DNA of 64,000 nt from NCBI GenBank assembly GCA_943357175.1, contig CALRGE010000008.1, positions 1 through 64,000 of the forward strand. The letters are read 5' to 3'. This document shows, one piece after another, positions 1 to 64,000 of this stretch. The stretch comes from Candidatus Peribacteria bacterium. Lineage in GTDB: Bacteria > Patescibacteriota > Gracilibacteria > UBA1369 > 2-02-FULL-48-14. The stretch's first letter is position 1; every line of letters begins with the position of its first letter. Below the pieces are notes generated by a model. That model saw nothing but the letters and a program-made list of their open reading frames with translations. It was not told the DNA's origin and did no database searches. The translations under genes were made by a program, and so were the position numbers.

Positions 1-223
1 CAGGGAGGCCGTCCATCGGATCGACATCGTTAAACTCGTAAATAAAGTGAGCATTTATGCCTTTTTCTCTGAGTGCTTGTGCTGTGATGCCATGAAGAAC
101 AACTCCTCGAAGTGAACCAACGTGCACACGACCTGACAGAGTTTTTTCATCTCTCACCACTAGCTCTTTTTTGCCCGGATTGGCTTTTATAATTTCATCC
201 GCGAGTTCATCTAGCCAGAACAT
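1..223 (-). CDS. lysS: Class I lysyl-tRNA synthetase, N-terminal part (cut by window edge)
   Basis: Reading the minus strand from an ATG at 223, the frame stays open to the window edge. It gives about 74 residues that begin MFWLDELADEII and contain VVRDEKTLSGRVHVGSLRG and then YEFNDVDPMDGLP. This is the start of class I (archaeal-type) lysyl-tRNA synthetase; HVGS is its HIGH-type ATP-binding motif. The enzyme charges tRNA-Lys in the cytoplasm. Class I LysRS is found in archaea and scattered bacteria, and is unrelated to the usual class II enzyme. The C-terminal part, with the KMSKS-type motif and anticodon-binding domain, lies outside the window. Confidence 0.85.
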   Translation of the reverse strand, partial: MFWLDELADEIIKANPGKKELVVRDEKTLSGRVHVGSLRGVVLHGITAQALREKGINAHFIYEFNDVDPMDGLP

Positions 224-319
224 AGAAAATTTGTTTATGTACAGGCATTGTATGGGTTGGGGCGATTTTTTTCAATCTGAAAAAGTGTTCCCGGGAACAG
301 TTTGTAATCTAAGTGCCGC

Positions 320-3238
320 TTACAAACCTCTCACTTTCGACGCAATTTCTTTTAGTAATTGTAAAATAGATTTTTGATTCATTTGGGCTTCATAAGCATC
401 ATTTGCAATACCAAGAGCCACACCTGCATTGGTTATGTATCTACCAAATTTAACAGTCTCTCCATTTGCACAAATTGCATCGCTACCGATATCCATCGTA
501 CTTAACAAAAGAACACTTTTACCACATGCTTTTGCAAAGGCTTCTAAGTCAGCATTAACTTTTACAGGATCTTTATAATATGCCTCATCCCTCTCATCAT
601 ATTCTTTTACATCAAATCCAGCTAATTTCTTGAGATTTTTCAGTGTATCTGCAAGTATTGGATTTGCAGGATCAGAATCGGTTGTAATTCCAAGCGCCAC
701 ACATGCATTGCATATGTAAGTACGAAATTTAACACTCTCTCCATTTGCACAGATTACCTCAACATTAGTACACCCCATCCTTAATAAGGTAACATTTTTG
801 CCCCATGCCTTTGCAAAAGTTTCTAAATCAGCCTTAACTTTCACAGGATCTTTATAATATATCTCATCCCTATACTTAACTCCTGCCAATTTCTTGAGTG
901 CATATAATATTTCTGCAGCTTTATTCATTGCATCTTTAGCATTCTTCGCAAGATTCAAAGCAACTCCACCATTATTTATGTATGTAGCAAATTTAACACT
1001 TTCTCCATTTGAACATACTACCTCAGTAGCAGCAGCCTTCGTACTTAATTCAAAAATATTTTTTCCGCATGCTTTTGCAAACGCCTCAAGATCAGCCTTA
1101 ACTTTTACAGGATCTTTATAATATATCTCATCCCTATCATCATATTCTTTCACATCAAATCCTGCTAATTTCTTGAGGTATTTCAATGCATCTAAAACTC
1201 TGGATTTTGAATCGATAGAATCCTCTCCAATACCAAGAGCTACACAGGCATTAGTTATATAAGTGTCAAATCTAACACTCTCACCATTGGAGCAGATTGT
1301 CCTTGTATTAGCATCATTCGTACATAATTCTACAACACTTTTATTACATGCTTTCGCAAAAGCTTCTAAATCAGCCTTCACTTTTACTGGATCCTTGTAA
1401 TAGACCTCATCCCTATCATCTTTCACATCCATTCCAGCTAATTTCTTGAGGTATTTCAGTGTATCTACAACTTTGGACTTTGCATCAGTAGAATCATTTG
1501 CAAGACCAAGAGCCACACATGCATTACTTATGTAAGTACGAAAAGTAACACTCTCCCCATTTGAACAAATTGTCTCAGCTTCGGCATCGCCAGTAGATAA
1601 TGCAATTGAAGTTTTACCAGCTGCTTTCGCAAAAGCCTCCAAGTCAGCCTTAACATATTCCGGATTCTCATAATATGATTTATCTCTTGGCACTTGAATC
1701 TTTGCTATATTCTCAACAAGAATATCTGAATCAATAACATACAAGTCATTGTTTTGAATTGTTACTTTTGGGACACCGAGTGTTTTAGGATTTGTTAACT
1801 TTTCAGGGCCAAAAATAACAGACCCGTTCAAAAACGCATCCCTGATATCACCATAGAATTTTGCAAGACCGTGCACGGTACATTGATCAGAATGCTGTCC
1901 AACCACATCCCAAATAGTGGCAATCTTTTGTGGATTATTTGGATCCAACCTCCCAGCTCTCCCTATCATCTGCTCATACATCCATGCAGATCGAGTTGGT
2001 CTAAGCATTATCGCATGCATTGTTTCCTCATCGTCAAAACCTTCCGTCAGCATGTCTGAGTTTACAATATACTGTATCTTGCCTGCCTTATAATTTTCAA
2101 GAATAAGGTCTATATCTTTTTTATCCATTTTTGAATCAACTGATTCTGCAGAAAAACCGGCTTTCTGCAACTCAAGAGCGGTATGTCTTGCGTGATCTAT
2201 ACCCGTACAAAATACAATCGCCTTCTCTCCGGCCGGTATCCTATTTTTTGCCAAGTCCAAAGCAATATTTGTTCTCGCAAAAGAATTATCTTTAGCCTTC
2301 ACATCATTAACATCTACCACAGTAGAGCTTTGAGCAAATTTTGCATCTATTCTATAAGCTCGGATGGGCGCCAAATCTCCATCATAACAAGCTTCCTTAA
2401 GTGAAATTGAATCTATTTCACCTTCAAAATAAAGAAAGGCCGATTTTAATTTAGTTACATCTTCAGTTGCTCCAATATATGGCGTCGCGGACAAGCCTAC
2501 AAGAACGGCTTTGGGATATCTTCTTATAAAAAATTCAAGCGCTTTAGGGCCGAATGATCTGTGACACTCATCCAAAAATATAACATCATAGTCACCCAAC
2601 TTCGAATTTTGACTAATTCTTCCCGACTCCAATGCGGCAAGGTTATATGTGGCTATTGTTACATCCGGCTGTGGACCTCCATTCAAATTGGAAACATCTT
2701 CAACGGTTACGTCTTCGTTTTGAAAAGATTTTATCTTCTTTTCATTCTGTTCATTCACAATATTTCTTGGACTTAAAACAAGAGCCTTTGATCCACCGTG
2801 CTTAATCAATGACTTTATCATGATCGAAATAAGTATGGTTTTTCCCATTCCTGTTGGATATTTCACAAAGCCGGACCTTTTGCCTTTTGCAGGATCGAAA
2901 TAGTCTTTAAGCTTATCCATAAACCTGATTTGTTTGGGTCTTAAAGACACACCGTCCGGAAGTTCAATTTGATGAGTATTATGAAGAGCGGTGGCATGCT
3001 TCCTTAAAGTAGCTTCCACTCGCGCTTTATATGATTCGAATAAAGGACTGAGACTTGAATTTTCACTCTCAAGAATGCGTGTTTCAAAAATTCTAAGTCT
3101 TACGGAATTCTTTTTTCCCTGTATCTCTGCTGTTATTTGAGCGAGTTCATCTTGCTGTTCTGTGCTCAAATTGAATTCACCTCTGTGCAGAGAGTCAACG
3201 AAGCCGTTCAGATCTTTTTTTATGGAGAAATTTTGCAT
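320..3238 (-). CDS. SF2 DEAD/DEAH-type helicase with five C-terminal tandem repeats
   Basis: This 972-residue protein has an SF2 helicase core at about residues 100-480: a Q-like LRPKQ, Walker A PTGMGKT, the DExH box LDECH, the SAT motif GLSATP, and the helicase C-domain with QMIGRAGR. It should be a DNA or RNA translocase/helicase of the type found in restriction-like and defence proteins, but the substrate is not evident. Residues from about 515 to the end are five tandem repeats of roughly 85-93 residues. Each starts near RDExYYKDPVKVKADLEAFAKA and contains a C(S/A)NGESVxFxTYI core. I do not recognise the repeat as a named domain. The gene has its own good promoter just upstream, and two unknown genes precede it on the same strand. 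Confidence 0.85.
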   Translation of the reverse strand: MQNFSIKKDLNGFVDSLHRGEFNLSTEQQDELAQITAEIQGKKNSVRLRIFETRILESENSSLSPLFESYKARVEATLRKHATALHNTHQIELPDGVSLRPKQIRFMDKLKDYFDPAKGKRSGFVKYPTGMGKTILISIMIKSLIKHGGSKALVLSPRNIVNEQNEKKIKSFQNEDVTVEDVSNLNGGPQPDVTIATYNLAALESGRISQNSKLGDYDVIFLDECHRSFGPKALEFFIRRYPKAVLVGLSATPYIGATEDVTKLKSAFLYFEGEIDSISLKEACYDGDLAPIRAYRIDAKFAQSSTVVDVNDVKAKDNSFARTNIALDLAKNRIPAGEKAIVFCTGIDHARHTALELQKAGFSAESVDSKMDKKDIDLILENYKAGKIQYIVNSDMLTEGFDDEETMHAIMLRPTRSAWMYEQMIGRAGRLDPNNPQKIATIWDVVGQHSDQCTVHGLAKFYGDIRDAFLNGSVIFGPEKLTNPKTLGVPKVTIQNNDLYVIDSDILVENIAKIQVPRDKSYYENPEYVKADLEAFAKAAGKTSIALSTGDAEAETICSNGESVTFRTYISNACVALGLANDSTDAKSKVVDTLKYLKKLAGMDVKDDRDEVYYKDPVKVKADLEAFAKACNKSVVELCTNDANTRTICSNGESVRFDTYITNACVALGIGEDSIDSKSRVLDALKYLKKLAGFDVKEYDDRDEIYYKDPVKVKADLEAFAKACGKNIFELSTKAAATEVVCSNGESVKFATYINNGGVALNLAKNAKDAMNKAAEILYALKKLAGVKYRDEIYYKDPVKVKADLETFAKAWGKNVTLLRMGCTNVEVICANGESVKFRTYICNACVALGITTDSDPANPILADTLKNLKKLAGFDVKEYDERDEAYYKDPVKVNADLEAFAKACGKSVLLLSTMDIGSDAICANGETVKFGRYITNAGVALGIANDAYEAQMNQKSILQLLKEIASKVRGL
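323..1690 (-). repeat. Five tandem coding repeats (~270 bp each)
   Basis: Five in-frame copies of about 255-285 bp make up the 3' half of the helicase gene. Copies 2-5 share near-identical DNA at the YYKDPVKVKADLE(A/T)FAKA segment. The segment between that core and the next copy varies most. DNA-level similarity across copies points to fairly recent duplication, and copy number could vary between strains. Boundaries are approximate (about 1660, 1400, 1120, 860 and 580 on the + strand). Confidence 0.85.
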
Positions 3239-3255
3239 AGTACCTATTTTAGGCT

Positions 3256-3284
3256 AAATTACAGCATATTTTGCAATTTGTCAA
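3256..3284 (-). promoter_or_regulatory. Sigma-70-type promoter of the repeat helicase
   Basis: On the minus strand a TTGACA -35 box (3284-3279) is followed after 17 bp by TAATTT (3261-3256). The start codon begins at 3238, leaving a short leader. This suggests that the helicase is transcribed independently of the two genes upstream. Confidence 0.6.
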
Positions 3285-3304
3285 ATCAATATTAGAAGCT
3301 TCCA

Positions 3305-3958
3305 TTAATTAAACTTCGTCACAAATTTCTTCCCCTTAAAAATCAGAGTTTGCTGAATTGGTATTTTTACTCCAAATATATGTCCTGCCAAAACGGTACC
3401 CTGTGAGATTGTTTCAGGTTTTACTCGAACTGGATCATAAACCCAGAAAGTTTGAATTTCGTCCGCGCCTTTTGAGAGGGAATGAATGATTGCGGCGGTG
3501 ATTCCACGACAATTCACTTTCAAATCTGATTTATCGCAAGCTTCTTCGGTACATTTTTGACCTCTTTCTGCGAAGGCGAATCCGCTCATGTCGGCAGGAT
3601 TTATTTTATAGCCGGTTTGCTGCACAACTTTCGCTCGGCAAATATCTTCAGAAATTACTGAGATGTCAGAGAGGTCGATTCCATAACGAGTTGCAGTTTC
3701 TTCATATGCAGATGCAATTTCCGGTTTCAAATCTGCAAGTCGCAAATGTTTAAGCCTCCTGTTTGAAAGTTCAAAGCCGACAAATTGATTCCTAAAAAGT
3801 GCCTTGTGGTCAAATGCGATTGCGATTTTAGCAATTCTATCTCGACATTCTTTGGTAAGCTTCATTGCTTCTTCAAATGCTGGCAGTTGTGGCTCGATTT
3901 GAACTTGGCCATCTATCAGTTCAACTTTGGGATTTCCGGCTAGGATTGAAAGTTTCAT
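3305..3958 (-). CDS. Hypothetical protein
   Basis: The product is 217 residues if started at MKLSILAGNP. I chose this ATG because it follows the TAA stop of the upstream gene by a single nucleotide, the usual arrangement for translational coupling; the longer in-frame extension would overlap that gene by about 100 nt. I recognise no family. Several Cys (KCTEEACDKSDLKVNC) sit in the middle, and there is no signal peptide or membrane segment. The last part is rich in beta-type residues. It probably forms a two-gene operon with the gene ending at 3960, and the helicase promoter lies just downstream. Confidence 0.6.
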   Translation of the reverse strand: MKLSILAGNPKVELIDGQVQIEPQLPAFEEAMKLTKECRDRIAKIAIAFDHKALFRNQFVGFELSNRRLKHLRLADLKPEIASAYEETATRYGIDLSDISVISEDICRAKVVQQTGYKINPADMSGFAFAERGQKCTEEACDKSDLKVNCRGITAAIIHSLSKGADEIQTFWVYDPVRVKPETISQGTVLAGHIFGVKIPIQQTLIFKGKKFVTKFN

Positions 3959-3959
3959 T

Positions 3960-4871
3960 TTATGCTGGGTAAACGATATCCATAAGTTTCTTGGCATCAT
4001 GTAGGTGCTGACCCATCCTAATGTATCGAATTGCATCCCTAAGTAATTCTTCAGGTGTTTCCGCAAATCTTATCTCAGCGTCCTCCGGTATTTTTTTATC
4101 AGATATAACTTTCTCTATAATTGCAGGATCCACACCGTTCATTGTCTCTTCTATTTCACTACGGATCTTCCTGTTTGCTGCCTCGATATCAAACTCATGA
4201 ACAGGTTCATTTTTTATATTCTGGCTGAATTTTAATCCTGTCCTCAAATCTTCCTTAAAGGATTTTGAAAGTGCCTCGTATGCAGCTCGACAATCTACAA
4301 ACATAATTAATTCCTCAAATTTATCAACTAGTAGCAATGGTGAAATTTCAGAGTGTAAAAGGGCATCGGAAAGAAGCTTACCTATTTTTTCTTTTTCTAA
4401 GGGTGGATTTTTACTTTTTAGGATTTTTTTCTGAGCAAAAAGTAAAATGATTAAAATTTGATTTTGTTCGAAAGGATAAGCCTTGGCAACTTCACTGAAT
4501 TTAAGACCGGCGAAAGCTTCTGTTGCACCTTTAATCTTATGCAACATTAATTCCTCCCAAATCATCTGCACTCCTCCATCCATAAATAAACCACGTATGT
4601 GTGATGGCAGAAAATTGGCATTCTTAGCTAACACATCTGGGCCAGCAGCGAGTCGTACATTATTTTCAGCTGCAGCTTTCTGCAACAAATCATTTTCAAG
4701 GCCTAAAACCGCAAATAATTTTTCGCCCAAAACCGGGTCTAAATTTTCCAGCCTTATAAAGCTATTTAACATTTGGCTCCTAACTTCTTCGCAATAAGCG
4801 TCATGTACTGCTTCCGGATTTGATATTACTGATAATTGGTTTTTCATATTGTTTGGGTTAGAAGAGGACAT
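3960..4871 (-). CDS. Hypothetical protein, mostly helical
   Basis: I start this 303-residue protein at the ATG at 4871 (MSSSNPNN); an in-frame TTG at 4889 would add six residues. The composition is acidic and helix-forming, with no membrane segment or motif I can name. The gene is divergent from the TrmB-type regulator, and the shared intergenic region holds that regulator's two presumptive operators, so this operon (this gene plus the one ending at 3305) is a likely regulatory target. No function can be assigned. Confidence 0.6.
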   Translation of the reverse strand: MSSSNPNNMKNQLSVISNPEAVHDAYCEEVRSQMLNSFIRLENLDPVLGEKLFAVLGLENDLLQKAAAENNVRLAAGPDVLAKNANFLPSHIRGLFMDGGVQMIWEELMLHKIKGATEAFAGLKFSEVAKAYPFEQNQILIILLFAQKKILKSKNPPLEKEKIGKLLSDALLHSEISPLLLVDKFEELIMFVDCRAAYEALSKSFKEDLRTGLKFSQNIKNEPVHEFDIEAANRKIRSEIEETMNGVDPAIIEKVISDKKIPEDAEIRFAETPEELLRDAIRYIRMGQHLHDAKKLMDIVYPA

Positions 4872-4893
4872 AATAGCGGCTATTGTCAATTTT

Positions 4894-4957
4894 GTCAGTA
4901 GCTATGACGATTGTGGGTCATTTTAACCTGTGATATACTGTTGTCAGTAATATTGAC
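4894..4957 (+). promoter_or_regulatory. Twin operators and promoter between divergent genes
   Basis: There are two 15-bp near-identical sites with GTCA-N7-TGAC symmetry, at 4894-4908 (GTCAGTAGCTATGAC) and 4943-4957 (GTCAGTAATATTGAC). Between them lies a promoter for the regulator gene: TTGTGG (4911-4916), a 17-bp spacer, and an extended -10 TGTGA-TATACT (4934-4939). One site sits just upstream of -35 and the other just after -10, a layout that fits autorepression. The binding protein is inferred to be the adjacent TrmB-type regulator. Confidence 0.65.
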
Positions 4958-4961
4958 TTTT

Positions 4962-5720
4962 ATGGATTTAAACAGCGTTTTAGAGAATATCGGACTGTCA
5001 GAAAAGGAATCCAAAATTTATTTGGCGCTTTTAGAAATGAAGGAATCTCTGCCAAGTACAATAGCGAAAAAGGCAGGTGTGAAGAGGCCAACGACTTACC
5101 TGATACTGGAGCAACTACTGCAAAAGGGTTTGCTTAGCCAAATCAAAAAGGGCGGGTATTTTTACTTTCAACCGGTGAATCCGCATTCGATTTTGGAAGA
5201 TCAATATAAAAAATATAATGATCTTGAAAAGGCTCTGCCGGAACTTTTGAGTATGCATGCTTTGTATTCCGTTAAACCACAGGTTTCATTTTTTGAGGGG
5301 AAGGAGGGAATAATCAGAATTATGGAAGACACTTTGAAAACCTCCACAGAACTGCTCTGTTGGGCGGATGTCAATCTTGCGAATAATACACTTTTAAAAG
5401 ACTACTATCCGGGTTACATCAAAACGAAAGTTGCCCGTGGAATTTGGCTTCGAGGGATTTTTTCATATGATAAATATGCATTGAAGCTCAAAGAAAATGG
5501 TCAGAAAGAACTGCGTGAAGTCTATCTGATTCCGAAAGAAAAATTTCCTTTCAAAAATGAAATTAATATTTACGACAACAAAGTCGCTATTGTTTCACAT
5601 GAGGACCAGATTGGAGTGATTATTGAAAACAAAAATATCGCCGATACGCAGCGATCGATTTTTAACTTTGCTTTTGAGTATGCGAAGATTTTGGACTCCC
5701 GCCCTATACAAAAAATCTAG
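4962..5720 (+). CDS. TrmB-family transcriptional regulator
   Basis: The start is ATG at 4962 (MDLNSVLENIGLSEKESK), which places the start just after the operator and matches the usual family N-terminus, giving 252 residues. Residues 1-75 form the winged helix-turn-helix (LSEKESKIYLALL, then AKKAGVKRPTTYLILEQLLQKGL). The rest is the ligand-sensing region of TrmB-type regulators, ending INIYDNKVAIVS...GVIIENKNIA. It is a paralogue of the protein at 41121-41900. It likely binds the twin GTCA-N7-TGAC sites overlapping its own promoter and so controls itself and the divergent operon. The effector is unknown. Confidence 0.85.
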   Translation: MDLNSVLENIGLSEKESKIYLALLEMKESLPSTIAKKAGVKRPTTYLILEQLLQKGLLSQIKKGGYFYFQPVNPHSILEDQYKKYNDLEKALPELLSMHALYSVKPQVSFFEGKEGIIRIMEDTLKTSTELLCWADVNLANNTLLKDYYPGYIKTKVARGIWLRGIFSYDKYALKLKENGQKELREVYLIPKEKFPFKNEINIYDNKVAIVSHEDQIGVIIENKNIADTQRSIFNFAFEYAKILDSRPIQKI

Positions 5721-5739
5721 AAAGTGGTATGAGTCAGTC

Positions 5740-6150
5740 ATGAGCAACAAAGAATCTAACAATTTACTAAAAGGAGACATTGATATTCGGGCGGGTGGGA
5801 ATGTTCTGATTCCACTGAACGAGCTTCAAAATAAAAGAGTGAATATTTCTGCAAAAGCTGGTGTTTTTATCGGGAGCATTACTAAAGATGGACATGGTTT
5901 AAATATTGTTCATGGCGGAGGCAGGGCAATTCTAACTAAAGTCGGGCAGGAAATGCAGATCGGTCCAGGCTCGCGATGTTACCTTAGACTCGACAAAGAG
6001 AATTTATCGATTTCCAACAGATATAGTATAGCAATTATCTATAATATTTCAGATTTGCCTAGCGACAAAATTCCTGATGATCCTAGTGAGGAAGTTGAAA
6101 GTTTTCGGGATAGAGTTTCGGGCGCTTTGAAAAAACTTTTCGGGCGCTAA
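5740..6150 (+). CDS. Hypothetical 136-residue protein
   Basis: The start is placed at the ATG at 5740 (MSNKESNNLLKGDIDI), 19 nt after the TrmB regulator stop, so the two are probably co-transcribed; longer in-frame starts would lie inside the regulator gene. The protein is beta-rich in its middle (IDIRAGGNVLIPL, NISAKAGVFIGSITK) with an acidic linker and a basic helical tail ending in KKLFGR. No signal peptide or membrane helix is seen. Its stop overlaps the convergent dnaB stop by 4 nt. Function unknown. Confidence 0.6.
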   Translation: MSNKESNNLLKGDIDIRAGGNVLIPLNELQNKRVNISAKAGVFIGSITKDGHGLNIVHGGGRAILTKVGQEMQIGPGSRCYLRLDKENLSISNRYSIAIIYNISDLPSDKIPDDPSEEVESFRDRVSGALKKLFGR

Positions 6151-7508
6151 TCCATCTGCTCGTTGAAGCTGTGCTTTCTTTCGATGTCGAAGAATTTCAT
6201 CTGTTCTTTCTTGAACAATAGTTCGACTTTTCCGGTCATACCGTGACGGTGTTTTCGAACGTAGATGTCGGTAATTCCGGCTCGATCTGTGTCTTCTTCG
6301 TAGTAATCTTCACGGTACATCATCAACACAACGTCGGCGTCCTGCTCGATTGCCCCTGATTCACGCAAATCTGAAAGTTGAGGGATTTTGACAGGTCGAC
6401 TTTCAACCGCACGAGAAAGCTGAGAAAGTGCGAGGATTGGAATATGAAGTTCACGGGCAAGGCCTTTTAGAGAACGTGAGATTTCGGAAATTTCCTGAAC
6501 ACGGTTCGTGATTGAGTTTGAAATTTTGCCGGCGGACATCAACTGTAGATAGTCGACAATGAGGATGTCGAGTCCATGTTCCATTTGGAGACGGCGTGCC
6601 TTAGCTTTAAGTTCTGAAATCGAAGCGCCGACAGAATCGTCAATAAAAATTTTGCATTTGTTGAGCTGGTCCATCACTGTTCCCATTCGCATGAAATCTT
6701 CCTGAGTGAGTCGGCCGGATTTCATCTTCCAAGAATCTACTCCTAGAAGTGAAATGAACAGACGCTCTACCAACTGCTCTTTGGACATTTCGAGAGAAAT
6801 AATTCCGATCGATTTACCTTTCACCGCAATATTTTGGGCGATGTTGAGGGCGAAGGCTGTTTTACCCATTGAAGGTCGGGCGGCGAGGATTACTAGATCT
6901 GAAGGTTGAAGGCCGGTGAGCACATTGTCGAGCGAAGCGTAACCTGTTGAAAGACCTTTATATTTTTCGGCCGCTTCGGGATCGTGAAGATCAGAGATTT
7001 TTTCGTAAGTTGAGCTGAGAACTTCTTTGATATGCACGAACCTGTTTTTCATGAAGGTTTGAGTCACTTTGAAAAGTTCCTGTTCGGCCATGTCTACTAA
7101 TTCGTCTACTTCTTGGTCTTCTTGATATCCAAGACCTGTGATTGCTGAACCTGAAGAGATTAATTTGCGAAGTGTGGATTTTTGTTTGACGATAATTGCA
7201 TACTGGAAAACGTGAGATGCGGTGAGCACTTCGTCGCAGACTTCTCGAAGGTAACTTTGTCCACCCACGATGTCGAGTTTGCCGTTGTCTTTGAGCCAGT
7301 TTGTTATTGTGAGAATGTCGATTGGCGAGCGTTTCGCGAAAAGTTCTTCGATTGCGGTGTAAATTATTGCGTTGATGTCATAGTAAAAATCTTCCGGCGC
7401 TAGCATGTCTGCAACCTTAATAATCGCATTTTTTTCAATCATTATTGAGCCGAGCACAGATTTCTCTGCTTCGAGGGAGTGAGGTGGAACGCGAACGTGG
7501 TCGGCCAT
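6147..7508 (-). CDS. dnaB: Replicative DNA helicase DnaB
   Basis: The 453-residue product has normal DnaB length and layout. The N-terminal DnaB_N domain starts PPHSLEAEKSVLGSIMI. A linker region leads into the RecA-like C domain with Walker A AARPSMGKTAF (near residue 210), Walker B LDILIVDYLQLM, and the arginine-finger region HRHGMTGKVELLF. As the hexameric helicase at the replication fork, it unwinds DNA ahead of the polymerase. A candidate loader (DciA-like) is encoded at 52971 and a clamp-loader subunit at 28297. It stands alone on its strand. Confidence 0.97.
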   Translation of the reverse strand: MADHVRVPPHSLEAEKSVLGSIMIEKNAIIKVADMLAPEDFYYDINAIIYTAIEELFAKRSPIDILTITNWLKDNGKLDIVGGQSYLREVCDEVLTASHVFQYAIIVKQKSTLRKLISSGSAITGLGYQEDQEVDELVDMAEQELFKVTQTFMKNRFVHIKEVLSSTYEKISDLHDPEAAEKYKGLSTGYASLDNVLTGLQPSDLVILAARPSMGKTAFALNIAQNIAVKGKSIGIISLEMSKEQLVERLFISLLGVDSWKMKSGRLTQEDFMRMGTVMDQLNKCKIFIDDSVGASISELKAKARRLQMEHGLDILIVDYLQLMSAGKISNSITNRVQEISEISRSLKGLARELHIPILALSQLSRAVESRPVKIPQLSDLRESGAIEQDADVVLMMYREDYYEEDTDRAGITDIYVRKHRHGMTGKVELLFKKEQMKFFDIERKHSFNEQMD

Positions 7509-7602
7509 GTGTTTATAGTTAGCTCGCTGTCGCGAGTGGAGGGTGATTTATTTTGACACGGTTCAGCAAAAACTCAAGAAAGGTGGCTTGCCAGAGGGAA
7601 GT

Positions 7603-8250
7603 TTAAGTAGTCGAAATCATCACCGCAGACCGCCAACGCACATCATGATTCCCAGGCTCGGGAAAGTACTCACGGAAGCGGACCTGATCATCACACCAAC
7701 TACCGACGGGAAAGTAAGTTCTATCTTTTGAGTTATCTTCAAGAATAGACCAGTCATCCATATCAATACATTCCCAGTTTAGCATTACATTAAGTTGAAG
7801 AAGTGAATAGTTTCGAGGGTGAATTACAGTTACTCCTTCCGGCAATGATTTTTTGTAAAGCACTTCCTGCTTTTTAAGTGGGAATCTTATGAGTGGAGTT
7901 GATGGAAGTCTTGCCTGACCTTCGACTAATCCAATTTGGATTTCATTGCTGGAGGGCATTTTTGCGAATCTTTCTCGAATATATGGTGTTAGATTAGTCT
8001 GTCCTTGAACAGGCCACCTATTTAAATTGATCGCATTTTCAAAATCCGCGAATGGTTTTTGAGGAACGATTTGAAATACTGCTCTGCGCATTTTTTCGGC
8101 AACGTGAGTAATTTGTTTATCTGTTAAACTGTCTCGAAGGATATCTATACATTCTCTTTCAGACGGGATTATTACTCCTTCTGTTAGTCCTCCTCTTTCA
8201 AGCAGATTTACGCTAGTTCCGTACTGTTCTCTAACGAGATTTTCTATCAT
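7603..8250 (-). CDS. Hypothetical protein
   Basis: The 215-residue soluble protein has no recognised family. It is rich in charged and aromatic residues, with a C-terminal stretch of Trp/Asp (NWECIDMDDWSILEDN) and a final GNHDVRWRSAVMI. A promoter-like TTGACA with TACCTT after 17 bp is present upstream on the minus strand (about 8260-8288). It is divergent from yraN; the intergenic region holds three palindromes. Confidence 0.5.
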   Translation of the reverse strand: MIENLVREQYGTSVNLLERGGLTEGVIIPSERECIDILRDSLTDKQITHVAEKMRRAVFQIVPQKPFADFENAINLNRWPVQGQTNLTPYIRERFAKMPSSNEIQIGLVEGQARLPSTPLIRFPLKKQEVLYKKSLPEGVTVIHPRNYSLLQLNVMLNWECIDMDDWSILEDNSKDRTYFPVGSWCDDQVRFREYFPEPGNHDVRWRSAVMISTT

Positions 8251-8292
8251 GGAAGATGAAGGTACACTAAAAGAATGGCTCTGTCAATCTCG

Positions 8293-8352
8293 CCTGTAGA
8301 TTTTACAGGTTAGAAACTGCAGTCAACTGCAGTTTGAGTGCCGCCGGCGGCA
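8293..8352. repeat. Cluster of three palindromes
   Basis: Three consecutive inverted repeats lie between divergent genes: CCTGTA/TACAGG (8293-8309); AAACTGCAGT-CA-ACTGCAGTTT (8314-8335, 10-bp arms); and the perfect 14-mer TGCCGCCGGCGGCA (8339-8352). An 18-nt core of the second, TGCAGTCAACTGCAGTTT, recurs with one mismatch at 38411-38428 in the iscS 3' end. No U-run follows, so these do not look like simple terminators. Confidence 0.7.
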
Positions 8353-8395
8353 TATTAGAAAATAGATTTTACAGCATCAAATCGCGGCGCGTTTT

Positions 8396-8423
8396 TTGAC
8401 GGCGAGACTTTCGGGTTTATCAT
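8396..8423 (+). promoter_or_regulatory. Promoter of yraN, likely leaderless
   Basis: TTGACG (8396-8401), a 16-bp spacer, then TATCAT (8418-8423). The ATG of yraN begins 6 nt after the -10 box, so transcription probably starts at or near the start codon. Confidence 0.55.
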
Positions 8424-8429
8424 TTACGT

Positions 8430-8777
8430 ATGGACAACATAAAATTCGGGAAAATGGCGGAGGATTGCGCGTTGCGGCTGCTTGAGAAGAAGGGCTGGAC
8501 TTTAATAGATAGGCACGTGTGTTTTCGTGAGGGCGAAATTGACTTGATTGTGGGGAAGGATGAGCGGCTTTTGTTTGTGGAAGTGAAGGCGCGAAGGACT
8601 GAGGTTTTTGGGGCTGTTGTCGAAGCTCTGACAACAGGAAAAATTCGGAAACTGAAAAAAGCCGTGATGAGGTGGAGAATGCAGTCAAATGAGCGGCGTT
8701 CTGGGCAACTTTATTTTATTGGGATTTTGTTCGATGGAGAAAGGCCTGTCAAAGTGGACGGGTACTTTATTGAATAA
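8430..8777 (+). CDS. yraN: YraN / UPF0102 family nuclease-like protein
   Basis: The 115-residue product matches the UPF0102 (YraN) family, with a predicted PD-(D/E)XK nuclease fold. Visible landmarks are FGKMAEDCALRLLEKKGW at the start, the active-site-like segment REGEIDLIVG...LLFVEVKARR, and the C-terminal VDGYFIE. Members commonly sit near comM/yifB, which here follows after 12 nt, so the two are probably one operon. The biological role of the family is still unclear; a part in DNA processing or recombination is the usual proposal. Confidence 0.92.
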   Translation: MDNIKFGKMAEDCALRLLEKKGWTLIDRHVCFREGEIDLIVGKDERLLFVEVKARRTEVFGAVVEALTTGKIRKLKKAVMRWRMQSNERRSGQLYFIGILFDGERPVKVDGYFIE

Positions 8778-8789
8778 AAACTTTATAAA

Positions 8790-10235
8790 ATGGCGATCAA
8801 ATTAAAATCATATTGTTTGAGGGGGCTCGACGCTGTGCCCGTGAATGTGGAGGTGGACAGCGTGCAGGGGATGCCGAATTTCTCGATTGGCGGAATGGCG
8901 GGGAAGAGTGTGCAAGAGGCGAAAGATCGAGTGAGGAGCGCGATTTCGCATGGTGGTTTTAAGTTTCCGATGACCAGGAAAGTTGTGAATCTTTCGCCGG
9001 CGGAATTGGTGAAACACGGAACACATTTCGATTTGCCCATTGCGCTAGGGCTGATTATGGCCAGCGAACAGGTACAATTTGAGGCGGATGACTTTTTGAT
9101 TGCAGGTGAATTGGGTTTACGAGGTGAGATTCAGGCGGTGCGTGGAATTTTGCCGGCCATGATGATGGCTAAAGAAAAGGGCTTGAAAAAAGTGCTTATA
9201 CCGTGGGGAAATTTAAGGGAAGCTAGCTTGATTGATGGACTTCAAATTTTTGCCGTGAAAAATCTGCGTGAATCTGTGGAAGTGTTATGCGGACGGAGTG
9301 AGGAATCCGAGCGGGTTGGCTTTAATTTTGCCAGTGAGATTCTTTGGGATTTCAAAAATGTTGCCGGGCACAAAGCTTCAAAGCGAGCGATGATGGTCGC
9401 GGCGGCAGGAGGACATCATCTGTTAATGAAGGGTCCGCCGGGAAGCGGAAAAAGTTTGCTCGCGAATAGTTTTCCTTCAATTTTACCTCGACCGGACAAT
9501 GCGGAGCTTTTAGAAATTCTGAAAATCTATTCTGTGGTTGGGCAAAATATCGAGAGGATAAGTCGGCATCGACCATTTAGATCTGTACACCATAGCGTGA
9601 CTGAGCGCCGATTGATTGGAGGAGAATTTGGAGTGGGAGAGGTTACTTTAGCTCACAATGGCGTGCTGTTTCTTGATGAGCTACCGGAGTTTTCTCGAAG
9701 TGTGATTGAAAATTTGCGACAGCCGCTTGAAGAAAAAACTATAGGTAGGAAAAATTACCCATGCAATTTTCAGCTTTTGGCAGCGATGAATCCTTGTCCT
9801 TGCGGATTTTATGGCGATTCGAAAAAGGCATGTGAATGTCCGCCGTACCAAGTTATTCGATACCGGCAAAAAATTTCCGGCCCGATTTTGGATCGAATCG
9901 ATATTCAAATTGAAGTTCCGCGAATTCCTTACGATGAACTTTCGGGTTTGGCTGAGAGTTCGTCTGAATTATTAAAGAAGGTTTTGAGGGCACGAGAGAT
10001 TGCGATCGGAAGGTCGGGCCATATAAATTCTGAAATGAGTCCGGCTGAGATTAAAAAAGTGGATATGGACAGTGATTCAAAAGCGTTTTTGAAGAAAGCC
10101 GCCGATAAATTTAACTTGTCCGGTCGAGCAATTCACAAAATCATAAAAGTGGCGCGGACTGTGGCGGATTTGGAAGGTGAGCTCGAGATAAAACTTCCGC
10201 AAATTGCAGAGGGACTTCAGTATAGGCCAGGTTAG
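8790..10235 (+). CDS. comM: Mg-chelatase-like AAA ATPase ComM/YifB
   Basis: The 481-residue protein has full family length. It has an N-terminal ChlI-type S5-fold domain (VPVNVEVDSVQGMPNFSIGGM), a central AAA+ domain with Walker A KGPPGSGKS and Walker B LFLDELPEF, the Cys-rich MNPCPCGFYGD...CECPP segment, and the C-terminal Mg_chelatase_C region (LSGRAIHKIIKVARTVADLEG). ComM is a helicase that promotes branch migration during natural transformation in other bacteria. It follows yraN closely. Confidence 0.93.
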   Translation: MAIKLKSYCLRGLDAVPVNVEVDSVQGMPNFSIGGMAGKSVQEAKDRVRSAISHGGFKFPMTRKVVNLSPAELVKHGTHFDLPIALGLIMASEQVQFEADDFLIAGELGLRGEIQAVRGILPAMMMAKEKGLKKVLIPWGNLREASLIDGLQIFAVKNLRESVEVLCGRSEESERVGFNFASEILWDFKNVAGHKASKRAMMVAAAGGHHLLMKGPPGSGKSLLANSFPSILPRPDNAELLEILKIYSVVGQNIERISRHRPFRSVHHSVTERRLIGGEFGVGEVTLAHNGVLFLDELPEFSRSVIENLRQPLEEKTIGRKNYPCNFQLLAAMNPCPCGFYGDSKKACECPPYQVIRYRQKISGPILDRIDIQIEVPRIPYDELSGLAESSSELLKKVLRAREIAIGRSGHINSEMSPAEIKKVDMDSDSKAFLKKAADKFNLSGRAIHKIIKVARTVADLEGELEIKLPQIAEGLQYRPG

Positions 10236-10245
10236 CTTGATTTAT

Positions 10246-10267
10246 TGATACACTTATGATACACTTA
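10246..10267 (+). promoter_or_regulatory. Tandem 11-bp direct repeat, presumptive toxin-antitoxin operator
   Basis: TGATACACTTA occurs twice back to back (10246-10256 and 10257-10267), one helical turn apart, 12 nt before the antitoxin ATG. Ribbon-helix-helix antitoxins typically bind such spaced repeats to repress their own operon; binding here is inferred. Confidence 0.55.
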
Positions 10268-10279
10268 ACCTGTTAAAAT

Positions 10280-10531
10280 ATGACAACAACATTAATGGCA
10301 ACCTCAAAAAGAAGGCTGAATATTAGTCTCTCTGAAGATGTAAATCAGGCAATACATTTCCTGGCTAAGCGTGACAAAGTTCCTGAAGCAACAAAAGCTT
10401 CAGAGCTTTTGAAAATAGCGCTCGAAATACAGGAAGATGAGTATTGGAATAAAATCGCCGAAGATAGAGATACAAAAGATGCGAAATTTATTAGCTTTGA
10501 AGAATTCTGGAAAGATGCACTATCAAATTAA
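10280..10531 (+). CDS. RHH-type antitoxin (RelB-like)
   Basis: This 83-residue protein has an N-terminal ribbon-helix-helix (RRLNISLSEDVNQAIHFLAKRD) and an acidic C-terminal tail (EDEYWNKIAEDRDTKDAKFISFEEFWKDAL) that would wrap the toxin. A second in-frame ATG five codons on could be the true start. It is translationally coupled to the toxin: its stop lies 17 nt inside the next gene. It is expected to neutralise the toxin and repress the operon through the tandem repeats upstream. Confidence 0.85.
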   Translation: MTTTLMATSKRRLNISLSEDVNQAIHFLAKRDKVPEATKASELLKIALEIQEDEYWNKIAEDRDTKDAKFISFEEFWKDALSN

Positions 10532-10781
10532 TTTTCATGAAGATGTTAAGGGCGATCTTAAAAAGATTGGCCAGCCTTGGCTTTCGCGAATTATGATTGC
10601 CATCCATAAAAAACTCAGCACTGAACCTGAAATTTTTGGCATACCATTGCGCAAATCATTAAGAAATTATAGGAAACTTCGAATAGGTGACTATAGAGTG
10701 ATTTTTAAGATAAAAGTTAATACAGTAGAGGTTTTTGCGATTGGTCACAGATCAACAGTTTACAAAGACCTCTTGCGTTAG
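10515..10781 (+). CDS. RelE/ParE superfamily toxin
   Basis: The start is taken at MHYQINFHEDVKGDLKKIG (10515), the typical RelE N-terminus, giving 88 residues. The C-terminal half has the family pattern LRKSLRNYRKLRIGDYRVIFKI...VFAIGHRSTVYK. RelE toxins are ribosome-dependent mRNA endonucleases, whereas ParE relatives poison gyrase; the sequence alone does not decide between them. It overlaps the antitoxin gene, forming a type II module. Confidence 0.88.
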   Translation: MHYQINFHEDVKGDLKKIGQPWLSRIMIAIHKKLSTEPEIFGIPLRKSLRNYRKLRIGDYRVIFKIKVNTVEVFAIGHRSTVYKDLLR

Positions 10782-10825
10782 CGCCCGCGAGATAGTAAAT
10801 TTGCCCTAAGATTTTCCCAAACAAT

Positions 10826-13800
10826 TTGGCTGCAACAAACTCGAAAATAGAACTGCCTAAGAAAGTTCTGATCCTTGGATCGGGGGCACTGAAAATTGGT
10901 GAAGCCGGCGAGTTCGATTATTCAGGTTCACAAGCCATAAAAGCACTGAAGGAAGAGGGTATCGAAGTGATTTTGATAAATCCGAATATTGCTACGAATC
11001 AAACGAGCAAAGGTTTGGCAGATAAGATTTATTTCTTGCCGATCAATCCTTATTTTGTGGAAAAAGTGATTTTGAAAGAAAAGCCGGACGGGCTACTTTT
11101 GAGCTTTGGAGGGCAGACTGCTTTGAATTGCGGTCTTGCGTTGGATAAATCTGGCGTGCTTGAGAAATATTCAGTGCGAGTTTTGGGAACTCCTGTAGAT
11201 TCGATAGAAAAAACTGAGGACAGAGAAATTTTCAATCAGGAATTGAGAAAAATTAATGTCGATGTGCCACGAAGTATTGCCTGTACAACTGCGGCAGCGG
11301 GAATGAAAGCGGCGGATAAAATAGGTTATCCGGTTTTGGTGCGCGCTGCTTTTACACTCGGAGGAAAGGGTAGCGGTTTTGCTTACAATGAGAAAGAATT
11401 ACAGGAATTATTGGACAATGCGTTTGCATTTTCTCCACAGGTTTTGGTGGAGGAAAATTTGAAAGGCTGGAAGGAAATCGAGTATGAAGTTGTGCGCGAT
11501 TCGAAAGATAACTGCATCACGGTTTGTAACATGGAGAATTTCGACCCGCTCGGAATTCACACCGGTGAAAGTATTGTAATTGCACCGTCGCAAACTTTAA
11601 CTAACAGCGAATATCACATGCTTCGCGAAATCGCGCTAAAAGTAATCAGACATTTGAAAATTGTGGGGGAGTGCAATATTCAGTACGCGCTTGATCCTGT
11701 GTCTGAAAAATACCGTGTGATTGAAGTTAATGCGAGGCTGTCGCGCTCTTCTGCGCTTGCCTCAAAAGCGACAGGATATCCGCTGGCTTACGTTGCAGCG
11801 AAGTTGGCTCTGGGCTATTCACTGCCTGAGTTGCGCAATGCCGTAACAGGAGTAACAACTGCTTGTTTTGAGCCGGCACTAGATTACGTGGCTTTGAAAA
11901 TTCCGCGATGGGATTTGGATAAATTTAGAAAAGTAACACACACAATTTCCAGCGAAATGAAATCTGTGGGAGAAATTATGGCGCTAGGAAGAAATTTTGA
12001 AGAGGTAATTCAAAAGGGACTACGAATGTTGCAGGTTGGATTTTTGGGTCTGACTGGAAATGACAGGCTTGGAATTCAAACTGAAGATTTGAAGAAGGCG
12101 ATTTCTGTACCGACTCCGAAGAGAATTTTGGCCGTTGCCGAGGCGCTGAAAAAAGGTTGGGAAATTGATAAAATCTATGAACTTTCTGGAATTGATCCTT
12201 GGTTTTTGGGCAAGTTAAAAAATATTATCGATCTTGAAAATGTACTTGAAAAAACTGACCTTGATGAAGAGCTAATGCGAGATGCAAAAAAACACGGATT
12301 CTCCGATAAGCAAATTGGGCTTTTAAAAGGGATGGAAGAAAAGGAGGTGCGCGCAATGAGGAAGAAAATGAAAGTCCTACCAAGTGTTAAGCAAATTGAC
12401 ACGATGGCCGCGGAATATCCTGCGAAAACAAATTATCTTTACCTTACTTATCACGGCGACAAGCACGATGTTGAGTTTAGCCACAAAGGAAAAAGTGCAA
12501 TGGTTTTGGGTAGTGGGGCTTACTGTATTGGCTCTTCCGTTGAATTCGACTGGTGCTGCGTGAATGCAATCAAATCGCTTGAAAGATTGAAGTACGAGAC
12601 GATAATGATTAACTATAATCCGGAAACCGTTTCGACCGATTACGATACATGTGACAAACTTTATTTTGATGAACTTTCTTTGGAGCGTGTTTTGGATATT
12701 TATGAACTTGAAGAGCCAGATGGCGTTATTGTTTCCACCGGCGGACAAATTCCAAATAATTTGGTGAATAAATTAGCTGATGCAAAAGTGAAGATTTTTG
12801 GAACTTCGCCGAAAAGTATTGATCGTGCTGAAGATAGAAATAAATTCTCGGAGATGTGTGATGAGCTGAAAATTGATCAGCCGGAATGGAATCAATTTGC
12901 AGAAGTAAAAGATGCTTTTAAGTTTGCAACTCGAGTTGGATATCCGGTTTTGGTTAGGCCTTCGTATGTACTGTCGGGCGCGGCCATGTCTGTTGCGCAT
13001 AATGAGGAAAGTTTGCAGGCTTATTTAGACAAAGCTGTGAAAATTGGAAAGGACGCGCCAGTGGTAATTTCTAAATATGAAATGGGAGCCAAGGAAATTG
13101 AAATTGATGCGGTCGCGCAAAATGGCGAGCTAATGATTTGGGCAATTGCTGAGCACGTTGAAAATGCTGGAGTTCATAGCGGCGATGCAACAATCGTTCT
13201 ACCTCCTCAAAAACTATATTTTGAAACTATTAAGCAGATAAAAAATATTGCGAAAAAAATCTCCAAAGAATTAAATATTAGTGGCCCATTCAACATTCAG
13301 TTCTTGGCAAAAAATAATGAGGTAAAAGTTATCGAATGTAATTTGCGATCATCTCGAAGTTTCCCATTTAGCTCGAAAGTAACAGGTTATAATTTCATTG
13401 AAATCGCAACAGAATCAATGCTCGGCTTGGCTAAAAAACGAGAATATAAAACGCTTGATCTCGAACATGTTGGAGTGAAGGCGCCGCAGTTTTCTTTCTC
13501 GCGATTGAAAGGTGCCGACCCGGTTCTAGGTGTTGAAATGGCTTCAACAGGAGAGGTGGCATGCTTTGGTGAAAATCTATACGAAGCATTTTTGAAAGCG
13601 ATGATTTCTACCGGTTTTGAAATTCCAAAGAAAAATATTCTAATCGCAATTGGACGGCTTGAAGACAAGGCAGACTTTTTACCTGCCGCTCGGAAATTAA
13701 TTGCAATGGGATATGTACTTTTTGCCACTCCAGGTACTGCTGATTTTTTAACAGATGCCGGAGTAAAATGCAGCAAAGTACATAAAATTGGCAGCACAGA

Positions 13801-14035
13801 ATTACCGAATATAAGCGGAATCATTCACAAAGATAAAGTTGATTGGGTTATAAATATTCCGCGCAATTACTCGCATGAAGAATTGACGAGCGGCTACAAT
13901 ATTCGCCGTCTAACAATCGATCATAATATTCCACTTAGCACGAACATTCAGGTTGCAAAACTGATGGTAGACACCCTAGAACGCTATAAATTAGACGACT
14001 TGGCTATCGAGCCATGGAGCACTTACGTTGATTAA
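10826..14035 (+). CDS. carB: Carbamoyl-phosphate synthase, large subunit
   Basis: The 1069-residue product has standard CarB length and starts at TTG (10826); no ATG is available nearby. Two ATP-grasp halves are visible, the first from VLILGSGALKIGEAGEFDYSG and the second from AMVLGSGAYCIGSSVEFDWC. Allosteric MGS domain from about residue 930 (NILIAIGRLEDKADFLPAAR...LFATPGTADFL). It makes carbamoyl phosphate for pyrimidine (and possibly arginine) synthesis, using ammonia delivered by CarA. No carA lies next to it, so the partner subunit must be elsewhere. Its stop overlaps the convergent AbiEi-like gene by 4 nt. Confidence 0.97.
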   Translation: MAATNSKIELPKKVLILGSGALKIGEAGEFDYSGSQAIKALKEEGIEVILINPNIATNQTSKGLADKIYFLPINPYFVEKVILKEKPDGLLLSFGGQTALNCGLALDKSGVLEKYSVRVLGTPVDSIEKTEDREIFNQELRKINVDVPRSIACTTAAAGMKAADKIGYPVLVRAAFTLGGKGSGFAYNEKELQELLDNAFAFSPQVLVEENLKGWKEIEYEVVRDSKDNCITVCNMENFDPLGIHTGESIVIAPSQTLTNSEYHMLREIALKVIRHLKIVGECNIQYALDPVSEKYRVIEVNARLSRSSALASKATGYPLAYVAAKLALGYSLPELRNAVTGVTTACFEPALDYVALKIPRWDLDKFRKVTHTISSEMKSVGEIMALGRNFEEVIQKGLRMLQVGFLGLTGNDRLGIQTEDLKKAISVPTPKRILAVAEALKKGWEIDKIYELSGIDPWFLGKLKNIIDLENVLEKTDLDEELMRDAKKHGFSDKQIGLLKGMEEKEVRAMRKKMKVLPSVKQIDTMAAEYPAKTNYLYLTYHGDKHDVEFSHKGKSAMVLGSGAYCIGSSVEFDWCCVNAIKSLERLKYETIMINYNPETVSTDYDTCDKLYFDELSLERVLDIYELEEPDGVIVSTGGQIPNNLVNKLADAKVKIFGTSPKSIDRAEDRNKFSEMCDELKIDQPEWNQFAEVKDAFKFATRVGYPVLVRPSYVLSGAAMSVAHNEESLQAYLDKAVKIGKDAPVVISKYEMGAKEIEIDAVAQNGELMIWAIAEHVENAGVHSGDATIVLPPQKLYFETIKQIKNIAKKISKELNISGPFNIQFLAKNNEVKVIECNLRSSRSFPFSSKVTGYNFIEIATESMLGLAKKREYKTLDLEHVGVKAPQFSFSRLKGADPVLGVEMASTGEVACFGENLYEAFLKAMISTGFEIPKKNILIAIGRLEDKADFLPAARKLIAMGYVLFATPGTADFLTDAGVKCSKVHKIGSTELPNISGIIHKDKVDWVINIPRNYSHEELTSGYNIRRLTIDHNIPLSTNIQVAKLMVDTLERYKLDDLAIEPWSTYVD

Positions 14036-14688
14036 CAATCATTTTCGTCGTAGTCGGAATCCTTTGGCCACACAGGGCCTTTTTTCCGCGTGTATTTTAG
14101 AAAAATCTTCATGAGTTTTTGCGCACGTTTTGGAAATATTTCTATGTATTTCAACATTTTTTCTTGAGAGAGATGCTCTATATTAATCATCTTCATCGAA
14201 TCGAAATGCCTTCCGATAGAATTTAAATAGATAATGTCGACTATGGCTTTTTCCGGCTCCGCTACTAAAAATCCTGCTGAGGTTTTTTCAAATCCGAAGT
14301 AATACTTTTTTGGAAATTTAAAGTGATTCCATTGTGTATTTTCAATTTTCCTTTCATAACTTTTTATAAAATTAACAGATTGAATAGCATCTGGCTTGAA
14401 GCGATAAACATTGTGATAATAGAGGGCTCCGTAAAATGAAACATATGAATTAACCTTGATTTTACCTGCAATTTGACACTTTTCATAAGTTGAAAGACCA
14501 CTTAAATCTGTCTTCCATACGTACAAATTCTGTGTGATCCGTAAAAATAAGTCTTGCCTTATATATCTACTTGAAAGAACCTTTGCACTCGGCTTATTAA
14601 TCTTCAGTATTTTCTGAATATCATCAACGCTGAAAAATTTTGGTAGAGACTCTCTGAGTTCGATGTAGTGCATGAGGACACTATACAT
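14032..14688 (-). CDS. AbiEi-like antitoxin / winged-HTH regulator, solitary
   Basis: The 218-residue protein resembles the AbiEi antitoxin family of type IV toxin-antitoxin systems. It has an N-terminal wHTH (FFSVDDIQKILKINKPSAKVLSSRYIRQDL) and then the family segments SYVSFYGALYYHNVY and AEPEKAIVDIIYL. No AbiEii nucleotidyltransferase toxin is adjacent, so this may act only as a regulator, or its partner may be elsewhere. An alternative start lies five codons on (MHYIELRESL). An inverted repeat 16 nt upstream may be its operator. Confidence 0.75.
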   Translation of the reverse strand: MYSVLMHYIELRESLPKFFSVDDIQKILKINKPSAKVLSSRYIRQDLFLRITQNLYVWKTDLSGLSTYEKCQIAGKIKVNSYVSFYGALYYHNVYRFKPDAIQSVNFIKSYERKIENTQWNHFKFPKKYYFGFEKTSAGFLVAEPEKAIVDIIYLNSIGRHFDSMKMINIEHLSQEKMLKYIEIFPKRAQKLMKIFLKYTRKKGPVWPKDSDYDENDC

Positions 14689-14703
14689 GTCGTGGACAGA
14701 AAG

Positions 14704-14719
14704 TTAACATTTTTGTTAA
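14704..14719 (-). promoter_or_regulatory. Inverted repeat upstream of the AbiEi-like gene
   Basis: TTAACA-TTTT-TGTTAA, a perfect 6-bp inverted repeat, lies 16 nt upstream of the AbiEi-like start codon. AbiEi proteins are known to autorepress through inverted repeats, so this is a candidate operator; binding is inferred. Confidence 0.4.
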
Positions 14720-14782
14720 TTATCCGTCCTCAGCATTGATAGTGTGTCGGAGATGGGTGTATAATTGTTTTTGTTGAATCGT

Positions 14783-15064
14783 TCAGAGCCGCAAAAGCAC
14801 TGTATCGATTCTTTTTCGATTAGCCTCGACCCAAGTTTTATATAAAGCCACAAATTCAGGCTTATATTCTTCTTGCACATGCAACTCTGCTGTTTTGCGA
14901 ACCATTAATTCCTCATAAAAATCAGAGGCTTCAATCCCATCTCTTATTCGATTTGTAGGCAGGAGAGTTTCGAAAGAAGTTAGGCCGGCATTTAGAGCTC
15001 TGAGTAATTTTTGCTGATTTTCTTCAGTAAATTCGCTTTGGAAAATTTTTTCTAATTCAGACAT
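14783..15064 (-). CDS. Hypothetical 93-residue protein
   Basis: This small, soluble, mostly helical acidic protein is not in a family I recognise; the ATG is at 15064. A near-consensus promoter directly upstream (TTGACT, 16 bp, TATAAA) supports a real gene. It is divergent from folE. Confidence 0.55.
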
Positions 15065-15072
15065 ACCGGGAA

Positions 15073-15100
15073 TTTATACAGGCACTTGTGCGAAAGTCAA
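15073..15100 (-). promoter_or_regulatory. Promoter of the 93-residue protein gene
   Basis: On the minus strand TTGACT (15100-15095) is followed after 16 bp by TATAAA (15078-15073), placing the start of transcription at or within a few nucleotides of the ATG at 15064. Confidence 0.55.
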
Positions 15101-15123
15101 TATTTGTTGTATATTTCAGAGCG

Positions 15124-15669
15124 ATGGATAGAAAAAAAATCATTGAGGAGCTGATCAAAAGCATTGGCGAAGATCCTGAGCGGGAGGGGCTTAGAGATAC
15201 GCCGGCTCGAGTAGATAAAAGTTTTGAGAAGCTTTTTGAGGGCTATACCCAAGATCCAAAAAGTTTGATGACAGTTTTTGATGATGAAAATTATGACGAA
15301 ATGATTGTCGTGAAAAATATAGAATTTTACAGTTTCTGTGAGCATCATATGCTTCCTTTTTTTGGACGGGCATATATTGGATACATTCCAAATGGCAAAA
15401 TTATCGGGCTTTCAAAGATTCCGCGGCTTGTAGAGATTTTTGCGAGAAGACTGCAAAATCAGGAGAGATTGACCACGCAAATTGCAACAACTCTTATGGA
15501 AATGCTGCAGCCGAAGGGGGTGGCTGTTGTGATTGAGGCAAAGCATTTTTGCATGATGGCGAGGGGAGTGGAAAAGCAAATGAGCGAAGTTTCTACTTCG
15601 GCCTTGAAGGGTTTGTTCAAAAAAGATCAGTCGACTCGTTCTGAATTTTTAAAACTTATCGGGAAATGA
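15124..15669 (+). CDS. folE: GTP cyclohydrolase I
   Basis: The start is ATG at 15124 ([30 protein letters not shown]), giving 181 residues, the normal FolE size; 12 further upstream codons are not conserved-looking. The zinc ligands are visible in [14 protein letters not shown] and in the later HFCMMARGV. Substrate-site segment [23 protein letters not shown] is intact. The enzyme converts GTP to 7,8-dihydroneopterin triphosphate, the first step of folate and queuosine-type pathways. No other folate genes are adjacent. Confidence 0.95.
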
Positions 15670-16116
15670 TTCCGGTGCTTCCATTTGAAGCCATTCGTAG
15701 AAATCTTCACTGCTGCCATTTCTTGCGTATAAAGTTTCGTCGACGCTGCCGAATTGTTTAATTGTAGTGTCCATTTCTGCGAGAAGAGCTGCGCTTGAAC
15801 AGCTTGAATTAGGAACTATCGAGCTAATGTCGGCGAGATCAACGTATGCCTTTCTATCTACTATATGAAAAGCCAATAAAGTATTTTCTGGGAAAGATAG
15901 TTCTTTAAAAAGCTCACTTAGTGTTTGTGCTTCAATTTTTTCCATTTTTGGAATTGTTCTAGTAACTGCTTCTACCTTGCTGCAATCACTTGAATCTTTG
16001 TTTAGGAAAATTTTAACTTCAGCAAAAGCTGAATCTGGAATTGTTTTTTGAGGACTTTGACAAGAAACGAGTAGAATTGAAAGTAGAAGGAGGGTTTTGT
16101 TTGCGGTGTGAGCCAT
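15649..16116 (-). CDS. GerMN-domain lipoprotein
   Basis: This 155-residue protein begins with a short lipoprotein signal peptide ending in the lipobox LLVSC (residues 15-19). The mature part has a GerMN-like domain ([20 protein letters not shown], then [22 protein letters not shown]). GerMN proteins occur in spore germination and in envelope lipoproteins; no sporulation is implied here. It is likely anchored on the outer face of the membrane. The 3' end overlaps folE by 21 nt, convergently. Confidence 0.7.
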
Positions 16117-16136
16117 ATTCTGATAAAAACTAAGCT

Positions 16137-16745
16137 ATGGATTTTCTACCAGATTCAGTTAACAAGCTTATCGAAGAATTGTCAAAGTTGCCTGGCATTG
16201 GACAGAAGAGTGCACAACGTTTGGCTTTTCATGTATTGAAAAATTCAGATAAAAATAATAATGAATTTGGGGAGGCTGTTTTAAAAATTAAAGAGGGTGT
16301 TTTTCTCTGTGAAATTTGTTTTGCATTGGCTCAAAGAGAGATTTGTAAGATTTGCTCTGATCCTGGTCGTGATGCTTCAATTTTATGTGTGCTTGAAAAC
16401 ACAATGGACATGCTTGCAATAGAAAAAACCGGTGAATTTCGTGGGCTTTATCATGTCTTGCATGGGAAAATTTCGCCGCTTGATGGAATTGGGCCGGAAG
16501 ATATAAAAATGGCTGAGATGTTTAAGAGATTAACAGAGCCAGGTTCGCCAATAAAAGAAGTAATTTTGGCAATGAATCCTGATTTGGAAGGTGAAACAAC
16601 ATCGCTATTTATTAAAAAACACTTGGAGAACTTGCTGCCATTACGCGTAACGAGAATTGCGCGAGGGGTTCCCTCCGGAGGCAGTCTAGAATATAGTGAT
16701 GACATGACGCTCATTAGAGCGCTTCAGGGAAGACAAAGCATATGA
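16137..16745 (+). CDS. recR: Recombination mediator RecR
   Basis: The 202-residue product has normal RecR length. The helix-hairpin-helix region SKLPGIGQKSAQRLAFHVL is N-terminal, followed by the C4 zinc finger CEICFALAQREICKIC, then the Toprim domain (CVLENTMDMLAIEKTGEFRGLYHVLHG...PLDGIGP). It acts with RecO/RecF in loading RecA at gaps. Its stop overlaps the next start (ATGA), so it is coupled to the RSH gene. Confidence 0.97.
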   Translation: MDFLPDSVNKLIEELSKLPGIGQKSAQRLAFHVLKNSDKNNNEFGEAVLKIKEGVFLCEICFALAQREICKICSDPGRDASILCVLENTMDMLAIEKTGEFRGLYHVLHGKISPLDGIGPEDIKMAEMFKRLTEPGSPIKEVILAMNPDLEGETTSLFIKKHLENLLPLRVTRIARGVPSGGSLEYSDDMTLIRALQGRQSI

Positions 16746-19186
16746 GCCTTTTTAAGGACTTAAGCCATATTATAAGGAAGGAAACCAGTGGCCTAAATCT
16801 GGATAGGATTAAGCGTGCATATGATTTTGCAGAGATGGCGCATGAAGGCCAGTTTCGAAAATCAGGTGAGGCATATATTGTTCATCCAACTGAAACAGCG
16901 AAAATTTTGGCTGGGCTTCATGTTGATGAAGATACAATTATTGCCGGGCTACTTCATGATGTTCCGGAAGATACAAAATATACTTTGGAGGATTTGGAAA
17001 AGAATTTTGGTAAACATGTTTCTCAGCTTGTATACGGCCTAACAAAACTTTCAAAAGTTCACTACAAGCATTCAATGGATGACAGGCAGGTTCATTCTCT
17101 ACAAAGAATGTTTGTTGAAACTGCAGATGATCCGCGTGTGATTGTTATTAAACTTTCAGATCGACTGCATAACATGAAAACCCTTCAGTATTTGCGCCCT
17201 GAAAAACAACAGCGAATTGCGAAAGAGACATTGGAAGTTTTTGCTCCTCTTGCGAATTTATTTGGAATTTTTGAGCTTCGCCATCAGCTTGAAGATTTGT
17301 GTTTTTTTTATTTGCAACCTGAGGAATATTCGAAAATAGAATCTTATGTACATGATCATGATAGAAAGCGGAAAAATCATATTGTGAAAACTTTGAAAAT
17401 GCTTGAAAAGCATGTTGGAAAATCCGGCCTTAAAGTTGAGTTAAAAGGAAGGCCGAAGCATTTCTATTCCATTTACAAAAAAACTGTCGCCGAGCAAAAA
17501 ATGCTACAAGATATTTATGATTATTTTGCGGTTCGAGTTTTGACGGAAAGTTTAGATGATTGCTATTTAGCTTTGGCAAAAATACATGAGATTTTTAAGC
17601 CTAAACCAGGTAGATTTAAAGATTATATCGCACTACCAAAAGCAAATGGTTATCAATCTTTGCATACAACTGTGATTGGACCGGAAGGGAAGTTGATGGA
17701 GATTCAAATTCGAACAAAAGAGATGGATGAGCGCGCCGAATATGGAGTTGCTGCGCATCTTTTATATAAGCAAAATAAAAATAGTTATCTTGAAAAAAGC
17801 ATCGATATTATAAAAAACTACAAAAATCCGGGGCAATTTATTGATGGGCTCCAAGATGATATTTTGCAAAATAGAATTTATGTTTTTTCTCCTAGCGGGG
17901 AATTAGTAGATTTGCCGGAAGGTGCAACTTGCCTTGATTATATTTATGCAACTGAGCTTCCTGTAGATACAAAAGTTATGAAAGTTATGGTGAATGGCAA
18001 ATATTATTCTCTCATTGGAGAATTAAAAAGTGGTGATTTTATTGAAATTGTTTATACAAATAAAAAAAGTGAGGGGCCTGAACGTTGGTGGCTAGAACAT
18101 GTTAGAACCGCGACTGCTAAGGATAAAATTCAGGACTTTTTTAAGCGAAAAAGCTTAGAAACTAAATTGGATTTGGGCGAAAAATTATTACAACAAACAC
18201 TTGATTATGAGAACCATGGTCCGGTGTATCAAATTGCCCAGTGGAGAATAAATAAGGCAACAAAAGTATTTAAAGTTGAAACTTTTTCAAATGTTTTGAG
18301 CAAAATTGGAGAGGGAACTTTGAATGCAAATGAAGTCTATAAGGAAATGTTTCCAGATTTACAGCTTGGATTATTAAATGAGATGAAGAAATTTTATGGA
18401 ATTTTTGCGAAAAAATTTTTCCGTGTAAATCCGGATTCTCAAAAATATAAAATTAAGATTTTTATTGAGGCTTATGATAGGAAGGGGCTTCTTAAAGATT
18501 TAATCGATCCTTTTTATAAATTGGGTATTCCAATTATAAAAATTGTTGGAACGGGTTACGACGTTAAGCAGAGTTTCAGATCGATGTCATATGCATATGA
18601 AGGCAGCGACGAGCCAGGGCACCAATATGTGAGCCGTGACTATATTGAGGTGCTTGTTGAAAATCATGAACAATTGATTTCATTATTTGATATGCTGGAG
18701 AGTGTTCCTGGTGTTCGTAAAATTAAAAGAATTTTCCGAAGAAACCAAATTATTTTTGGAATAATGTTGGGTTTGGCATGTTTGTTTTGGGCGTCCCACC
18801 CTTTCATTGTAAATTATATTCATCTACTGGACTGGAGCACCGGCCCATTCTTACAAGATTTAATGACCTATTTTTCGTTATTTTCACTTTTTGCCATTAT
18901 TTACTCTCTTGAATCTATGAGTAATAAGACCTTTCCACATTTTGAGGAAACTAAATTTTTCTGGCCTATTTCATTTATTGTTTGCTCACTTGCCGTTTTG
19001 ACTCTGTTCATTGAAGGAATTGTTTTTGATCTTGGGCTTCGTTTAAATATAACTATGGGTGCTTCTGCATTGGCTTATGTATTTCTTATTTATGCGTATT
19101 TTTCTCATGAAAAACGGCGAAAGCGCCACCTGACCCACTTAAAAGAGCCCTTTCTGAAGCGTTACTTTGGTAAGACAAAGGTATAA
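16742..19186 (+). CDS. Bifunctional (p)ppGpp synthetase/hydrolase (RSH) with C-terminal membrane domain
   Basis: This 814-residue RelA/SpoT homologue has domains in order: HD hydrolase (about 25-180, LLHDVPEDT and SDRLHNMKTL intact); synthetase (about 220-350, with GRPKHFYSIYKK and NGYQSLHTTVIGP); TGS (about 375-440, IYVFSPSGELVDLPEGAT); a linker; and ACT-like (about 565-665). Both catalytic sites look intact, so it should make and degrade the alarmone. From about residue 671 it carries four hydrophobic segments, a transmembrane tail I do not expect in standard RSH proteins, ending in a basic cytoplasmic stretch (HEKRRKRHLTHLKE). Its end overlaps convergent ispE by 101 nt. Confidence 0.93.
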   Translation: MSLFKDLSHIIRKETSGLNLDRIKRAYDFAEMAHEGQFRKSGEAYIVHPTETAKILAGLHVDEDTIIAGLLHDVPEDTKYTLEDLEKNFGKHVSQLVYGLTKLSKVHYKHSMDDRQVHSLQRMFVETADDPRVIVIKLSDRLHNMKTLQYLRPEKQQRIAKETLEVFAPLANLFGIFELRHQLEDLCFFYLQPEEYSKIESYVHDHDRKRKNHIVKTLKMLEKHVGKSGLKVELKGRPKHFYSIYKKTVAEQKMLQDIYDYFAVRVLTESLDDCYLALAKIHEIFKPKPGRFKDYIALPKANGYQSLHTTVIGPEGKLMEIQIRTKEMDERAEYGVAAHLLYKQNKNSYLEKSIDIIKNYKNPGQFIDGLQDDILQNRIYVFSPSGELVDLPEGATCLDYIYATELPVDTKVMKVMVNGKYYSLIGELKSGDFIEIVYTNKKSEGPERWWLEHVRTATAKDKIQDFFKRKSLETKLDLGEKLLQQTLDYENHGPVYQIAQWRINKATKVFKVETFSNVLSKIGEGTLNANEVYKEMFPDLQLGLLNEMKKFYGIFAKKFFRVNPDSQKYKIKIFIEAYDRKGLLKDLIDPFYKLGIPIIKIVGTGYDVKQSFRSMSYAYEGSDEPGHQYVSRDYIEVLVENHEQLISLFDMLESVPGVRKIKRIFRRNQIIFGIMLGLACLFWASHPFIVNYIHLLDWSTGPFLQDLMTYFSLFSLFAIIYSLESMSNKTFPHFEETKFFWPISFIVCSLAVLTLFIEGIVFDLGLRLNITMGASALAYVFLIYAYFSHEKRRKRHLTHLKEPFLKRYFGKTKV

Positions 19187-19823
19187 CTGATTCAAAGTCG
19201 TTATGTAAATTTTCAAGTATTTTTTTTGTGTCGGATTTCTCTATTGCTTCTAATATTTTTTGTGGAGATTTTTGTGAAATTTTTGTGATTTTCTCGTAGG
19301 CTTCTTTTGTCGAAATTTCATTTCCGGTAAAATGAATTTCATAATCGAAATCTTCGGGCAAGTTTTTTAACGCTTTTATCTTCTCGCCGTAGTGAGTCGC
19401 GAATGCAAGCTCATGACCGGATATGAAAAATGGCAGATCCATGCCGATTTGCGCCCCTATTGCCATTAAATCATTGTGAGAAATTCCAAGATTTTCTTTT
19501 TGATTTAGAAAAACAAGAATAGCTGCCGCATCACTAGAGCCTCCGCCAAGCCCTGATCGAAGTGGAATATTTTTTTCGAGATTGATTTTATAATTGAAAT
19601 TTCTTCCGGTTTTTTCACGAAGTAAATCTACGGCTTTCACAACTAAATTATTTTCAGGCACTTCTCTGCATTCAAATTGAAAATTTTCTGACTCTTGGAT
19701 ATGTAAAAAGTCTTCCAGTTTTCTTGCACGCATCATTACCGTTTCAATTTCATGATAATTACCGATTTTCTTGCCAATAGCCAAGAATAAATTAAGCTTT
19801 GCAGGACAGGAAATTATTTGCAT
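19086..19823 (-). CDS. ispE: 4-diphosphocytidyl-2-C-methyl-D-erythritol kinase
   Basis: The 245-residue GHMP kinase has CPAKLNLFLAIGKKIGNYHEIETVM at the start and the ATP-binding LRSGLGGGSSDAAAIL in the middle. It phosphorylates the 2-hydroxyl of CDP-methylerythritol in the MEP pathway. It is the last gene of an overlapping minus-strand MEP operon; its start overlaps ispDF by 10 nt. The LSGSGGAFAVF glycine loop near the C-terminus is normal, but the protein ends soon after, slightly shorter than typical IspE. Confidence 0.93.
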   Translation of the reverse strand: MQIISCPAKLNLFLAIGKKIGNYHEIETVMMRARKLEDFLHIQESENFQFECREVPENNLVVKAVDLLREKTGRNFNYKINLEKNIPLRSGLGGGSSDAAAILVFLNQKENLGISHNDLMAIGAQIGMDLPFFISGHELAFATHYGEKIKALKNLPEDFDYEIHFTGNEISTKEAYEKITKISQKSPQKILEAIEKSDTKKILENLHNDFESVIPLSYQSNASERALLSGSGGAFAVFHEKNTHK

Positions 19824-20860
19824 ATACAGGTTAAAATGACTGTTGAACGAATTCCGTTGCCAAAGTTTTCTAGGCCCTCTCCTGTGTGTGCTGAAATTCG
19901 AATTTTTTCTTCGGAAATTTTTAGAATTTTTGCTAGTGATTCTTTGAGTGGCAAACTATCAATTTTTGGTTTTTGGCATTCAATTGAAATTGAGATCATT
20001 TGAATTTCAACATTTTCTAACAATGGCTTTAAATATTTTGCGCTGTTTTTTTCTCCTTTCTTGCAGAACTTGTCTGCAATTTTACTAAAGGAAAGATTTT
20101 TTGCCTGAGCAAGTGCACGGCCGATTGCGTGAAGTAAAACATCGCCGTCTGAATTTGCGAGCAATGCATGTTGAGTTTTCACTTTTAGGCCACCAAGAAC
20201 TAAAATCCCTGCAGTAGAAAAAGCATGTGAGTCTTCTCCAATAAAATAATTCAGTGATTTTAAATCTTCAGGAAAAGTAATTTTTTTATTTGATGGGTTG
20301 GCTTCAACAATTTTCACTTTATGAAAAGGGAGTATGGCACTAGCGAGATCACTTTGATTATTTAATACAATTTTCTTCATTATATCTCCTCTAGCGGCCT
20401 GTGGAGTTTGCATGAGGCGAAGTGTGCTCCGATCAAGAAGAGTTGAGTAGAAGGAACCTGATGCAGTAATTGTGGTATCTATACATTGGCATGAAAGTGC
20501 TGCAGCCCCGTATTTTTTTGTTTCCTTTATCACATCGCTTATTTCTTTTTGACTTACAAAAGGATTCGCCGCGTTATGATCAAGAACAATATCTTCATCC
20601 TTTAATTTTAAAGTCGACAGCGCATTTTTAAATGATTCCATTCTAGTTTTCCCTCCAATCACTAATTCTGTTTCTTCATTAATATATTTTTGAAATTTTG
20701 ATTTATTTGGAACAACTAAAATTATTTTGTCTATTTTTGGATGATTTAGAAAAGTATTATATGAATGGGTCCAAAGTGGAAAGCCGTGTAAGCTCACGAA
20801 AAGCTTATCTTGCTTTGCTCGTGTGGATTTTCCTGCCGCTAGAATTATTGCAACATTCAT
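19814..20860 (-). CDS. ispDF: Bifunctional IspD/IspF (MEP cytidylyltransferase / MEcPP synthase), divergent
   Basis: This 348-residue fusion covers two consecutive-family steps of the MEP pathway. Residues 1-205 are IspD-like (AIILAAGKSTRAKQDKLF; TPQAARGDI). The loop normally reading HDAARP is HNAANP here, replacing a conserved Asp and Arg. Residues 210-348 are IspF-like: metal-binding EDSHAF and SDGDVLLHA are kept, but the FPDTD and TTTEKLG regions are altered (FCKKGEK, SAHTGEGL). It may still be functional with a diverged site. The gene overlaps dxr by 56 nt and ispE by 10 nt. Confidence 0.88.
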   Translation of the reverse strand: MNVAIILAAGKSTRAKQDKLFVSLHGFPLWTHSYNTFLNHPKIDKIILVVPNKSKFQKYINEETELVIGGKTRMESFKNALSTLKLKDEDIVLDHNAANPFVSQKEISDVIKETKKYGAAALSCQCIDTTITASGSFYSTLLDRSTLRLMQTPQAARGDIMKKIVLNNQSDLASAILPFHKVKIVEANPSNKKITFPEDLKSLNYFIGEDSHAFSTAGILVLGGLKVKTQHALLANSDGDVLLHAIGRALAQAKNLSFSKIADKFCKKGEKNSAKYLKPLLENVEIQMISISIECQKPKIDSLPLKESLAKILKISEEKIRISAHTGEGLENFGNGIRSTVILTCICK

Positions 20861-21908
20861 TGCTTATTTTATTATGGAATTCAATTAAACCTGTTAAATC
20901 ATGTATTGGGACTTCAAGAATCCACTTTGAAAGTGCTGTTTCAATTATATCGTATATTTCAAGAAACTTAATCTCTCCGGCAAGAAATTTGGCAACAGCC
21001 ACATCGTTTGCGGCATTTAAAATCACTGGAAAATTTGGGTTTGCTCCATGGAGAGCAAGCCATTTTAATGGCAAGAATGTGTCTTTATCGGCAGGCGCGA
21101 AGTTAAGCTCGCTCTTACGAATTCTGAGTGGCGGCCAAGGATATTCCTTTTTTTCCGGCCAATTCAAAGCATAGAAAATTGGCAGCCTCATATCATTCCG
21201 GCTAATCTGCATTTTTGTTGCACCGGTTTTAGTATGAACCATTGAATGCACCACGCTTTGCCTGTGAATCACAATATTAATTTTTGAAATATCTAAATTA
21301 AAAAGATTTTTTATTTCAAAAACCTCAAGTACTTTGTTGACCAAAGTTGCACTGTCTAAAGAAACTTTCGGCCCCATTTTCCAGGTTGGATGCTTAAGCG
21401 CTTCATTAATTGTTACAAATTCCAAATCCTGTTTTTTCTTTCCAAAGAAAGGCCCGCCGCTACAAGTTAAGGTAATTGAAGACACATCTTCTTTATAATC
21501 ATTTAACAGCTGCCAAATTGCGGAAGCCTCTGAATCTAAAGGTCGAATTTCTCCACCATTATCCTTGGCAATTTCGATAAGAAATTTACCGGCAACTGCA
21601 AGAGATTCTTTATTGCCACTTAATAAAATTTTTCCGTTTTTTAGAGCTTCAAGCGAAACATAAATTCCATTAAATCCAGGAATCGCATTAATTATTATGT
21701 CTGCTTTTTTTACCACTTCAGAAATTATTCTTGCATTCAAGTCACCAAGATATTGTTCTGAATTAAATTTTTCTGACTGCTCATTTAAAAGTTCTTGATT
21801 TTTATGTGCAGTTAAAAATATCACTCTAAAATCTTCTGATTTCTCAATTACTTCCAAGCTCTGCCTGCCAATCGACCCTGTTGATCCAAAAATTGCAATT
21901 GTTTTCAT
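20805..21908 (-). CDS. dxr: 1-deoxy-D-xylulose-5-phosphate reductoisomerase
   Basis: The 367-residue protein carries NADPH-binding IFGSTGSIGRQSLEVIE at the N-terminus, the active-site region LLSGNKESLAVAGKF and PLDSEASAIWQ, and HPTWKMGPKVSLDSATLVNKVLEVFE. It converts DXP to MEP, the committed MEP step. It overlaps the upstream membrane-protein gene by 4 nt (ATGA) and ispDF by 56 nt, a strong sign of one operon. dxs and ispH are not in the window. Confidence 0.95.
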   Translation of the reverse strand: MKTIAIFGSTGSIGRQSLEVIEKSEDFRVIFLTAHKNQELLNEQSEKFNSEQYLGDLNARIISEVVKKADIIINAIPGFNGIYVSLEALKNGKILLSGNKESLAVAGKFLIEIAKDNGGEIRPLDSEASAIWQLLNDYKEDVSSITLTCSGGPFFGKKKQDLEFVTINEALKHPTWKMGPKVSLDSATLVNKVLEVFEIKNLFNLDISKINIVIHRQSVVHSMVHTKTGATKMQISRNDMRLPIFYALNWPEKKEYPWPPLRIRKSELNFAPADKDTFLPLKWLALHGANPNFPVILNAANDVAVAKFLAGEIKFLEIYDIIETALSKWILEVPIHDLTGLIEFHNKISNECCNNSSGRKIHTSKAR

Positions 21909-24394
21909 TTAATTTCGTAAAGCTTAATACCATGATCGTCGTATAAAAGTTTCCATCCTGAATTTTCAAAGAAAAGTTTTATTCTTTCAAGTTGTTCTTT
22001 ATAAATTGCGCCATATGTCACATCACCTAGATCAGAATTTGTGGTAATAAATGCGTGGGTTATTCCGGCATTTGCAAAGGCTTTCTTTATACCTTCAATA
22101 GTATTTCCTTGAGCAAGACAAGCAAATGAACCAAGATAATCATCATCTAAAATAGATGAATCAGGAATAGGTAAAAAGAATTTGATTTGTGAGCCGATTC
22201 TATATAATTTTGCTTCCGGATAAGTATCCATAATTTTACTTACATCTTGGAATCCTGGATAGTAACCCTCAATAATTTTATCCACTCTTTGAATTCCGAA
22301 TGCATAGGAAAGATTAAATACTTCAGCAAAATGATTCACTCTTACAAGTATATTTGCAAATAAAGTAATTGCTATAAAAATACTCAAATATTTATTTTTT
22401 CCTTGAATAAAGAAAAGCAGAATGACTCCCGGTATTAGCATGAAAATTCCGTACCACATCACGCCGCTACTTGTTAGTGCCCATAAAATTACATATGCAA
22501 AAGTAAAGAGCGCCAAGCAAATTATTTTTTTATTTTCTGCAAAAATCTTTTTTGGGAAAAGTAGCAAGAATGGAATGATTGATAAAAATATTGGGGTTAT
22601 GTCTGAAATAAATGTTTTCAGGTCAAATGTCATCGTTGAGTAAAATGGAAAAAGCAAAAGAGCCTTCAGTCCATTGCCCAAGCCTGTGTATCTTTTGTAG
22701 TCGGCTTGAACTGATAAATCCACAAAACTACATGCCTCAACGAGGTCAGATGATAAAAAAGTCGGTATATGCTTGCCACCAAAAATCATATTTGAAAAAT
22801 TGAGCGTTCCAATTGAATAAACCTGTAATATTGACCAAGGTGCAAAAATAATAATTACAATTAAAAGTATTTGTAGTGCCGGTTTAAATTTATGAATTGA
22901 TTGCCAGAATTTTTCTTTATATGTGCTCATTGCTAATAAAGAGCCGCCAATCACAGCAAAAATATATCCTGCAATTTGACTGTTAATTTGGAACACATTT
23001 AATGTCTGCATGAAATTTTGCTGTGCGAATATTGCCAATGCTAAGAAAAATAATGCTGTAGTTAAAAATATAAATCCTGTTTCCACATAGATAGTTGCCA
23101 GCAATATTGTTATGAGAAAAATTATCGATGTTACTTTTATTGTCACTGTTAATCCCATCAATATTGATGCAATTAATAGGTATTTTTTTTCTTTCTTTTC
23201 TCTCCACTCAAGCCATGCAAGTATTGTTGCAGCACCTGAAAACAAAAGTGGGATTTCTGTTTTTGTATCAATAATTGATAAAAATGTGAGCATCGGAATG
23301 CTCATTAGGAAAATAGTTGCTATGAGTGATTTTCTTTCATCTAAAAACTTTTCCGCGATTGAGTAGAAAAGGAAAATACCTGTTGTTAATGTGGCAAAAA
23401 GCAATGAGAATGTTATGAGCGGCGTGTTGCTAAACAACCAGCCAATACTTTGCAATAATGTCCAAGCACTTGGACCAACTCCTTCAATGAAAAAATTGTT
23501 TTGAGCAAATAATTTTGCGCCTCTCATATATAAATTTGAATCGTCCCAAGCAATTGGCATAACTCTTATAAAGTCTACGGATAGCATTGAGAACATAAGA
23601 ATGAGCCCGCTCATCATTACTAAATTTTTTGCATCAAATTCTTTTAAATTTAATTTTGTAGAAAATAAAAATTTGCAATTATCTAAAATTGCTCTGTGCG
23701 AAATCAATGCTGAACATGCCGACAAAAGTAAGAATGTTTTAGTGGTAAAAACACCGAATACACCCAAGAAAAATATCGTAACACTGAAGATTCCGGCTCC
23801 TAAGAAAAATGAAAGTGCTCTGTCTTTTGCTTCTATTTTTGATTTGCGAAAAAATACACTTAGACCCAAGCTCGAAAATAAAATGAAAAACAAAAGCGCT
23901 GTAAATAAATTCAGGGTGATGTTCTTTGTTAAAAATGCCATCGATTTCAAAAATGAAACTTTTTGAAAATATTGATGAAGATTTTCCGGCAGTTGCTTCA
24001 AAATTCGATCAGTCTGACGAACCGGTAAATCCTCCTCAAAAATAATTGTTTTACCTTCTAAAGATTCGCCTGACGGAGAAAAAGAAACGCCACTATCTTG
24101 TTTTACAATCGCCCCTCCTGTTACTACTGAAAGATTATTTGAGAAAAAATCATAACTTGTGAGTAATATCGGCAAAAAAAGCATAGTGATAAAAATCGAT
24201 CTCAAATGTATTGCCTTATATTTTTTGTAAATAAATCGAAGACCCAAAAAAATCAGTCCTAGACTCACAATTAAAAATCCGAACTTCCAAATTGCAGTGA
24301 AAAAAGCAATCCCATAATATGCATGTGAAGCATAAAAAATTGCATAAATAAAAATCGCCCAAGATATTGCGATTATATACTTTAAAATTTTCAT
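21905..24394 (-). CDS. Polytopic membrane protein, GT-C glycosyltransferase-like
   Basis: This 829-residue protein has many hydrophobic helices throughout and two hydrophilic stretches: a loop near residues 95-140, and a C-terminal soluble tail of about 130 residues. After a transmembrane segment it has an acidic pair in the first large loop of the second half (MPIAWDDSNLYMRGAKLFAQ), as in GT-C lipid-sugar glycosyltransferases of the PMT/ArnT type. The sugar donor would be a polyprenyl-phosphate sugar, which fits its position inside an isoprenoid operon. It overlaps ispG and dxr by 4 nt each. Family assignment is tentative. Confidence 0.7.
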   Translation of the reverse strand: MKILKYIIAISWAIFIYAIFYASHAYYGIAFFTAIWKFGFLIVSLGLIFLGLRFIYKKYKAIHLRSIFITMLFLPILLTSYDFFSNNLSVVTGGAIVKQDSGVSFSPSGESLEGKTIIFEEDLPVRQTDRILKQLPENLHQYFQKVSFLKSMAFLTKNITLNLFTALLFFILFSSLGLSVFFRKSKIEAKDRALSFFLGAGIFSVTIFFLGVFGVFTTKTFLLLSACSALISHRAILDNCKFLFSTKLNLKEFDAKNLVMMSGLILMFSMLSVDFIRVMPIAWDDSNLYMRGAKLFAQNNFFIEGVGPSAWTLLQSIGWLFSNTPLITFSLLFATLTTGIFLFYSIAEKFLDERKSLIATIFLMSIPMLTFLSIIDTKTEIPLLFSGAATILAWLEWREKKEKKYLLIASILMGLTVTIKVTSIIFLITILLATIYVETGFIFLTTALFFLALAIFAQQNFMQTLNVFQINSQIAGYIFAVIGGSLLAMSTYKEKFWQSIHKFKPALQILLIVIIIFAPWSILQVYSIGTLNFSNMIFGGKHIPTFLSSDLVEACSFVDLSVQADYKRYTGLGNGLKALLLFPFYSTMTFDLKTFISDITPIFLSIIPFLLLFPKKIFAENKKIICLALFTFAYVILWALTSSGVMWYGIFMLIPGVILLFFIQGKNKYLSIFIAITLFANILVRVNHFAEVFNLSYAFGIQRVDKIIEGYYPGFQDVSKIMDTYPEAKLYRIGSQIKFFLPIPDSSILDDDYLGSFACLAQGNTIEGIKKAFANAGITHAFITTNSDLGDVTYGAIYKEQLERIKLFFENSGWKLLYDDHGIKLYEIK

Positions 24395-25449
24395 GCTTTT
24401 TCTTTAATTAATTTTAAAAGTTCATTTACTAAATCTTTTTCCGGCACATTTGCTTTGTAAAGCTCGCCTTTGTAATAAATTGCTCCGGCTTTTTTCCCAC
24501 TCGCAATTGCGAAGTCGGACTCCTTGGCTTCGCCAACGGCATTTACAACACAGCCCATCACGGAAACTCTGATTGGTTTTTTAAAACCTTTGAGGGCTTT
24601 TTCAACTTTTTTTAACATTTTATCAAGGTTAACTTCAATTCTTCCACAAGTTGGACAAGCAACAATATCAGGTTCTTTTCCGTACATTCCAAGTGACTTC
24701 AAAATTTCTTTGCAGATTTCAACTTCTTTTGTGATTTTGTCTAAAACCGAGACACGAATTGTGTCGCCAATTCCTTGCGCCAATAGTGCGCCAATACCAA
24801 TCGAACTTTTAATTGTTCCGGCAAATGTTGGGCCGGCTTCCGTAACTCCTAAATGCAGTGGTGAATCTGATTGAGCGGCAAATTTTTCATAAGCATCAAT
24901 CATTGTCGGAACTCGTGAACTCTTTAAAGACACAATAAAATTTGAAAAATCGCGATCTAGAAAATATTTTTCCCATCGTAATGCTGATTCAACTAATGCG
25001 TCTGAATTTGGAGCTCCATGCTTTGCCCAAATATCTTTTTCGAGAGAACCGGCGTTAACACCAATTCTAATCGCCGCATTTTTCTTGCGAGCAAGATTTA
25101 TAACCTTATCTAAATAAGATTTATCAAAAAAATTACCTGGGTTTATGCGAATTTTATCTGCTCCATAATCAAGCGCGGCAATTGCAAGGCGAGGGTCGAA
25201 GTGAATATCTGCTGCCAGCGGAATTTTAATTCCTCTTTTTATTTCTGCAATCGCCTTAGCGGCCTCAAAATTAGGAATTGCAACGCGAATCAAATCCGCC
25301 TCATTTTCCACAGTTTTAATTTCAGCAATGCATTTCTTCACATTTTCAGTCTTTCCCATCGTCATTGTTTGAATGCGAATCGGGAATTCACTGCCGACAC
25401 ATAAATCGCCAATTTTGCAGGTTCGGGTTTTTCTCCTTAAAACAGTCAT
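24391..25449 (-). CDS. ispG: 4-hydroxy-3-methylbut-2-enyl diphosphate synthase
   Basis: The 352-residue GcpE family member starts with RRKTRTCKIGDLCVGSEFPIRIQTMT and follows the TIM-barrel pattern (ADIHFDPRLAIAAL, RINPGN). The C-terminal Fe-S domain has ACPTCGR and MGCVVNAVGEAKESDF, whose Cys bind the 4Fe-4S cluster. It catalyses the reductive step from MEcPP to HMBPP. It is the first gene of the MEP operon running to ispE. Confidence 0.96.
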   Translation of the reverse strand: MTVLRRKTRTCKIGDLCVGSEFPIRIQTMTMGKTENVKKCIAEIKTVENEADLIRVAIPNFEAAKAIAEIKRGIKIPLAADIHFDPRLAIAALDYGADKIRINPGNFFDKSYLDKVINLARKKNAAIRIGVNAGSLEKDIWAKHGAPNSDALVESALRWEKYFLDRDFSNFIVSLKSSRVPTMIDAYEKFAAQSDSPLHLGVTEAGPTFAGTIKSSIGIGALLAQGIGDTIRVSVLDKITKEVEICKEILKSLGMYGKEPDIVACPTCGRIEVNLDKMLKKVEKALKGFKKPIRVSVMGCVVNAVGEAKESDFAIASGKKAGAIYYKGELYKANVPEKDLVNELLKLIKEKA

Positions 25450-25492
25450 ATCGGGCTCAATCTAAAGAAAAAGTGACCTTTTAGCAAGTGAG

Positions 25493-25521
25493 TTGACTTG
25501 TCTCTGTAAAATCTGTACATT
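25493..25521 (+). promoter_or_regulatory. Promoter of infC-rpmI-rplT
   Basis: TTGACT (25493-25498), a 17-bp spacer, TACATT (25516-25521). Transcription would start near 25528, leaving a leader of about 23 nt before the proposed AUA start of infC. No long leader with an L20-binding fold is visible upstream of the -35 box. Confidence 0.5.
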
Positions 25522-25550
25522 CACTCTGCTTTTGTTATTAACTCAGTTTT

Positions 25551-26057
25551 ATAAGTAAAGTATTCCGCAAAAACGAAGAAATCAAATCTGTTACGGTTCG
25601 CTTGATTAGCGAGACGGAAGAACAGCTTGGAATTCTCGGAATTGAAAAGGCGATGGCGCTTGCAAAAGAAAGGGGATTCGATCTTGTGGAGGTTTCACCT
25701 CAGGCAAGGCCTCCGGTTTGCAGATTGATTGACTTCGGAAAGTTCATCTACAGACAGAAAAAACTTGAGCAAAAACATAAGGCCATGCAGAAGAAGAGCG
25801 AAGTGAAAGGCTTGCGAATCTCTCTAAGAACTGATAAACACGATATTGAAGTAAAAGTGAAGAAGGCCAGGGAGTTCCTAAAAGATGGGAATTCAATCAA
25901 AGTTGCATTGATCTTCAAAGGAAGAGAAATTACACATTTTGACCTCGCACTCCTGAAAATGACGGAGATTAAGGAGGCGCTGAAGGATGTTGCGAAAGTT
26001 GATCAAGAGCCAAAAAAACAAGGATATAACCTATTCATGATCTTATCACCCCTATAA
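25551..26057 (+). CDS. infC: Translation initiation factor IF-3, apparent AUA start
   Basis: IF-3 family sequence continues upstream of every canonical start: SKVFRKNEEIKSVTVRLISE is the conserved N-terminal strand. The frame is closed by TAA at 25539. Between 25542 and 25602 there is no ATG, GTG or TTG in frame, so the only AUN codon, ATA at 25551, is the likely start, giving 168 residues. In E. coli and others infC starts at AUU and IF-3 represses its own translation by discriminating against it; the same control is inferred here. A TTG at 25602 would lose the first strand. rpmI follows after 1 nt. Confidence 0.9.
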   Translation: MSKVFRKNEEIKSVTVRLISETEEQLGILGIEKAMALAKERGFDLVEVSPQARPPVCRLIDFGKFIYRQKKLEQKHKAMQKKSEVKGLRISLRTDKHDIEVKVKKAREFLKDGNSIKVALIFKGREITHFDLALLKMTEIKEALKDVAKVDQEPKKQGYNLFMILSPL

Positions 26058-26058
26058 A

Positions 26059-26250
26059 ATGAAGCAGAAATCACACAGCGGAACAAAGAAACGTGTAAAA
26101 TTCACGGGTTCCGGGAAAATTCGAATGGAGAAAGGTTCAAAAAAGCATTTGCTTGTGAACAAATCCAAGAGACAAAAGAACATCGGTGGAAACAAACGAG
26201 TTGTTCATAAGTCTGATGCAAAGAGATTTTTGAGACTGTTACCAAATTAA
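26059..26250 (+). CDS. rpmI: 50S ribosomal protein L35
   Basis: The 63-residue basic protein has the L35 pattern (KSHSGTKKRVKFTGSGKI, HLLVNKSKRQKN, RFLRLLPN). It lies 1 nt after infC in the classic infC-rpmI-rplT order. Confidence 0.95.
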   Translation: MKQKSHSGTKKRVKFTGSGKIRMEKGSKKHLLVNKSKRQKNIGGNKRVVHKSDAKRFLRLLPN

Positions 26251-26317
26251 TTTATTCATGCATGACCCGGGCAATGCCTCGCCTTGTTGGTCAGCAATTT
26301 TTTAACCCCAACCTTAT

Positions 26318-26662
26318 ATGGTTAGAGTAAAGCGTGGCACAAATCAAAAAAGGCGGCACAATAAAGTGCTTAAAGCCGCTAAAGGATACGTTGGTGTCCG
26401 AAGTAAACATTATACACAGGCAAAACGTGCTATCACGAAAGCCGGTACTTACGCGTTTGAACACAGACGTCACAAGAAACGAAATTTCCGAAGACTTTGG
26501 ATTGCTCGTGTGAATGCAGGAGTTCGAGCTCATGGACTTTCTTACAGCCGATTTATAAATCTTCTTGCAAAGAAACAAATCGTTTTAGACAGAAAAATCT
26601 TAAGCGACATTGCAATTTTTGAACCAAAAGTTTTTGAAGAGATTGTGAATTCAGTGAAGTAG
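26318..26662 (+). CDS. rplT: 50S ribosomal protein L20
   Basis: The 114-residue L20 ([52 protein letters not shown]) assembles early on 23S rRNA, and in other bacteria it represses the operon through rpmI. It is separated from rpmI by 67 nt. A strong bidirectional terminator follows. Confidence 0.97.
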
Positions 26663-26696
26663 TACTCGATGCAATCGAGCTAAACTAAGAAAAAAG

Positions 26697-26725
26697 AAAG
26701 AGAGCCCGTTATGGACTCTCTTTTT
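26697..26725. terminator. Bidirectional intrinsic terminator (rplT / small basic peptide gene)
   Basis: An 8-bp stem AAAGAGAG (26697-26704) / CTCTCTTT (26716-26723) is flanked by an A-rich run on the left and a T-run on the right. It can therefore end rplT transcripts on + and the convergent small gene on -. A further hairpin CTCAAC-TTCG-TTGAG lies at 26733-26747. Confidence 0.8.
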
Positions 26726-26749
26726 ATAATCTCTCAACTTCGTTGAGTA

Positions 26750-26833
26750 TTATTTCTTTTTCTTTGCAACTTTTTTCTTTGCAACTACTTTTTTAGGAGC
26801 AGCTTTTTTTGCAACTTTTTTCTTTGCTGGCAT
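26750..26833 (-). CDS. 27-residue Lys/Ala-rich histone H1-like peptide
   Basis: The minus-strand ATG at 26833 opens a 27-codon frame: MPAKKKVAKKAAPKKVVAKK and so on, ending in four Lys before TAA. About half the residues are Lys. The repeat AKKKVAKK resembles bacterial histone H1-like tails that bind DNA or RNA non-specifically. A hairpin and the shared terminator follow immediately, supporting a transcribed gene. An anciently frayed fragment of a longer basic protein is the alternative. Confidence 0.6.
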   Translation of the reverse strand: MPAKKKVAKKAAPKKVVAKKKVAKKKK

Positions 26834-26973
26834 GGAAAGAATGGTTATGAAATATTTCGTAATTTATTGTCCAATGTAATTTACTATTATGCAATTCTAT
26901 TCACTTGCTCCTATGTATTTTATTTTATTTATATGGTGAGTCACGTAAATAAAAAAATTATTATTTTCAGGCA

Positions 26974-27002
26974 TTTCCAATCTTAAAAAGATTTGTTATA
27001 AT
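26974..27002 (+). promoter_or_regulatory. Promoter upstream of murF
   Basis: TTTCCA (26974-26979), a 17-bp spacer, and a perfect TATAAT (26997-27002), with the murF ATG at 27023. The rest of the 26834-26973 intergenic stretch is AT-rich with nothing else recognised. Confidence 0.6.
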
Positions 27003-27022
27003 TGAATCCTAATTAAGCGCAT

Positions 27023-28297
27023 ATGCAAGCCATTTTAAAGAAATTAGTGCGGGATCTGCTAAGACTTCTAGCTAAAAAAAGACTAGAAAAAATTCACCCA
27101 AAAATTGTGGGCATCACGGGAAGTGTGGGTAAGACAAGCGCTAAAGATGCCATCGCCGCGGTGTTAGAAAGAAAATTTATAATTCACAAAAGTCCTGGTG
27201 GATACAATAGTGACCTAGGAACTTTGCTAACAATTTTAGAAAAACCGAGTGGATATTCTTCGATCGAAAAATGGATAGTAATTATTTTTCAATGCATTGT
27301 AGAAAATTTTCAAAAAATTTCTCCATACGACATGCTCGTGATGGAAATGGGAATTGATTATCCGGGTGGAATGGATGAAATTTTGGAAGTTGTTCATCCG
27401 GACATAATGGTTTTTTTGAATGTGAAAGATGTGCATCGCGGTGAAGGTCAATTTAAAAATCGCGAACAAATTCTCGAGGAAAAATCTAAAGCTTGTTACA
27501 AAGTGCCAAATGACGGGTGGGTGATTTTAAATCACGACGATATGTTTACAAAGCAGCTTGAAAATAAATTGCCTGCGCAAGTAATTAAAATTGGAACTGA
27601 AGAAGGAGCTGATTTGCGTGCTATGAATGTTAATGCTGATTCTGAAGGTTTGCATTTCACGCTGGCATATGAAGGAAAAGAAATTCCGGTATTCTTGAAA
27701 AATATTTTAGGTGAATGCCATGTTTACATTGCGTTGGCCGCGATTGCTGTTGGCTTTGTGAGTGGCCTTCCATGGAAAACGATTGAAGCTGGCCTTGCAG
27801 ATTTTAAAATGCCTAATGGGCGAATGGTAAAGATTGAGGGTAAAAATCAGTCAACAATTATTGACAGCACATATAATGCTTCGCCTGATGCAATGGAAGA
27901 AGCACTAAAAGTTTTGAGTCTATTCCGTGGTAGAAAAATTGCAGCATTAGGAAGCATGAATGAATTGGGAGAGCTTGCTGAAAGTGCTCATATTAAGATT
28001 GGGAAGATGGCTGCTGAGCATGCTGATCTTTTAATTTTAGTTGGGAAATATGCGGAGGATATGGCGGAGGGCGCATCACGTGGTGGCATGCCAAAATCAA
28101 TGATTCACACATTTAGAACTTCGACTGAGGCCGGAAAATTTCTTAGTGGCATGTTGGAAAAGCATGATGTTGTTCTTGCGAAAGGCAGCCAGAATGAGGT
28201 TAGAATGGAACATTTAGTAAAACTTTGCATGAGAGATCCAGCACTTGCTCGGCAGTTGTTGGTGCGACAAGAACCTTATTGGTTAAAAAATATTTGA
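27023..28297 (+). CDS. murF: MurF-like UDP-MurNAc-tripeptide--D-Ala-D-Ala ligase
   Basis: This 424-residue Mur ligase has the ATP-binding loop GITGSVGKTSAKDAI near residue 30, the central-domain MLVMEMGIDYPGGM and IMVFLNVKDVHRGEGQF, and the C-terminal STYNASPDAMEEAL...RKIAALGSMNELGE typical of MurF. The N-terminal UDP-substrate domain found in E. coli MurF is missing: only about 25 residues precede the P-loop. It would add D-Ala-D-Ala to the peptidoglycan precursor, though the truncated N-terminus leaves the exact substrate open. Its stop overlaps the next start (TGATG). Confidence 0.85.
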   Translation: MQAILKKLVRDLLRLLAKKRLEKIHPKIVGITGSVGKTSAKDAIAAVLERKFIIHKSPGGYNSDLGTLLTILEKPSGYSSIEKWIVIIFQCIVENFQKISPYDMLVMEMGIDYPGGMDEILEVVHPDIMVFLNVKDVHRGEGQFKNREQILEEKSKACYKVPNDGWVILNHDDMFTKQLENKLPAQVIKIGTEEGADLRAMNVNADSEGLHFTLAYEGKEIPVFLKNILGECHVYIALAAIAVGFVSGLPWKTIEAGLADFKMPNGRMVKIEGKNQSTIIDSTYNASPDAMEEALKVLSLFRGRKIAALGSMNELGELAESAHIKIGKMAAEHADLLILVGKYAEDMAEGASRGGMPKSMIHTFRTSTEAGKFLSGMLEKHDVVLAKGSQNEVRMEHLVKLCMRDPALARQLLVRQEPYWLKNI

Positions 28298-29196
28298 TGT
28301 TAATCGGTCACAAAAAAATTCTTGAAAGATTGAAAATCGAAGCGAGCGCTAAAACGCTGCACCATGCACAAATTTTTCTTGGCCCAAAAGGCGTTGGGAA
28401 AAGTAAAGTTGCTTTGATGCTTGCAATGCACATGCAATGTCCTGATGAAAGTCAGATTGTTTTACGAAAACAAATTGCGGAGGGAGCAGATTTCGACACA
28501 ATAATTTGCGCAGATGATGATGAGGTTTTGCCGATAGAAAAAATTCGTGAATTGATTGGAAGAATTGGGCAGAGCCATACAAAGCCGCATTTAATTTTCA
28601 TTATTGAAAATATTGGAAGGATGAGAATTGAATCAATGAATGCATTGTTAAAAACTTTGGAGGAACCACCAATGGATACTTATTTTTTTATGACTGCGGA
28701 AAATGAAAGTGACATAATTCCAACAATACGTTCGCGATCAAAAATAGTGAATTTTCAAAGCGTGCCGGAAAAAGAAATTTATGAGGCTTGTCGTGACAAT
28801 GCATATCATGAAGAGCTTGTGAAATTTGCAGTTGGTAAGCCTGGAAAATTAATGCGTTTAATGAATGATCAAGAATATTTTGAGCTGCATCGATCTATGT
28901 TTTCCGACTTAAATAGATTTTTGGAGAGACCGAATCTACCTGCCATTTTTGAAATGGTAAGAAAATATGAAATTAAATCAGATTCCAAAAAAACTAAATT
29001 GGCTGCTAAAGAATTTTTGGATTTGCTAATCACACGAGTACGATCGATTATGCTTTCAGGTGAAATTAGTCCTGCACTTTCCCATTTGGATTTTACTGAA
29101 GTCGTAGATAGGATTGAAATTGCAAAAAGTGATATAATGGGAAATGTTAATGTAAAATTAGTTCTTGAGAATCTATTAATCCCCTTTGTTGCATGA
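28297..29196 (+). CDS. holB: DNA polymerase III delta' subunit (clamp loader)
   Basis: The start is ATG at 28297 (MLIGHKKILERLKIEASAKTLHHAQIFLG), overlapping the murF stop, for 299 residues. The AAA+ fold has Walker A GPKGVGKSKVALML, the sensor 1 region FIIENIGRMRIESMNALLKTLEEPP, and the SRC-like RSRSKIV. Delta' is the stator of the clamp loader. The zinc module found in many DnaX/HolB proteins is absent. It overlaps the downstream TPR gene by 4 nt. Confidence 0.9.
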   Translation: MLIGHKKILERLKIEASAKTLHHAQIFLGPKGVGKSKVALMLAMHMQCPDESQIVLRKQIAEGADFDTIICADDDEVLPIEKIRELIGRIGQSHTKPHLIFIIENIGRMRIESMNALLKTLEEPPMDTYFFMTAENESDIIPTIRSRSKIVNFQSVPEKEIYEACRDNAYHEELVKFAVGKPGKLMRLMNDQEYFELHRSMFSDLNRFLERPNLPAIFEMVRKYEIKSDSKKTKLAAKEFLDLLITRVRSIMLSGEISPALSHLDFTEVVDRIEIAKSDIMGNVNVKLVLENLLIPFVA

Positions 29197-29933
29197 TTGC
29201 TTGGTTTCTATCAATTTCATCTCTCACTGCTTTAGCTGCTTTAATTTTTAAAAAAATGCGGGTCATTAAACATGATTTGGTTTTTCAAAAAGATTTAGAA
29301 GAAGAGCAAAAATTCCAGGAAGAAGATGTTGAAATGAAAGAAATTGAAGAGCCAAGCGTAGAAGTTACAGGGAGTGCCAGACAGAATTTTTTGAAAGGTG
29401 ATGCACATTTCGGTCGCGGTGAATTTGATGATGCAATTGTTTTTTTCATGGCTGCAATTTCTGCTGATGAAACTCATTTGGATTCTCACCACAAGCTTGG
29501 TCTTCTACACATGAAAAAGGGTGATTTTGGGCGGGCAGAATTATCATTTTCTAAGTTAATAAATTTGAAGAAGGACCCGATTTATTACAGTAATTTGGGG
29601 GCTGCTTTGTATCGTCAAGGGCGTTTAATTGAGGCCGCGGAAGCTTATGAGAATGCAATCGCTTTGGATGATAAGCGTGCCGAGCGTCTGCAAAGTTTGG
29701 CACAGGTCTATCATGAACTTGGTGACAGCGAAAAAGCTTTGAAATATTTTGAACATGCATCACACCGAAAACCTAAAAATAATGAATTGAAAATGATTTT
29801 GGCTGATTATTATGAGCAGTTGGGAAGGCTTGATGAAGTGATTGAATTGATGCAAAAAATTCTTGAGCTTGACCCTTACAACAAAGAAATAAAAACTCGC
29901 CTTCGACTTGTTCAGAGGAAAGCGGGGAAGTGA
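29193..29933 (+). CDS. Membrane-anchored TPR protein
   Basis: The 246-residue product has an N-terminal transmembrane segment (WFLSISSLTALAALIF), a charged linker, and then about four TPR repeats from residue 65 on (NFLKGDAHFGRGEFDDAIVFF; HHKLGLLHMKKGDFGRAELSF; YYSNLGAALYRQGRLIEAAEAY; SLAQVYHELGDSEKALKYF). It probably scaffolds protein complexes on the cytoplasmic face. It is the last gene of murF-holB-TPR, with a weak terminator after it. Confidence 0.85.
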   Translation: MIAWFLSISSLTALAALIFKKMRVIKHDLVFQKDLEEEQKFQEEDVEMKEIEEPSVEVTGSARQNFLKGDAHFGRGEFDDAIVFFMAAISADETHLDSHHKLGLLHMKKGDFGRAELSFSKLINLKKDPIYYSNLGAALYRQGRLIEAAEAYENAIALDDKRAERLQSLAQVYHELGDSEKALKYFEHASHRKPKNNELKMILADYYEQLGRLDEVIELMQKILELDPYNKEIKTRLRLVQRKAGK

Positions 29934-29940
29934 GTTTCTT

Positions 29941-29958
29941 GCTTGATACAAGCTTTTT
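29941..29958 (+). terminator. Weak intrinsic terminator after the TPR gene
   Basis: A GCTTG-ATA-CAAGC hairpin (5-bp stem) is followed by five T (29954-29958), 8 nt downstream of the TPR stop. Confidence 0.45.
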
Positions 29959-30049
29959 GCAGAACGTCACTATGTAATGTAAAAATTCAGGTTTTATTCA
30001 GGACTTAAGGCTTTTGTTTGTGCTAGCCTAAAATTATACCCAAATAATT

Positions 30050-30463
30050 ATGGTTGAAATTTATCGAACGAAAATTGGAAAGATACCTAGATTGGATTAC
30101 CGTAGAATCTACGAAATGTGCCAGCGTATTTATAAAAACATAAGATCAAAATCCAAAAGAAGACCATATGTGAGATCACGATTTTTTGATAATGAAAAGA
30201 TATTTTTAGAATTATTTTGGGTACATTTATATGATAAAAATAAAAAGGAAAGGATTAGTCGACTCCAATATTTTCTTATTGCTTTAGATTTATTAAAAAA
30301 CTCAAGATGCAAGCCTACAAGTAAAGAAAATGTTAATAACAAGGCTGAACTACTCCATCGTTTTTACGGTGTTACCCCACAAGGTGAAGAATTTTTTGTG
30401 CAAATCAAAGAGAATAAGCATTCAGGACAAAAGTATTTCATGTCTGTATTCCCAGTAAAATGA
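30050..30463 (+). CDS. Small basic protein, possibly PBECR-type nuclease domain
   Basis: The 137-residue protein has a basic N-terminal helical part (IYKNIRSKSKRRPYVRSRFF) and a C-terminal beta-rich part (LLHRFYGVTPQGEEFFVQIKENKHSGQKYFMSVFPVK). The C-terminal pattern resembles PBECR-type (Barnase/EndoU/RelE-like) small nuclease domains from mobile elements; this is a tentative resemblance. It stands alone, followed by a strong terminator-like stem-loop and by the DGR. Confidence 0.5.
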   Translation: MVEIYRTKIGKIPRLDYRRIYEMCQRIYKNIRSKSKRRPYVRSRFFDNEKIFLELFWVHLYDKNKKERISRLQYFLIALDLLKNSRCKPTSKENVNNKAELLHRFYGVTPQGEEFFVQIKENKHSGQKYFMSVFPVK

Positions 30464-30513
30464 AAAAAGCTCCGCCAAGTGTAGTTCATAGACTACGGGG
30501 CTGAAAGCTTTTT
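30464..30513 (+). terminator. Intrinsic terminator
   Basis: AAAAAGC (30464-30470) pairs with GCTTTTT (30507-30513), with an inner GTAGT/ACTAC hairpin (30481-30496) and a T-run at the 3' side, directly after the stop of the preceding gene. By symmetry it could also stop the RT transcript arriving on the minus strand. Confidence 0.65.
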
Positions 30514-30554
30514 CTATCTATATTATCCCAAAGTTGGATCTGGAAATCAAGTAT

Positions 30555-31523
30555 TCAGAATTCTCCAATTAAAACCTGCGATGAGTGCCACTGGAATTCT
30601 TTGATCAGCTTCTTATTGCCATGTTGCATAACCAAACCCGAATAGCTTGGAAGATTACTCGAGTTGAGTCTTGTAAAAGCTCTACCTACTGCTCTTTTAT
30701 TCAACTTTCTTCCTTGTGGGTAAATTACCACACCGAGAAATTTAATTCCGTGTCTAGCCTTCACTATGATGTTGTTTTTGGAGTGGAGGGTGAGTTTTAA
30801 TTTAGTAGTTAAAAACTTGTCTACTAAAATTCTGATTTTCTCAAGATGAGCATGATCTTTTTCTATGATTATAAAGTCATCGCCGTAACGCATGTAAGCT
30901 TGAGGTTTGATTACATGTTTAGCATATCTATCAAGCTCGTTGAGATATATATTTGAGAATATCTGACTTGTGAGATTACCTATCGGTATTCCCGTTCCCG
31001 GTATTTTAGAAAAACTAAAAATAACATTCTTTAACAGTGCTATCGTCTACGACGATAGCACTCGCCTCATGATAATATTCAATAAAATTTCGTGATTTAC
31101 ACTATCAAAAAATTTTTTAATATCCGCACGCCACACAAAACTTCCAGGATAAGAATTTAAAAAAGTTTGAGCTCGATTTATACCTTCAATCAAACCTTTA
31201 TCTTCGCGACAAGACCAAACATCGTAAATAAAAGTTTTGTCGAAAATACCTACTAAATAATCATATAAAAGCCTGTGAACAACTCTGTCACGAATGCCGG
31301 CGACGCAAATTTCACGTTTTTTATTGTCGGAAACTGTGAAGCTTTGGTAACCGCCGTGGCGGTAATTATTGGAGTTCAAATTTTTAAACAAAAGAAACAA
31401 ATTCTTCTCGAGATAATATTGGAACTGATTCAATTCACGGGAAATACTTTTTCCTTTTCTATACTCAAACCAACTTTTCCAAATATTACTTAAGCTCAAA
31501 TCTATGGAGGAAATTTCTATCAT
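30555..31523 (-). pseudogene. DGR reverse transcriptase interrupted by one in-frame TAG
   Basis: One frame runs from ATG at 31523 to the stop at 30555 (323 codons) with a single internal TAG at 31049-31047 (codon 159). All RT landmarks are in this frame: SNIWKSWFEYRKGK and NYRHGGYQSF at the start; RDRVVHRLLYDYL; the catalytic-Asp motif RADIKKFFDSVNHEIL; then, after the TAG, GIPIGNLTSQIFSNIYLNELD and the active site YMRYGDD. The IGNLTSQ motif, in place of QGxxxSP, is the DGR RT signature. Spacing between motifs across the TAG is normal, so this is a nonsense codon rather than a frameshift. The RT would copy TR RNA with random bases opposite adenine. The start overlaps avd head to head by 20 nt. 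Confidence 0.9.
31037..31061. repeat. Perfect 25-nt palindrome spanning the RT stop codon
   Basis: GTGCTATCGTC - TAC - GACGATAGCAC, 11-bp perfect arms and a 3-nt loop. The RT TAG (31047-31049 complement) lies at the arm/loop junction. It sits in the segment between RT motif A and the GIPIGNLTSQ motif. Confidence 0.9.
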
Positions 31524-31848
31524 AAATAAATCTTACGAACTTTATAAAGAAATGGCAATTGCACAAAAACATCTAAAGAAAGCTGCAAGAAATTCACTTG
31601 GAATAAGTTCGGAAAACAGCATTTTAGAATTTATTGAATGTGTAATAATGGCGAAAAATGCTCCCAAACCACAAAAGGGCATATATTTAATCAAGGCAGG
31701 TGCATATTTGGAAGTTTTAATTTTAAAATTGAGATTATTGCTTGAGTTGAAAGAAATGAATGAAACCCGCATTTTCCAAATGCAGGCCAAAGCCGCCGAG
31801 ATTGGAAGAATGCTGGGCGGCTGGCTTAAATCTATACAAAGCTTGTAA
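31504..31848 (+). CDS. avd: DGR accessory variability determinant (Avd)
   Basis: The 114-residue four-helix-bundle protein ends in the hallmark EIGRMLGGWLKS. Upstream helices are typical of Avd (AIAQKHLKKAARNSLG; ECVIMAKNAPKPQKGIYLIKAGAYLEVLILKLRLLLEL). Avd forms a pentamer that binds the RT and TR RNA and is needed for mutagenic reverse transcription. Here it lies on the strand opposite RT, TR and target: its first 20 nt overlap the RT start, and its stop lies 1 nt from the TR. Transcription of TR into RT would therefore produce RNA antisense to avd. Confidence 0.9.
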   Translation: MEEISIINKSYELYKEMAIAQKHLKKAARNSLGISSENSILEFIECVIMAKNAPKPQKGIYLIKAGAYLEVLILKLRLLLELKEMNETRIFQMQAKAAEIGRMLGGWLKSIQSL

Positions 31849-31849
31849 A

Positions 31850-31969
31850 CCTTTAGCAGACCCCGAACGCCACGATTGTCGTTCTCATTGTTCTCATTGT
31901 TCGCATTGTCATTGTTCACGTTGGAATTCTGATTGTTCGGATTGAAGTTCGAAACGCGAGCGTTACCGA
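31850..31969 (-). repeat. DGR template repeat (TR)
   Basis: This 120-bp copy of the target 3' end aligns without gaps to VR at a constant offset of 399 bp. In the coding (minus) sense it is adenine-rich, mostly AAC/AAT codons that would read as runs of Asn. By hand count it has about 40 adenines, 26 of which differ in VR; no other base differs. The G/C-rich 3' part (CGTGGCGTTCGGGGTCTGC) is identical in both copies, as expected of the initiation-of-mutagenic-homology end. Confidence 0.96.
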
Positions 31970-32237
31970 ACCACATTTTGATGAGATTTATCCGTTTCAT
32001 TCACAGTCGCAACTGCAAACTAATTATTTTCAGCCCAATTAAGAGCTAAATCTCGCTCAAACCTAAGGGTTTATTCTTTGCTTGCTCCTCCATGGATATT
32101 TTAGAGCAATGTACGGTAGCTTACGCTGAGGCAAGTTGCTATTCACCGCTACAGCGATTTTTTCAAATTTTAAGGATAAAGTAAAGACCACGCTTGCGCG
32201 TGGCCTGAAAGTTTAAGAAAAATTTAAGGTTCAAATA
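31970..32237. other. Intergenic DGR spacer between TR and target gene
   Basis: This 268-bp stretch has no convincing gene. It should contain the TR promoter on the minus strand, but I find no clear -35/-10 pair. An ATG at about 32000 opens a minus-strand frame that reads through the TR; it has no codon structure expected of a gene apart from the TR itself. The only notable structure is the GC-rich hairpin at 32188-32203. Confidence 0.5.
32188..32203. other. GC-rich hairpin downstream of VR
   Basis: CCACGC - TTGC - GCGTGG: a 6-bp perfect stem with a 4-nt loop, 45 nt beyond the VR end and 34 nt beyond the target stop. On the minus strand it is followed by TCTTTACTTT, so it may be a terminator of the target gene. 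A stem with a tetraloop 3' of VR is also the form of the DGR target-recognition hairpin known from the Bordetella phage DGR, though that one lies much closer to VR. Confidence 0.55.
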
Positions 32238-32930
32238 CTAAGCTTTTGCCCTTAGCAGACCCCGAACGCCACGACCGCCGTACCCACTGTACTCATAGAG
32301 CGCAAGGACACTGAACACGTCGGAATTCAGATTGACCGGATCGAAGACCGAAACGCGAGCGAAACCGACGTTTGCATCATTTTCTCCGTTGTCAAGCCAG
32401 CTTGATCTGTATGTTAGTTTGTCTTCAGATCTTACAAGTGGTTCTCCTGTAAATGCTTCAAACATCAATTCTTCTTCACTCTTTTCGTATGGTTCTTTGT
32501 ATGGGAAGAGATCTAGTCCAATATCTTTTGCCGCTTTTCTTGCGGCTGAGTAAGTTTTTCCGGGTAGTATAGGCGTAAGACCTCCGTTTGAGAAAAGGAT
32601 GTTTCCATTCTTATCTGCTCCGAACATAATTGGACCTTTAGGTATTGCTTCCACTTGTTTTAGAAGGGCTCCATCGTTAGCAAGCATTGCTTCTTGTACT
32701 CTCTTCCAGTCCGTTCTTGATTTACTCTCGGCACTCCACTTGTTGTACATCTCTGCGAATTTTGTGAGGCGTGGGTCGACTTCCACTGTATCCATAATAT
32801 CCCCAACTTTTTCTTTAGTTACTCCTTGAAGCTTGGAAAGAATTTCATTAGACAACTCAGGAGTTAAAAGTCCACCTTTATCTGCCGCTTCTATTGCTGC
32901 TATTAATCTCTCTTTATTTGTATCTGGCAT
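32238..32930 (-). CDS. DGR target protein with hypervariable C-terminus
   Basis: The 230-residue target has no signal peptide or membrane helix. Residues 1-60 are acidic and helical; residues 95-230 look like a compact domain (GPIMFGADKNGNILFSNGG, then YRSSWLDNGEN). The diversified part VGFARVSVFDPVN...GYGGRGVRGLLRAKA has the usual DGR target end, in which fixed scaffold residues alternate with variable ones. C-type-lectin-fold proteins are the common DGR targets; that fold is plausible but not proven here. It probably binds diverse ligands in or outside the cell. A near-consensus promoter drives it. Confidence 0.9.
   Translation of the reverse strand: MPDTNKERLIAAIEAADKGGLLTPELSNEILSKLQGVTKEKVGDIMDTVEVDPRLTKFAEMYNKWSAESKSRTDWKRVQEAMLANDGALLKQVEAIPKGPIMFGADKNGNILFSNGGLTPILPGKTYSAARKAAKDIGLDLFPYKEPYEKSEEELMFEAFTGEPLVRSEDKLTYRSSWLDNGENDANVGFARVSVFDPVNLNSDVFSVLALYEYSGYGGRGVRGLLRAKA
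32249..32368 (-). repeat. DGR variable repeat (VR)
   Basis: This 120-bp segment covers residues about 188-228 of the 230-residue target. Compared with TR it has 26 substitutions in 19 codons, all at TR adenines: 13 A to T, 11 A to G, 2 A to C (hand count, coding sense). Codons such as AAC become TTC, GTC, GAC, CTC or TAC. Flanks beyond both ends lose similarity at once, so the repeat boundaries are sharp. Confidence 0.96.
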
Positions 32931-32952
32931 GTTTTATAGTTAAATCATCTTC

Positions 32953-32980
32953 ATTATACAGTTTATTAGAATTTTGTCAA
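32953..32980 (-). promoter_or_regulatory. Strong promoter of the DGR target gene
   Basis: Consensus TTGACA (32980-32975) and consensus TATAAT (32958-32953) with a 16-bp spacer, about 22 nt before the ATG at 32930. This is one of the closest matches to consensus in the window, implying strong expression of the target protein. Confidence 0.75.
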
Positions 32981-33030
32981 TCATGGCGGCTTGAATTCTT
33001 TGTGCTTAAAACTATACTGAAAATAATGTC

Positions 33031-33291
33031 TCAATAAACTTGATTGTGTGTACCTAGATCAAGCATAAGCACCAAAGTATATTCCTGATGTTCTTCAAAA
33101 ATTATTCTCAAGTCACCGGTTACAGAGATGGCACTTTGCCCGAGCATTGAGCCCTTTAGTGGGTGATTTCTTAGTATTTGACTTAGTGGATTTTCTTGAA
33201 AAATCTGAATTATATTTAAAACTTTTGCTCGATGTTTGTTGTCCAATTTCAAGAATGCCTTTTGAAACTTTTTAGTATAATTAATCTGCAT
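33031..33291 (-). CDS. YafQ/RelE-type mRNA interferase toxin
   Basis: The 86-residue product starts INYTKKFQKAFLKLDNKHRAKVLNIIQIF and ends RIIFEEHQEYTLVLMLDLGTHNQVY; the NHPLKG...SISVTGDLRIIF arrangement is typical of YafQ-like toxins with the catalytic His region (GTHNQVY). It would cleave mRNA on the ribosome. It overlaps the antitoxin by 11 nt. Confidence 0.88.
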   Translation of the reverse strand: MQINYTKKFQKAFLKLDNKHRAKVLNIIQIFQENPLSQILRNHPLKGSMLGQSAISVTGDLRIIFEEHQEYTLVLMLDLGTHNQVY

Positions 33292-33571
33292 TTTTTGCTA
33301 ATTTCCTTAAGTAATCGATTGCTTCATTGCCTTCAAAAGGGCCATCGAGGTTTACCCCATGCCTAGCTTCTTCAGAAGCCTCAAGAATTTCTCTTTCCTG
33401 TTTAATTGTTAAACCATTCTCGGTAAGTAAAGAGAAGGGAATGCCCTGAGTAATAATAACTTGATTTAGATAAACCTTAATTGCACTACTCATGTCCAAG
33501 CCAATTTTATCAAAAACTTTTTTTGCATCTTTTTTTGTTTTTTCATCAATGCGGATTTGTAGAGTAGTCAT
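33281..33571 (-). CDS. DinJ/RelB-type antitoxin
   Basis: The 96-residue protein has the ribbon-helix-helix TLQIRIDEKTKKDAKKVFDKIGLDMSSAIKVYLNQV, the DinJ signature including the IPF segment (ITQGIPFSL). The C-terminal part binds the toxin. It is first in the operon, with a promoter just upstream; it likely autorepresses with the toxin as co-repressor. Confidence 0.9.
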   Translation of the reverse strand: MTTLQIRIDEKTKKDAKKVFDKIGLDMSSAIKVYLNQVIITQGIPFSLLTENGLTIKQEREILEASEEARHGVNLDGPFEGNEAIDYLRKLAKNAD

Positions 33572-33595
33572 TTTTTGTAGTTATTTAACTCTCTA

Positions 33596-33625
33596 AGTTT
33601 ACACTAGGCGTGGTGACAGTGTCAA
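33596..33625 (-). promoter_or_regulatory. Promoter of the DinJ/YafQ-type operon
   Basis: TTGACA (33625-33620), an 18-bp spacer, TAAACT (33601-33596), in the gap between the Fic stop and the antitoxin start. AGTGT-CAAT-ACACT near the -35 box is a possible operator. Confidence 0.6.
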
Positions 33626-33629
33626 TACA

Positions 33630-34553
33630 CTATTCTTTTTTGGAGTACCTCTCAACAGCTTCTTTTGTAGTCAGCCAATTCTTTTTTAGTTTAATGGCTT
33701 CAAGTTTTCCATCTTTTGCGAGCTTTCCAAGATAGGCTTGTGAATAAGAGCAGTACTTGCTTGCCTGTGCTAAAGTAATCCAATTTTCTTTTTCTTTAGA
33801 TGGAGTTAGTACATCCAAATAGATATTTAAAGATTTCAAAACCGCTTGTGATATAAAAGTTGCAAGTGCTTTGTAATTTCCTTGGTCAGCGGCGCTGAGA
33901 ACACGATAGTATTTTTGTCTGTCATTTTTTTGAATTATAACCAAAGGAAAGCCGTGTGCCATTAAAAAAACGTTCATTAATAAACGCCCGACCCTGCCAT
34001 TTCCATCCTGGAAAGGATGTATATGAACAAACTTATGATGTAGTTCAGTGGCAAAATCGACAATGTACATTTTTGAATAATTTTTCCTGCACCAAGTTAT
34101 AAGTTCCAGCATTTTATGTGGAACTTCCAATGCAGAAGGTGGAACATGATCAGTTCCGGTTATAAAAACATCAACTTTTCTGTACTGTCCTGCAATATTT
34201 TTGTCGATATCTTGAATAACCAGCGAGTGTAAACTTCTGATTAAATGTTCAGATATGGTATTTGAATTTCCGTGCTCAACTAAATCATAAAGATAGGTCA
34301 ATGCCTCCTGGTGGTTCTTTGCTTCCAAGTGATCTTTCAATGGCTTGCCCTTAACGGTAATGCCCTGTTGAATCACCCAATAAGTTTCTTTTAGAGTTAA
34401 AGTATTTCCTTCAATCGCATTAGAATGATATATCATTTCAATCTCAAAACGTTCCTTGAGTTTTAGTAAAAGAGTAGATGAAATTGGCCTCAATTTATTG
34501 AGTTGCTTAAGACGCTCTTCTAGGAGTTTCTTTATTTTTTCATTTATGTACAT
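33630..34553 (-). CDS. Fic family protein with N-terminal inhibitory motif and C-terminal HTH
   Basis: This 307-residue protein carries the catalytic HIHPFQDGNGRVGRLL (near residue 190), the complete HxFx(D/E)GNGRxxR motif that transfers AMP to target hydroxyls. The N-terminal helix holds HSNAIEGN, the inhibitory (S/T)xxxE(G/N) motif, so activity is probably self-restrained. The last 55 residues (ITLAQASKYCSYSQAYLGKLAKDGKLEAIKLKKNWLTT) form an excisionase/MerR-like HTH. A 9-bp inverted repeat overlaps its promoter, which suggests it represses itself. Confidence 0.9.
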   Translation of the reverse strand: MYINEKIKKLLEERLKQLNKLRPISSTLLLKLKERFEIEMIYHSNAIEGNTLTLKETYWVIQQGITVKGKPLKDHLEAKNHQEALTYLYDLVEHGNSNTISEHLIRSLHSLVIQDIDKNIAGQYRKVDVFITGTDHVPPSALEVPHKMLELITWCRKNYSKMYIVDFATELHHKFVHIHPFQDGNGRVGRLLMNVFLMAHGFPLVIIQKNDRQKYYRVLSAADQGNYKALATFISQAVLKSLNIYLDVLTPSKEKENWITLAQASKYCSYSQAYLGKLAKDGKLEAIKLKKNWLTTKEAVERYSKKE

Positions 34554-34557
34554 AGTG

Positions 34558-34606
34558 GGTTGGATAGCTCATTATTTATTGTATCCAACCTATACAAGGT
34601 TTGCAA
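34558..34606 (-). promoter_or_regulatory. Operator and promoter of the Fic gene
   Basis: Inverted repeat GGTTGGATA (34558-34566) / TATCCAACC (34582-34590), 9-bp perfect arms, 15-bp spacer. The promoter TTGCAA (34606-34601), 17 bp, TACAAT (34583-34578) lies across the distal arm; the proximal arm is only 4 nt from the ATG. This is an arrangement suited to tight repression. Confidence 0.7.
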
Positions 34607-34677
34607 GATAAGATTAATCCGGCAATAAATCCCTAATATGGTTTAGGCCAATTTTAGAGCTATGCCATATTAAGATT

Positions 34678-36411
34678 CTACAAAGTAGCTCCGGCGCTGC
34701 CCTCCAAATACTTCGCCGGGCGGGCTTCATAGAATGAATGTATTATTTCACGTGGGATTCGAATTAAACCGTCGGCATTGAAAACTGAGCGGTACCAATC
34801 AACTTGGAAACCTGTGTGTGCATATTCTTTGAGTTGGCGAACGCCTGGTGCCAGCGTGTCTGTATATTCAGTAACTTGTTCTGTGTTGTTATTATAAGCG
34901 TAGGCAAATGGACCTTCCATGCTTACATAACGTCCGTCATTTTTGCCGTAAAAAACATAATATGCGTCGCTGCCTTCAACATATGATTGTACTAGAATGC
35001 TTGCGCCGGTGTCGTTTATAAAACGCATATCTGGATTTGGAACGTAAACAGTTGCATCAAGACCGTAGCCATATGGATAAGCATAATATGAAACCGCATA
35101 AGAATGATTTATACGCGACGTTATTGGCAAGCCTCCATAAAGTGCAGCTCTATACATTGTTGTGGAAACCTGACAAAGTCCGCCGCCGTATTCAGGGATT
35201 GTATCATCACCTTTAATTACTAATTCCGGCAACCAGCCGTGAGCTGCATCAACCGGACCCAATGTTTTTGTAAAAGAAAATTCCTCGCCTGCGGCGATAA
35301 TTATTCCATTAAATTTTTTAAGACCGTAGGTAATATTGTGGATTCTGTTTGCCGGCGAACCACGCAAAGTTGAGTAACCCACGGAAACCAAATCGGTAAT
35401 TTCCAATTCTTTCAGCGAATCACTGACAGTAATTTGAGGCTCAATTATATCTGTAATGATATCCATGCTTGCGCCTGTACCACTCAAAGTGTCAATAAAT
35501 TTTGACAGTGTTTCGTCTAAGTTTATTTCAACTCCATTTCTTGCGCTGCCCTCAAAAGTGATTGTATTGTCGGCGTTTTGAATGATATTTACCGGCATTG
35601 CTTCGCTGGAAATTTCTGGTGAGATTTCATTACCAATGAAAGTTGTAAAGCCTTCACTTTCTATGCCGGAAGGCAGAATCCATTCCGCATGATCAGAAAG
35701 TTTTACCGGCCAAGTTCTACCTTTATCATCTCTCAAAGCAATTGTTTTTGCGGCGAGTTGCGTAGCGGTTGGGAGGTAAGTTTCCAGATCAGCTTTGGTG
35801 ATTTCCGGATCACTGTTTGTGAATTCTGCGCTAGCGGTTTCAGGCGCTTCAAATGTTTGAAAGTAGCTTGAGATTTGTGATTCAACTTTTGCTGAGTTAA
35901 CACCAATTCCAATTTGTTCGTCATGAATCTTCAGGCCATTCTCCCAAGCGTAGTATGCATTTTTTTTGCCTTGCCCGACAGCTGAGAATGCCGCTTTGAC
36001 TGCCGCTTCATCGAAGCTAAGAGTGTAAGGAATTTCTTGACCAACAAGTAGAATTTTTACTTTCGTGAAAAGTGGGGTTGAGGTCATGAAATTCTCGAGG
36101 TATTTTTGAATTTCAGGAAGATTGCTGACCGGCTTTAAATCGGAAATAGCGAGACTTATCTCACCGCGCGTAGTTTGCCAGTTGATTTTTTTAGATAGGA
36201 ATTCGGATTCTTGTATTCCAAGCTCTGTGTAGGCTTCCGTAAAACTAGAAAATTGCTCAAACTTCGTTTGCGTGCTAAACATTTTCTTCACAAAATTTTC
36301 TTCGGGAATTTTACTTAGTGCATAAACCAAAGAGATGCTAAAAAGCATGGTGCAAACAATTGCGAGCATCACAATTACTTCATGATTTTGTTTTTTTACT
36401 TTCATTTTCAA
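34678..36411 (-). CDS. VanW-family cell-envelope protein
   Basis: The 577-residue protein has an N-terminal transmembrane anchor (VIVMLAIVCTMLFSISLVYAL), then putative peptidoglycan-binding (PG_binding_4-type) regions, and the VanW domain near residues 340-500 (YSTLRGSPANRIHNITYGLKKFNGIIIAAGEEFSF; YGGGLCQVSTTMYRAALYGGL; INHSYAVSYYAYPYGYGLDATVY). Function of VanW is unknown; it is linked to glycopeptide-resistance loci in Gram-positives but is common in envelope proteins. It overlaps the upstream YtxH-like gene by 32 nt and is last in the rny operon. Confidence 0.85.
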   Translation of the reverse strand: MKMKVKKQNHEVIVMLAIVCTMLFSISLVYALSKIPEENFVKKMFSTQTKFEQFSSFTEAYTELGIQESEFLSKKINWQTTRGEISLAISDLKPVSNLPEIQKYLENFMTSTPLFTKVKILLVGQEIPYTLSFDEAAVKAAFSAVGQGKKNAYYAWENGLKIHDEQIGIGVNSAKVESQISSYFQTFEAPETASAEFTNSDPEITKADLETYLPTATQLAAKTIALRDDKGRTWPVKLSDHAEWILPSGIESEGFTTFIGNEISPEISSEAMPVNIIQNADNTITFEGSARNGVEINLDETLSKFIDTLSGTGASMDIITDIIEPQITVSDSLKELEITDLVSVGYSTLRGSPANRIHNITYGLKKFNGIIIAAGEEFSFTKTLGPVDAAHGWLPELVIKGDDTIPEYGGGLCQVSTTMYRAALYGGLPITSRINHSYAVSYYAYPYGYGLDATVYVPNPDMRFINDTGASILVQSYVEGSDAYYVFYGKNDGRYVSMEGPFAYAYNNNTEQVTEYTDTLAPGVRQLKEYAHTGFQVDWYRSVFNADGLIRIPREIIHSFYEARPAKYLEGSAGATL

Positions 36412-36694
36412 TTATTTCAACAGAAGATTCGTCAGGAATTTCTTTATAATTTTGCTTCTTTCCTAAAAAAATTCTTTTCGCTATTTTCCAGATTCCGCTC
36501 ATTGTTTCTTTTGAAAGTTTGACTACTTCTTTTGCCTCTGTCGTATTTCCGCTCAAATTTTCCTTGATGATTTTTCGCGTTTCAATACCTTTTTTGGGCG
36601 CGATGCTTATTCCGATTGCAGAACCAATTGCAGTTCCAATTATTGCTCCCATTATGATTTTTTCAATCGTTGATTTATTATTTTCATCACTCAT
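36380..36694 (-). CDS. YtxH-like small membrane-associated protein
   Basis: The 104-residue product has a glycine-zipper transmembrane segment GAIIGTAIGSAIGISIAPKKGIETRK followed by a charged helix, the pattern of YtxH-type stress/envelope proteins. Its start overlaps the rny stop by 4 nt, so it is translated with RNase Y. Confidence 0.7.
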   Translation of the reverse strand: MSDENNKSTIEKIIMGAIIGTAIGSAIGISIAPKKGIETRKIIKENLSGNTTEAKEVVKLSKETMSGIWKIAKRIFLGKKQNYKEIPDESSVEIIENESKKTKS

Positions 36695-38235
36695 TGTCTT
36701 GTGGGTTTTTTATTGCTCTCACGAGCGTAATCAGTAGATTTTGTGTAACGGATCAAGTTTACCTTAATAATACCAGGGAAGGAAAGTTCTTCTGAAATCT
36801 TACCGGCAATGCCTTCTGCGAGTCCTTCCATTTTGTCGTCTCCAATTTTATCAGTATCCACGTAAACACGCACCTCACGACCTGCTGAAATTGCATAAGT
36901 TTTTTTGACTCCGGCGAATGATGCAACAGTGTCTTCAAGTTGCTTAATTCTCTCAAAATAATTTGTCACTGATTCCTGACGAGCTCCCGGTCGAACCGCT
37001 GAAATTGCATCAACAGCCTTCACAATAAAATCTTCCGGCGCAATACAAGGAACCTTGTCATGGTGGGCAAAAGCAGCGTGCACAATGCGAGGATCGTAGC
37101 CATATTTTTCCAGAATTTCTTTTGAAAGATCGTCGTGTGCGCCACCCACATCGTGGTCAATCGCCTTACCAATATCATGATAAAAAGCGCCTTCAGTTGC
37201 GACTGTAACTTCCGCTCCTATTTGCTCGGAAATCATTCGCGCGAGGTAACCCATCTCTGTTGAATGCCAAATTACATTCTGACCAAAACTCGTTCTGAAA
37301 TACATTCGCCCGAAATAATTCACGAGCTGAGGATCAACTTTTTTCGGATCGATTTCGAGCATGCGCAAGTGCTCGGCGCCTTTTTTATCACAAATATCCA
37401 TGACTTCTTTTTCTGCTTCTTCAATTGTTTTCTTTATCATTTCATGATCGATTTTTCCGGTTTTTTTGGATAGAATTTGCATTTTATCTATCGCTTTTTT
37501 TGCAATATTTCTTCGTAAGAGGTTAACTCCACCAACGTGAATTGTTTGAGGGTCTAGATTAAAAATTATTGCTACCGGCAAAAGAGTCTCAAAATAAAGA
37601 ATATTTGTTCCGCCTTTCCCAACAAAAAGACCTTTAAATTTATCTTCTTTAAGTGTCACCATTGTTGAGTTTTTGTCGACAGAACTCGGTGTTGAAAGAC
37701 GTTGAGCAACAATTTGGATTATCGCTTTTGCGTGACGAGGAGCATCTTCTTTAATTTCCTCCACTTGCGCAGCAAGCCTTCCGTTTTTGTTTTCAGTTAT
37801 AAGTTTTTCGAGTTCTTTCCTTGATTGTTCAAGTGCTTTTGCAGGATCAATTCCACTTACGTGTGAAAGTTTTTCAATTATTTTTGCGCTAAACTCGCCG
37901 TATTCTTTTTCTATATTTTGGATTTCGTTTTTAAGACCTTTTAAGTTTCCTTCCAAGCCGCGGTTCCTATTTTCACGTTTTTCGGCAATTTCCTCTTTGT
38001 TTTTAATTACTTCTTCAGATTTTGCGCTTGTTTCTTCAAGGTCGGATTCTTCGCGATCGAGATTTTTCTTTATATGTTCAAATTGCTCAGCTGCCGATGT
38101 TTTAATTTTTTCAGCTTCTTCGTGAGCTTTTTTTACTTGGTCTTGGTAATCAGCTGTACTTGTTTTAACACGACCCGGTAAAAAATAACCGAGCGCTATA
38201 CCTACTGCCGCCGCAATAATTGCGAAAAGATACAT
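36691..38235 (-). CDS. rny: Ribonuclease Y
   Basis: The 514-residue membrane-bound endonuclease starts RNA decay. It has an N-terminal transmembrane segment (LFAIIAAAVGIALGYFLPG), a long coiled coil (about 30-150), a KH domain (TMVTLKEDKFKGLFVGKGGTNILYFE) and the HD domain with FYHDIGKAIDHDVGGAHDD. Length and order are normal for RNase Y. The start overlaps the stop of a 40-residue membrane peptide gene (TAATG). Confidence 0.96.
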   Translation of the reverse strand: MYLFAIIAAAVGIALGYFLPGRVKTSTADYQDQVKKAHEEAEKIKTSAAEQFEHIKKNLDREESDLEETSAKSEEVIKNKEEIAEKRENRNRGLEGNLKGLKNEIQNIEKEYGEFSAKIIEKLSHVSGIDPAKALEQSRKELEKLITENKNGRLAAQVEEIKEDAPRHAKAIIQIVAQRLSTPSSVDKNSTMVTLKEDKFKGLFVGKGGTNILYFETLLPVAIIFNLDPQTIHVGGVNLLRRNIAKKAIDKMQILSKKTGKIDHEMIKKTIEEAEKEVMDICDKKGAEHLRMLEIDPKKVDPQLVNYFGRMYFRTSFGQNVIWHSTEMGYLARMISEQIGAEVTVATEGAFYHDIGKAIDHDVGGAHDDLSKEILEKYGYDPRIVHAAFAHHDKVPCIAPEDFIVKAVDAISAVRPGARQESVTNYFERIKQLEDTVASFAGVKKTYAISAGREVRVYVDTDKIGDDKMEGLAEGIAGKISEELSFPGIIKVNLIRYTKSTDYARESNKKPTRQ

Positions 38236-38357
38236 TATTTCCAGTTAATAAGGTCGTCGAGTCTTGCCTGTAAATTAGGATTGTTCACTGTGAAAACACC
38301 GAGCCCGATGATTCCGATAATGAATACTGCCATAAGAATTTTCCAAGTGTGTTGCAT
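38235..38357 (-). CDS. 40-residue single-span membrane peptide
   Basis: From the ATG at 38357 the frame reads a short charged start, one transmembrane segment (ILMAVFIIGIIGLGVFTV) and a polar tail ending LDDLINWK. Its TAA overlaps the rny ATG by 1 nt, the same coupling as the other genes of this operon, which is the main support for it. Possibly a partner of membrane-bound RNase Y; no homologue recognised. Confidence 0.65.
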   Translation of the reverse strand: MQHTWKILMAVFIIGIIGLGVFTVNNPNLQARLDDLINWK

Positions 38358-38383
38358 AAGGTTTTTTTAAATTTGACTGTAGT

Positions 38384-39562
38384 TTAGAGGAAAAGTGGAG
38401 TCTTGGAAAGTGCAGTCGACTGCAGTTTTAAGATTTTTGTAAGGATTTTTTCAGCCGCAGCGATTTCGGCTGATGTGGTGGTCCGGCCTAATGTGAGGCG
38501 CAAGGATTCTTCAGCGTCGGTTTTGGACTGGCCGAGAGCTAGGAGAACAGGAGAGGCTTCGGTTTTGCCTGAGGAGCAGGCCGAGCCGCCGGAGGCGGCG
38601 AGGCCGTCTATATCGAGTCGCATAACCAAGGTTTCATTTTTCATACCCTTCACGTGCACATTGATATTGTTGGGTAGACGATTTTCAAGTGAGCCATTTA
38701 GACTTATGCCTGGAAATTTCAACAGGGTCGCAAGAAGTTTATCTCTCATTTTTTTGATTCGCTCTGCTTCTTTTTTGCTATCTTTTAAATCAAATTCGAG
38801 TGCTTTTGCAAATCCGTAAATCAATGCTGGATTTTCGGTTCCACCTCGCATTCGAAACTCCTGACCACCACCAAAAATGTGCGGTGTAATTTTCACTCCT
38901 TCGCGGATATATAAAAGGCCTACTCCTTTCGGGCCATAAACTTTACTGGAATTTAGAGTCATCAGATCAGCGCCGAGGTGTTCTGCATTTATATCAAGAA
39001 AACCTGGTGCTTGGCAGGCGTCTGTGTGAAAAATGATTCCCCTGTCACGGCAAATTTTTGCAATTTTTTTTATAGGCTGAATTGTGCCAATTTCATTATT
39101 TGCATACATCACTGAAACCAGAATGGTTTCAGCTTTTATTTCTTTTTCTATGTCTTCTACTGAAATCATTCCATCTTTGTCAGGCGAAACCTCTGTCAGT
39201 TCGAAGCCGAAATTATCACGTAGATAACGTGCCGGTTCAAGTACAGCCGGATGTTCGATTGCACTAACAATTATATGGCCCTTTTTAGGCGAATTTGCGC
39301 CTATGTCGCTGCCGAATGCGCTGCCAAAAATCGCCATATTACATGATTCTGTCCCGCTACCTGTAAAAATTATTTCGCTTGGCTTCGCGGCGCCCAAAAT
39401 TTCCATACAGATTGTGCGGGCGGAATCGATTGCCTTGCGCGTTGTTTGGCCATAACGATGAATAGACGATGGATTTCCAAAGTCTTTTTCGAGATATGGC
39501 CTCATAAATTTCAACACGCGCGGGTCAATTGGGGTCGATGCCGCGTAATCCAGATAAATCAT
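38384..39562 (-). CDS. iscS: Cysteine desulfurase (IscS/NifS family)
   Basis: The 392-residue PLP enzyme starts MIYLDYAASTPIDPRVL. The PLP-lysine region is LNSSKVYGPKGVGLLYI, and the catalytic Cys loop is GGSACSSGKTEASPVLLAL. It delivers sulfur for Fe-S clusters and tRNA thiolation; IspG here needs such clusters. No iscU is adjacent. It overlaps the upstream hibernation-factor gene by 4 nt. The 3' end contains the palindrome TGCAGTCGACTGCA shared with 8319-8332. Confidence 0.95.
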   Translation of the reverse strand: MIYLDYAASTPIDPRVLKFMRPYLEKDFGNPSSIHRYGQTTRKAIDSARTICMEILGAAKPSEIIFTGSGTESCNMAIFGSAFGSDIGANSPKKGHIIVSAIEHPAVLEPARYLRDNFGFELTEVSPDKDGMISVEDIEKEIKAETILVSVMYANNEIGTIQPIKKIAKICRDRGIIFHTDACQAPGFLDINAEHLGADLMTLNSSKVYGPKGVGLLYIREGVKITPHIFGGGQEFRMRGGTENPALIYGFAKALEFDLKDSKKEAERIKKMRDKLLATLLKFPGISLNGSLENRLPNNINVHVKGMKNETLVMRLDIDGLAASGGSACSSGKTEASPVLLALGQSKTDAEESLRLTLGRTTTSAEIAAAEKILTKILKLQSTALSKTPLFL

Positions 39563-39876
39563 TCTCTTATCAATTTTTTAAAGTGTTTGTTCATTTGAGT
39601 TTCAAGCCGATCTGTTGTTAGATCTAAAACTTCTGTGATTGAATGTTTAGTCTCTTTAGATATAAATTTACCATGTGGCATATTAATAACCAATTCGAGC
39701 TCAAAAGCCGAGTGTCTTTCATGTTTTCTAATTCTTGCATCCACTTTTACCGCATCTTCATCAGGGTAGTGACTTTCTAAGACTGGCGCCAATCTCCCTA
39801 ACTTTGCCTCCAAATAACTGTGAAACTGTTCCATCTCCGGCTCTGTGAGATTTTTTATGACAGGCATTACTCGCAT
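39559..39876 (-). CDS. Ribosome hibernation-promoting factor-like protein
   Basis: This 105-residue protein resembles short HPF/RaiA: VDARIRKHERHSAFELELVINMPHGKFISKE followed by LDLTTDRLETQMNKHFKKL. The short form would bind the 30S subunit and silence ribosomes in poor growth. It is co-directional with, and overlaps, iscS. Confidence 0.8.
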   Translation of the reverse strand: MRVMPVIKNLTEPEMEQFHSYLEAKLGRLAPVLESHYPDEDAVKVDARIRKHERHSAFELELVINMPHGKFISKETKHSITEVLDLTTDRLETQMNKHFKKLIRE

Positions 39877-39909
39877 AAGGTTTGTGGTTAAATGGTATTA
39901 ATCACTGTA

Positions 39910-40410
39910 TCACATCTTTTTCCAAATCACCTCCTTTTTTTGGGCTCTTATGTTAACTGATCTTGCCAACAAAAAAAGGTGGTCGGATAGGCGATTAATA
40001 TATGCACAGCAACTCACATCTAAATCTTTTGGCAATTGTGTTTCTGCTCTCCTGCAAACTGACCTTGCAACGTGTATTTGGCAAGCCAAAGTTTCTCCAG
40101 CAGGTAAAATAAAATTCTTTAAGGGTGGAATTGTGGCTTCTAGCAATGTTGCCCGAGCCTCCAGAACCGTCAAGTTTTCCTCCATATTTTCGTTACTTTT
40201 AGGATTAGCCACAATCGCGCCCAAAACGAACAGATCATTCTGAATTACTTCAAGGAATTCATCTCCGCCCAAACTGATGGCGAGGCCAATATGAGAGTTA
40301 AGCTCGTCAATTGCGGCAAGTGCCGAGATTCGCGAATCAGATTTTCGAACTCGGCTGCCATCATATAAATCAGTTTCTCCGCGGTCACCTTTTTTCGTAG
40401 TGATACTCAT
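39910..40410 (-). CDS. ATP:cob(I)alamin adenosyltransferase (PduO type)
   Basis: The 166-residue product matches the PduO/MMAB family: ITTKKGDRGETDLYDGSRVRKSDSRISALAAIDELNSHIG binds ATP and the later ARSVCRRAETQL and YINRLSDHLFLLARSVN are family signatures. It makes adenosylcobalamin. No B12-dependent enzyme or B12 transporter is in this window, so the use of the cofactor is open. It appears to be leaderless (TATAAT 7 nt before ATG). Confidence 0.92.
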   Translation of the reverse strand: MSITTKKGDRGETDLYDGSRVRKSDSRISALAAIDELNSHIGLAISLGGDEFLEVIQNDLFVLGAIVANPKSNENMEENLTVLEARATLLEATIPPLKNFILPAGETLACQIHVARSVCRRAETQLPKDLDVSCCAYINRLSDHLFLLARSVNIRAQKKEVIWKKM

Positions 40411-40417
40411 GAATGCT

Positions 40418-40456
40418 ATTATACACTATTGACAGAATGATAAACATCCGTATAAT
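40418..40456. promoter_or_regulatory. Overlapping divergent promoters (adenosyltransferase / 110-aa protein)
   Basis: On +: TTGACA (40429-40434), 16 bp, TATAAT (40451-40456), for the gene starting at 40479. On -: TATAAT (40423-40418), 7 nt before the adenosyltransferase ATG, with a poor -35. The two overlap, so their expression may be mutually exclusive. Confidence 0.6.
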
Positions 40457-40478
40457 CGCGATACTTTAAAATAATTTT

Positions 40479-40811
40479 ATGTCTTTAGATGAGCAGAGAG
40501 CAGAACTTTTAGAAGCTGGTATCGCATCAGAACATCTCGATCAAATCGAACCTTTGCTCATGAAAAGAGTGACGGACAGATATATTAGCGATGAAAGCTA
40601 TCAAAGTGAAGAAGGTGACGAACCCTATCCTCGTAGAATCCCAGGTATTCTGGCAAAAGACTATAGTCTTCATGTTTTATATGAAGTTTTTGGTGAAAAA
40701 AGACATGAGATTAACGCCAATACAAATGGAACACTTCTTGAATTCGCTACAGCAATTGCGACTAAAGCAATCAATGATGAAGTTGCTGCAGTAATGAACT
40801 ACTTCAAGTAA
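40479..40811 (+). CDS. Hypothetical 110-residue protein
   Basis: This acidic, soluble, mostly helical protein (MSLDEQRAELLEAGIASEHLDQIEPLLMKRV...LLEFATAIATKAINDEVAAVMNYFK) has a consensus promoter, which supports it as a real gene. No family recognised. Confidence 0.6.
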   Translation: MSLDEQRAELLEAGIASEHLDQIEPLLMKRVTDRYISDESYQSEEGDEPYPRRIPGILAKDYSLHVLYEVFGEKRHEINANTNGTLLEFATAIATKAINDEVAAVMNYFK

Positions 40812-40968
40812 GCTGGATATCAACCATTGAGCGAACTCCATGTGATACTGCCCAGCTGAGCTCTTTGATTTTTTGCTCTTCTTGGCTATCCACTTTTTCT
40901 AAAGCGGATTTTGGGATGGCTGGCTGTCGAGCACTTTCGTACTCATTTCTGAAATCTTCATTGCACAT
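40804..40968 (-). CDS. Possible 54-residue protein
   Basis: The minus-strand frame from ATG 40968 (MCNEDFRNEYESARQPAIPK, ending VRSMVDIQLT) is open but short, and overlaps the convergent gene end by 8 nt. A TATACT lies directly against its ATG, which fits poorly with that start. Weak support. Confidence 0.3.
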   Translation of the reverse strand: MCNEDFRNEYESARQPAIPKSALEKVDSQEEQKIKELSWAVSHGVRSMVDIQLT

Positions 40969-40987
40969 AGTATAAAAATTAAAATAA

Positions 40988-41020
40988 TAAAAAAATAGAC
41001 TTCAAGTTTTAGCTGAAGTC
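40988..41020 (-). terminator. Intrinsic terminator downstream of the second TrmB gene
   Basis: On the minus strand, GACTTCA (41020-41014) pairs with TGAAGTC (41004-40998), and a run of T (complement of 40989-40995) follows. It lies after the TrmB stop and the Thr-rich frame. Confidence 0.75.
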
Positions 41021-41046
41021 CTTTGTTTGTGATTAAAATTTAAACA

Positions 41047-41112
41047 CTAGGACTCCAGCACCATAGTCGTGGTGCTTGTAGTAGTCGTAGTTGTTGTAAG
41101 ATTTTTATTCAC
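41047..41112 (-). CDS. Putative Thr-rich leader peptide (21 residues)
   Basis: A GTG-initiated frame encodes MNKNL, then ten Thr in eleven residues (one Ser), then MVLES. The Thr codons use all four third bases (ACA, ACT, ACG, ACC), as if selection kept threonine rather than the DNA. The last Thr codons lie in a 7-bp hairpin (AGCACCA/TGGTGCT, 41057-41076) and a terminator follows at 40998-41020, the layout of an attenuator. However, no threonine gene lies downstream and no ribosome-binding site is visible. Confidence 0.35.
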   Translation of the reverse strand: MNKNLTTTTTTTSTTTMVLES

Positions 41113-41120
41113 GAGAGAAT

Positions 41121-41900
41121 TTAAACATGTTTGGTTTTTTTTGGCAAAGTTTTTTCGTATTTTCCCGCGGCCTCCCAAGCTAGTTCGAAGGTCTGCTTGA
41201 AGACTTTTGCGATTTCTTTGCTTTCAATAATTATGCCGAGTTTTTCCTTCCAATCGGCGATCATTATTTTGTCGTCAAAGAAGTTAATTTCAGGAGAAAA
41301 ATCTAATTTTTCTTTTGGAACGATTCGGCTTCGGCGAAGCTCTTTTGAGTCTAATGCGTGACGCTCTCGGTCTTTCGGCGTATCAGGAAAAATTGCGCGA
41401 ATGGGAATATTTTTCTCGGCTCGTCGTTTGTAATATTTTGGGAAATAATCGGGAAGAGCAACTTGATTTGCTTGGTCGCTGGCGTAGGCAAGAATTTCTT
41501 CAGTTGAAGTTAGGGTTTCCTCATAGACGCGAATTAAGCCCTCATCACCCTCATAAAAATAAACTTTTGGGCGACCGGAAGCTCGATAATGTGCATTCAA
41601 TTCAGGCAAAATATGATTGGCATTTTCTGCGAGATTTGAAAATTTTCGACTTTGTTCTTTGAGATATGCCACGATTTTTTCCGGCGGAAGTGCCTGATAG
41701 TAGCGATTTTCCTTTCGCATCTGACTCACAACGAGCCCTTTTTGCTCGAGAGAATTCAAAATATCGTAAGTTGTCGTCCGATTCACTTTCGCCTTTTTTG
41801 CGATTATCGAAACCGCGCTGGCTGAGCCAATCTCCATCGCCGACATATAAACCTGTGCCTCTTTGTCACTTAGTCCGAGTTTTTTTAGATTTTCTAGCAT
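41121..41900 (-). CDS. TrmB-family transcriptional regulator (second copy)
   Basis: The 259-residue paralogue of the regulator at 4962 has a wHTH in residues 1-70 (LGLSDKEAQVYMSAMEIG; AKKAKVNRTTTYDILNSLEQKGLV) and a sensor domain (VYFYEGDEGLIRVYEETL...INFFDDKIMIADWKEKLGIIIES). Two identical palindromes lie immediately before the start codon, so it is probably autoregulated. It ends in a short basic tail (KTLPKKTKHV). Confidence 0.88.
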   Translation of the reverse strand: MLENLKKLGLSDKEAQVYMSAMEIGSASAVSIIAKKAKVNRTTTYDILNSLEQKGLVVSQMRKENRYYQALPPEKIVAYLKEQSRKFSNLAENANHILPELNAHYRASGRPKVYFYEGDEGLIRVYEETLTSTEEILAYASDQANQVALPDYFPKYYKRRAEKNIPIRAIFPDTPKDRERHALDSKELRRSRIVPKEKLDFSPEINFFDDKIMIADWKEKLGIIIESKEIAKVFKQTFELAWEAAGKYEKTLPKKTKHV

Positions 41901-41902
41901 GT

Positions 41903-41938
41903 GTTTACTGTAAACTTTGATCTTAGTTTACTGTAAAC
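41903..41938 (-). promoter_or_regulatory. Twin operators GTTTACTGTAAAC
   Basis: Two identical 13-bp perfect palindromes GTTTACTGTAAAC at 41903-41915 and 41926-41938, centres 23 bp apart; the first is 2 nt from the ATG. Such paired sites upstream of a TrmB-type gene are read as its own operators. They differ in sequence from the GTCA-N7-TGAC pair of the other TrmB regulator, indicating distinct specificities. Confidence 0.75.
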
Positions 41939-42105
41939 CTCAAAATTAGACCAGATTATTGTGTGGAAAACTTTCGTCAGTAAATGGTTGCTGGTTATTT
42001 TACTCCTGTTAGGATGACTGAACTAGAGTGCCTTTTGAGCGTCAGATGCTGGACAAACTAGCAGAAATGATGTAGATTAGCACCTTATCATTTCAATTAA
42101 ATTTT

Positions 42106-42528
42106 ATGGAACTAAGTAAACCAGTAACGATAGATGAAAGAATTTACAACCTAGTTACCGCACAGAAAACACTGGATATGGAGGGCCTCTTGGATCCTCT
42201 GCTAAGAGATAGAATACGACAACGTGTAGTTGAAGTTCTAAGTAATCTTTCAATAGATGTGCCGGTGAATGATGAAAAAATAGAGCGGTTAATTAGGACA
42301 AGTCAAAATCAATCCAAGGTTATTAATGCACTTATTAAGTTTGGTTCCGATGGGCAGATAGTTTCCATGGAAACTTTAATAAAAGCTTATAAGGGATCGG
42401 GCGCGGCTGTAACTAGCAGTTACAGAGTGGAATTATCCGGAATAGTAATGGTGCTACGTGACAAAATTGATGGCTGGGCAAAGATTGTAACAGTTAAAGG
42501 CCAAGGTTATTGTCTTGAACTTATTTAA
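42106..42528 (+). CDS. OmpR-like winged-helix protein without receiver domain
   Basis: This is a 140-residue protein. The C-terminal half resembles the OmpR/PhoB DNA-binding domain (SMETLIKAYKG...VVLRDKI-type helix, ending AKIVTVKGQGYCLELI, like the TVRGxGYxL hairpin). The N-terminal half (TIDERIYNLVTAQKTLDMEGLLDPLLRDRIRQRVVEVL) is helical and has no phosphoacceptor receiver. It probably acts as a DNA-binding regulator, perhaps of the next gene. Confidence 0.55.
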   Translation: MELSKPVTIDERIYNLVTAQKTLDMEGLLDPLLRDRIRQRVVEVLSNLSIDVPVNDEKIERLIRTSQNQSKVINALIKFGSDGQIVSMETLIKAYKGSGAAVTSSYRVELSGIVMVLRDKIDGWAKIVTVKGQGYCLELI

Positions 42529-42550
42529 TAAACTAACACATCAATCCTAT

Positions 42551-43501
42551 ATGTCTAGACTAGATAAATACCCAAGTAACCCGGTTTTTGAGACCATATC
42601 TAAAGGTGGCAAAACTGTAAAGCCACTACTTCCATGGCCTCAACCAGACGTGAGCATTTATGAGGGGAAGATGACTAAACCGGAATTTAATGAATCAATA
42701 GACCAGACCTTCGATGCTGGATTTGAAGAACATAGGCTTCTCTATGCACGAGTAATTGGTGCCGTAATGGTTTACGGTCAATTCTCGTTAAGTGGAGCAA
42801 AAAGCGCCTCAACATATATAGCTTCACGTAGTTTCGTTCCAAAAGTAGACATGGGCTCGTTTGAACAGGCCGGCTACCAGCCAGTACCCAATAAAACTTG
42901 CCTTATGGTAAAACAATTAGCGGGCTCAAGAAAGGACTTGCACTATATTTCAATGCCAAATAATAGCGGTCTCGATTACGCGATTTTAGCATCAGCTACA
43001 CAGAGAAGCATGGAGCTACGTAGAGCCATGCTAAGGGCTTTAGATGTGAATAATTTAAAACCTTCTGATGATACTGTTATTCCAACATTAGCGATGCGCG
43101 CCCAATTAGGGGAATGGTTTAATTCCCTATATGGAAGTCGGGTTTGCAACCAATCAAAGCTTTGGGCGGATGACAGTAAATCTGTTGAGGAATGGAGCGG
43201 ATCAAGAATAAATCGAATCTACAAAGGAATACAGATGTCTATTGAGGGGGCAGAAAAAGTTGCGGGTTTGATAAATGCTCAACTCGGTATTACTGAGGAA
43301 GCAGAACCTGGAGTAACGGTTTGTATACCTGTTCTTCACCCACAAGAAGGCAGTGTGCATCCACTGCACGACCAAATGATAGCAAAAGATGGGCAGGAAT
43401 TAGAAGGAATGGTTCATTGGCATGCTGAAAGAGCCCTTTCCGTATATGGTAGTACTTTGGATGAAGTGTATGGCAGAATTGTTAGAGGAGAAACTCTATA
43501 A
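42551..43501 (+). CDS. Hypothetical 316-residue protein
   Basis: The start is ATG at 42551 (MSRLDKYPSNPVFETISKGG); an upstream in-frame TTG overlaps the preceding gene. Soluble, no recognised motif; contains CLMVKQLAGSRKDLHYISMP and a His-rich end (PLHDQMIAKDGQELEGMVHWHAERALSVYG). It follows the wHTH gene by 22 nt, probably co-transcribed. Confidence 0.55.
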   Translation: MSRLDKYPSNPVFETISKGGKTVKPLLPWPQPDVSIYEGKMTKPEFNESIDQTFDAGFEEHRLLYARVIGAVMVYGQFSLSGAKSASTYIASRSFVPKVDMGSFEQAGYQPVPNKTCLMVKQLAGSRKDLHYISMPNNSGLDYAILASATQRSMELRRAMLRALDVNNLKPSDDTVIPTLAMRAQLGEWFNSLYGSRVCNQSKLWADDSKSVEEWSGSRINRIYKGIQMSIEGAEKVAGLINAQLGITEEAEPGVTVCIPVLHPQEGSVHPLHDQMIAKDGQELEGMVHWHAERALSVYGSTLDEVYGRIVRGETL

Positions 43502-43559
43502 GTAAACCGTGGCAATTTATCCACTGGTCGTATAATAATTAAGCAACTAAACTAAATCT

Positions 43560-45137
43560 ATGAAAACTTGTACATCATGTCAAAGTCCGTTTGAGGTTTC
43601 GCCGGAAGAAGTTGCGTTTTTGGAGAAGGTGTCGCCGGTTTATGGTGGGCGGAAGTTTGCAATTCCGGAGCCGGAGAAGTGTCCTGATTGTCGGCTTGCT
43701 GAGAGGACAGTGCAGAGAAATGAGCAGTTTCTTTATAATAATGGTGGAAAGATTTCGCTATATCATTCAGATTCGCCCTTTAAAATTGTGAGCCACGAGG
43801 AGTGGTGGAGCGAGAATTGGGATGCGGCGAGTTTTGCTAGAGATGTGGATTTTTCGCGCAGTTTTTTTGAGCAGATTCAGGAGCTCAACTTGCAGATCCC
43901 CCGCGTGAATTTGATTCAGGTGAGTAACGAGAATTGTCCGTATACGACCGGGACCGCGTACAGTAAAAATTGCTACCTGATAAATTGCAGTGAAAATTGT
44001 GAAGACTGTTTTTATGGGAAGTTGATTCAGTCGTCAAAAGATGTGATGGATTCGGCCTTCATCTACGACAGCGAGTTTTTGTACGAGTGTTTTTACGTGA
44101 AAAAATGCTACAACTGCCGATACGTTTATTATAGTCAAAATTCTTATGACTGCGGCTTTTGCGACAACATGAATCGATCTAGTAATTGCTTTTTGTGCAC
44201 CGGGTTAACAGGGAAGGAATATCATTTTATGAATCAGCCGGTGTCGAAGGAGGAATATGCGGTGAAAGTGGCGGCAGCCATGGCAGATTTGGCTGGAACG
44301 AAAGCAAAATTCGACGAAATGCGTGCGGCGCGAGTGTACAAATACGCCAACATTGTGAGTAGCGAAAATTCTACCGGTGACTTTTTAACTAACTGTAAAA
44401 ATTGCAAGGATTCTTATGATTTGAACGACAGCGAAGACTGCAAATATGTGACGGTTGGAGTGCAGGTGAAAGATTTGATGGATTGTTCGAACATGTACAT
44501 CAAACCGGAGCTGGCTTATCAAGTTATGGGTACGATCGGAATTTATAATGTGATTTTTTCAACTTATATTTTCAATTCGCAAAACGTTGCCTACAGCCAA
44601 TTTTGTTATAATTCGAAAGATTTATTCGGCTGTGTTGGGCTTCGTAATAAGCAATACTGCATTTTGAATAAGCAGTATTCTAAGGAGGAATATGAGGCAC
44701 TTGTGCCACGCGTGATTGAAATGATGGGGGCGGATTTTGGGCGATTTTTCCCGGCTGCACATTCGGCTTTTGCCTACAACGAAACGGTGGCTAATGAGTA
44801 CTTGCCTTTGACGCGCGAGGCGGCTTTGGCACGCGGTTATCGTTGGCGAGAGAAAGATGCCCGCGAGTATTTACCGGCTGGTGGCGATGTTTTGGCTTGC
44901 GAGGATTGCGGTAAAAATTACAAATTAATTCCGCAAGAAGTGCTGCGACTGAAAGACTTGCCGAAGCCGGCGAAATGCCCGGACTGCAGGTTGGCAACTC
45001 GTATGCGATTGCGGAATCCACATAAGATTTACACACGTAGTTGCAGTAAGTGTAGCGGAGTGATTAACTCGACTTTTTCTCCAGATCGGGCCGAGAAAGT
45101 TTACTGTGAAAAATGCTATTTAGCAGAAGTGTACTGA
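43560..45137 (+). CDS. Cys-rich protein with terminal zinc ribbons
   Basis: The 525-residue product has CxxC pairs at both ends: N-terminal CTSCQSPFEV...CPDCRLAERTVQRNEQ; C-terminal CEDCGKNYKLIPQEV, CPDCRLATRMRLRNP, CSKCSGVIN and CEKCY. The middle has many Cys/Tyr/Asn (NCYLINCSENCEDCFYG; CYNCRYVYYSQNSYDCGFC) in a beta-helix-like pattern. Long proteins of this kind are frequent in CPR genomes, where they have been misleadingly called caib/baif family. Function unknown; structural zinc binding is likely. Confidence 0.7.
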   Translation: MKTCTSCQSPFEVSPEEVAFLEKVSPVYGGRKFAIPEPEKCPDCRLAERTVQRNEQFLYNNGGKISLYHSDSPFKIVSHEEWWSENWDAASFARDVDFSRSFFEQIQELNLQIPRVNLIQVSNENCPYTTGTAYSKNCYLINCSENCEDCFYGKLIQSSKDVMDSAFIYDSEFLYECFYVKKCYNCRYVYYSQNSYDCGFCDNMNRSSNCFLCTGLTGKEYHFMNQPVSKEEYAVKVAAAMADLAGTKAKFDEMRAARVYKYANIVSSENSTGDFLTNCKNCKDSYDLNDSEDCKYVTVGVQVKDLMDCSNMYIKPELAYQVMGTIGIYNVIFSTYIFNSQNVAYSQFCYNSKDLFGCVGLRNKQYCILNKQYSKEEYEALVPRVIEMMGADFGRFFPAAHSAFAYNETVANEYLPLTREAALARGYRWREKDAREYLPAGGDVLACEDCGKNYKLIPQEVLRLKDLPKPAKCPDCRLATRMRLRNPHKIYTRSCSKCSGVINSTFSPDRAEKVYCEKCYLAEVY

Positions 45138-45520
45138 CACTGTCGACAGATTGCCGCGATTTCGTGAAGCTGCGATGAAATTTTGAAGAATTTCAGGTTT
45201 GGGTGGGCATGTTCGTAAAGTGGAGTCTCTTCATATTTTCCACACTTTTCACAAATTACAGCTTGATGGCAAGCAGAGTCATCTTCAACTCGACAGAAAA
45301 AATATCTTTCGCCTGATTTATGTAGGTACTTTTGTTTTTGCAGAAGAGTTAGAATTCTGAAAACTGTGCCTCTGCTAAGTTTTGTCATTTTAGCCACCTC
45401 AAGACAGGTGTAAGCGTGAGAAAATTTCGATGCAACAAAATGTAAAACCGAGTCCATCGCTTTGCTTATTCGATGTCCTTTGTTTTGTAAGGTTAAGCTC
45501 GTTAGAATTCTATCGCCCAT
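45116..45520 (-). CDS. Fur-family metal-responsive regulator
   Basis: The 134-residue protein has an N-terminal wHTH (FSHAYTCLEVAKMTKLSRGTVFRILTLL) and a C-terminal dimer/metal domain with ACHQAVICEKCGKYEE and a final ICRQC, the two structural zinc CxxC pairs of Fur proteins. Which metal or stress it senses is not clear. It overlaps the preceding + gene by 22 nt. GCAT-GAT-ATGC just upstream of its start could be part of its operator. Confidence 0.85.
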   Translation of the reverse strand: MGDRILTSLTLQNKGHRISKAMDSVLHFVASKFSHAYTCLEVAKMTKLSRGTVFRILTLLQKQKYLHKSGERYFFCRVEDDSACHQAVICEKCGKYEETPLYEHAHPNLKFFKISSQLHEIAAICRQCQYTSAK

Positions 45521-45534
45521 ATTGGCATGATATG

Positions 45535-45623
45535 CTTATCGCGACTGTGCTGCAATAACACCTGGAGTTTTTTTGGGTTTATGAAATAGCTTCAGGTTGT
45601 TAACGCGACTTTGTCACGATAAG
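45535..45623. other. Strong nested stem-loop upstream of the Fur-type gene
   Basis: The outer stem CTTATCG (45535-45541) pairs with CGATAAG (45617-45623). An inner 12-bp stem with one bulge pairs 45556-45567 (TAACACCTGGAG) with 45590-45602 (CTTCAGGTTGTTA), closing a T-rich loop. It lies in the 170-bp gap between rlmN and the Fur-type gene. It could be a cis-acting RNA on the Fur-gene mRNA or a small RNA; I do not recognise a known riboswitch. Confidence 0.45.
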
Positions 45624-45690
45624 GGTTTTGACCTATTTTTGCGTGTCTGAGTCGGGAAGATTTGTTTCCATCCAGGCGAGAATGTGATTT

Positions 45691-46692
45691 CTAAGTTACT
45701 CTGGTTTCTTTATCATAATGCGTTCGAGCAAGTTGGCCGCAGGCGGCGTCAACGTCGACACCGGCGGAGTGGCGAATGTGGCAATCAACACCTTCGAGTT
45801 CGACGATGCGCTGGAAATCGTGGATTCGGTTTCGAGAAGCGGAGCCAAATTGCAGGAAAGTTTGGTGAAAAGGGATCAGGTTGAGAAGCACGAGTTCTAG
45901 TGGACGAAGTAGACGGGCGATTTCGTGCGCTTGTTCGTCGCTGTCGTTAATGCCTGAGAGCATCACATATTCAAACATGAGTCGGCGATTGGTTTTCTTG
46001 ATGTATTCCGCACATGTTTCGAGGAGTTTCGCCAGTGGGAAACCTTTGTTGACCGGCATAAGTTTGCTACGAAGCGCGTCGTCAGGGGAGTGAATGGAAA
46101 TCGCGAGGTTGATTTGTTTCGGATAGTCCATCAATTTGCGAATTCCGGGAATAATTCCACAGGTTGAAATTGAAATCTTACGTGCTCCGATTCCCATTAA
46201 ATCATTTAAAATGTCTACGCTCGGGAGCACATTTTCCAGGTTCAAAAGTGGTTCACCCATTCCCATGTAGACAACGTTTGTCACCTTTGCAGTTTGTTTA
46301 TAGTAGAGAACTTGATCCGCGATTTCGTCAGCTGTGAGATTTCGAGTGAGGCCGAGAGTGCCGGTAGCGCAAAATCCACAAGCCATCGCGCAACCAACCT
46401 GTGAAGATACGCAAACTGTTCGAAATTCTTTGTTTGGAATTAGCACGGTTTCAATTAGCGCACCGTCGGACATCTTGAAGAGAGATTTGATTGTCCCGTC
46501 AGTACTTACAACTCGATTTACAGGTTCAAAACAGAAAAATGGTAGATCGCGGAGTTTCTCACGGAGGGCAGAGGGAATACTCGTAATTTCGTCCCAATTT
46601 TTTGCGCGGCCGGAATAGATACTTTCAAGAATTTGCTTCTCGCGGTAAGCCGGCTCATCTGCTAGACGTTTGTGTAGTTCTGACCTGTTCAT
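45691..46692 (-). CDS. rlmN: 23S rRNA/tRNA adenine-C2 methyltransferase RlmN
   Basis: The start is placed at MNRSELHKRLADEPAYREKQ (46692), because a promoter -10 box lies just upstream of it and the longer frame runs through that promoter; length 333. The radical SAM motif is CAMACGFCATG (CxxxCxxC), followed by VVYMGMGEPLLN. The catalytic Cys lies in the C-terminal IRHSAGVDVDAACGQL. It methylates A2503 of 23S rRNA and A37 of some tRNAs. It reads as leaderless. Confidence 0.94.
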   Translation of the reverse strand: MNRSELHKRLADEPAYREKQILESIYSGRAKNWDEITSIPSALREKLRDLPFFCFEPVNRVVSTDGTIKSLFKMSDGALIETVLIPNKEFRTVCVSSQVGCAMACGFCATGTLGLTRNLTADEIADQVLYYKQTAKVTNVVYMGMGEPLLNLENVLPSVDILNDLMGIGARKISISTCGIIPGIRKLMDYPKQINLAISIHSPDDALRSKLMPVNKGFPLAKLLETCAEYIKKTNRRLMFEYVMLSGINDSDEQAHEIARLLRPLELVLLNLIPFHQTFLQFGSASRNRIHDFQRIVELEGVDCHIRHSAGVDVDAACGQLARTHYDKETRVT

Positions 46693-46698
46693 GTAAAG

Positions 46699-46740
46699 AT
46701 AGTACATACTATTGACAATATTGGCAAATTGACAAATAAT
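46699..46740. promoter_or_regulatory. Divergent promoters rlmN / methyltransferase-like gene
   Basis: On -: TTGCCA (46727-46722), 17 bp, TACTAT (46704-46699), 6 nt before the rlmN ATG. On +: TTGACA (46712-46717), 17 bp, AATAAT (46735-46740), for the gene at 46760. The elements interlock in one short region. Confidence 0.6.
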
Positions 46741-46759
46741 CACGGTCAAAATTACAATT

Positions 46760-47602
46760 ATGGATAAATATAGTGAAGGAGTAGAAATGGCTAAAGAAGC
46801 TGGCCTGATTAAAATATATTCAGAAGATCGGAGCGATGCATTTGCGCATTACTCAACGGATAGATTTTCCTCACATGGCCTAAAATCAACAAATAGCAGG
46901 CGTTTAGATGAGATTTCCGGTGAGCTGGCAAAATCTTTTCCAGGGAAATTTACGTATTTGGAACTTGGGGCAGGGGCGGGTGTAGCAGCCGCAACTATGG
47001 CCGAAAAATTCCCGGCGGAAGTCCACACGATAGGCTTAACTCCGATTAATCCTTTTTTGAAATTTCCTTCTCGTGAATTGCGATTTGGCATCAACTCATC
47101 ACTTTCTGAGGATTTTCTGGAAGTGATAAAATCCATGACATTTCGTTCAGACGAGTTGATCACCTGTATTCGAAGGCGTGTTTTGCCACCTCAACTTTTG
47201 CTTGAGTTACAAAAGGAATATGGAAATTTTTTCTTTGTGGAAAGTCCGGAGCCTTTTATTAAAAAACAATTCATCGGTCATTTCCCTGAAGAAATCCCGC
47301 TGCAAAGCCGTTCATATGATTTTGTTTTTGATGAATGCGGGCCTTGCATGTATTCAACTTTTGATAGAGCCGTAAATGCTAGAATTATTTCTGGTCTTTT
47401 GACTGATCGTGGTGTTTTTCATACTCCAATTCATGGTTATTGTGACGTAAATTTCCCTTCAGGAGCACGAATAAGTGATGGTCGGGATCTTGTTTTGATA
47501 AAAAAAGCCAATCCTCTTTTTGAGATTGTGGGAGGCAAAAATAGAGAAGTCAAAAATATGTCTGCATTTATTAAAGATTGTATTGCTCAAACTTTTTCCT
47601 AG
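46760..47602 (+). CDS. Class I SAM methyltransferase-like protein
   Basis: The 280-residue product has the motif I-like FTYLELGAGAGVAAATMAEKF near residue 72, followed by VHTIGLTPINPF; later SYDFVFDECGPCMYS suits the post-motif acidic strand. The rest is not conserved enough to name the substrate. No signal or membrane segment. Stands alone on +. Confidence 0.55.
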   Translation: MDKYSEGVEMAKEAGLIKIYSEDRSDAFAHYSTDRFSSHGLKSTNSRRLDEISGELAKSFPGKFTYLELGAGAGVAAATMAEKFPAEVHTIGLTPINPFLKFPSRELRFGINSSLSEDFLEVIKSMTFRSDELITCIRRRVLPPQLLLELQKEYGNFFFVESPEPFIKKQFIGHFPEEIPLQSRSYDFVFDECGPCMYSTFDRAVNARIISGLLTDRGVFHTPIHGYCDVNFPSGARISDGRDLVLIKKANPLFEIVGGKNREVKNMSAFIKDCIAQTFS

Positions 47603-48439
47603 CTAATTGAAATAATTAAAGCTTTCTTCAGTGCCATCTGACAATTTTACTTTGTCCTGCTCGCCCGTGTTAAAAACCGTTTCATCGTAGCCGTAAAGAT
47701 ATCGATCTTCCTCTGTTTTGCCGAGATACCATTCGCGGGGATGTTCGAAGTACATTGTTGTGTGAACTTGGCGGGCAGGAGGAGTACCGGATGAGCTACA
47801 AGCGAAAAGGTGCGTGGTATTAGTGAAAGATTCGACCCCGGCATCGATGGAGGGGTTAGTGTTTTTGTAGACGACCATTTTCTCATCTAAAAGTGCCAGT
47901 AGACGGAGCATAACTTCGACTGAGCCAGGGCTGTCGACTTCGAGGTTTTTTGCGTCGTCGATGCTACGAGATTCAATAACATCGCGTGACATCAAATCGT
48001 GAATGCGGGCAATTTTTCCGTCGAGGTAATGAGAGAAATCTATGCTGAAAATGAAGAGTGCGTTCTCTTTTGAAAGTTGCTCGGCGAGTTCTATTAGATC
48101 ATTTTCTTTTGCGTTTATGCGAATCATAATCCCCTCAATTGGGAGCTTGCCGAAATACTGAAGTGCGAGGTTTCGATGGATTGTGAAACCGTGCTCAATT
48201 TCTTCTGACGCCGAAATCGCGGCAGAGCCGCTGTAAAAATGATCAGGCGAAATTATGATTATTTTGGACGGGCGCTGTGCGGTTAAAACCTCATACATTT
48301 CGTCGATATATGGCTGCACGATAAGATGATGCGGCATCAAAACTATGTCAGACGAAGCACAAGCCGCAAACTCTGAGCTTGCGGTGTTGCAACTAAGTAG
48401 AAAGAGCGCTAAGGCGCTTATCGCAATGTTCCGCCCCAT
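47603..48439 (-). CDS. MEMO-like (AmmeMemoRadiSam B) lipoprotein
   Basis: The 278-residue protein has a lipoprotein signal (ALALFLLSC) and then a MEMO1-family fold: DIVLMPHHLIVQPYIDEMYEVL, IIIISPDHFYSG, LFIFSIDFSHYLDGKIARIHD and VESFTNTTHLFACSSSGTPP. MEMO proteins keep a metal site built from such His and Cys; bacterial relatives are usually cytoplasmic, near radical SAM partners. Here a lipobox suggests export and anchoring. The start overlaps the preceding lipoprotein gene by 22 nt. Confidence 0.78.
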   Translation of the reverse strand: MGRNIAISALALFLLSCNTASSEFAACASSDIVLMPHHLIVQPYIDEMYEVLTAQRPSKIIIISPDHFYSGSAAISASEEIEHGFTIHRNLALQYFGKLPIEGIMIRINAKENDLIELAEQLSKENALFIFSIDFSHYLDGKIARIHDLMSRDVIESRSIDDAKNLEVDSPGSVEVMLRLLALLDEKMVVYKNTNPSIDAGVESFTNTTHLFACSSSGTPPARQVHTTMYFEHPREWYLGKTEEDRYLYGYDETVFNTGEQDKVKLSDGTEESFNYFN

Positions 48440-50049
48440 TCAACAACAGTGAAGCCTTTTCTCGCAGGCGCGGTATAATTTTGCATTGAAAGTCCGGCTG
48501 TATTAGTTCCACGGAAGTACATAAATACTCGAATCACGGTGTCCGGTTTTGGGCTGATAGTTAGTGGAGCAATTTGATCCATCAATGTGTTTCCAATGAA
48601 AGAAAATTCGATGTAATTGCTTGAAACTTGCGCTAGTCGAGGCGCCCAGAATTCCATGAAATCGCTGGTTTCGCCGTCGTTAAGCCCCATTTTTTTCAAT
48701 GCTATCGGTAGAACAGTTGCAACTTCAGACTTCTTCAAAGTCCAGCCAACTGGTGCAGCGAGTGACTTAGAAGAATTTCCTTCCCAGAATAGATAAGGGT
48801 AATTTTTGTTATCCGCTAGGTTTGTTAGTAGACCGCCAACATGTGCAAGAACTTTCCATCCGTTTCCGTAATCTGGAATTGTTTTTGTGAATGATTCGAT
48901 CCCAACTTTAACGCTAACTTCCATGTCTTTTTCTGGATACAAGTAAATGACCGGCTTTCCACATTCTGCTGTTGGTTGATAAATTGAATCGCGCACTAGT
49001 ACGTATTTTCCACTACCCATTTTCACGAAAAAGATATTGCCCGGAAGTGTAAAGTCGGCAAGGCTCATTGGAGTTTCTTCTTTGTAAACAGCCTGCATTT
49101 TATACTGATTATATGCATCTATCATTACTCCTTCCAAGCCATCTGTGACTTTGGAATTTTCATCAAGTGTAGCGAAAGTTAATGCTTCATTTTCGCCAAT
49201 GCTACCTACTTTTTGCAATCTTGATTCTTCACCAGGCAATGCCTCATGTGTTAATGCACAAGATCCCGTAAATCCGCAACCACCTTGATCAATTGAAAAT
49301 TCTTTTGTGCTCTGAGCGCCTTTCATGTCTGTGAAAGTTAGTTCCACTAGCGCTGAAGTTTCCTCTGTTTCTGTATTGTAAAATTCAGTAGGTACAAGTT
49401 GATATTTAACCGCAACAGAGTCGCCTGTAACTCCATAAATACAACCGGATATTAACAGGTATGATGCAAAGCTTGGATCTTCCAGGCTTACAACATCTGC
49501 CCCCTCCTCTTCTTCGATCAGCAGTCTTGAATATTTATCAGCTAATATCGCCACATTTTTCTCCCAAACTTTTAGGCTCTTTGGAGCGTCAAATTCTTCA
49601 AATACTGTTGTGCTGTCTGTTGAATCGAAAGGAATGTAAATCATTTCCAAATTTTCTGAAGAATATTTGGAAAGAAGTGTGAATTTTTTACTTTTCTCAT
49701 CATAAGCAAATCTGAAGATGGCTGCTGGACATGGGCCTTCACAATCCATTTGTGCTGTTACTAAATCTTGACCCTCATAAATTCCGGCCTTGAAAACACC
49801 AGTCTTCCAAAGGTGCGTCATCCCCTCAACTATTACTCTTGCATCGTCAGGGTGCTGCTCAATCCATGGAGCATAAAAGTCGTCGCTAATTCCAAGTGAA
49901 TCAACGGCTAATTCTACCGGCGCGTGAAATTCAATGTTTGTGACTTTTGCTTGCTCTTCGATATATTCATTTTCACTCTGTTGAAGTGGTTGGCCACATG
50001 ACGCTAGAAAAAGCCCCGCCGCAATCAATACTAAATAAGATTTTTGCAT
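48418..50049 (-). CDS. Large envelope lipoprotein, unknown function
   Basis: The 543-residue protein has the signal peptide MQKSYLVLIAAGLFLASCGQ with a clear lipobox (LASC). The mature part is beta-rich, with CGKPVIYLYPEKDMEVSVKV near residue 365 and ending TAPARKGFTVVEWGGTLR. It is probably surface-exposed. Co-transcribed with the MEMO-like lipoprotein. Confidence 0.7.
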   Translation of the reverse strand: MQKSYLVLIAAGLFLASCGQPLQQSENEYIEEQAKVTNIEFHAPVELAVDSLGISDDFYAPWIEQHPDDARVIVEGMTHLWKTGVFKAGIYEGQDLVTAQMDCEGPCPAAIFRFAYDEKSKKFTLLSKYSSENLEMIYIPFDSTDSTTVFEEFDAPKSLKVWEKNVAILADKYSRLLIEEEEGADVVSLEDPSFASYLLISGCIYGVTGDSVAVKYQLVPTEFYNTETEETSALVELTFTDMKGAQSTKEFSIDQGGCGFTGSCALTHEALPGEESRLQKVGSIGENEALTFATLDENSKVTDGLEGVMIDAYNQYKMQAVYKEETPMSLADFTLPGNIFFVKMGSGKYVLVRDSIYQPTAECGKPVIYLYPEKDMEVSVKVGIESFTKTIPDYGNGWKVLAHVGGLLTNLADNKNYPYLFWEGNSSKSLAAPVGWTLKKSEVATVLPIALKKMGLNDGETSDFMEFWAPRLAQVSSNYIEFSFIGNTLMDQIAPLTISPKPDTVIRVFMYFRGTNTAGLSMQNYTAPARKGFTVVEWGGTLR

Positions 50050-50119
50050 ATTTTTTGTTAAATTCGCTTTTTATATTAGGGTTTTATGATAATCTGCACA
50101 AGCAATTTAACCAAAATTT

Positions 50120-50524
50120 ATGGTAGATACAGTATTCCAAAATCTTATTGAGAAGCTCACAACAAAAATTGAGGAGCTAAAGGAAATTAAACATTTAATG
50201 AGAGAACTTGAAGACGATCTTCCAATGGAAATGGAAGACCTTGTGGCAAGTTTCAAGGACCTTAAAAAGCAAATTACGGACGCAAAAGAAAAGCACGTTA
50301 AAGATTTGCTTGCAGATCATATTGACTACGCGGACTACCGAAAAAAAGTTCAGGAGCTTAAAGAAGAAGCTGCAAATTTGAAACTACAATTGTTCACTGA
50401 AGCTGCAAACATGAGTCGAGAACATGGTGACCTTGATCAAACTGTTGTTATCAATGGCATTGCTTCTCGAGTGCAAACTCAAAAAGAAGTTCAGGTTTAC
50501 TTGAATGGAAAAGTGATAAAGTAA
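50120..50524 (+). CDS. Coiled-coil protein
   Basis: The 134 residues are largely heptad-like: KLTTKIEELKEIKHLMRELEDDL and YRKKVQELKEEAANLKLQLF. A short beta-rich tail ends in VQVYLNGKVIK. Function unknown. Confidence 0.55.
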   Translation: MVDTVFQNLIEKLTTKIEELKEIKHLMRELEDDLPMEMEDLVASFKDLKKQITDAKEKHVKDLLADHIDYADYRKKVQELKEEAANLKLQLFTEAANMSREHGDLDQTVVINGIASRVQTQKEVQVYLNGKVIK

Positions 50525-50552
50525 TTGACAAAGAGGCGCATAGATGTATAAC
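50525..50552 (+). promoter_or_regulatory. Promoter of the Nudix gene
   Basis: TTGACA (50525-50530), 16 bp, TATAAC (50547-50552), 20 nt before the ATG at 50573. Confidence 0.65.
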
Positions 50553-50572
50553 TATGCTCTATTTTAAATCTC

Positions 50573-51580
50573 ATGGATAGATCGGAAGTTGTTACCATTC
50601 CATACAACGCCTGGGAAAAACACCCTACTTTTGAGGAGGGAAATGCTCGGCTTGTGGCAAAGTATGCAGATCTGCATGGCAGTGACTCTGATTACAGCAA
50701 AGGTAAATATGGAGAATCTTTAAGAAACGAGGATACTATTGTTAGAATGGTTCGGAATAAAACTCGTGACAGGCTCGATGCGGTTTGGTTACTGAAAAGG
50801 GCACCCGACTACTTGAAAATGAGAAGTTCGTGGTGGAGAGACCTGCAACCTAACGAAAGGGAACCTCTTTTTTCGAAATTACAGTCTATGTCAAAAGAAC
50901 AGGGTTTGCCTTTGATAATTGAACCAGATGTTAATGACAACGCTCTTGCGGATACATTTAATAATCTTGGATTCAGTATAGTTTGGGATGAAAGAGAGCT
51001 GTTGAATATTATGGGCGAAGACTACCTTAGAACCCACGTTGTTGACTCCACGAATAAATTTGGCCATTTAAAATTTAGAGTAACCAATACCTTAGGCACG
51101 CCTGACATGCTAAGACGAGCTTCTGTTTCTTACCCTGAATGGATGGTTAAGAAAAAAACTGTGGCAAGAGGTATTGCTGTTCATGAAGATACTACTTATA
51201 TGTTACAAAAGGATGATACTTCAAGCCAACCAAACGCTTGGGAATGGCCTGGAGGGACTGTTGACCCTGGCGAAGATGTTATAAAAGCTTTTGTGCGTGA
51301 AATTGTGGAAGAAACTAATTGTGAAAAAATAAGGAAAATTTTGGAAAAAGCAAAGCGTCTGGGTGAGGTGTCTTATCAGTTTTGGAAAGGACAACCTCAG
51401 CAGTCTACAACTGTTGCATTTCGAGCGGATTTTGAGGGTTCTCGACCTGAAATGGGATTTAATGTCGGCACAGATGACCATCATAAAGGTGGCGAATGGA
51501 AGCCAACCGGTCCGATTTGGAATGGAGATGTTGCCCTAACAAGACCCTGTGATTTGATTAGGAGGAATTTTGAGAAGTAA
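50573..51580 (+). CDS. Nudix hydrolase with extra N-terminal domain
   Basis: The 335-residue product has a C-terminal Nudix domain with the full box GTVDPGEDVIKAFVREIVEET near residue 225-245 (GX5EX7REUXEE). It is expected to hydrolyse a nucleoside diphosphate-linked substrate. The first 150 residues (MVRNKTRDRLDAVWLLKRAP..., acetyltransferase-like length) are not recognised. It has its own strong promoter. Confidence 0.8.
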   Translation: MDRSEVVTIPYNAWEKHPTFEEGNARLVAKYADLHGSDSDYSKGKYGESLRNEDTIVRMVRNKTRDRLDAVWLLKRAPDYLKMRSSWWRDLQPNEREPLFSKLQSMSKEQGLPLIIEPDVNDNALADTFNNLGFSIVWDERELLNIMGEDYLRTHVVDSTNKFGHLKFRVTNTLGTPDMLRRASVSYPEWMVKKKTVARGIAVHEDTTYMLQKDDTSSQPNAWEWPGGTVDPGEDVIKAFVREIVEETNCEKIRKILEKAKRLGEVSYQFWKGQPQQSTTVAFRADFEGSRPEMGFNVGTDDHHKGGEWKPTGPIWNGDVALTRPCDLIRRNFEK

Positions 51581-51642
51581 TATGGAAGAACGGCGCGGGT
51601 TTATGAGGTTTAGCCAAACAGCTGCACTTCGTGCAGTAATGG

Positions 51643-51716
51643 CGGGATGAAAGGGGCTCGAACCCTCGACCTCTGCCGTGACAGGGCAGCGCTCTAACCA
51701 ACTGAGCTATCACCCC
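51643..51716 (-). tRNA. tRNA-Asp (GUC)
   Basis: On the minus strand the 74-nt sequence folds as a cloverleaf: acceptor GGGGTGA/TCATCCC, D-arm AGCTCAGTTGGTTAGAGC, anticodon stem-loop CTGCC-CTGTCAC-GGCAG with anticodon GTC, and T-arm AGGGTTCGAGCCCCT. Discriminator G. The 3' CCA is not encoded and must be added. Confidence 0.95.
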
Positions 51717-51852
51717 ACTGGAAGGGGCCCAAGTTGGGAACATTATATGCGTTCCAATTGAGGCCCCATGCGAAGCGGTCGAACTGTATCAAACCGCTAT
51801 TTTAATTGCAATGTTTTTTATTTTGACTCTTCGTGTTACTATCTGCCGGACT

Positions 51853-52974
51853 ATGCGAATCGGAATCGATGCCAGAATGTACAGTAGTGAATTTACCGGA
51901 ATCGGTAGATATGTTTACGAGTTGATTGAAAACCTTCAAGCTGTGGACGATAAAAACGAATATGTGATTTTTATGAACCCTGAGGAATTCGCGAAGTTCG
52001 AGCCAAAGTCGAAAAGAATTCGTAAGGTTATGGTTAGGGCTCATCATTATTCTTTTGGTGAACAGGTGAGTTTTTTGCGAATTTTGAATAAAGCCAAGCT
52101 CGATTTGATGCATTTTACGCACTTTAACGTACCGATTTTTTATCGCCGTCCAAGCGTTGTTACAATTCACGATCTCACACTTTCTTTCTATCCTGGAAAG
52201 AAGATGAACTCTGCTATTCATCGTTTTGCCTATAATTTGGTGTTAAGAAATGCGGTCCGACATGCGAAAAAAGTGATTGCGGTTTCTGAAAATACAAAAG
52301 TGGATTTGATTGAGCTTTTAAAAGTTTCTCCAGGAAAAATTGAGGTTGTTTACGAAGGAGTTAGCGATAAATTTACTCCAAAAAAAGATGTGGAATTTAA
52401 CGCGGAAGTTTTGAAAAAATATGGAATTGGAAAGGCGTTTTTATTGTATACCGGAGTATGGCGAGGTCATAAAAACCTTGTGAATTTGATCAAGTCTTTT
52501 GCAATTTTAACAGGTGGTGATTCCGCAGTTGACGCACAATTGGTTATAACCGGAAATGAAGATCCATATTATCCGGAAGTGAAACGAACCGTAAAAGAAT
52601 TGGGTGTTGAGCATGCTGTTATTTTTCCGGGAATGGTTAGTGAGTCCGAGTTAATTTCTTTATATCAGAGCGCGAAGTTATATGTTTTTCCTTCTTTATA
52701 TGAAGGGTTTGGTTTGCCACCCCTTGAAGCAATGAGATGTGGGACCCCTGTTGTGGCTTCGAAAACCGCATGCATTCCTGAGGTTTGTGGGGAAGACAAC
52801 GCGCTTTATTTCGATCCATACGACCCGACTGAAATGGCAGATGTGATTCAGCGAGTTTGGGTAGATGAGAGTTTACAGAAGGATTTGCATGAACACGGAC
52901 TAAAGCACAGTTTAAAGTTTTCTTGGGAGAAAATGGCTAGCAAAACTTTAGAAATTTACGAAAGTTGCGTATGA
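51853..52974 (+). CDS. GT4-family glycosyltransferase
   Basis: The start is ATG at 51853 ([28 protein letters not shown]), the typical GT4 beginning, for 373 residues. GT-B fold: the C-terminal donor domain has [20 protein letters not shown] and [43 protein letters not shown]. It should transfer a sugar from a nucleotide sugar to an envelope acceptor. The stop overlaps the next start (ATGA). Confidence 0.9.
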
Positions 52975-53267
52975 GTGATTTTGTAGATTTTAAAAGTTTG
53001 ATTCCTCGTGCGCTTGAGAAATTCCGTCTTGGGCGTGAGGCTCGTGCTTCTCTTGTTTGTGAGAGATTTCGGCTTATTGCTCCGGTGATCGTGGGGCAGG
53101 GTTGCGAAGAGTTAATTCATCCTAAGTTTGTAAAAAATGGCGTACTGTATATATCTGTACCGAGCAGTATTTGGGCACAGAAGGTTTTTGTTAAGCGTCA
53201 TATGTTGATGGAGGAACTAAATCGAGAAAAAGAAATTGTGAAGGATTTGAAAGTTCAGGTGGAATAA
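52971..53267 (+). CDS. DUF721 / DciA-like protein
   Basis: The start is ATG at 52971, overlapping the preceding stop, for 98 residues. DUF721 pattern: LGREARASLVCERFRLIAPVIVGQGCEELIHPKFVKNGVLYISVPSSIWAQKVFVKRHMLMEELN. DciA members load the replicative helicase DnaB in bacteria that lack DnaC/DnaI, which fits the DnaB at 6147. Confidence 0.75.
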   Translation: MSDFVDFKSLIPRALEKFRLGREARASLVCERFRLIAPVIVGQGCEELIHPKFVKNGVLYISVPSSIWAQKVFVKRHMLMEELNREKEIVKDLKVQVE

Positions 53268-53328
53268 GGTTAAGACGATTGCAGGTATTTTTCAGGACTT
53301 TGTCAGATCTTGTGGGTATTTTTGATAT

Positions 53329-54267
53329 ATGGAAGCATCAAAACTCTCAGATTCGGAATTATACAATCTCTGCAAAATGTATGGCGGGCAGTCGCGTGCT
53401 TGGTTGCGGAAATTTGAGGGTCTTTTACCGGAGGTTAGCCGTCGACGATTATACAGGCGACGCGGTTTTGCAGGGATTCATGAGTTCGCCGGAAAACTCG
53501 CCGGAATGAGTCACGAGAAGGTGGATAAAATCTTGCGGATTGCCGGGAGGTTAGAGGACAAACCAGAGTTGAAAAATCTTTTGGAAAGCGGCGAGGTTGG
53601 ATGGAGTAAAATTGAAAAAGTCGCTTGGGTGGCAACTCCTGAGTCTGACAAAAGATGGGCGGAAAACGTTAAAGAATTAGACTCTAAAAGTTTAGATCTT
53701 CTTGTACAAAATAACAGGGAAAAAGTTACCGATATCGGTAAAACTGAACCTGTAAAAATTACAGTGGAAATATTTGAAAATCTGAGCTTCCGCGTGTCTA
53801 AAGAGACGAAATTTATGTTGCTCGAGGCACAACAAAAATTGAGCCATCCAGAGAAACTTTCTCTGAATGAGACTTTGTATAAGGTTCTGAAAGGCGCGCA
53901 ACTGGAATACCGCGTACGAGGAATTGAACTTTGTCCGGATTGTGTTGAACGGAGAGCTAGAGAAAAAGAAGAAGTCAGTAGATCCATCCCGCAGGAGGTA
54001 AAAGATGTCGTGATAGCCAGACAAAAGAATCACTGTATATATACCGGCTGCAACAAGCCGGGGGAGATATTTCACCACACTCGGCGATTTGCACTCGAGA
54101 AAAACCACGACCCATCGTATATAGTGTGGGTGTGTAAAATACACGAAAGATTGGCCCACTCTGGTCTGATTGAAAATGAAAATTGGCAGATAAGAAATGA
54201 CCCCGAGAGAAATTCTGCGGAGTATGATATAGACAGAAAGGTTATGGCTCGAAGAAAATTTCCTTGA
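53329..54267 (+). CDS. HNH endonuclease-like (DUF222-type) protein
   Basis: The 312-residue protein has a helical N-terminal region of about 210 residues (HEFAGKLAGMSHEKVDKILRIAGRLED and VGWSKIEKVAWVATPESDKRWAENV, DUF222-like). The C-terminal HNH reads CPDCVERR...QEVKDVVIARQKNHCIYTGCNKPGEIFHHTRRFALEKNHDPSYIVWVCKIHERLAHSG. The metal-binding HH and the CxxC-type Cys are present. These proteins are often multicopy and of unknown role. Confidence 0.8.
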   Translation: MEASKLSDSELYNLCKMYGGQSRAWLRKFEGLLPEVSRRRLYRRRGFAGIHEFAGKLAGMSHEKVDKILRIAGRLEDKPELKNLLESGEVGWSKIEKVAWVATPESDKRWAENVKELDSKSLDLLVQNNREKVTDIGKTEPVKITVEIFENLSFRVSKETKFMLLEAQQKLSHPEKLSLNETLYKVLKGAQLEYRVRGIELCPDCVERRAREKEEVSRSIPQEVKDVVIARQKNHCIYTGCNKPGEIFHHTRRFALEKNHDPSYIVWVCKIHERLAHSGLIENENWQIRNDPERNSAEYDIDRKVMARRKFP

Positions 54268-54291
54268 CAAATTTCAAATCAACACTAGAAT
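54264..54291 (+). promoter_or_regulatory. Promoter of rpsP-khpA
   Basis: TTGACA (54264-54269), 16 bp, TAGAAT (54286-54291), 30 nt before the GTG of rpsP. Confidence 0.65.
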
Positions 54292-54321
54292 CAGAGGGCA
54301 AATTTCTTAACTTATTTATTT

Positions 54322-54699
54322 GTGCTTGTATTAAGACTCAGTAGAACAGGAAAACGTAACCAGCCTGCTTATAGAATGGTGGTTGCAGAACATTCCTCAC
54401 CGATTCAGAGTAAATTTGTGGATATTGTTGGATACTACAACCCTGCGGAGAAGAATAAAATCGACTTCAAGATGGATAGAATTGAGCACTGGATAAAGAT
54501 GGGCGCTAAGCCATCTCAGAGCTTGGCTTCACTTTTGAAGAAGAATTCTGTTCCAAATATGGACAAGTTCATTGCTCCTCGAACACAGAAGCGAAAGAAA
54601 AAGAATGCGCCTGATGAAGTAGCAGCGCCAGTGGAAGCTCCAGCTGCACCTGTAGCTGAGGCTCCAGCTGAGGTTGTTGCAGAAACACCTGCTGCATAA
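54322..54699 (+). CDS. rpsP: 30S ribosomal protein S16
   Basis: A GTG start gives MLVLRLSRTGKRNQPAYRMVVAE, the normal S16 N-terminus. Residues 1-80 are the S16 fold (FVDIVGYYNPAEKNKIDFKMDRIEHWIKMGAKPS). The last 40 residues are an Ala/Pro/Glu-rich extension (VEAPAAPVAEAPAEVV) beyond typical S16. Confidence 0.96.
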   Translation: MLVLRLSRTGKRNQPAYRMVVAEHSSPIQSKFVDIVGYYNPAEKNKIDFKMDRIEHWIKMGAKPSQSLASLLKKNSVPNMDKFIAPRTQKRKKKNAPDEVAAPVEAPAAPVAEAPAEVVAETPAA

Positions 54700-54714
54700 T
54701 TTAATTCCACCTTT

Positions 54715-54975
54715 ATGACAGAACGAGGTAAAGAATTTATTGATTACGTTGTTAAGGCAATTGTTCAATTTCCTGACGATGTTGAGGTTACTCAAACAAC
54801 AGACAATCTTGGTGTTTTGATTACTTTGAAAGTTAATAAAGATGACATGGGGAAAATTATCGGTAAGAGTGGCCAGACTGCAAAGTCGCTAAGAATTTTG
54901 CTTAGAATGATGGGCGCAAAGACAAACGAAAGATTTAATTTAAAAATCATTGAGCCGAGCGGGGAAGAAGTGTAG
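54715..54975 (+). CDS. khpA: KH-domain RNA-binding protein KhpA
   Basis: This 86-residue single KH domain has the GKIIGKSGQTAKSLRILLR loop. It sits right after rpsP, its usual neighbour. KhpA, often with KhpB, binds RNA and affects cell-size control in other bacteria. Confidence 0.92.
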   Translation: MTERGKEFIDYVVKAIVQFPDDVEVTQTTDNLGVLITLKVNKDDMGKIIGKSGQTAKSLRILLRMMGAKTNERFNLKIIEPSGEEV

Positions 54976-54984
54976 TGTGTTGGT

Positions 54985-55377
54985 ATGAACCTAATTACAC
55001 TAATAGTTTCCAATAACTCTATATTGGAGGCCGCGCAAAATTACGATGCTCTCGAAGTTATGAATAGGGCAATTGCCTACGCAATTATCATTGCGGGTTT
55101 TCTTTCCGTTGTTTTTATTTTCTTCGGAGGAATTTCTTTTATTCTTTCCGGTGGAGATGAGGGGAAAATCAAACAGGCTGTTTCAACTATTCGATATGCA
55201 ATTATTGGTTTGATTGTTACATTGCTATCTGTTGTTGTGGTTGGATTTGTGGGAAGAGCACTTGGTCTAAATATTGTTCAGTATATTAACTTGAATGAGA
55301 TTTTTGAGTTGATAAGTGAAATAACCCAACAGGGAGGCTCTTCTAGCTCTTCAAATGGTGGGAACTCTCTAGATTAG
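54985..55377 (+). CDS. T4SS-pilin-like small membrane protein
   Basis: The 130-residue product has two transmembrane helices (AYAIIIAGFLSVVFIFFGGISFIL and IRYAIIGLIVTLLSVVVVGFVG) separated by SGGDEGKIKQAVST. This is the pattern of the TrbC/VirB2-related pilin-like proteins common in CPR. A Ser/Gly-rich tail follows. It may be a pilus subunit or membrane channel component; no secretion genes are adjacent. Confidence 0.75.
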   Translation: MNLITLIVSNNSILEAAQNYDALEVMNRAIAYAIIIAGFLSVVFIFFGGISFILSGGDEGKIKQAVSTIRYAIIGLIVTLLSVVVVGFVGRALGLNIVQYINLNEIFELISEITQQGGSSSSSNGGNSLD

Positions 55378-55806
55378 AGCTTTTCCGTGCGATTTGAGAT
55401 TGCTCCAGTCGTGACTGAAGTTGAAGTTTTCGATTGCGCGAATCATGGACCCATATATATACCAAGATTCAAGTTTCGGGAATAAAAAGGCGTTACCTCT
55501 TTCGTTGACCGGGTCGTAATTTGCAGCTTTTTTGTGCAATCCGCCGAGCATTACAGGAATAATTCCGGCCTTCATTGTATGCTGAAAATCGCCGGGTAGT
55601 TTTTTTGATAGATAGACCCAGATGTCTGCTTCTTCAAGGGCTTCTTCAAGAGAAAAAACGTGCGGGAGCTGGCTAAAACCAGTGCCCATGACTCGAATTT
55701 TTGCGTCTAAAGTATCTAGAGCCCCCTCCATTTCAGAGAGAAGTTTTGGGTCCGCATTTCTGAGGTCCAATAATATGCGAGGAATTCGGATGTTTATTTT
55801 TGCCAT
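55369..55806 (-). CDS. Hypothetical protein
   Basis: The 145-residue protein has segments (SLEEALEEADIWVYLSKKLPGDFQHTMKAGIIPVMLGGLHKKAANYD) that recall the donor-binding part of glycosyltransferases, but no full domain is present. Convergent overlap of 9 nt with the pilin-like gene. Confidence 0.5.
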   Translation of the reverse strand: MAKINIRIPRILLDLRNADPKLLSEMEGALDTLDAKIRVMGTGFSQLPHVFSLEEALEEADIWVYLSKKLPGDFQHTMKAGIIPVMLGGLHKKAANYDPVNERGNAFLFPKLESWYIYGSMIRAIENFNFSHDWSNLKSHGKALI

Positions 55807-55854
55807 ACAAATATTTATCTGATAATTTTATCATAAAACTAAGCACTTGAAAAG

Positions 55855-56766
55855 ATGAAAAAGTTCGTAATTATAGATGGGAACGCAATTGTGCACAGAA
55901 GTTTTCATGCAGTTCCAAAGACATTACGTGCTCCTGATGGAGCCCTGACAAACGCAGTTTTTGGCTTCACGTCCATCTTATTTGGCATTTTGGAAAACGA
56001 AAAACCGGATTTTTTAGCTGTGGCATGGGATATGAAAGGGCCGACTTTTAGACATCTTGAATTCAAGGAGTATAAGGGCACAAGGGCGAAAACCGACGAC
56101 TCTTTGATTGCGCAATTTCCGCTGGTTTATAGTTTGCTGGATTTAATGAAGGTTCCTTGTTTTAAGAAGGAGGGCCTGGAGGCCGATGATTTTCTTGGAA
56201 TTGTGGCGGAGGCGCTTCCAAAAGACATGAAATTGGTGATTGTGACCGGCGATCAAGACGCGCTTCAGTTGGTTTCCGAGAATGTTGAGGTTGTTACGCC
56301 AATTAGCGGGTATACTAAAGTGAAACGATATGACAGGGCGGCGGTGCATGAAAAATTGGGGGTTTGGCCGGAGCAGGTTCCTGATTATAAGGGTTTGCGC
56401 GGTGATACTAGCGATAATATACCGGGCGTGCGTGGAATTGGTGAGAAAACTGCCGCTAGTTTATTGGCTGATTTTGTGAGCCTGGAGCGTATATATAGTG
56501 AGCTTGAGAATGTGCAGCCTGAGCGTATTCGCGAATTGTTACGAGTGAACGCTGAAAATGCTGTGATGTCCAAACGAATTGCGACTATTTTACGAACTGA
56601 TGAGGGCTTCGATTTGCGCTTGAAAGAATGTGGAGTGGATGGCTTTGATTTGGCAGCTCTAAACGGAGCTTTTGAACGATTCGCTTTTAGATCTTTGCTA
56701 CCGCGACTCGAGAAAATTAAGAAAACTTGGGCCAAACCGGTAGATAATCAGGCTTGCTTGTTTTAG
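55855..56766 (+). CDS. Stand-alone 5'-3' exonuclease (PolA N-domain type)
   Basis: The 303-residue protein has the PIN-like and helix-hairpin-helix parts of the Pol I 5' nuclease (VIIDGNAIVHRSFHAVPK; AWDMKGPTFRHLEFKEYKGTR; EADDFLGIVAEALP; TGDQDALQLV; PDYKGLRGDTSDNIPGVRGIGEKTAASLL). The polymerase domains are absent. It should remove RNA primers and flaps. Confidence 0.92.
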   Translation: MKKFVIIDGNAIVHRSFHAVPKTLRAPDGALTNAVFGFTSILFGILENEKPDFLAVAWDMKGPTFRHLEFKEYKGTRAKTDDSLIAQFPLVYSLLDLMKVPCFKKEGLEADDFLGIVAEALPKDMKLVIVTGDQDALQLVSENVEVVTPISGYTKVKRYDRAAVHEKLGVWPEQVPDYKGLRGDTSDNIPGVRGIGEKTAASLLADFVSLERIYSELENVQPERIRELLRVNAENAVMSKRIATILRTDEGFDLRLKECGVDGFDLAALNGAFERFAFRSLLPRLEKIKKTWAKPVDNQACLF

Positions 56767-56787
56767 GTTTTATAGTATGGTACTGGC

Positions 56788-57495
56788 ATGGAAGTATTGA
56801 TGCCAAATTACCCTGACCCGGAATATCCTGAATTTGGTATTAAACTTGAGAATAGCAAGGATATTCTTGGAGATCGTACTGAGGTGAAACGTGTTCTGGA
56901 TAGATATGGTTTCATGCTTACAAACGTAGCCAATTTGTGCAATGATGATCCTTTTTTTTGGCTACCATCAGCAGATGCCTCAGAGCGCTCGAGAATACCT
57001 CACACCGATCATCTTCGTGATTTAGAATATTCAATGCTAAAGTGTGAAGATATTAAAGATGATATGCTAAGGAGCACTCTATTTTGTAGTGCTGAGTTTG
57101 GCTATAAATCGTTGAGAAAACATTTGGGGGTTTTATTTGAATCAATGGAGAAAGATCAAACGTTAGCAAAATCTGATCGTGAATTGATTCAAAATAAATT
57201 TATACCTGGTGCGAATAAGGAGTTCGACGAGAAACTTGGGGAACTTCCGCCACACCTTATTTATGCAACTCGCATGAGAAGATATGTTGAGGATATTTCT
57301 AGATGGGGTGGGCTTAAAACTACTCCCACTGCATATGTGGATTCTGTACAAAAAGATTTGGCTTCTTTGGGCCTTTCTTATGAACATTTTTGGCGAGTTG
57401 GGGATGTTCTAATTGCTTCTGGAAAAATCCTGCATTACAGAGGAGTAGGCTCAATGAGTGACTCAAGAATTATGCTTGCGGATGGGAGTTTTTAA
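56788..57495 (+). CDS. Putative 2-oxoglutarate/Fe(II) dioxygenase-like protein
   Basis: The 235-residue protein carries an HTDH segment (RIPHTDHLRDLEYSM) and near the C-terminus VGDVLIASGKILHYRGVGSMSDSRIMLADGSF, which together resemble the HxD...H metal triad and final Arg of TauD-type dioxygenases. Resemblance is limited to these motifs. A terminator lies about 75 nt downstream. Confidence 0.4.
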   Translation: MEVLMPNYPDPEYPEFGIKLENSKDILGDRTEVKRVLDRYGFMLTNVANLCNDDPFFWLPSADASERSRIPHTDHLRDLEYSMLKCEDIKDDMLRSTLFCSAEFGYKSLRKHLGVLFESMEKDQTLAKSDRELIQNKFIPGANKEFDEKLGELPPHLIYATRMRRYVEDISRWGGLKTTPTAYVDSVQKDLASLGLSYEHFWRVGDVLIASGKILHYRGVGSMSDSRIMLADGSF

Positions 57496-57568
57496 AAACC
57501 TTGTCGACTATATTTTCTGTTCAGGTCTTAAATTTACTTTTAGTGGTGAACATAAAATTGAGTCGAAA

Positions 57569-57588
57569 GGCTTAAATAAGCCGTTTTT
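57569..57588 (+). terminator. Intrinsic terminator upstream of ftsA
   Basis: GGCTT-AAAT-AAGCC (57569-57582) is followed by G and TTTTT (57584-57588). It separates the preceding gene from ftsA-ftsZ. Confidence 0.6.
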
Positions 57589-57653
57589 CGAATATAAAGG
57601 GCTTGAAGTGTTTTAATTAATGCGATAAAGTCGGAAATACCAATTTAAAAATT

Positions 57654-58889
57654 ATGCCAAAACACAGAATAATTGTAGGTCTTGACGCGGGAAATTCAAA
57701 AATAAGAGTTGTGATTGCGGCTATGCCTGAAAATAGCACTGTGCCAAATGTTATTGGTGTCGGTGTTTCTCCTTCTGGAGGGCTCAGGAAAGGCGCTGTT
57801 ATTGATGTTGAGGAAACTGTTGCGAATATTTCTTCTGCTCTTGAAGATGCAGAAAGAATGGCCGGCGAGCCTGTGCATAATGTCTTTTTGGGTATTGGCG
57901 GATCTCACATTTCATCTCAAGATTCGAAGGGAGTGATTGCGATTTCGCACAGTGAAATTATGGAAGATGATGTTGATCGTGTTCTAGATGCGGCTCAAGC
58001 GGTTGCGATTCCAAGTAACAGAAGAATATTGCGAGTTATTCCAAAAACTTTCTCTGTTGATGAACAGGTTGGAATTAAATATCCGGTTGGAATGACAGGT
58101 ATTCGATTGGAAGTTGCGGCACATTTGGTGACTGGACTCGTTCCAGCTGTTAAAAATATTGAAAAATGTGTGCACCAGGCTGGAGTAGACATAAATGATA
58201 TCATTCCAAATGGATTGGCAGCGGCGGAGGCTGTGTTGACCAAAAGACAGAAGGAATTGGGAGTGGTTGTGATTGATGTCGGTAGTGGCGGAACAAGCTT
58301 ATCTGTGTTTGAAGATGGAACTGTTTTACACAGCGCTTCTCTTCCGATCGGTGGAGAAAATGTGACTAACGATATTGCGATTGGGCTTCGAACTTCTATA
58401 GATACAGCGGAGAAGATAAAGATTGAGTATGGATCTTGTATTCCAGATGACATTCACGACAGAGAGACTATTGATCTGTCTTTGTTCTCTAAAATAGACA
58501 CTCAGACAATTTCAAAGAAGCAGTTGGCAGAAATTATTCAGGCCAGATACCATGAAATTATGTTGATGGTTAAAGACGAACTCGCGAAAATTCAGAGAGA
58601 TGGGATGTTGCCGGCAGGAGCAGTTTTGACCGGTTCAGCAGTGAAAATTCCTGGAATTATTGATTTGGCGAGAGAGACTTTGAACTTGCCGGTACAAATT
58701 GGATTCCCAACAAATTACGAAGGTGTTGTGGACAAAATTGAAGATCCTGCATATTCAACAGCGATCGGGCTTGTGATTTGGGGTTCAAGATTCCAAAACA
58801 TGGGCGGCGTGAAACTAGATTTTAAAAATATGGATTTCCAAAAGGTTCCTCAGAAACTCAAGGAGTTCTTCAGAGGTCTTCTTCCTTAA
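57654..58889 (+). CDS. ftsA: Cell-division protein FtsA
   Basis: The 411-residue actin-like ATPase has phosphate loops IIVGLDAGNSKIRVVI and VVVIDVGSGGTSLSVFEDG, and a SHS2-containing 1C subdomain between. It ends with an amphipathic tail (FQKVPQKLKEFFRGLLP) for membrane attachment. It tethers FtsZ to the membrane at mid-cell. ftsZ follows after 18 nt. Confidence 0.95.
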   Translation: MPKHRIIVGLDAGNSKIRVVIAAMPENSTVPNVIGVGVSPSGGLRKGAVIDVEETVANISSALEDAERMAGEPVHNVFLGIGGSHISSQDSKGVIAISHSEIMEDDVDRVLDAAQAVAIPSNRRILRVIPKTFSVDEQVGIKYPVGMTGIRLEVAAHLVTGLVPAVKNIEKCVHQAGVDINDIIPNGLAAAEAVLTKRQKELGVVVIDVGSGGTSLSVFEDGTVLHSASLPIGGENVTNDIAIGLRTSIDTAEKIKIEYGSCIPDDIHDRETIDLSLFSKIDTQTISKKQLAEIIQARYHEIMLMVKDELAKIQRDGMLPAGAVLTGSAVKIPGIIDLARETLNLPVQIGFPTNYEGVVDKIEDPAYSTAIGLVIWGSRFQNMGGVKLDFKNMDFQKVPQKLKEFFRGLLP

Positions 58890-58907
58890 CCTATAAACCC
58901 CTTTCTC

Positions 58908-60113
58908 ATGGTAGCAAGTGACAAAAATAATAACGATACGCTAAAAAATCTTTTTTCTTCAACAGGTTCTAGAAGGAAGAATTTTGAGGTGACTCCGGAT
59001 GTTACTCCGGTTGCTCGAATTAAGGTTATCGGTTGTGGAGGTGGTGGAGGAAATGCGTTGAACCGAATGATTAAATCGAACATCAAGGGAATTGAATTTA
59101 TTGCTGTGAATACTGATGCGCAAGCGCTTTACCACAATGAAGCTAGTACAAAAATTAATATTGGAAAGGCTACAACTCGAGGACTTGGTGCCGGTAGTTA
59201 CCCTGAAAAAGGGAAGCAGGCAGCTGAAGAATCTTCTGAAGAAATCAAACAGGCGATTGACGGATCTGACATGCTTTTTATTACTTGTGGACTTGGAGGT
59301 GGGACTGGAACTGGAGCTGCTCCGGTTATTGCGGAAATTGCGCGTGATTTGGGAATTTTGACTGTTGCGGTTGTTACAAAACCTTTCTCATTTGAAGGTC
59401 ACAGAAGAAAAACTCAGGCAGAAGAAGGTCTTGAGAATTTGAAGAACAAAGTAGACACATTGATCGTTATTCCAAACGACAAAATTCTATCTTTGATCGA
59501 CAAAAAAACTCCTTTGAGCGAGGCTTTCACTGTTGTGGATGACGTACTTCGACAGGGTGTTCAGGGTATTTCAGATTTGATCACCGTTCACGGAATGATC
59601 AACGTCGACTTTGCCGATGTGCGAGCGATTATGGAAAATGCCGGTTCAGCACTGATGGGAATTGGTTACGGAACAGGTGAAAATCGTGCAGTTGAAGCTG
59701 CGAAAGCGGCTATCGATAGCCCACTTCTTGAGCTAGACATCAATGGTGCGAAGGGAATTCTATTCAATATTACAGGTGGAACTGATCTTTCAATGTTTGA
59801 AGTTGATGAGGCTGCAAGAATTATTACTGAGGCTGCTGACCCTGAAGCAAATATTATTTTCGGTGCCGTTGTGAATGATTCTTACACAGGTGAAATTAAG
59901 ATCACGGTTGTTGCTACTGGGTTTGAAGATGTGAGAAGAGGCGTTAGCATAACAAGACCATTGAGCGATGTTCGTCCAATGAGCCAAGCTTATGGTGCTT
60001 CTCTCGAGCGAAAACCTCAGCAGCAAGTTAGTACAACTCAGCTTCCTAGCGTTGATGAATCTACTAACGAATACGATATTCCTGCGTTCATAAGACAGAA
60101 GATGCAGAAGTAG
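58908..60113 (+). CDS. ftsZ: Cell-division protein FtsZ
   Basis: The 401-residue tubulin-like GTPase reads [18 protein letters not shown], signature [16 protein letters not shown], and [19 protein letters not shown]. It ends with a linker and the conserved tail [14 protein letters not shown] that binds FtsA. Length and motifs are normal. Confidence 0.98.
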
Positions 60114-60127
60114 TGTAAACTGTCCGA

Positions 60128-61084
60128 GTGGAAATCCGACAAATAAAATCCGGCGATAAAAAGTACTCCGAGTTTGTGGAGGAATACGGCTCGATAGAGC
60201 AGAGTTTTGAGTGGGGAGAATTGCAGTGCTCAATTCCGGGTAGACCGAGGTTTTATGTTTTTGGGGCTTTTGAGGATGGCGATTTAGTGGGGTCGATTTT
60301 GGTGATTCGGCAAGAGATGGGCTTTGGAAAAACTTGGCTTTGGGCGCCTCGGGGGCCGGTTTTAAAAGATGATGCCGCTTGGCCATTGTTGCGTGAGGCT
60401 TGCGCGGGAATGGGTGACTTATATTTGCGTGTTGAACCTGGTTCGCCGGTAGATGGGAAAGTGGCTAGCGAGACTTATATGCCGGAAGATACTTTGATTG
60501 TTGATCTCGAGGCGGAAGAGAGCGCGATTTTGGCTCAGATGGCTCAAAAGGGCAGATATAATATTAAAGTTGCAGAAAAAGCAGGAGTGGAAATTCGGCG
60601 AGATTGTGAGATGGGAGAATTCTATAAAATTCTGAAAGAGACTTCTGCGAGAGACGGGTTTGCAGTTCATTCCAAAGAGTTTTATGAGAAGATTCCGGCG
60701 ACTTTCTATGGCGCGTTTTTTGGTGGAAAATTAATTGCCGGGATTTTTGTGACTTATTTTGGTGATATGGCGACTTATTATTTTGGGGCTTCGTCGAATT
60801 CGCACAGAGATGTGATGGCACCTTATTTACTCCAGTGGCAGGCAATGAAGGATGCGAAGGCGGCGGGCATGAAAAAGTATGATTTTTTGGGGATTGCTCC
60901 GGAAGGCGAGGTGGTGCATTCGCTAGCAGGAGTCACGCAATTCAAAACTCGCTTCGGGGGGAAGCGTCTGAAATATCCGCCGGCACGCATTATTATTTTT
61001 CGTCCTTTTTGGACTTTTCTCGTTTCTTGCGCAAAGCTTTTTGTTCGAGGTCTGTCGCTTTGTCGGCGAAAAGGACCGCGTTAA
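60128..61084 (+). CDS. FemAB-type peptidoglycan aminoacyltransferase
   Basis: The 318-residue product starts at GTG (60128). GNAT-like double domain: SFEWGELQCSIPGRPRFYVFGAFEDGDLVGSILV; GRYNIKVAEKAGVEIRRDCEMGEFYKIL (FemX-like), AGIFVTYFGDMATYYFGASSNSHRDVMAPYLLQWQAM. It adds amino acids from aminoacyl-tRNA to the peptidoglycan bridge or stem. A -10-like TAAACT lies 6 nt before the GTG. Overlaps def by 92 nt, convergently. Confidence 0.87.
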   Translation: MEIRQIKSGDKKYSEFVEEYGSIEQSFEWGELQCSIPGRPRFYVFGAFEDGDLVGSILVIRQEMGFGKTWLWAPRGPVLKDDAAWPLLREACAGMGDLYLRVEPGSPVDGKVASETYMPEDTLIVDLEAEESAILAQMAQKGRYNIKVAEKAGVEIRRDCEMGEFYKILKETSARDGFAVHSKEFYEKIPATFYGAFFGGKLIAGIFVTYFGDMATYYFGASSNSHRDVMAPYLLQWQAMKDAKAAGMKKYDFLGIAPEGEVVHSLAGVTQFKTRFGGKRLKYPPARIIIFRPFWTFLVSCAKLFVRGLSLCRRKGPR

Positions 61085-61505
61085 TGTGATCAACTTCGTG
61101 CTGAATTATTCTCGCGTTATAGCCTGAAAGCTCAAGAGTTTGGCTTTGATTTTTAAGATTTTTAAAAGTCACAATTGCATATTTTGCTCTTCTCACATGA
61201 CCCCAAAGACCAGGTAGACTAAGGCAGCCCTCTTCTGCATTTTGCAAATCTTCAGAAAGTTCGAGAATTTCCGGGTTAACCATCGGGATAATCACTTCGT
61301 TATTCCCGCCCGGATTAAATTTGCAAATCACTAGGCGAATATTCCTGCCAACCTGTGGCGCGGCAATTCCAACGCCTTTTTCATATTCCATCGTCTTAAT
61401 CATTTCCTGCGCAAATTTCCTGATATCCGCATTTATCACGGCTACCGGTTTTGAAACCGTCCTGAGGATTTTATTGTCTATGCCTTTTACTACGTCGATT
61501 GTCAT
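60993..61505 (-). CDS. def: Peptide deformylase
   Basis: The 170-residue enzyme has motif 1 GVGIAAPQVGRN, motif 2 EEGCLSLPG and motif 3 QHEVDHINAVLF, which supply the metal ligands (Cys and HExxH). It removes the formyl group from nascent chains. A basic tail (KALRKKREKSKKDEK) extends past the fold. Confidence 0.95.
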   Translation of the reverse strand: MTIDVVKGIDNKILRTVSKPVAVINADIRKFAQEMIKTMEYEKGVGIAAPQVGRNIRLVICKFNPGGNNEVIIPMVNPEILELSEDLQNAEEGCLSLPGLWGHVRRAKYAIVTFKNLKNQSQTLELSGYNARIIQHEVDHINAVLFADKATDLEQKALRKKREKSKKDEK

Positions 61506-61612
61506 CAGGGGGATTTTATAACGAATCTTATAAGTCGTAAACTTGTTTTCCGTGCTCTACTTTTGCTACCTCAAATGACGCAGTGTGATATCAACATCTC
61601 GTTGTAATCTTT

Positions 61613-61789
61613 TTAATAACTCGGCCCCTCCCACCTTTCCTCATCAGGGGCCTGTGCTTCCGGCTGAGGCGTCGCCACTTCTAATGTTCTGCTGTGGTAA
61701 TCTGCGCGAAGGCTCGAGGTGATCGGGCTGCCTTCGTGAGTTCGGTCACTTATTGTGAATTGTGGCTCTTGTGATTCTGGATTTGCCAT
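61613..61789 (-). CDS. Small 58-residue protein downstream of prfB
   Basis: The minus-strand ATG (61789) lies 4 nt after the prfB stop and opens 58 codons (MANPESQEPQFTISDRTHEG, ending EERWEGPSY). The protein is hydrophilic and disordered-looking, rich in Glu/Pro/Ser. Tight spacing suggests it is real and co-translated with RF2. No family recognised. Confidence 0.55.
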   Translation of the reverse strand: MANPESQEPQFTISDRTHEGSPITSSLRADYHSRTLEVATPQPEAQAPDEERWEGPSY

Positions 61790-61793
61790 AGAT

Positions 61794-62882
61794 TTATTTC
61801 TTAATTTTTAATTCTGCTTCAATGAATTCATCAATATCACCATCGAGAACTGCGTCAACTTGGGATGTTTCGCAATCTGTTCGGTGGTCTTTTACCATCT
61901 TGTATGGCTGAAGAACATATGAACGAATTTGGTTTCCCCAAGAGTGCTGGAGGTGCTCGCCCTTAATTTCCTGAATGGTTTCAAGTTGGTGTTTTATTTT
62001 GAGTGCGACGAGTTTTGAACGAATCATTTGCAAACAGACTTCGCGATTTTGGAGCTGGCTTCTTTCCATTTGGCAAGCCACAACAATTCCCGTTGGAATG
62101 TGAGTCGCACGAGCTGCAGTAGAAACTTTGTTGACGTTCTGACCTCCTTTTCCTCCTGCGCGATAAAAATCCCACTCGAGATCTTCTTCGCGAATTTCAA
62201 TGTCGGTGTCGTCCGGAAGATCAGGAACTACCTCAACAAGTGCAAATGAAGTTTCTCGGCTTCCTTTCGAATTGAAAGGGGAGTGACGAACAAGGCGATG
62301 AACCCCGGCTTCGCCCTTCAAATAGCCAAAAGCGTATTGCCCCAAAACCTTGAATGCGGCGCTTTTAATTCCAGCTTCTTCGGCTGGAGACATATCGAGC
62401 TGTTGAGTTTTCCAGCCACGTTTTTCACAATAACGAAGATACATTCTCATTAACATTTCAGCGAAATCTTGCGCGTCTACTCCACCTGTTCCGGCATGGA
62501 AAGAAATTATGGCTTCGTTTTGATCGTATTCACCGCTCAAGTAAAGTTCGGTGTTCAGGCGATTGTGACGTTTTTCAAGTTCAGTAACGTCGTCTTCAGT
62601 TTCTTTCACGCTCTCTTTGTCGTCGGAGTCGATTAGATCACAAAGCTCAGCGATATCATTTATATCAAAGGCGAGTTTTTCCCATTCTTCAATAAGCTGG
62701 CGAAGGTGGCCCGCCTCTTTTGAAACTGTTTTTGCATGAGCTGCATCATTCCAAAACTCAGGTAGGCTCATTTCTGCTTCGAGCTCTTTTTGGCGATTTT
62801 TCTTCGCTGGAAGATCAAGATGATCGATTGATTTTTGCGTTTCGTCTTTAAGTAAAGCTAGCTTGTCTTTTATTTCTTGCAT
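61794..62882 (-). CDS. prfB: Peptide chain release factor 2
   Basis: The 362-residue product contains the GGQ loop AGGKGGQNVNKVSTAARATHI and the RF2-specific SPF anticodon-like motif in RHSPFNSKG. It terminates at UGA and UAA. The frame is continuous from ATG to stop, with no internal UGA near codon 25, so the usual programmed +1 frameshift is absent here. Its presence confirms that UGA is a stop in this genome. Confidence 0.96.
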   Translation of the reverse strand: MQEIKDKLALLKDETQKSIDHLDLPAKKNRQKELEAEMSLPEFWNDAAHAKTVSKEAGHLRQLIEEWEKLAFDINDIAELCDLIDSDDKESVKETEDDVTELEKRHNRLNTELYLSGEYDQNEAIISFHAGTGGVDAQDFAEMLMRMYLRYCEKRGWKTQQLDMSPAEEAGIKSAAFKVLGQYAFGYLKGEAGVHRLVRHSPFNSKGSRETSFALVEVVPDLPDDTDIEIREEDLEWDFYRAGGKGGQNVNKVSTAARATHIPTGIVVACQMERSQLQNREVCLQMIRSKLVALKIKHQLETIQEIKGEHLQHSWGNQIRSYVLQPYKMVKDHRTDCETSQVDAVLDGDIDEFIEAELKIKK

Positions 62883-62908
62883 GTGAAGAGAATACCCGAA
62901 CGCGTGGA

Positions 62909-63556
62909 TTATTCAAATCGTTCCGCGAGCCCTGCCATAATCAGAGCACCTCCGGTAGTAGTGATTTCGTGACAGTTTTTATCATCTTCATCAATTGCCG
63001 ATAAGAATCTCGAGCGTAGCGGCTCTTTTGCTCCCTCAAAAAATGGCCTGAATATTTGTAAATCCTCCTCTTTGTCTGCCTCTGTTGGGCCGTCTCGAGA
63101 AGGGGTGCGCGTGTGCCATAAATATTTTGTTGAGTCACGGGTGCGTCTATTCGGTGCTGACATCCACATATACGCGCCGGCACTTATAACTGCTTCTTCG
63201 CCGTAAGTTGAAACGTCGTGACCTTTGAGTGCCATCTCTTTGAGGAATCGCATTATATTATCGCAGATGTATGCGCTGCCGGCTCCATTTCGAATTGCCA
63301 TCTCAACTTTCATTCGAGATTTCAGAAAAGTTTCTACTAGGTTTGGGTGAGCACCCATTTGATGTAAATCTTTGTATTGTGATCTTATAATATTTTCTCC
63401 GTCGCCTAGCCTGAACGATTCTAAAAGTATGCCGATTTTTGGTAGGATTTCCGGGTTTATTCTTTCGTGGCCGATTTGAAAAACTGCTGGTATTGGCTTA
63501 CCGTATGTGAGGTGCCCGTCGATGCGACCTGTTAATTTGAAGTCGTAATTATTCAT
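62909..63556 (-). CDS. Hypothetical protein, possibly ClpP/crotonase-like
   Basis: The 215-residue protein has a segment TYGEEAVISAGAYMWMSAPNRRTRDSTKYLWHTRTPS that resembles the Ser- and His-bearing stretch of ClpP-like serine peptidases (SAGAY, then WHT). The rest is unassigned, so catalytic competence is uncertain. Overlaps the next gene by 8 nt. Confidence 0.45.
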   Translation of the reverse strand: MNNYDFKLTGRIDGHLTYGKPIPAVFQIGHERINPEILPKIGILLESFRLGDGENIIRSQYKDLHQMGAHPNLVETFLKSRMKVEMAIRNGAGSAYICDNIMRFLKEMALKGHDVSTYGEEAVISAGAYMWMSAPNRRTRDSTKYLWHTRTPSRDGPTEADKEEDLQIFRPFFEGAKEPLRSRFLSAIDEDDKNCHEITTTGGALIMAGLAERFE

Positions 63557-64000
63557 TTCCTGTTTCTGTTAAGTGGTACTCGCTTTGGCTGCCTGTATTT
63601 ATAAATATAAACCTTCCTTTGTATTCACTTGCCCCGGGATTATAGCAAATCGTTTGTCCTACTTTATCTTGAACAGAGCCAGAAACTGAGGCTGATTCAT
63701 GAATATGTCCGAAAAGTGCGAGATCGATTTTTGTTTTGCTCTGTTCCAGAAAATCTCTTACCGCTGTGCTACCCCAATGTTGCCTTTCCGGGTATCTCCT
63801 TTCGATTGCCATGTCCAAATTTGTATTTTCAGGCGGGCAGTGAATGTTGGCAATTGTGAAAGGTACTGAGCTACTTAAATTTCGGGCACTGGCATTCAAG
63901 TCGTTTTTGAGATCTTCTTCTTGTTTAAACCAGTAATCGTAAATTCCTGACAAATGAATGTGGGGGACATAAGAATATCCGAGTATTTGGACTCCGTCGG
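63549..64000 (-). CDS. Metallophosphoesterase, C-terminal part (cut by window edge)
   Basis: The frame is open from the window end to the stop at 63549, so the gene starts outside. Visible are GYSYVPHIHLSG, TIANIHCPPENTNLD, LALFGHIHES (the GHxH metal motif) and CYNPGASEYKG, the usual end of calcineurin-like phosphoesterases. Substrate unknown. Confidence 0.75.
   Translation of the reverse strand, partial: DGVQILGYSYVPHIHLSGIYDYWFKQEEDLKNDLNASARNLSSSVPFTIANIHCPPENTNLDMAIERRYPERQHWGSTAVRDFLEQSKTKIDLALFGHIHESASVSGSVQDKVGQTICYNPGASEYKGRFIFINTGSQSEYHLTETGNE

Follow-up and report, generated by a model that had tools for sequence, protein, structure and literature searches.

Candidate on/off switches in the reverse transcriptase genes of diversity-generating retroelements from Patescibacteria and DPANN

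The DNA analyzed here, a stretch of 64,000 nucleotides to which we refer as the window, stems from the genome of a member of the Patescibacteria and carries the components of a diversity-generating retroelement (DGR; Table 1). Along the minus strand, the gene for a target protein with its variable repeat (VR) is followed by the template repeat (TR) and then by the gene for the reverse transcriptase (RT). As judged from its sequence, the cassette has the standard DGR make-up of target, TR, antisense avd and RT, and a further clean VR exists in trans. The best PDB match of the RT is 8ub7, the RT of a DGR ribonucleoprotein (sequence E=1e-67; fold TM-score 0.86), and its named close relatives are mainly from Candidatus Peregrinibacteria. 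Avd was recognized through PF22296 bAvd (7.5e-11, above the cut-off) and phrog_3206 (2e-14), while its match to NF033474 (1.8e-13) lies below the cut-off of that model. The antisense position of avd between TR and RT, which sets this element apart from the described DGRs, recurs in 121 of the 130 relatives for which we could locate both TR and avd; because of it, an RNA joining TR to RT would be complementary to avd. The target protein belongs to no family in Pfam, NCBIfam or PHROGs; its structural model is of low confidence, and a fold search with that model yielded no match. Next to the target gene, the window also encodes a toxin-antitoxin pair of the RelB/YafQ type as well as a protein with a Fic domain (window 33031-34553).

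Table 1. Coordinates of the DGR and of the sites within its RT gene, numbered from the first nucleotide of the window
Feature	Position	Strand	Remark
DGR RT gene	30555..31523	-	RVT_1; 322 codons, one in-frame TAG; catalytic YGDD 3' of the stop
Window equivalent of the relatives' repeat hot spot 2	30993..31019	-	loop before motif B; repeat absent here
Perfect hairpin AGTGCTATCGTC-GTA-GACGATAGCACT	31036..31062	-	12-bp arms, 3-nt loop, 27 bp, TAG at the center
In-frame TAG, RT codon 159	31047..31049	-	ordinary stop here
Window equivalent of the relatives' repeat hot spot 1	31140..31154	-	loop before motif A; repeat absent here
avd accessory gene	31504..31848	+	antisense to TR and RT, placed between TR and RT
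TR	31850..31969	-	also serves as template for the VR in trans (contig C3)
VR in cis	32249..32368	-	26/26 differences from TR at TR adenines
DGR target protein, 230 aa, C-terminal VR	32238..32930	-	four paralogs elsewhere in the genome

A preliminary description of this DNA had claimed a gapless 120-bp TR/VR pair at an offset of 399 bp, with 26 differences that all fall on TR adenines of the minus (coding) strand. Computational alignment of the two segments bore this out in every detail: 13 of the changes are A->T, 11 are A->G and 2 are A->C, and there are 0 differences at the remaining 80, non-adenine positions of the cis alignment. With 40 adenines among the 120 positions, the restriction of all 26 differences to A has a P of ~1.5e-16 (hypergeometric). 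When TR and VR are translated, 19 codons differ, the number that had been given for the diversified codons. The target gene family comprises five paralogous genes in this genome, including the window copy; the four others are located at G000:C3:1079-1191, C5:51200-51703, C2:104527-104937 and C10:32495-32905. The paralog on C3, another contig, contains the second VR, in trans, in which 21 of the 22 changes affect A and the other is T->C (P=1.5e-11 for the adenine bias). Within the paralog on C5 we found a third VR copy, old and eroded (17 A and 13 non-A mismatches to TR, plus a deletion), while those on C2 and C10 are devoid of a recognizable VR. The assignment of the locus as a DGR is therefore supported by a DGR-type RT, by Avd, and by adenine-only VRs in cis and in trans.

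Since the VR pattern is adenine-only, it implies that retrohoming was recent. To this extent the claim of the preliminary description that the target is being diversified and the element was very recently active can be upheld, but the sole RT of the genome carries an in-frame TAG. The window RT is the only RVT_1 protein in the genome, and no second, intact RT is encoded there. Apart from the TAG, its frame and catalytic motifs are intact, and a model of the read-through protein attained a pLDDT of 92. Reassignment of this codon was ruled out, as TAG terminates 11 of the 43 long frames of the window. By ordinary decoding, the in-frame TAG at residue 159 would thus preclude a full-length RT in the sequenced cell. 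We regard it as very unlikely that the TAG is read through, or that an internal start serves the second half, so that the RT is made whole or as two pieces. Such an explanation would fit the intact frame downstream of the TAG and the fact that the RTs of relatives are split at nearby positions. However, the regular use of TAG as a stop in the window speaks against read-through, and no in-frame ATG, GTG or TTG is present before codon 212 (the Met before RYGDD), with motif B being lost from a product that starts there. Synthesis in two pieces is further opposed by the relatives, among which we saw no two-ORF arrangement with a conserved second start; instead, their RT halves share the repeats as a zone of overlap, in frames that vary.

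The TAG is located at the center of a perfect hairpin that, like the stop itself, went unreported in the preliminary description, whose TR/VR observation and DGR call otherwise stand. Inversion of its loop from GTA to TAC converts TCG TCG TAG ACG into TCG TCT ACG ACG (SS*T into SSTT); the number of stops in the RT frame thereby drops from 1 to 0, and residue 159 changes from a stop to threonine. The flipped SSTT resembles the RIKDSTTLNLL of relatives. Elsewhere in the 64-kb window there is no perfect hairpin whose arms measure >=11 and whose loop measures <=10; such hairpins were present in 0 of 300 shuffles of the RT, and the expectation is 0.0016 per RT gene. Its predicted folding energy is -12.4 kcal/mol (z -4.9), and it is positioned between motifs A and B. 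The hairpin sequence is unique in the genome, which ruled out a repeated element or a recombinase site, and it had 0 matches in viral contigs. An assembly or sequencing artefact, whereby the consensus would show the loop wrongly oriented or in a minority state, appears quite unlikely to us. The assembly is of the metagenome type and represents a single copy, but a 3-nt inversion is atypical of sequencing error, and a mixed loop would itself indicate flipping.

The starting clue to a wider phenomenon was the finding that many homologous RTs of the order are split in two. At most of the breaks, repeats read THTHTH, SLSLSL, RERERE, GGG or PPP, and the two halves overlap there in differing frames. 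For a systematic survey, we gathered 211 distinct RT genes, which represent Patescibacteria, DPANN and a small number of outgroups, and built a profile HMM; a tract was defined as a non-A/T simple sequence repeat, flanking ORFs of >=250 aa served as controls, and the family sample comprised one genome per species. Tracts were present in 118 of the 211 RTs, compared to 1 of 414 neighboring control ORFs (P=3e-67), and a histogram of tract positions within 6 kb is almost empty outside the RT sites. For the remaining ~44% of the RTs, no switch was detected. The repeat units are G, C, GA, CA, CT, GT, AGCA, ATTG, CCTGT, CTGTC and TGTCC, and tract lengths vary between related genomes. In a sample drawn evenly from the phylum of the window, 82 of 117 RTs contained a tract; an archaeal phylum contributed 13 split RTs with a tract at or near the second internal site described below, some of which overlap with the first set, and a Bacteroidota control sample had tracts in 0 of 31 RT loci. 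On a FastTree phylogeny, tracts were gained or lost at least 41 times, a count that corrects only partly for kinship among the genes.

Most tracts (76 of 118) are found at the start of the RT gene, and most of the others at two internal sites, at model positions ~118-135 (site 1) and ~168-190 (site 2). In the structural model, site 1 is a loop that connects helix 111-124 to the strand of motif A, and a second loop, which follows helix 158-168 ahead of motif B, represents site 2; both are surface loops beside motif A and, according to this model, could be places where an ON-state RT carries the repeat peptide. Two archaeal RTs (L297 and L309) bear C-terminal tracts of G11 and G12 (model position ~310), possibly a fourth repeat site. 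Another archaeal RT, L336 (G803:C16), is broken by a MITE-like insert with long terminal inverted repeats.

A gain or loss of one or two repeat units reopens a single frame in 33 of the 34 frameshifted genes; 17 and 16 of them need opposite shifts, one is left unrestored, and 8 further genes are in frame. We left the N-terminal tracts without an ON or OFF state as the true start codon is uncertain; part of these 76 tracts may act in the leader, the start codon possibly lying downstream. The dN/dS values downstream of the tract are mostly 0.06-0.15 and resemble those upstream, although they are rough estimates with dS often near saturation. Judged by these values, the out-of-frame RT halves are under purifying selection. 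An automatic search recovered adenine-specific TR/VR pairs at 160 of the 211 loci, most of the frameshifted loci included. Because the frames are restorable, the out-of-frame halves conserved and the TR/VR differences restricted to adenine, these RTs appear to be switched rather than decayed. A split of the RT into two conserved subunits was ruled out by the in-frame relatives, the diversity of the repeats at the break, and the lack of a common second start.

These observations also bear on a different view of the repeats, namely that the split RTs rely on programmed frameshifting, or that the repeats are harmless inserts and not switches. The internal repeats do reside in surface loops, which would tolerate inserts. 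Frameshift sites, however, share a motif, whereas the repeat units vary widely, from G to CCTGT; moreover, all three frames are seen, and tract lengths differ among related genomes. Harmless inserts, in turn, would neither be limited to RT genes, as the single tract among the control ORFs attests, nor gather at the RT start. We consider both variants highly improbable. Instead, the DGRs of CPR and DPANN very probably are phase-variable through the repeats in their RT genes.

No simple repeat tract was found in the window RT, including at both hot spots of its relatives. Hairpins are enriched in the RT set (27 in 211 RTs versus 8.25 expected), but only that of the window opens a closed frame when it is flipped. 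Hairpin flips as a general mechanism were accordingly rejected. Long perfect hairpins or palindromes also occur within the RTs L208, L212, L179 (codon ~177) and L127 (codons 120 and 237); three of these are at repeat site 2, and their inversion leaves the frame unclosed. Since the window hairpin is situated just 5' of site 2, and is the sole one of the 27 whose flip removes a stop, we read it as an alternative switch; the role that repeats would play in the relatives is in the window most likely taken by the hairpin. The chances that it is a reversible switch, presently in the OFF state, seem to us about even.

The main rival to a reversible hairpin switch is a one-off knockout, in which one short-range template switch during replication overwrote the left arm with a copy of the right arm (GACGATAGCACT), so that the hairpin and the TAG arose together. 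The RT would then be dead, decay of the DGR would have begun, and the clean VR would merely mean that the event was recent. The left arm encodes VLSS where relatives have I-x-D-x, so that a usually conserved Asp is replaced by Ser, while the right arm still encodes the relative-like TIAL, in line with this scenario. Template switching at hairpins is a recognized source of mutation (PMC10710837), and DGR RTs with nonsense or frameshift mutations next to intact TR/VR pairs were reported in 2012 as inactivated elements (PMC3521204). Furthermore, three DGR RTs of this order (L155 of G005, L154 of G034 and L258 of G065:C15), one of them in the family of the window, are truncated or degraded and demonstrate that true RT decay also occurs there. 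On the other side, the remainder of the 322-codon RT is intact and yields the confident read-through model, and switch elements in the RT gene are the rule across the family. Two other RTs carry plain nonsense codons without a hairpin; among the three stop-bearing RTs, only the stop of the window sits in a hairpin that can reopen the frame. We view the knockout as a genuine possibility, but not as the favored one.

In our model of a reversible switch, the DGR is host-encoded in a Patescibacteria (Peregrinibacteria-type) genome. Its error-prone RT, together with Avd, would copy the TR RNA and introduce mutations at A, and the copies would enter the VRs of paralogous targets in cis and in trans. 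Hypermutable DNA within or at the start of the RT gene would toggle the enzyme on and off at random; targets would be diversified in bursts, with the OFF state preserving successful variants. Most switch-bearing relatives would achieve this through slippage at simple sequence repeats, whereas in the window the 3-nt loop of the 27-bp hairpin would flip by template switching during replication, the TAG of the sequenced copy representing the OFF state. The anatomy of the DGR, the stop, the hairpin with the effect of its inversion, and the repeats of the family with their positions, frames and signs of selection can be read from the sequences; we infer that repeat lengths vary within populations, that OFF cells cease to diversify their targets, and that the window hairpin flips. 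The comprehensive reading, in which the DGR RTs of CPR and DPANN are contingency loci governed by repeat slippage or, as here, by a hairpin-loop flip, may be right or wrong with roughly equal probability.

The type element of DGRs is that of Bordetella phage BPP-1. Intragenic invertible DNA is likewise known; it consists of an inverted repeat inside a gene, whose inversion alters the coding state. The window shares with it the intragenic inverted repeat and a coding state that changes upon inversion. However, its 3-nt spacer is too short for a site-specific recombinase, which makes replication template switching the plausible agent. RT groups of CPR and DPANN DGRs are discussed in PMC8144416 and PMC10907252. 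The window resembles such DGRs in its adenine-only TR/VR pair, the fold and sequence of its RT, Avd, the C-terminal VR and the targets in trans, but differs from those described in that the RT bears a putative hypermutable switch, a hairpin in the window and repeats in its relatives. Repeat-driven contingency loci have been described, for example, in Neisseria, Haemophilus and Campylobacter (PMC11868660). Like these, the RT genes of the relatives have tracts with units of one, two, four or five nucleotides, lying within the coding sequence or where the gene begins, and changes in unit number toggle the frame. In contrast, the switched gene here is a mutator enzyme and not a surface structure or a methyltransferase; the repeats are found in CPR and DPANN, and the window has a hairpin in place of a repeat. 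With the inactivated elements of PMC3521204, the window has the closed RT frame and the intact TR/VR pair in common; its stop, however, is placed in a flippable hairpin, and the frameshifts of its relatives in revertible repeats.

Taken singly, DGRs, phase variation through repeats and hairpins with template switching are all known. Our literature search uncovered no link between a DGR RT and phase variation, an earlier mention in surveys or preprints beyond its reach remaining possible, and in the available excerpts of PMC8144416, PMC10907252 and PMC10053308 DGR RTs are not tied to it. PMC8144416 tests an alternation of diversification with purifying selection, and its available part names no switch. 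On/off switching of the DGR RT thus seems to be an undescribed control of targeted mutation.

The question of how DGRs avoid scrambling a functional protein without end has no settled answer, and a phase-variable RT, if true, would supply a switch for this purpose. One hypermutable switch would then gate another, with bursts of receptor diversification followed by fixation. It would also explain the many 'split' or 'truncated' RTs in CPR and DPANN assemblies, and pipelines that require a full-length RT could overlook or drop real DGRs. Finally, it predicts ON and OFF subpopulations that would be countable from existing metagenome reads.
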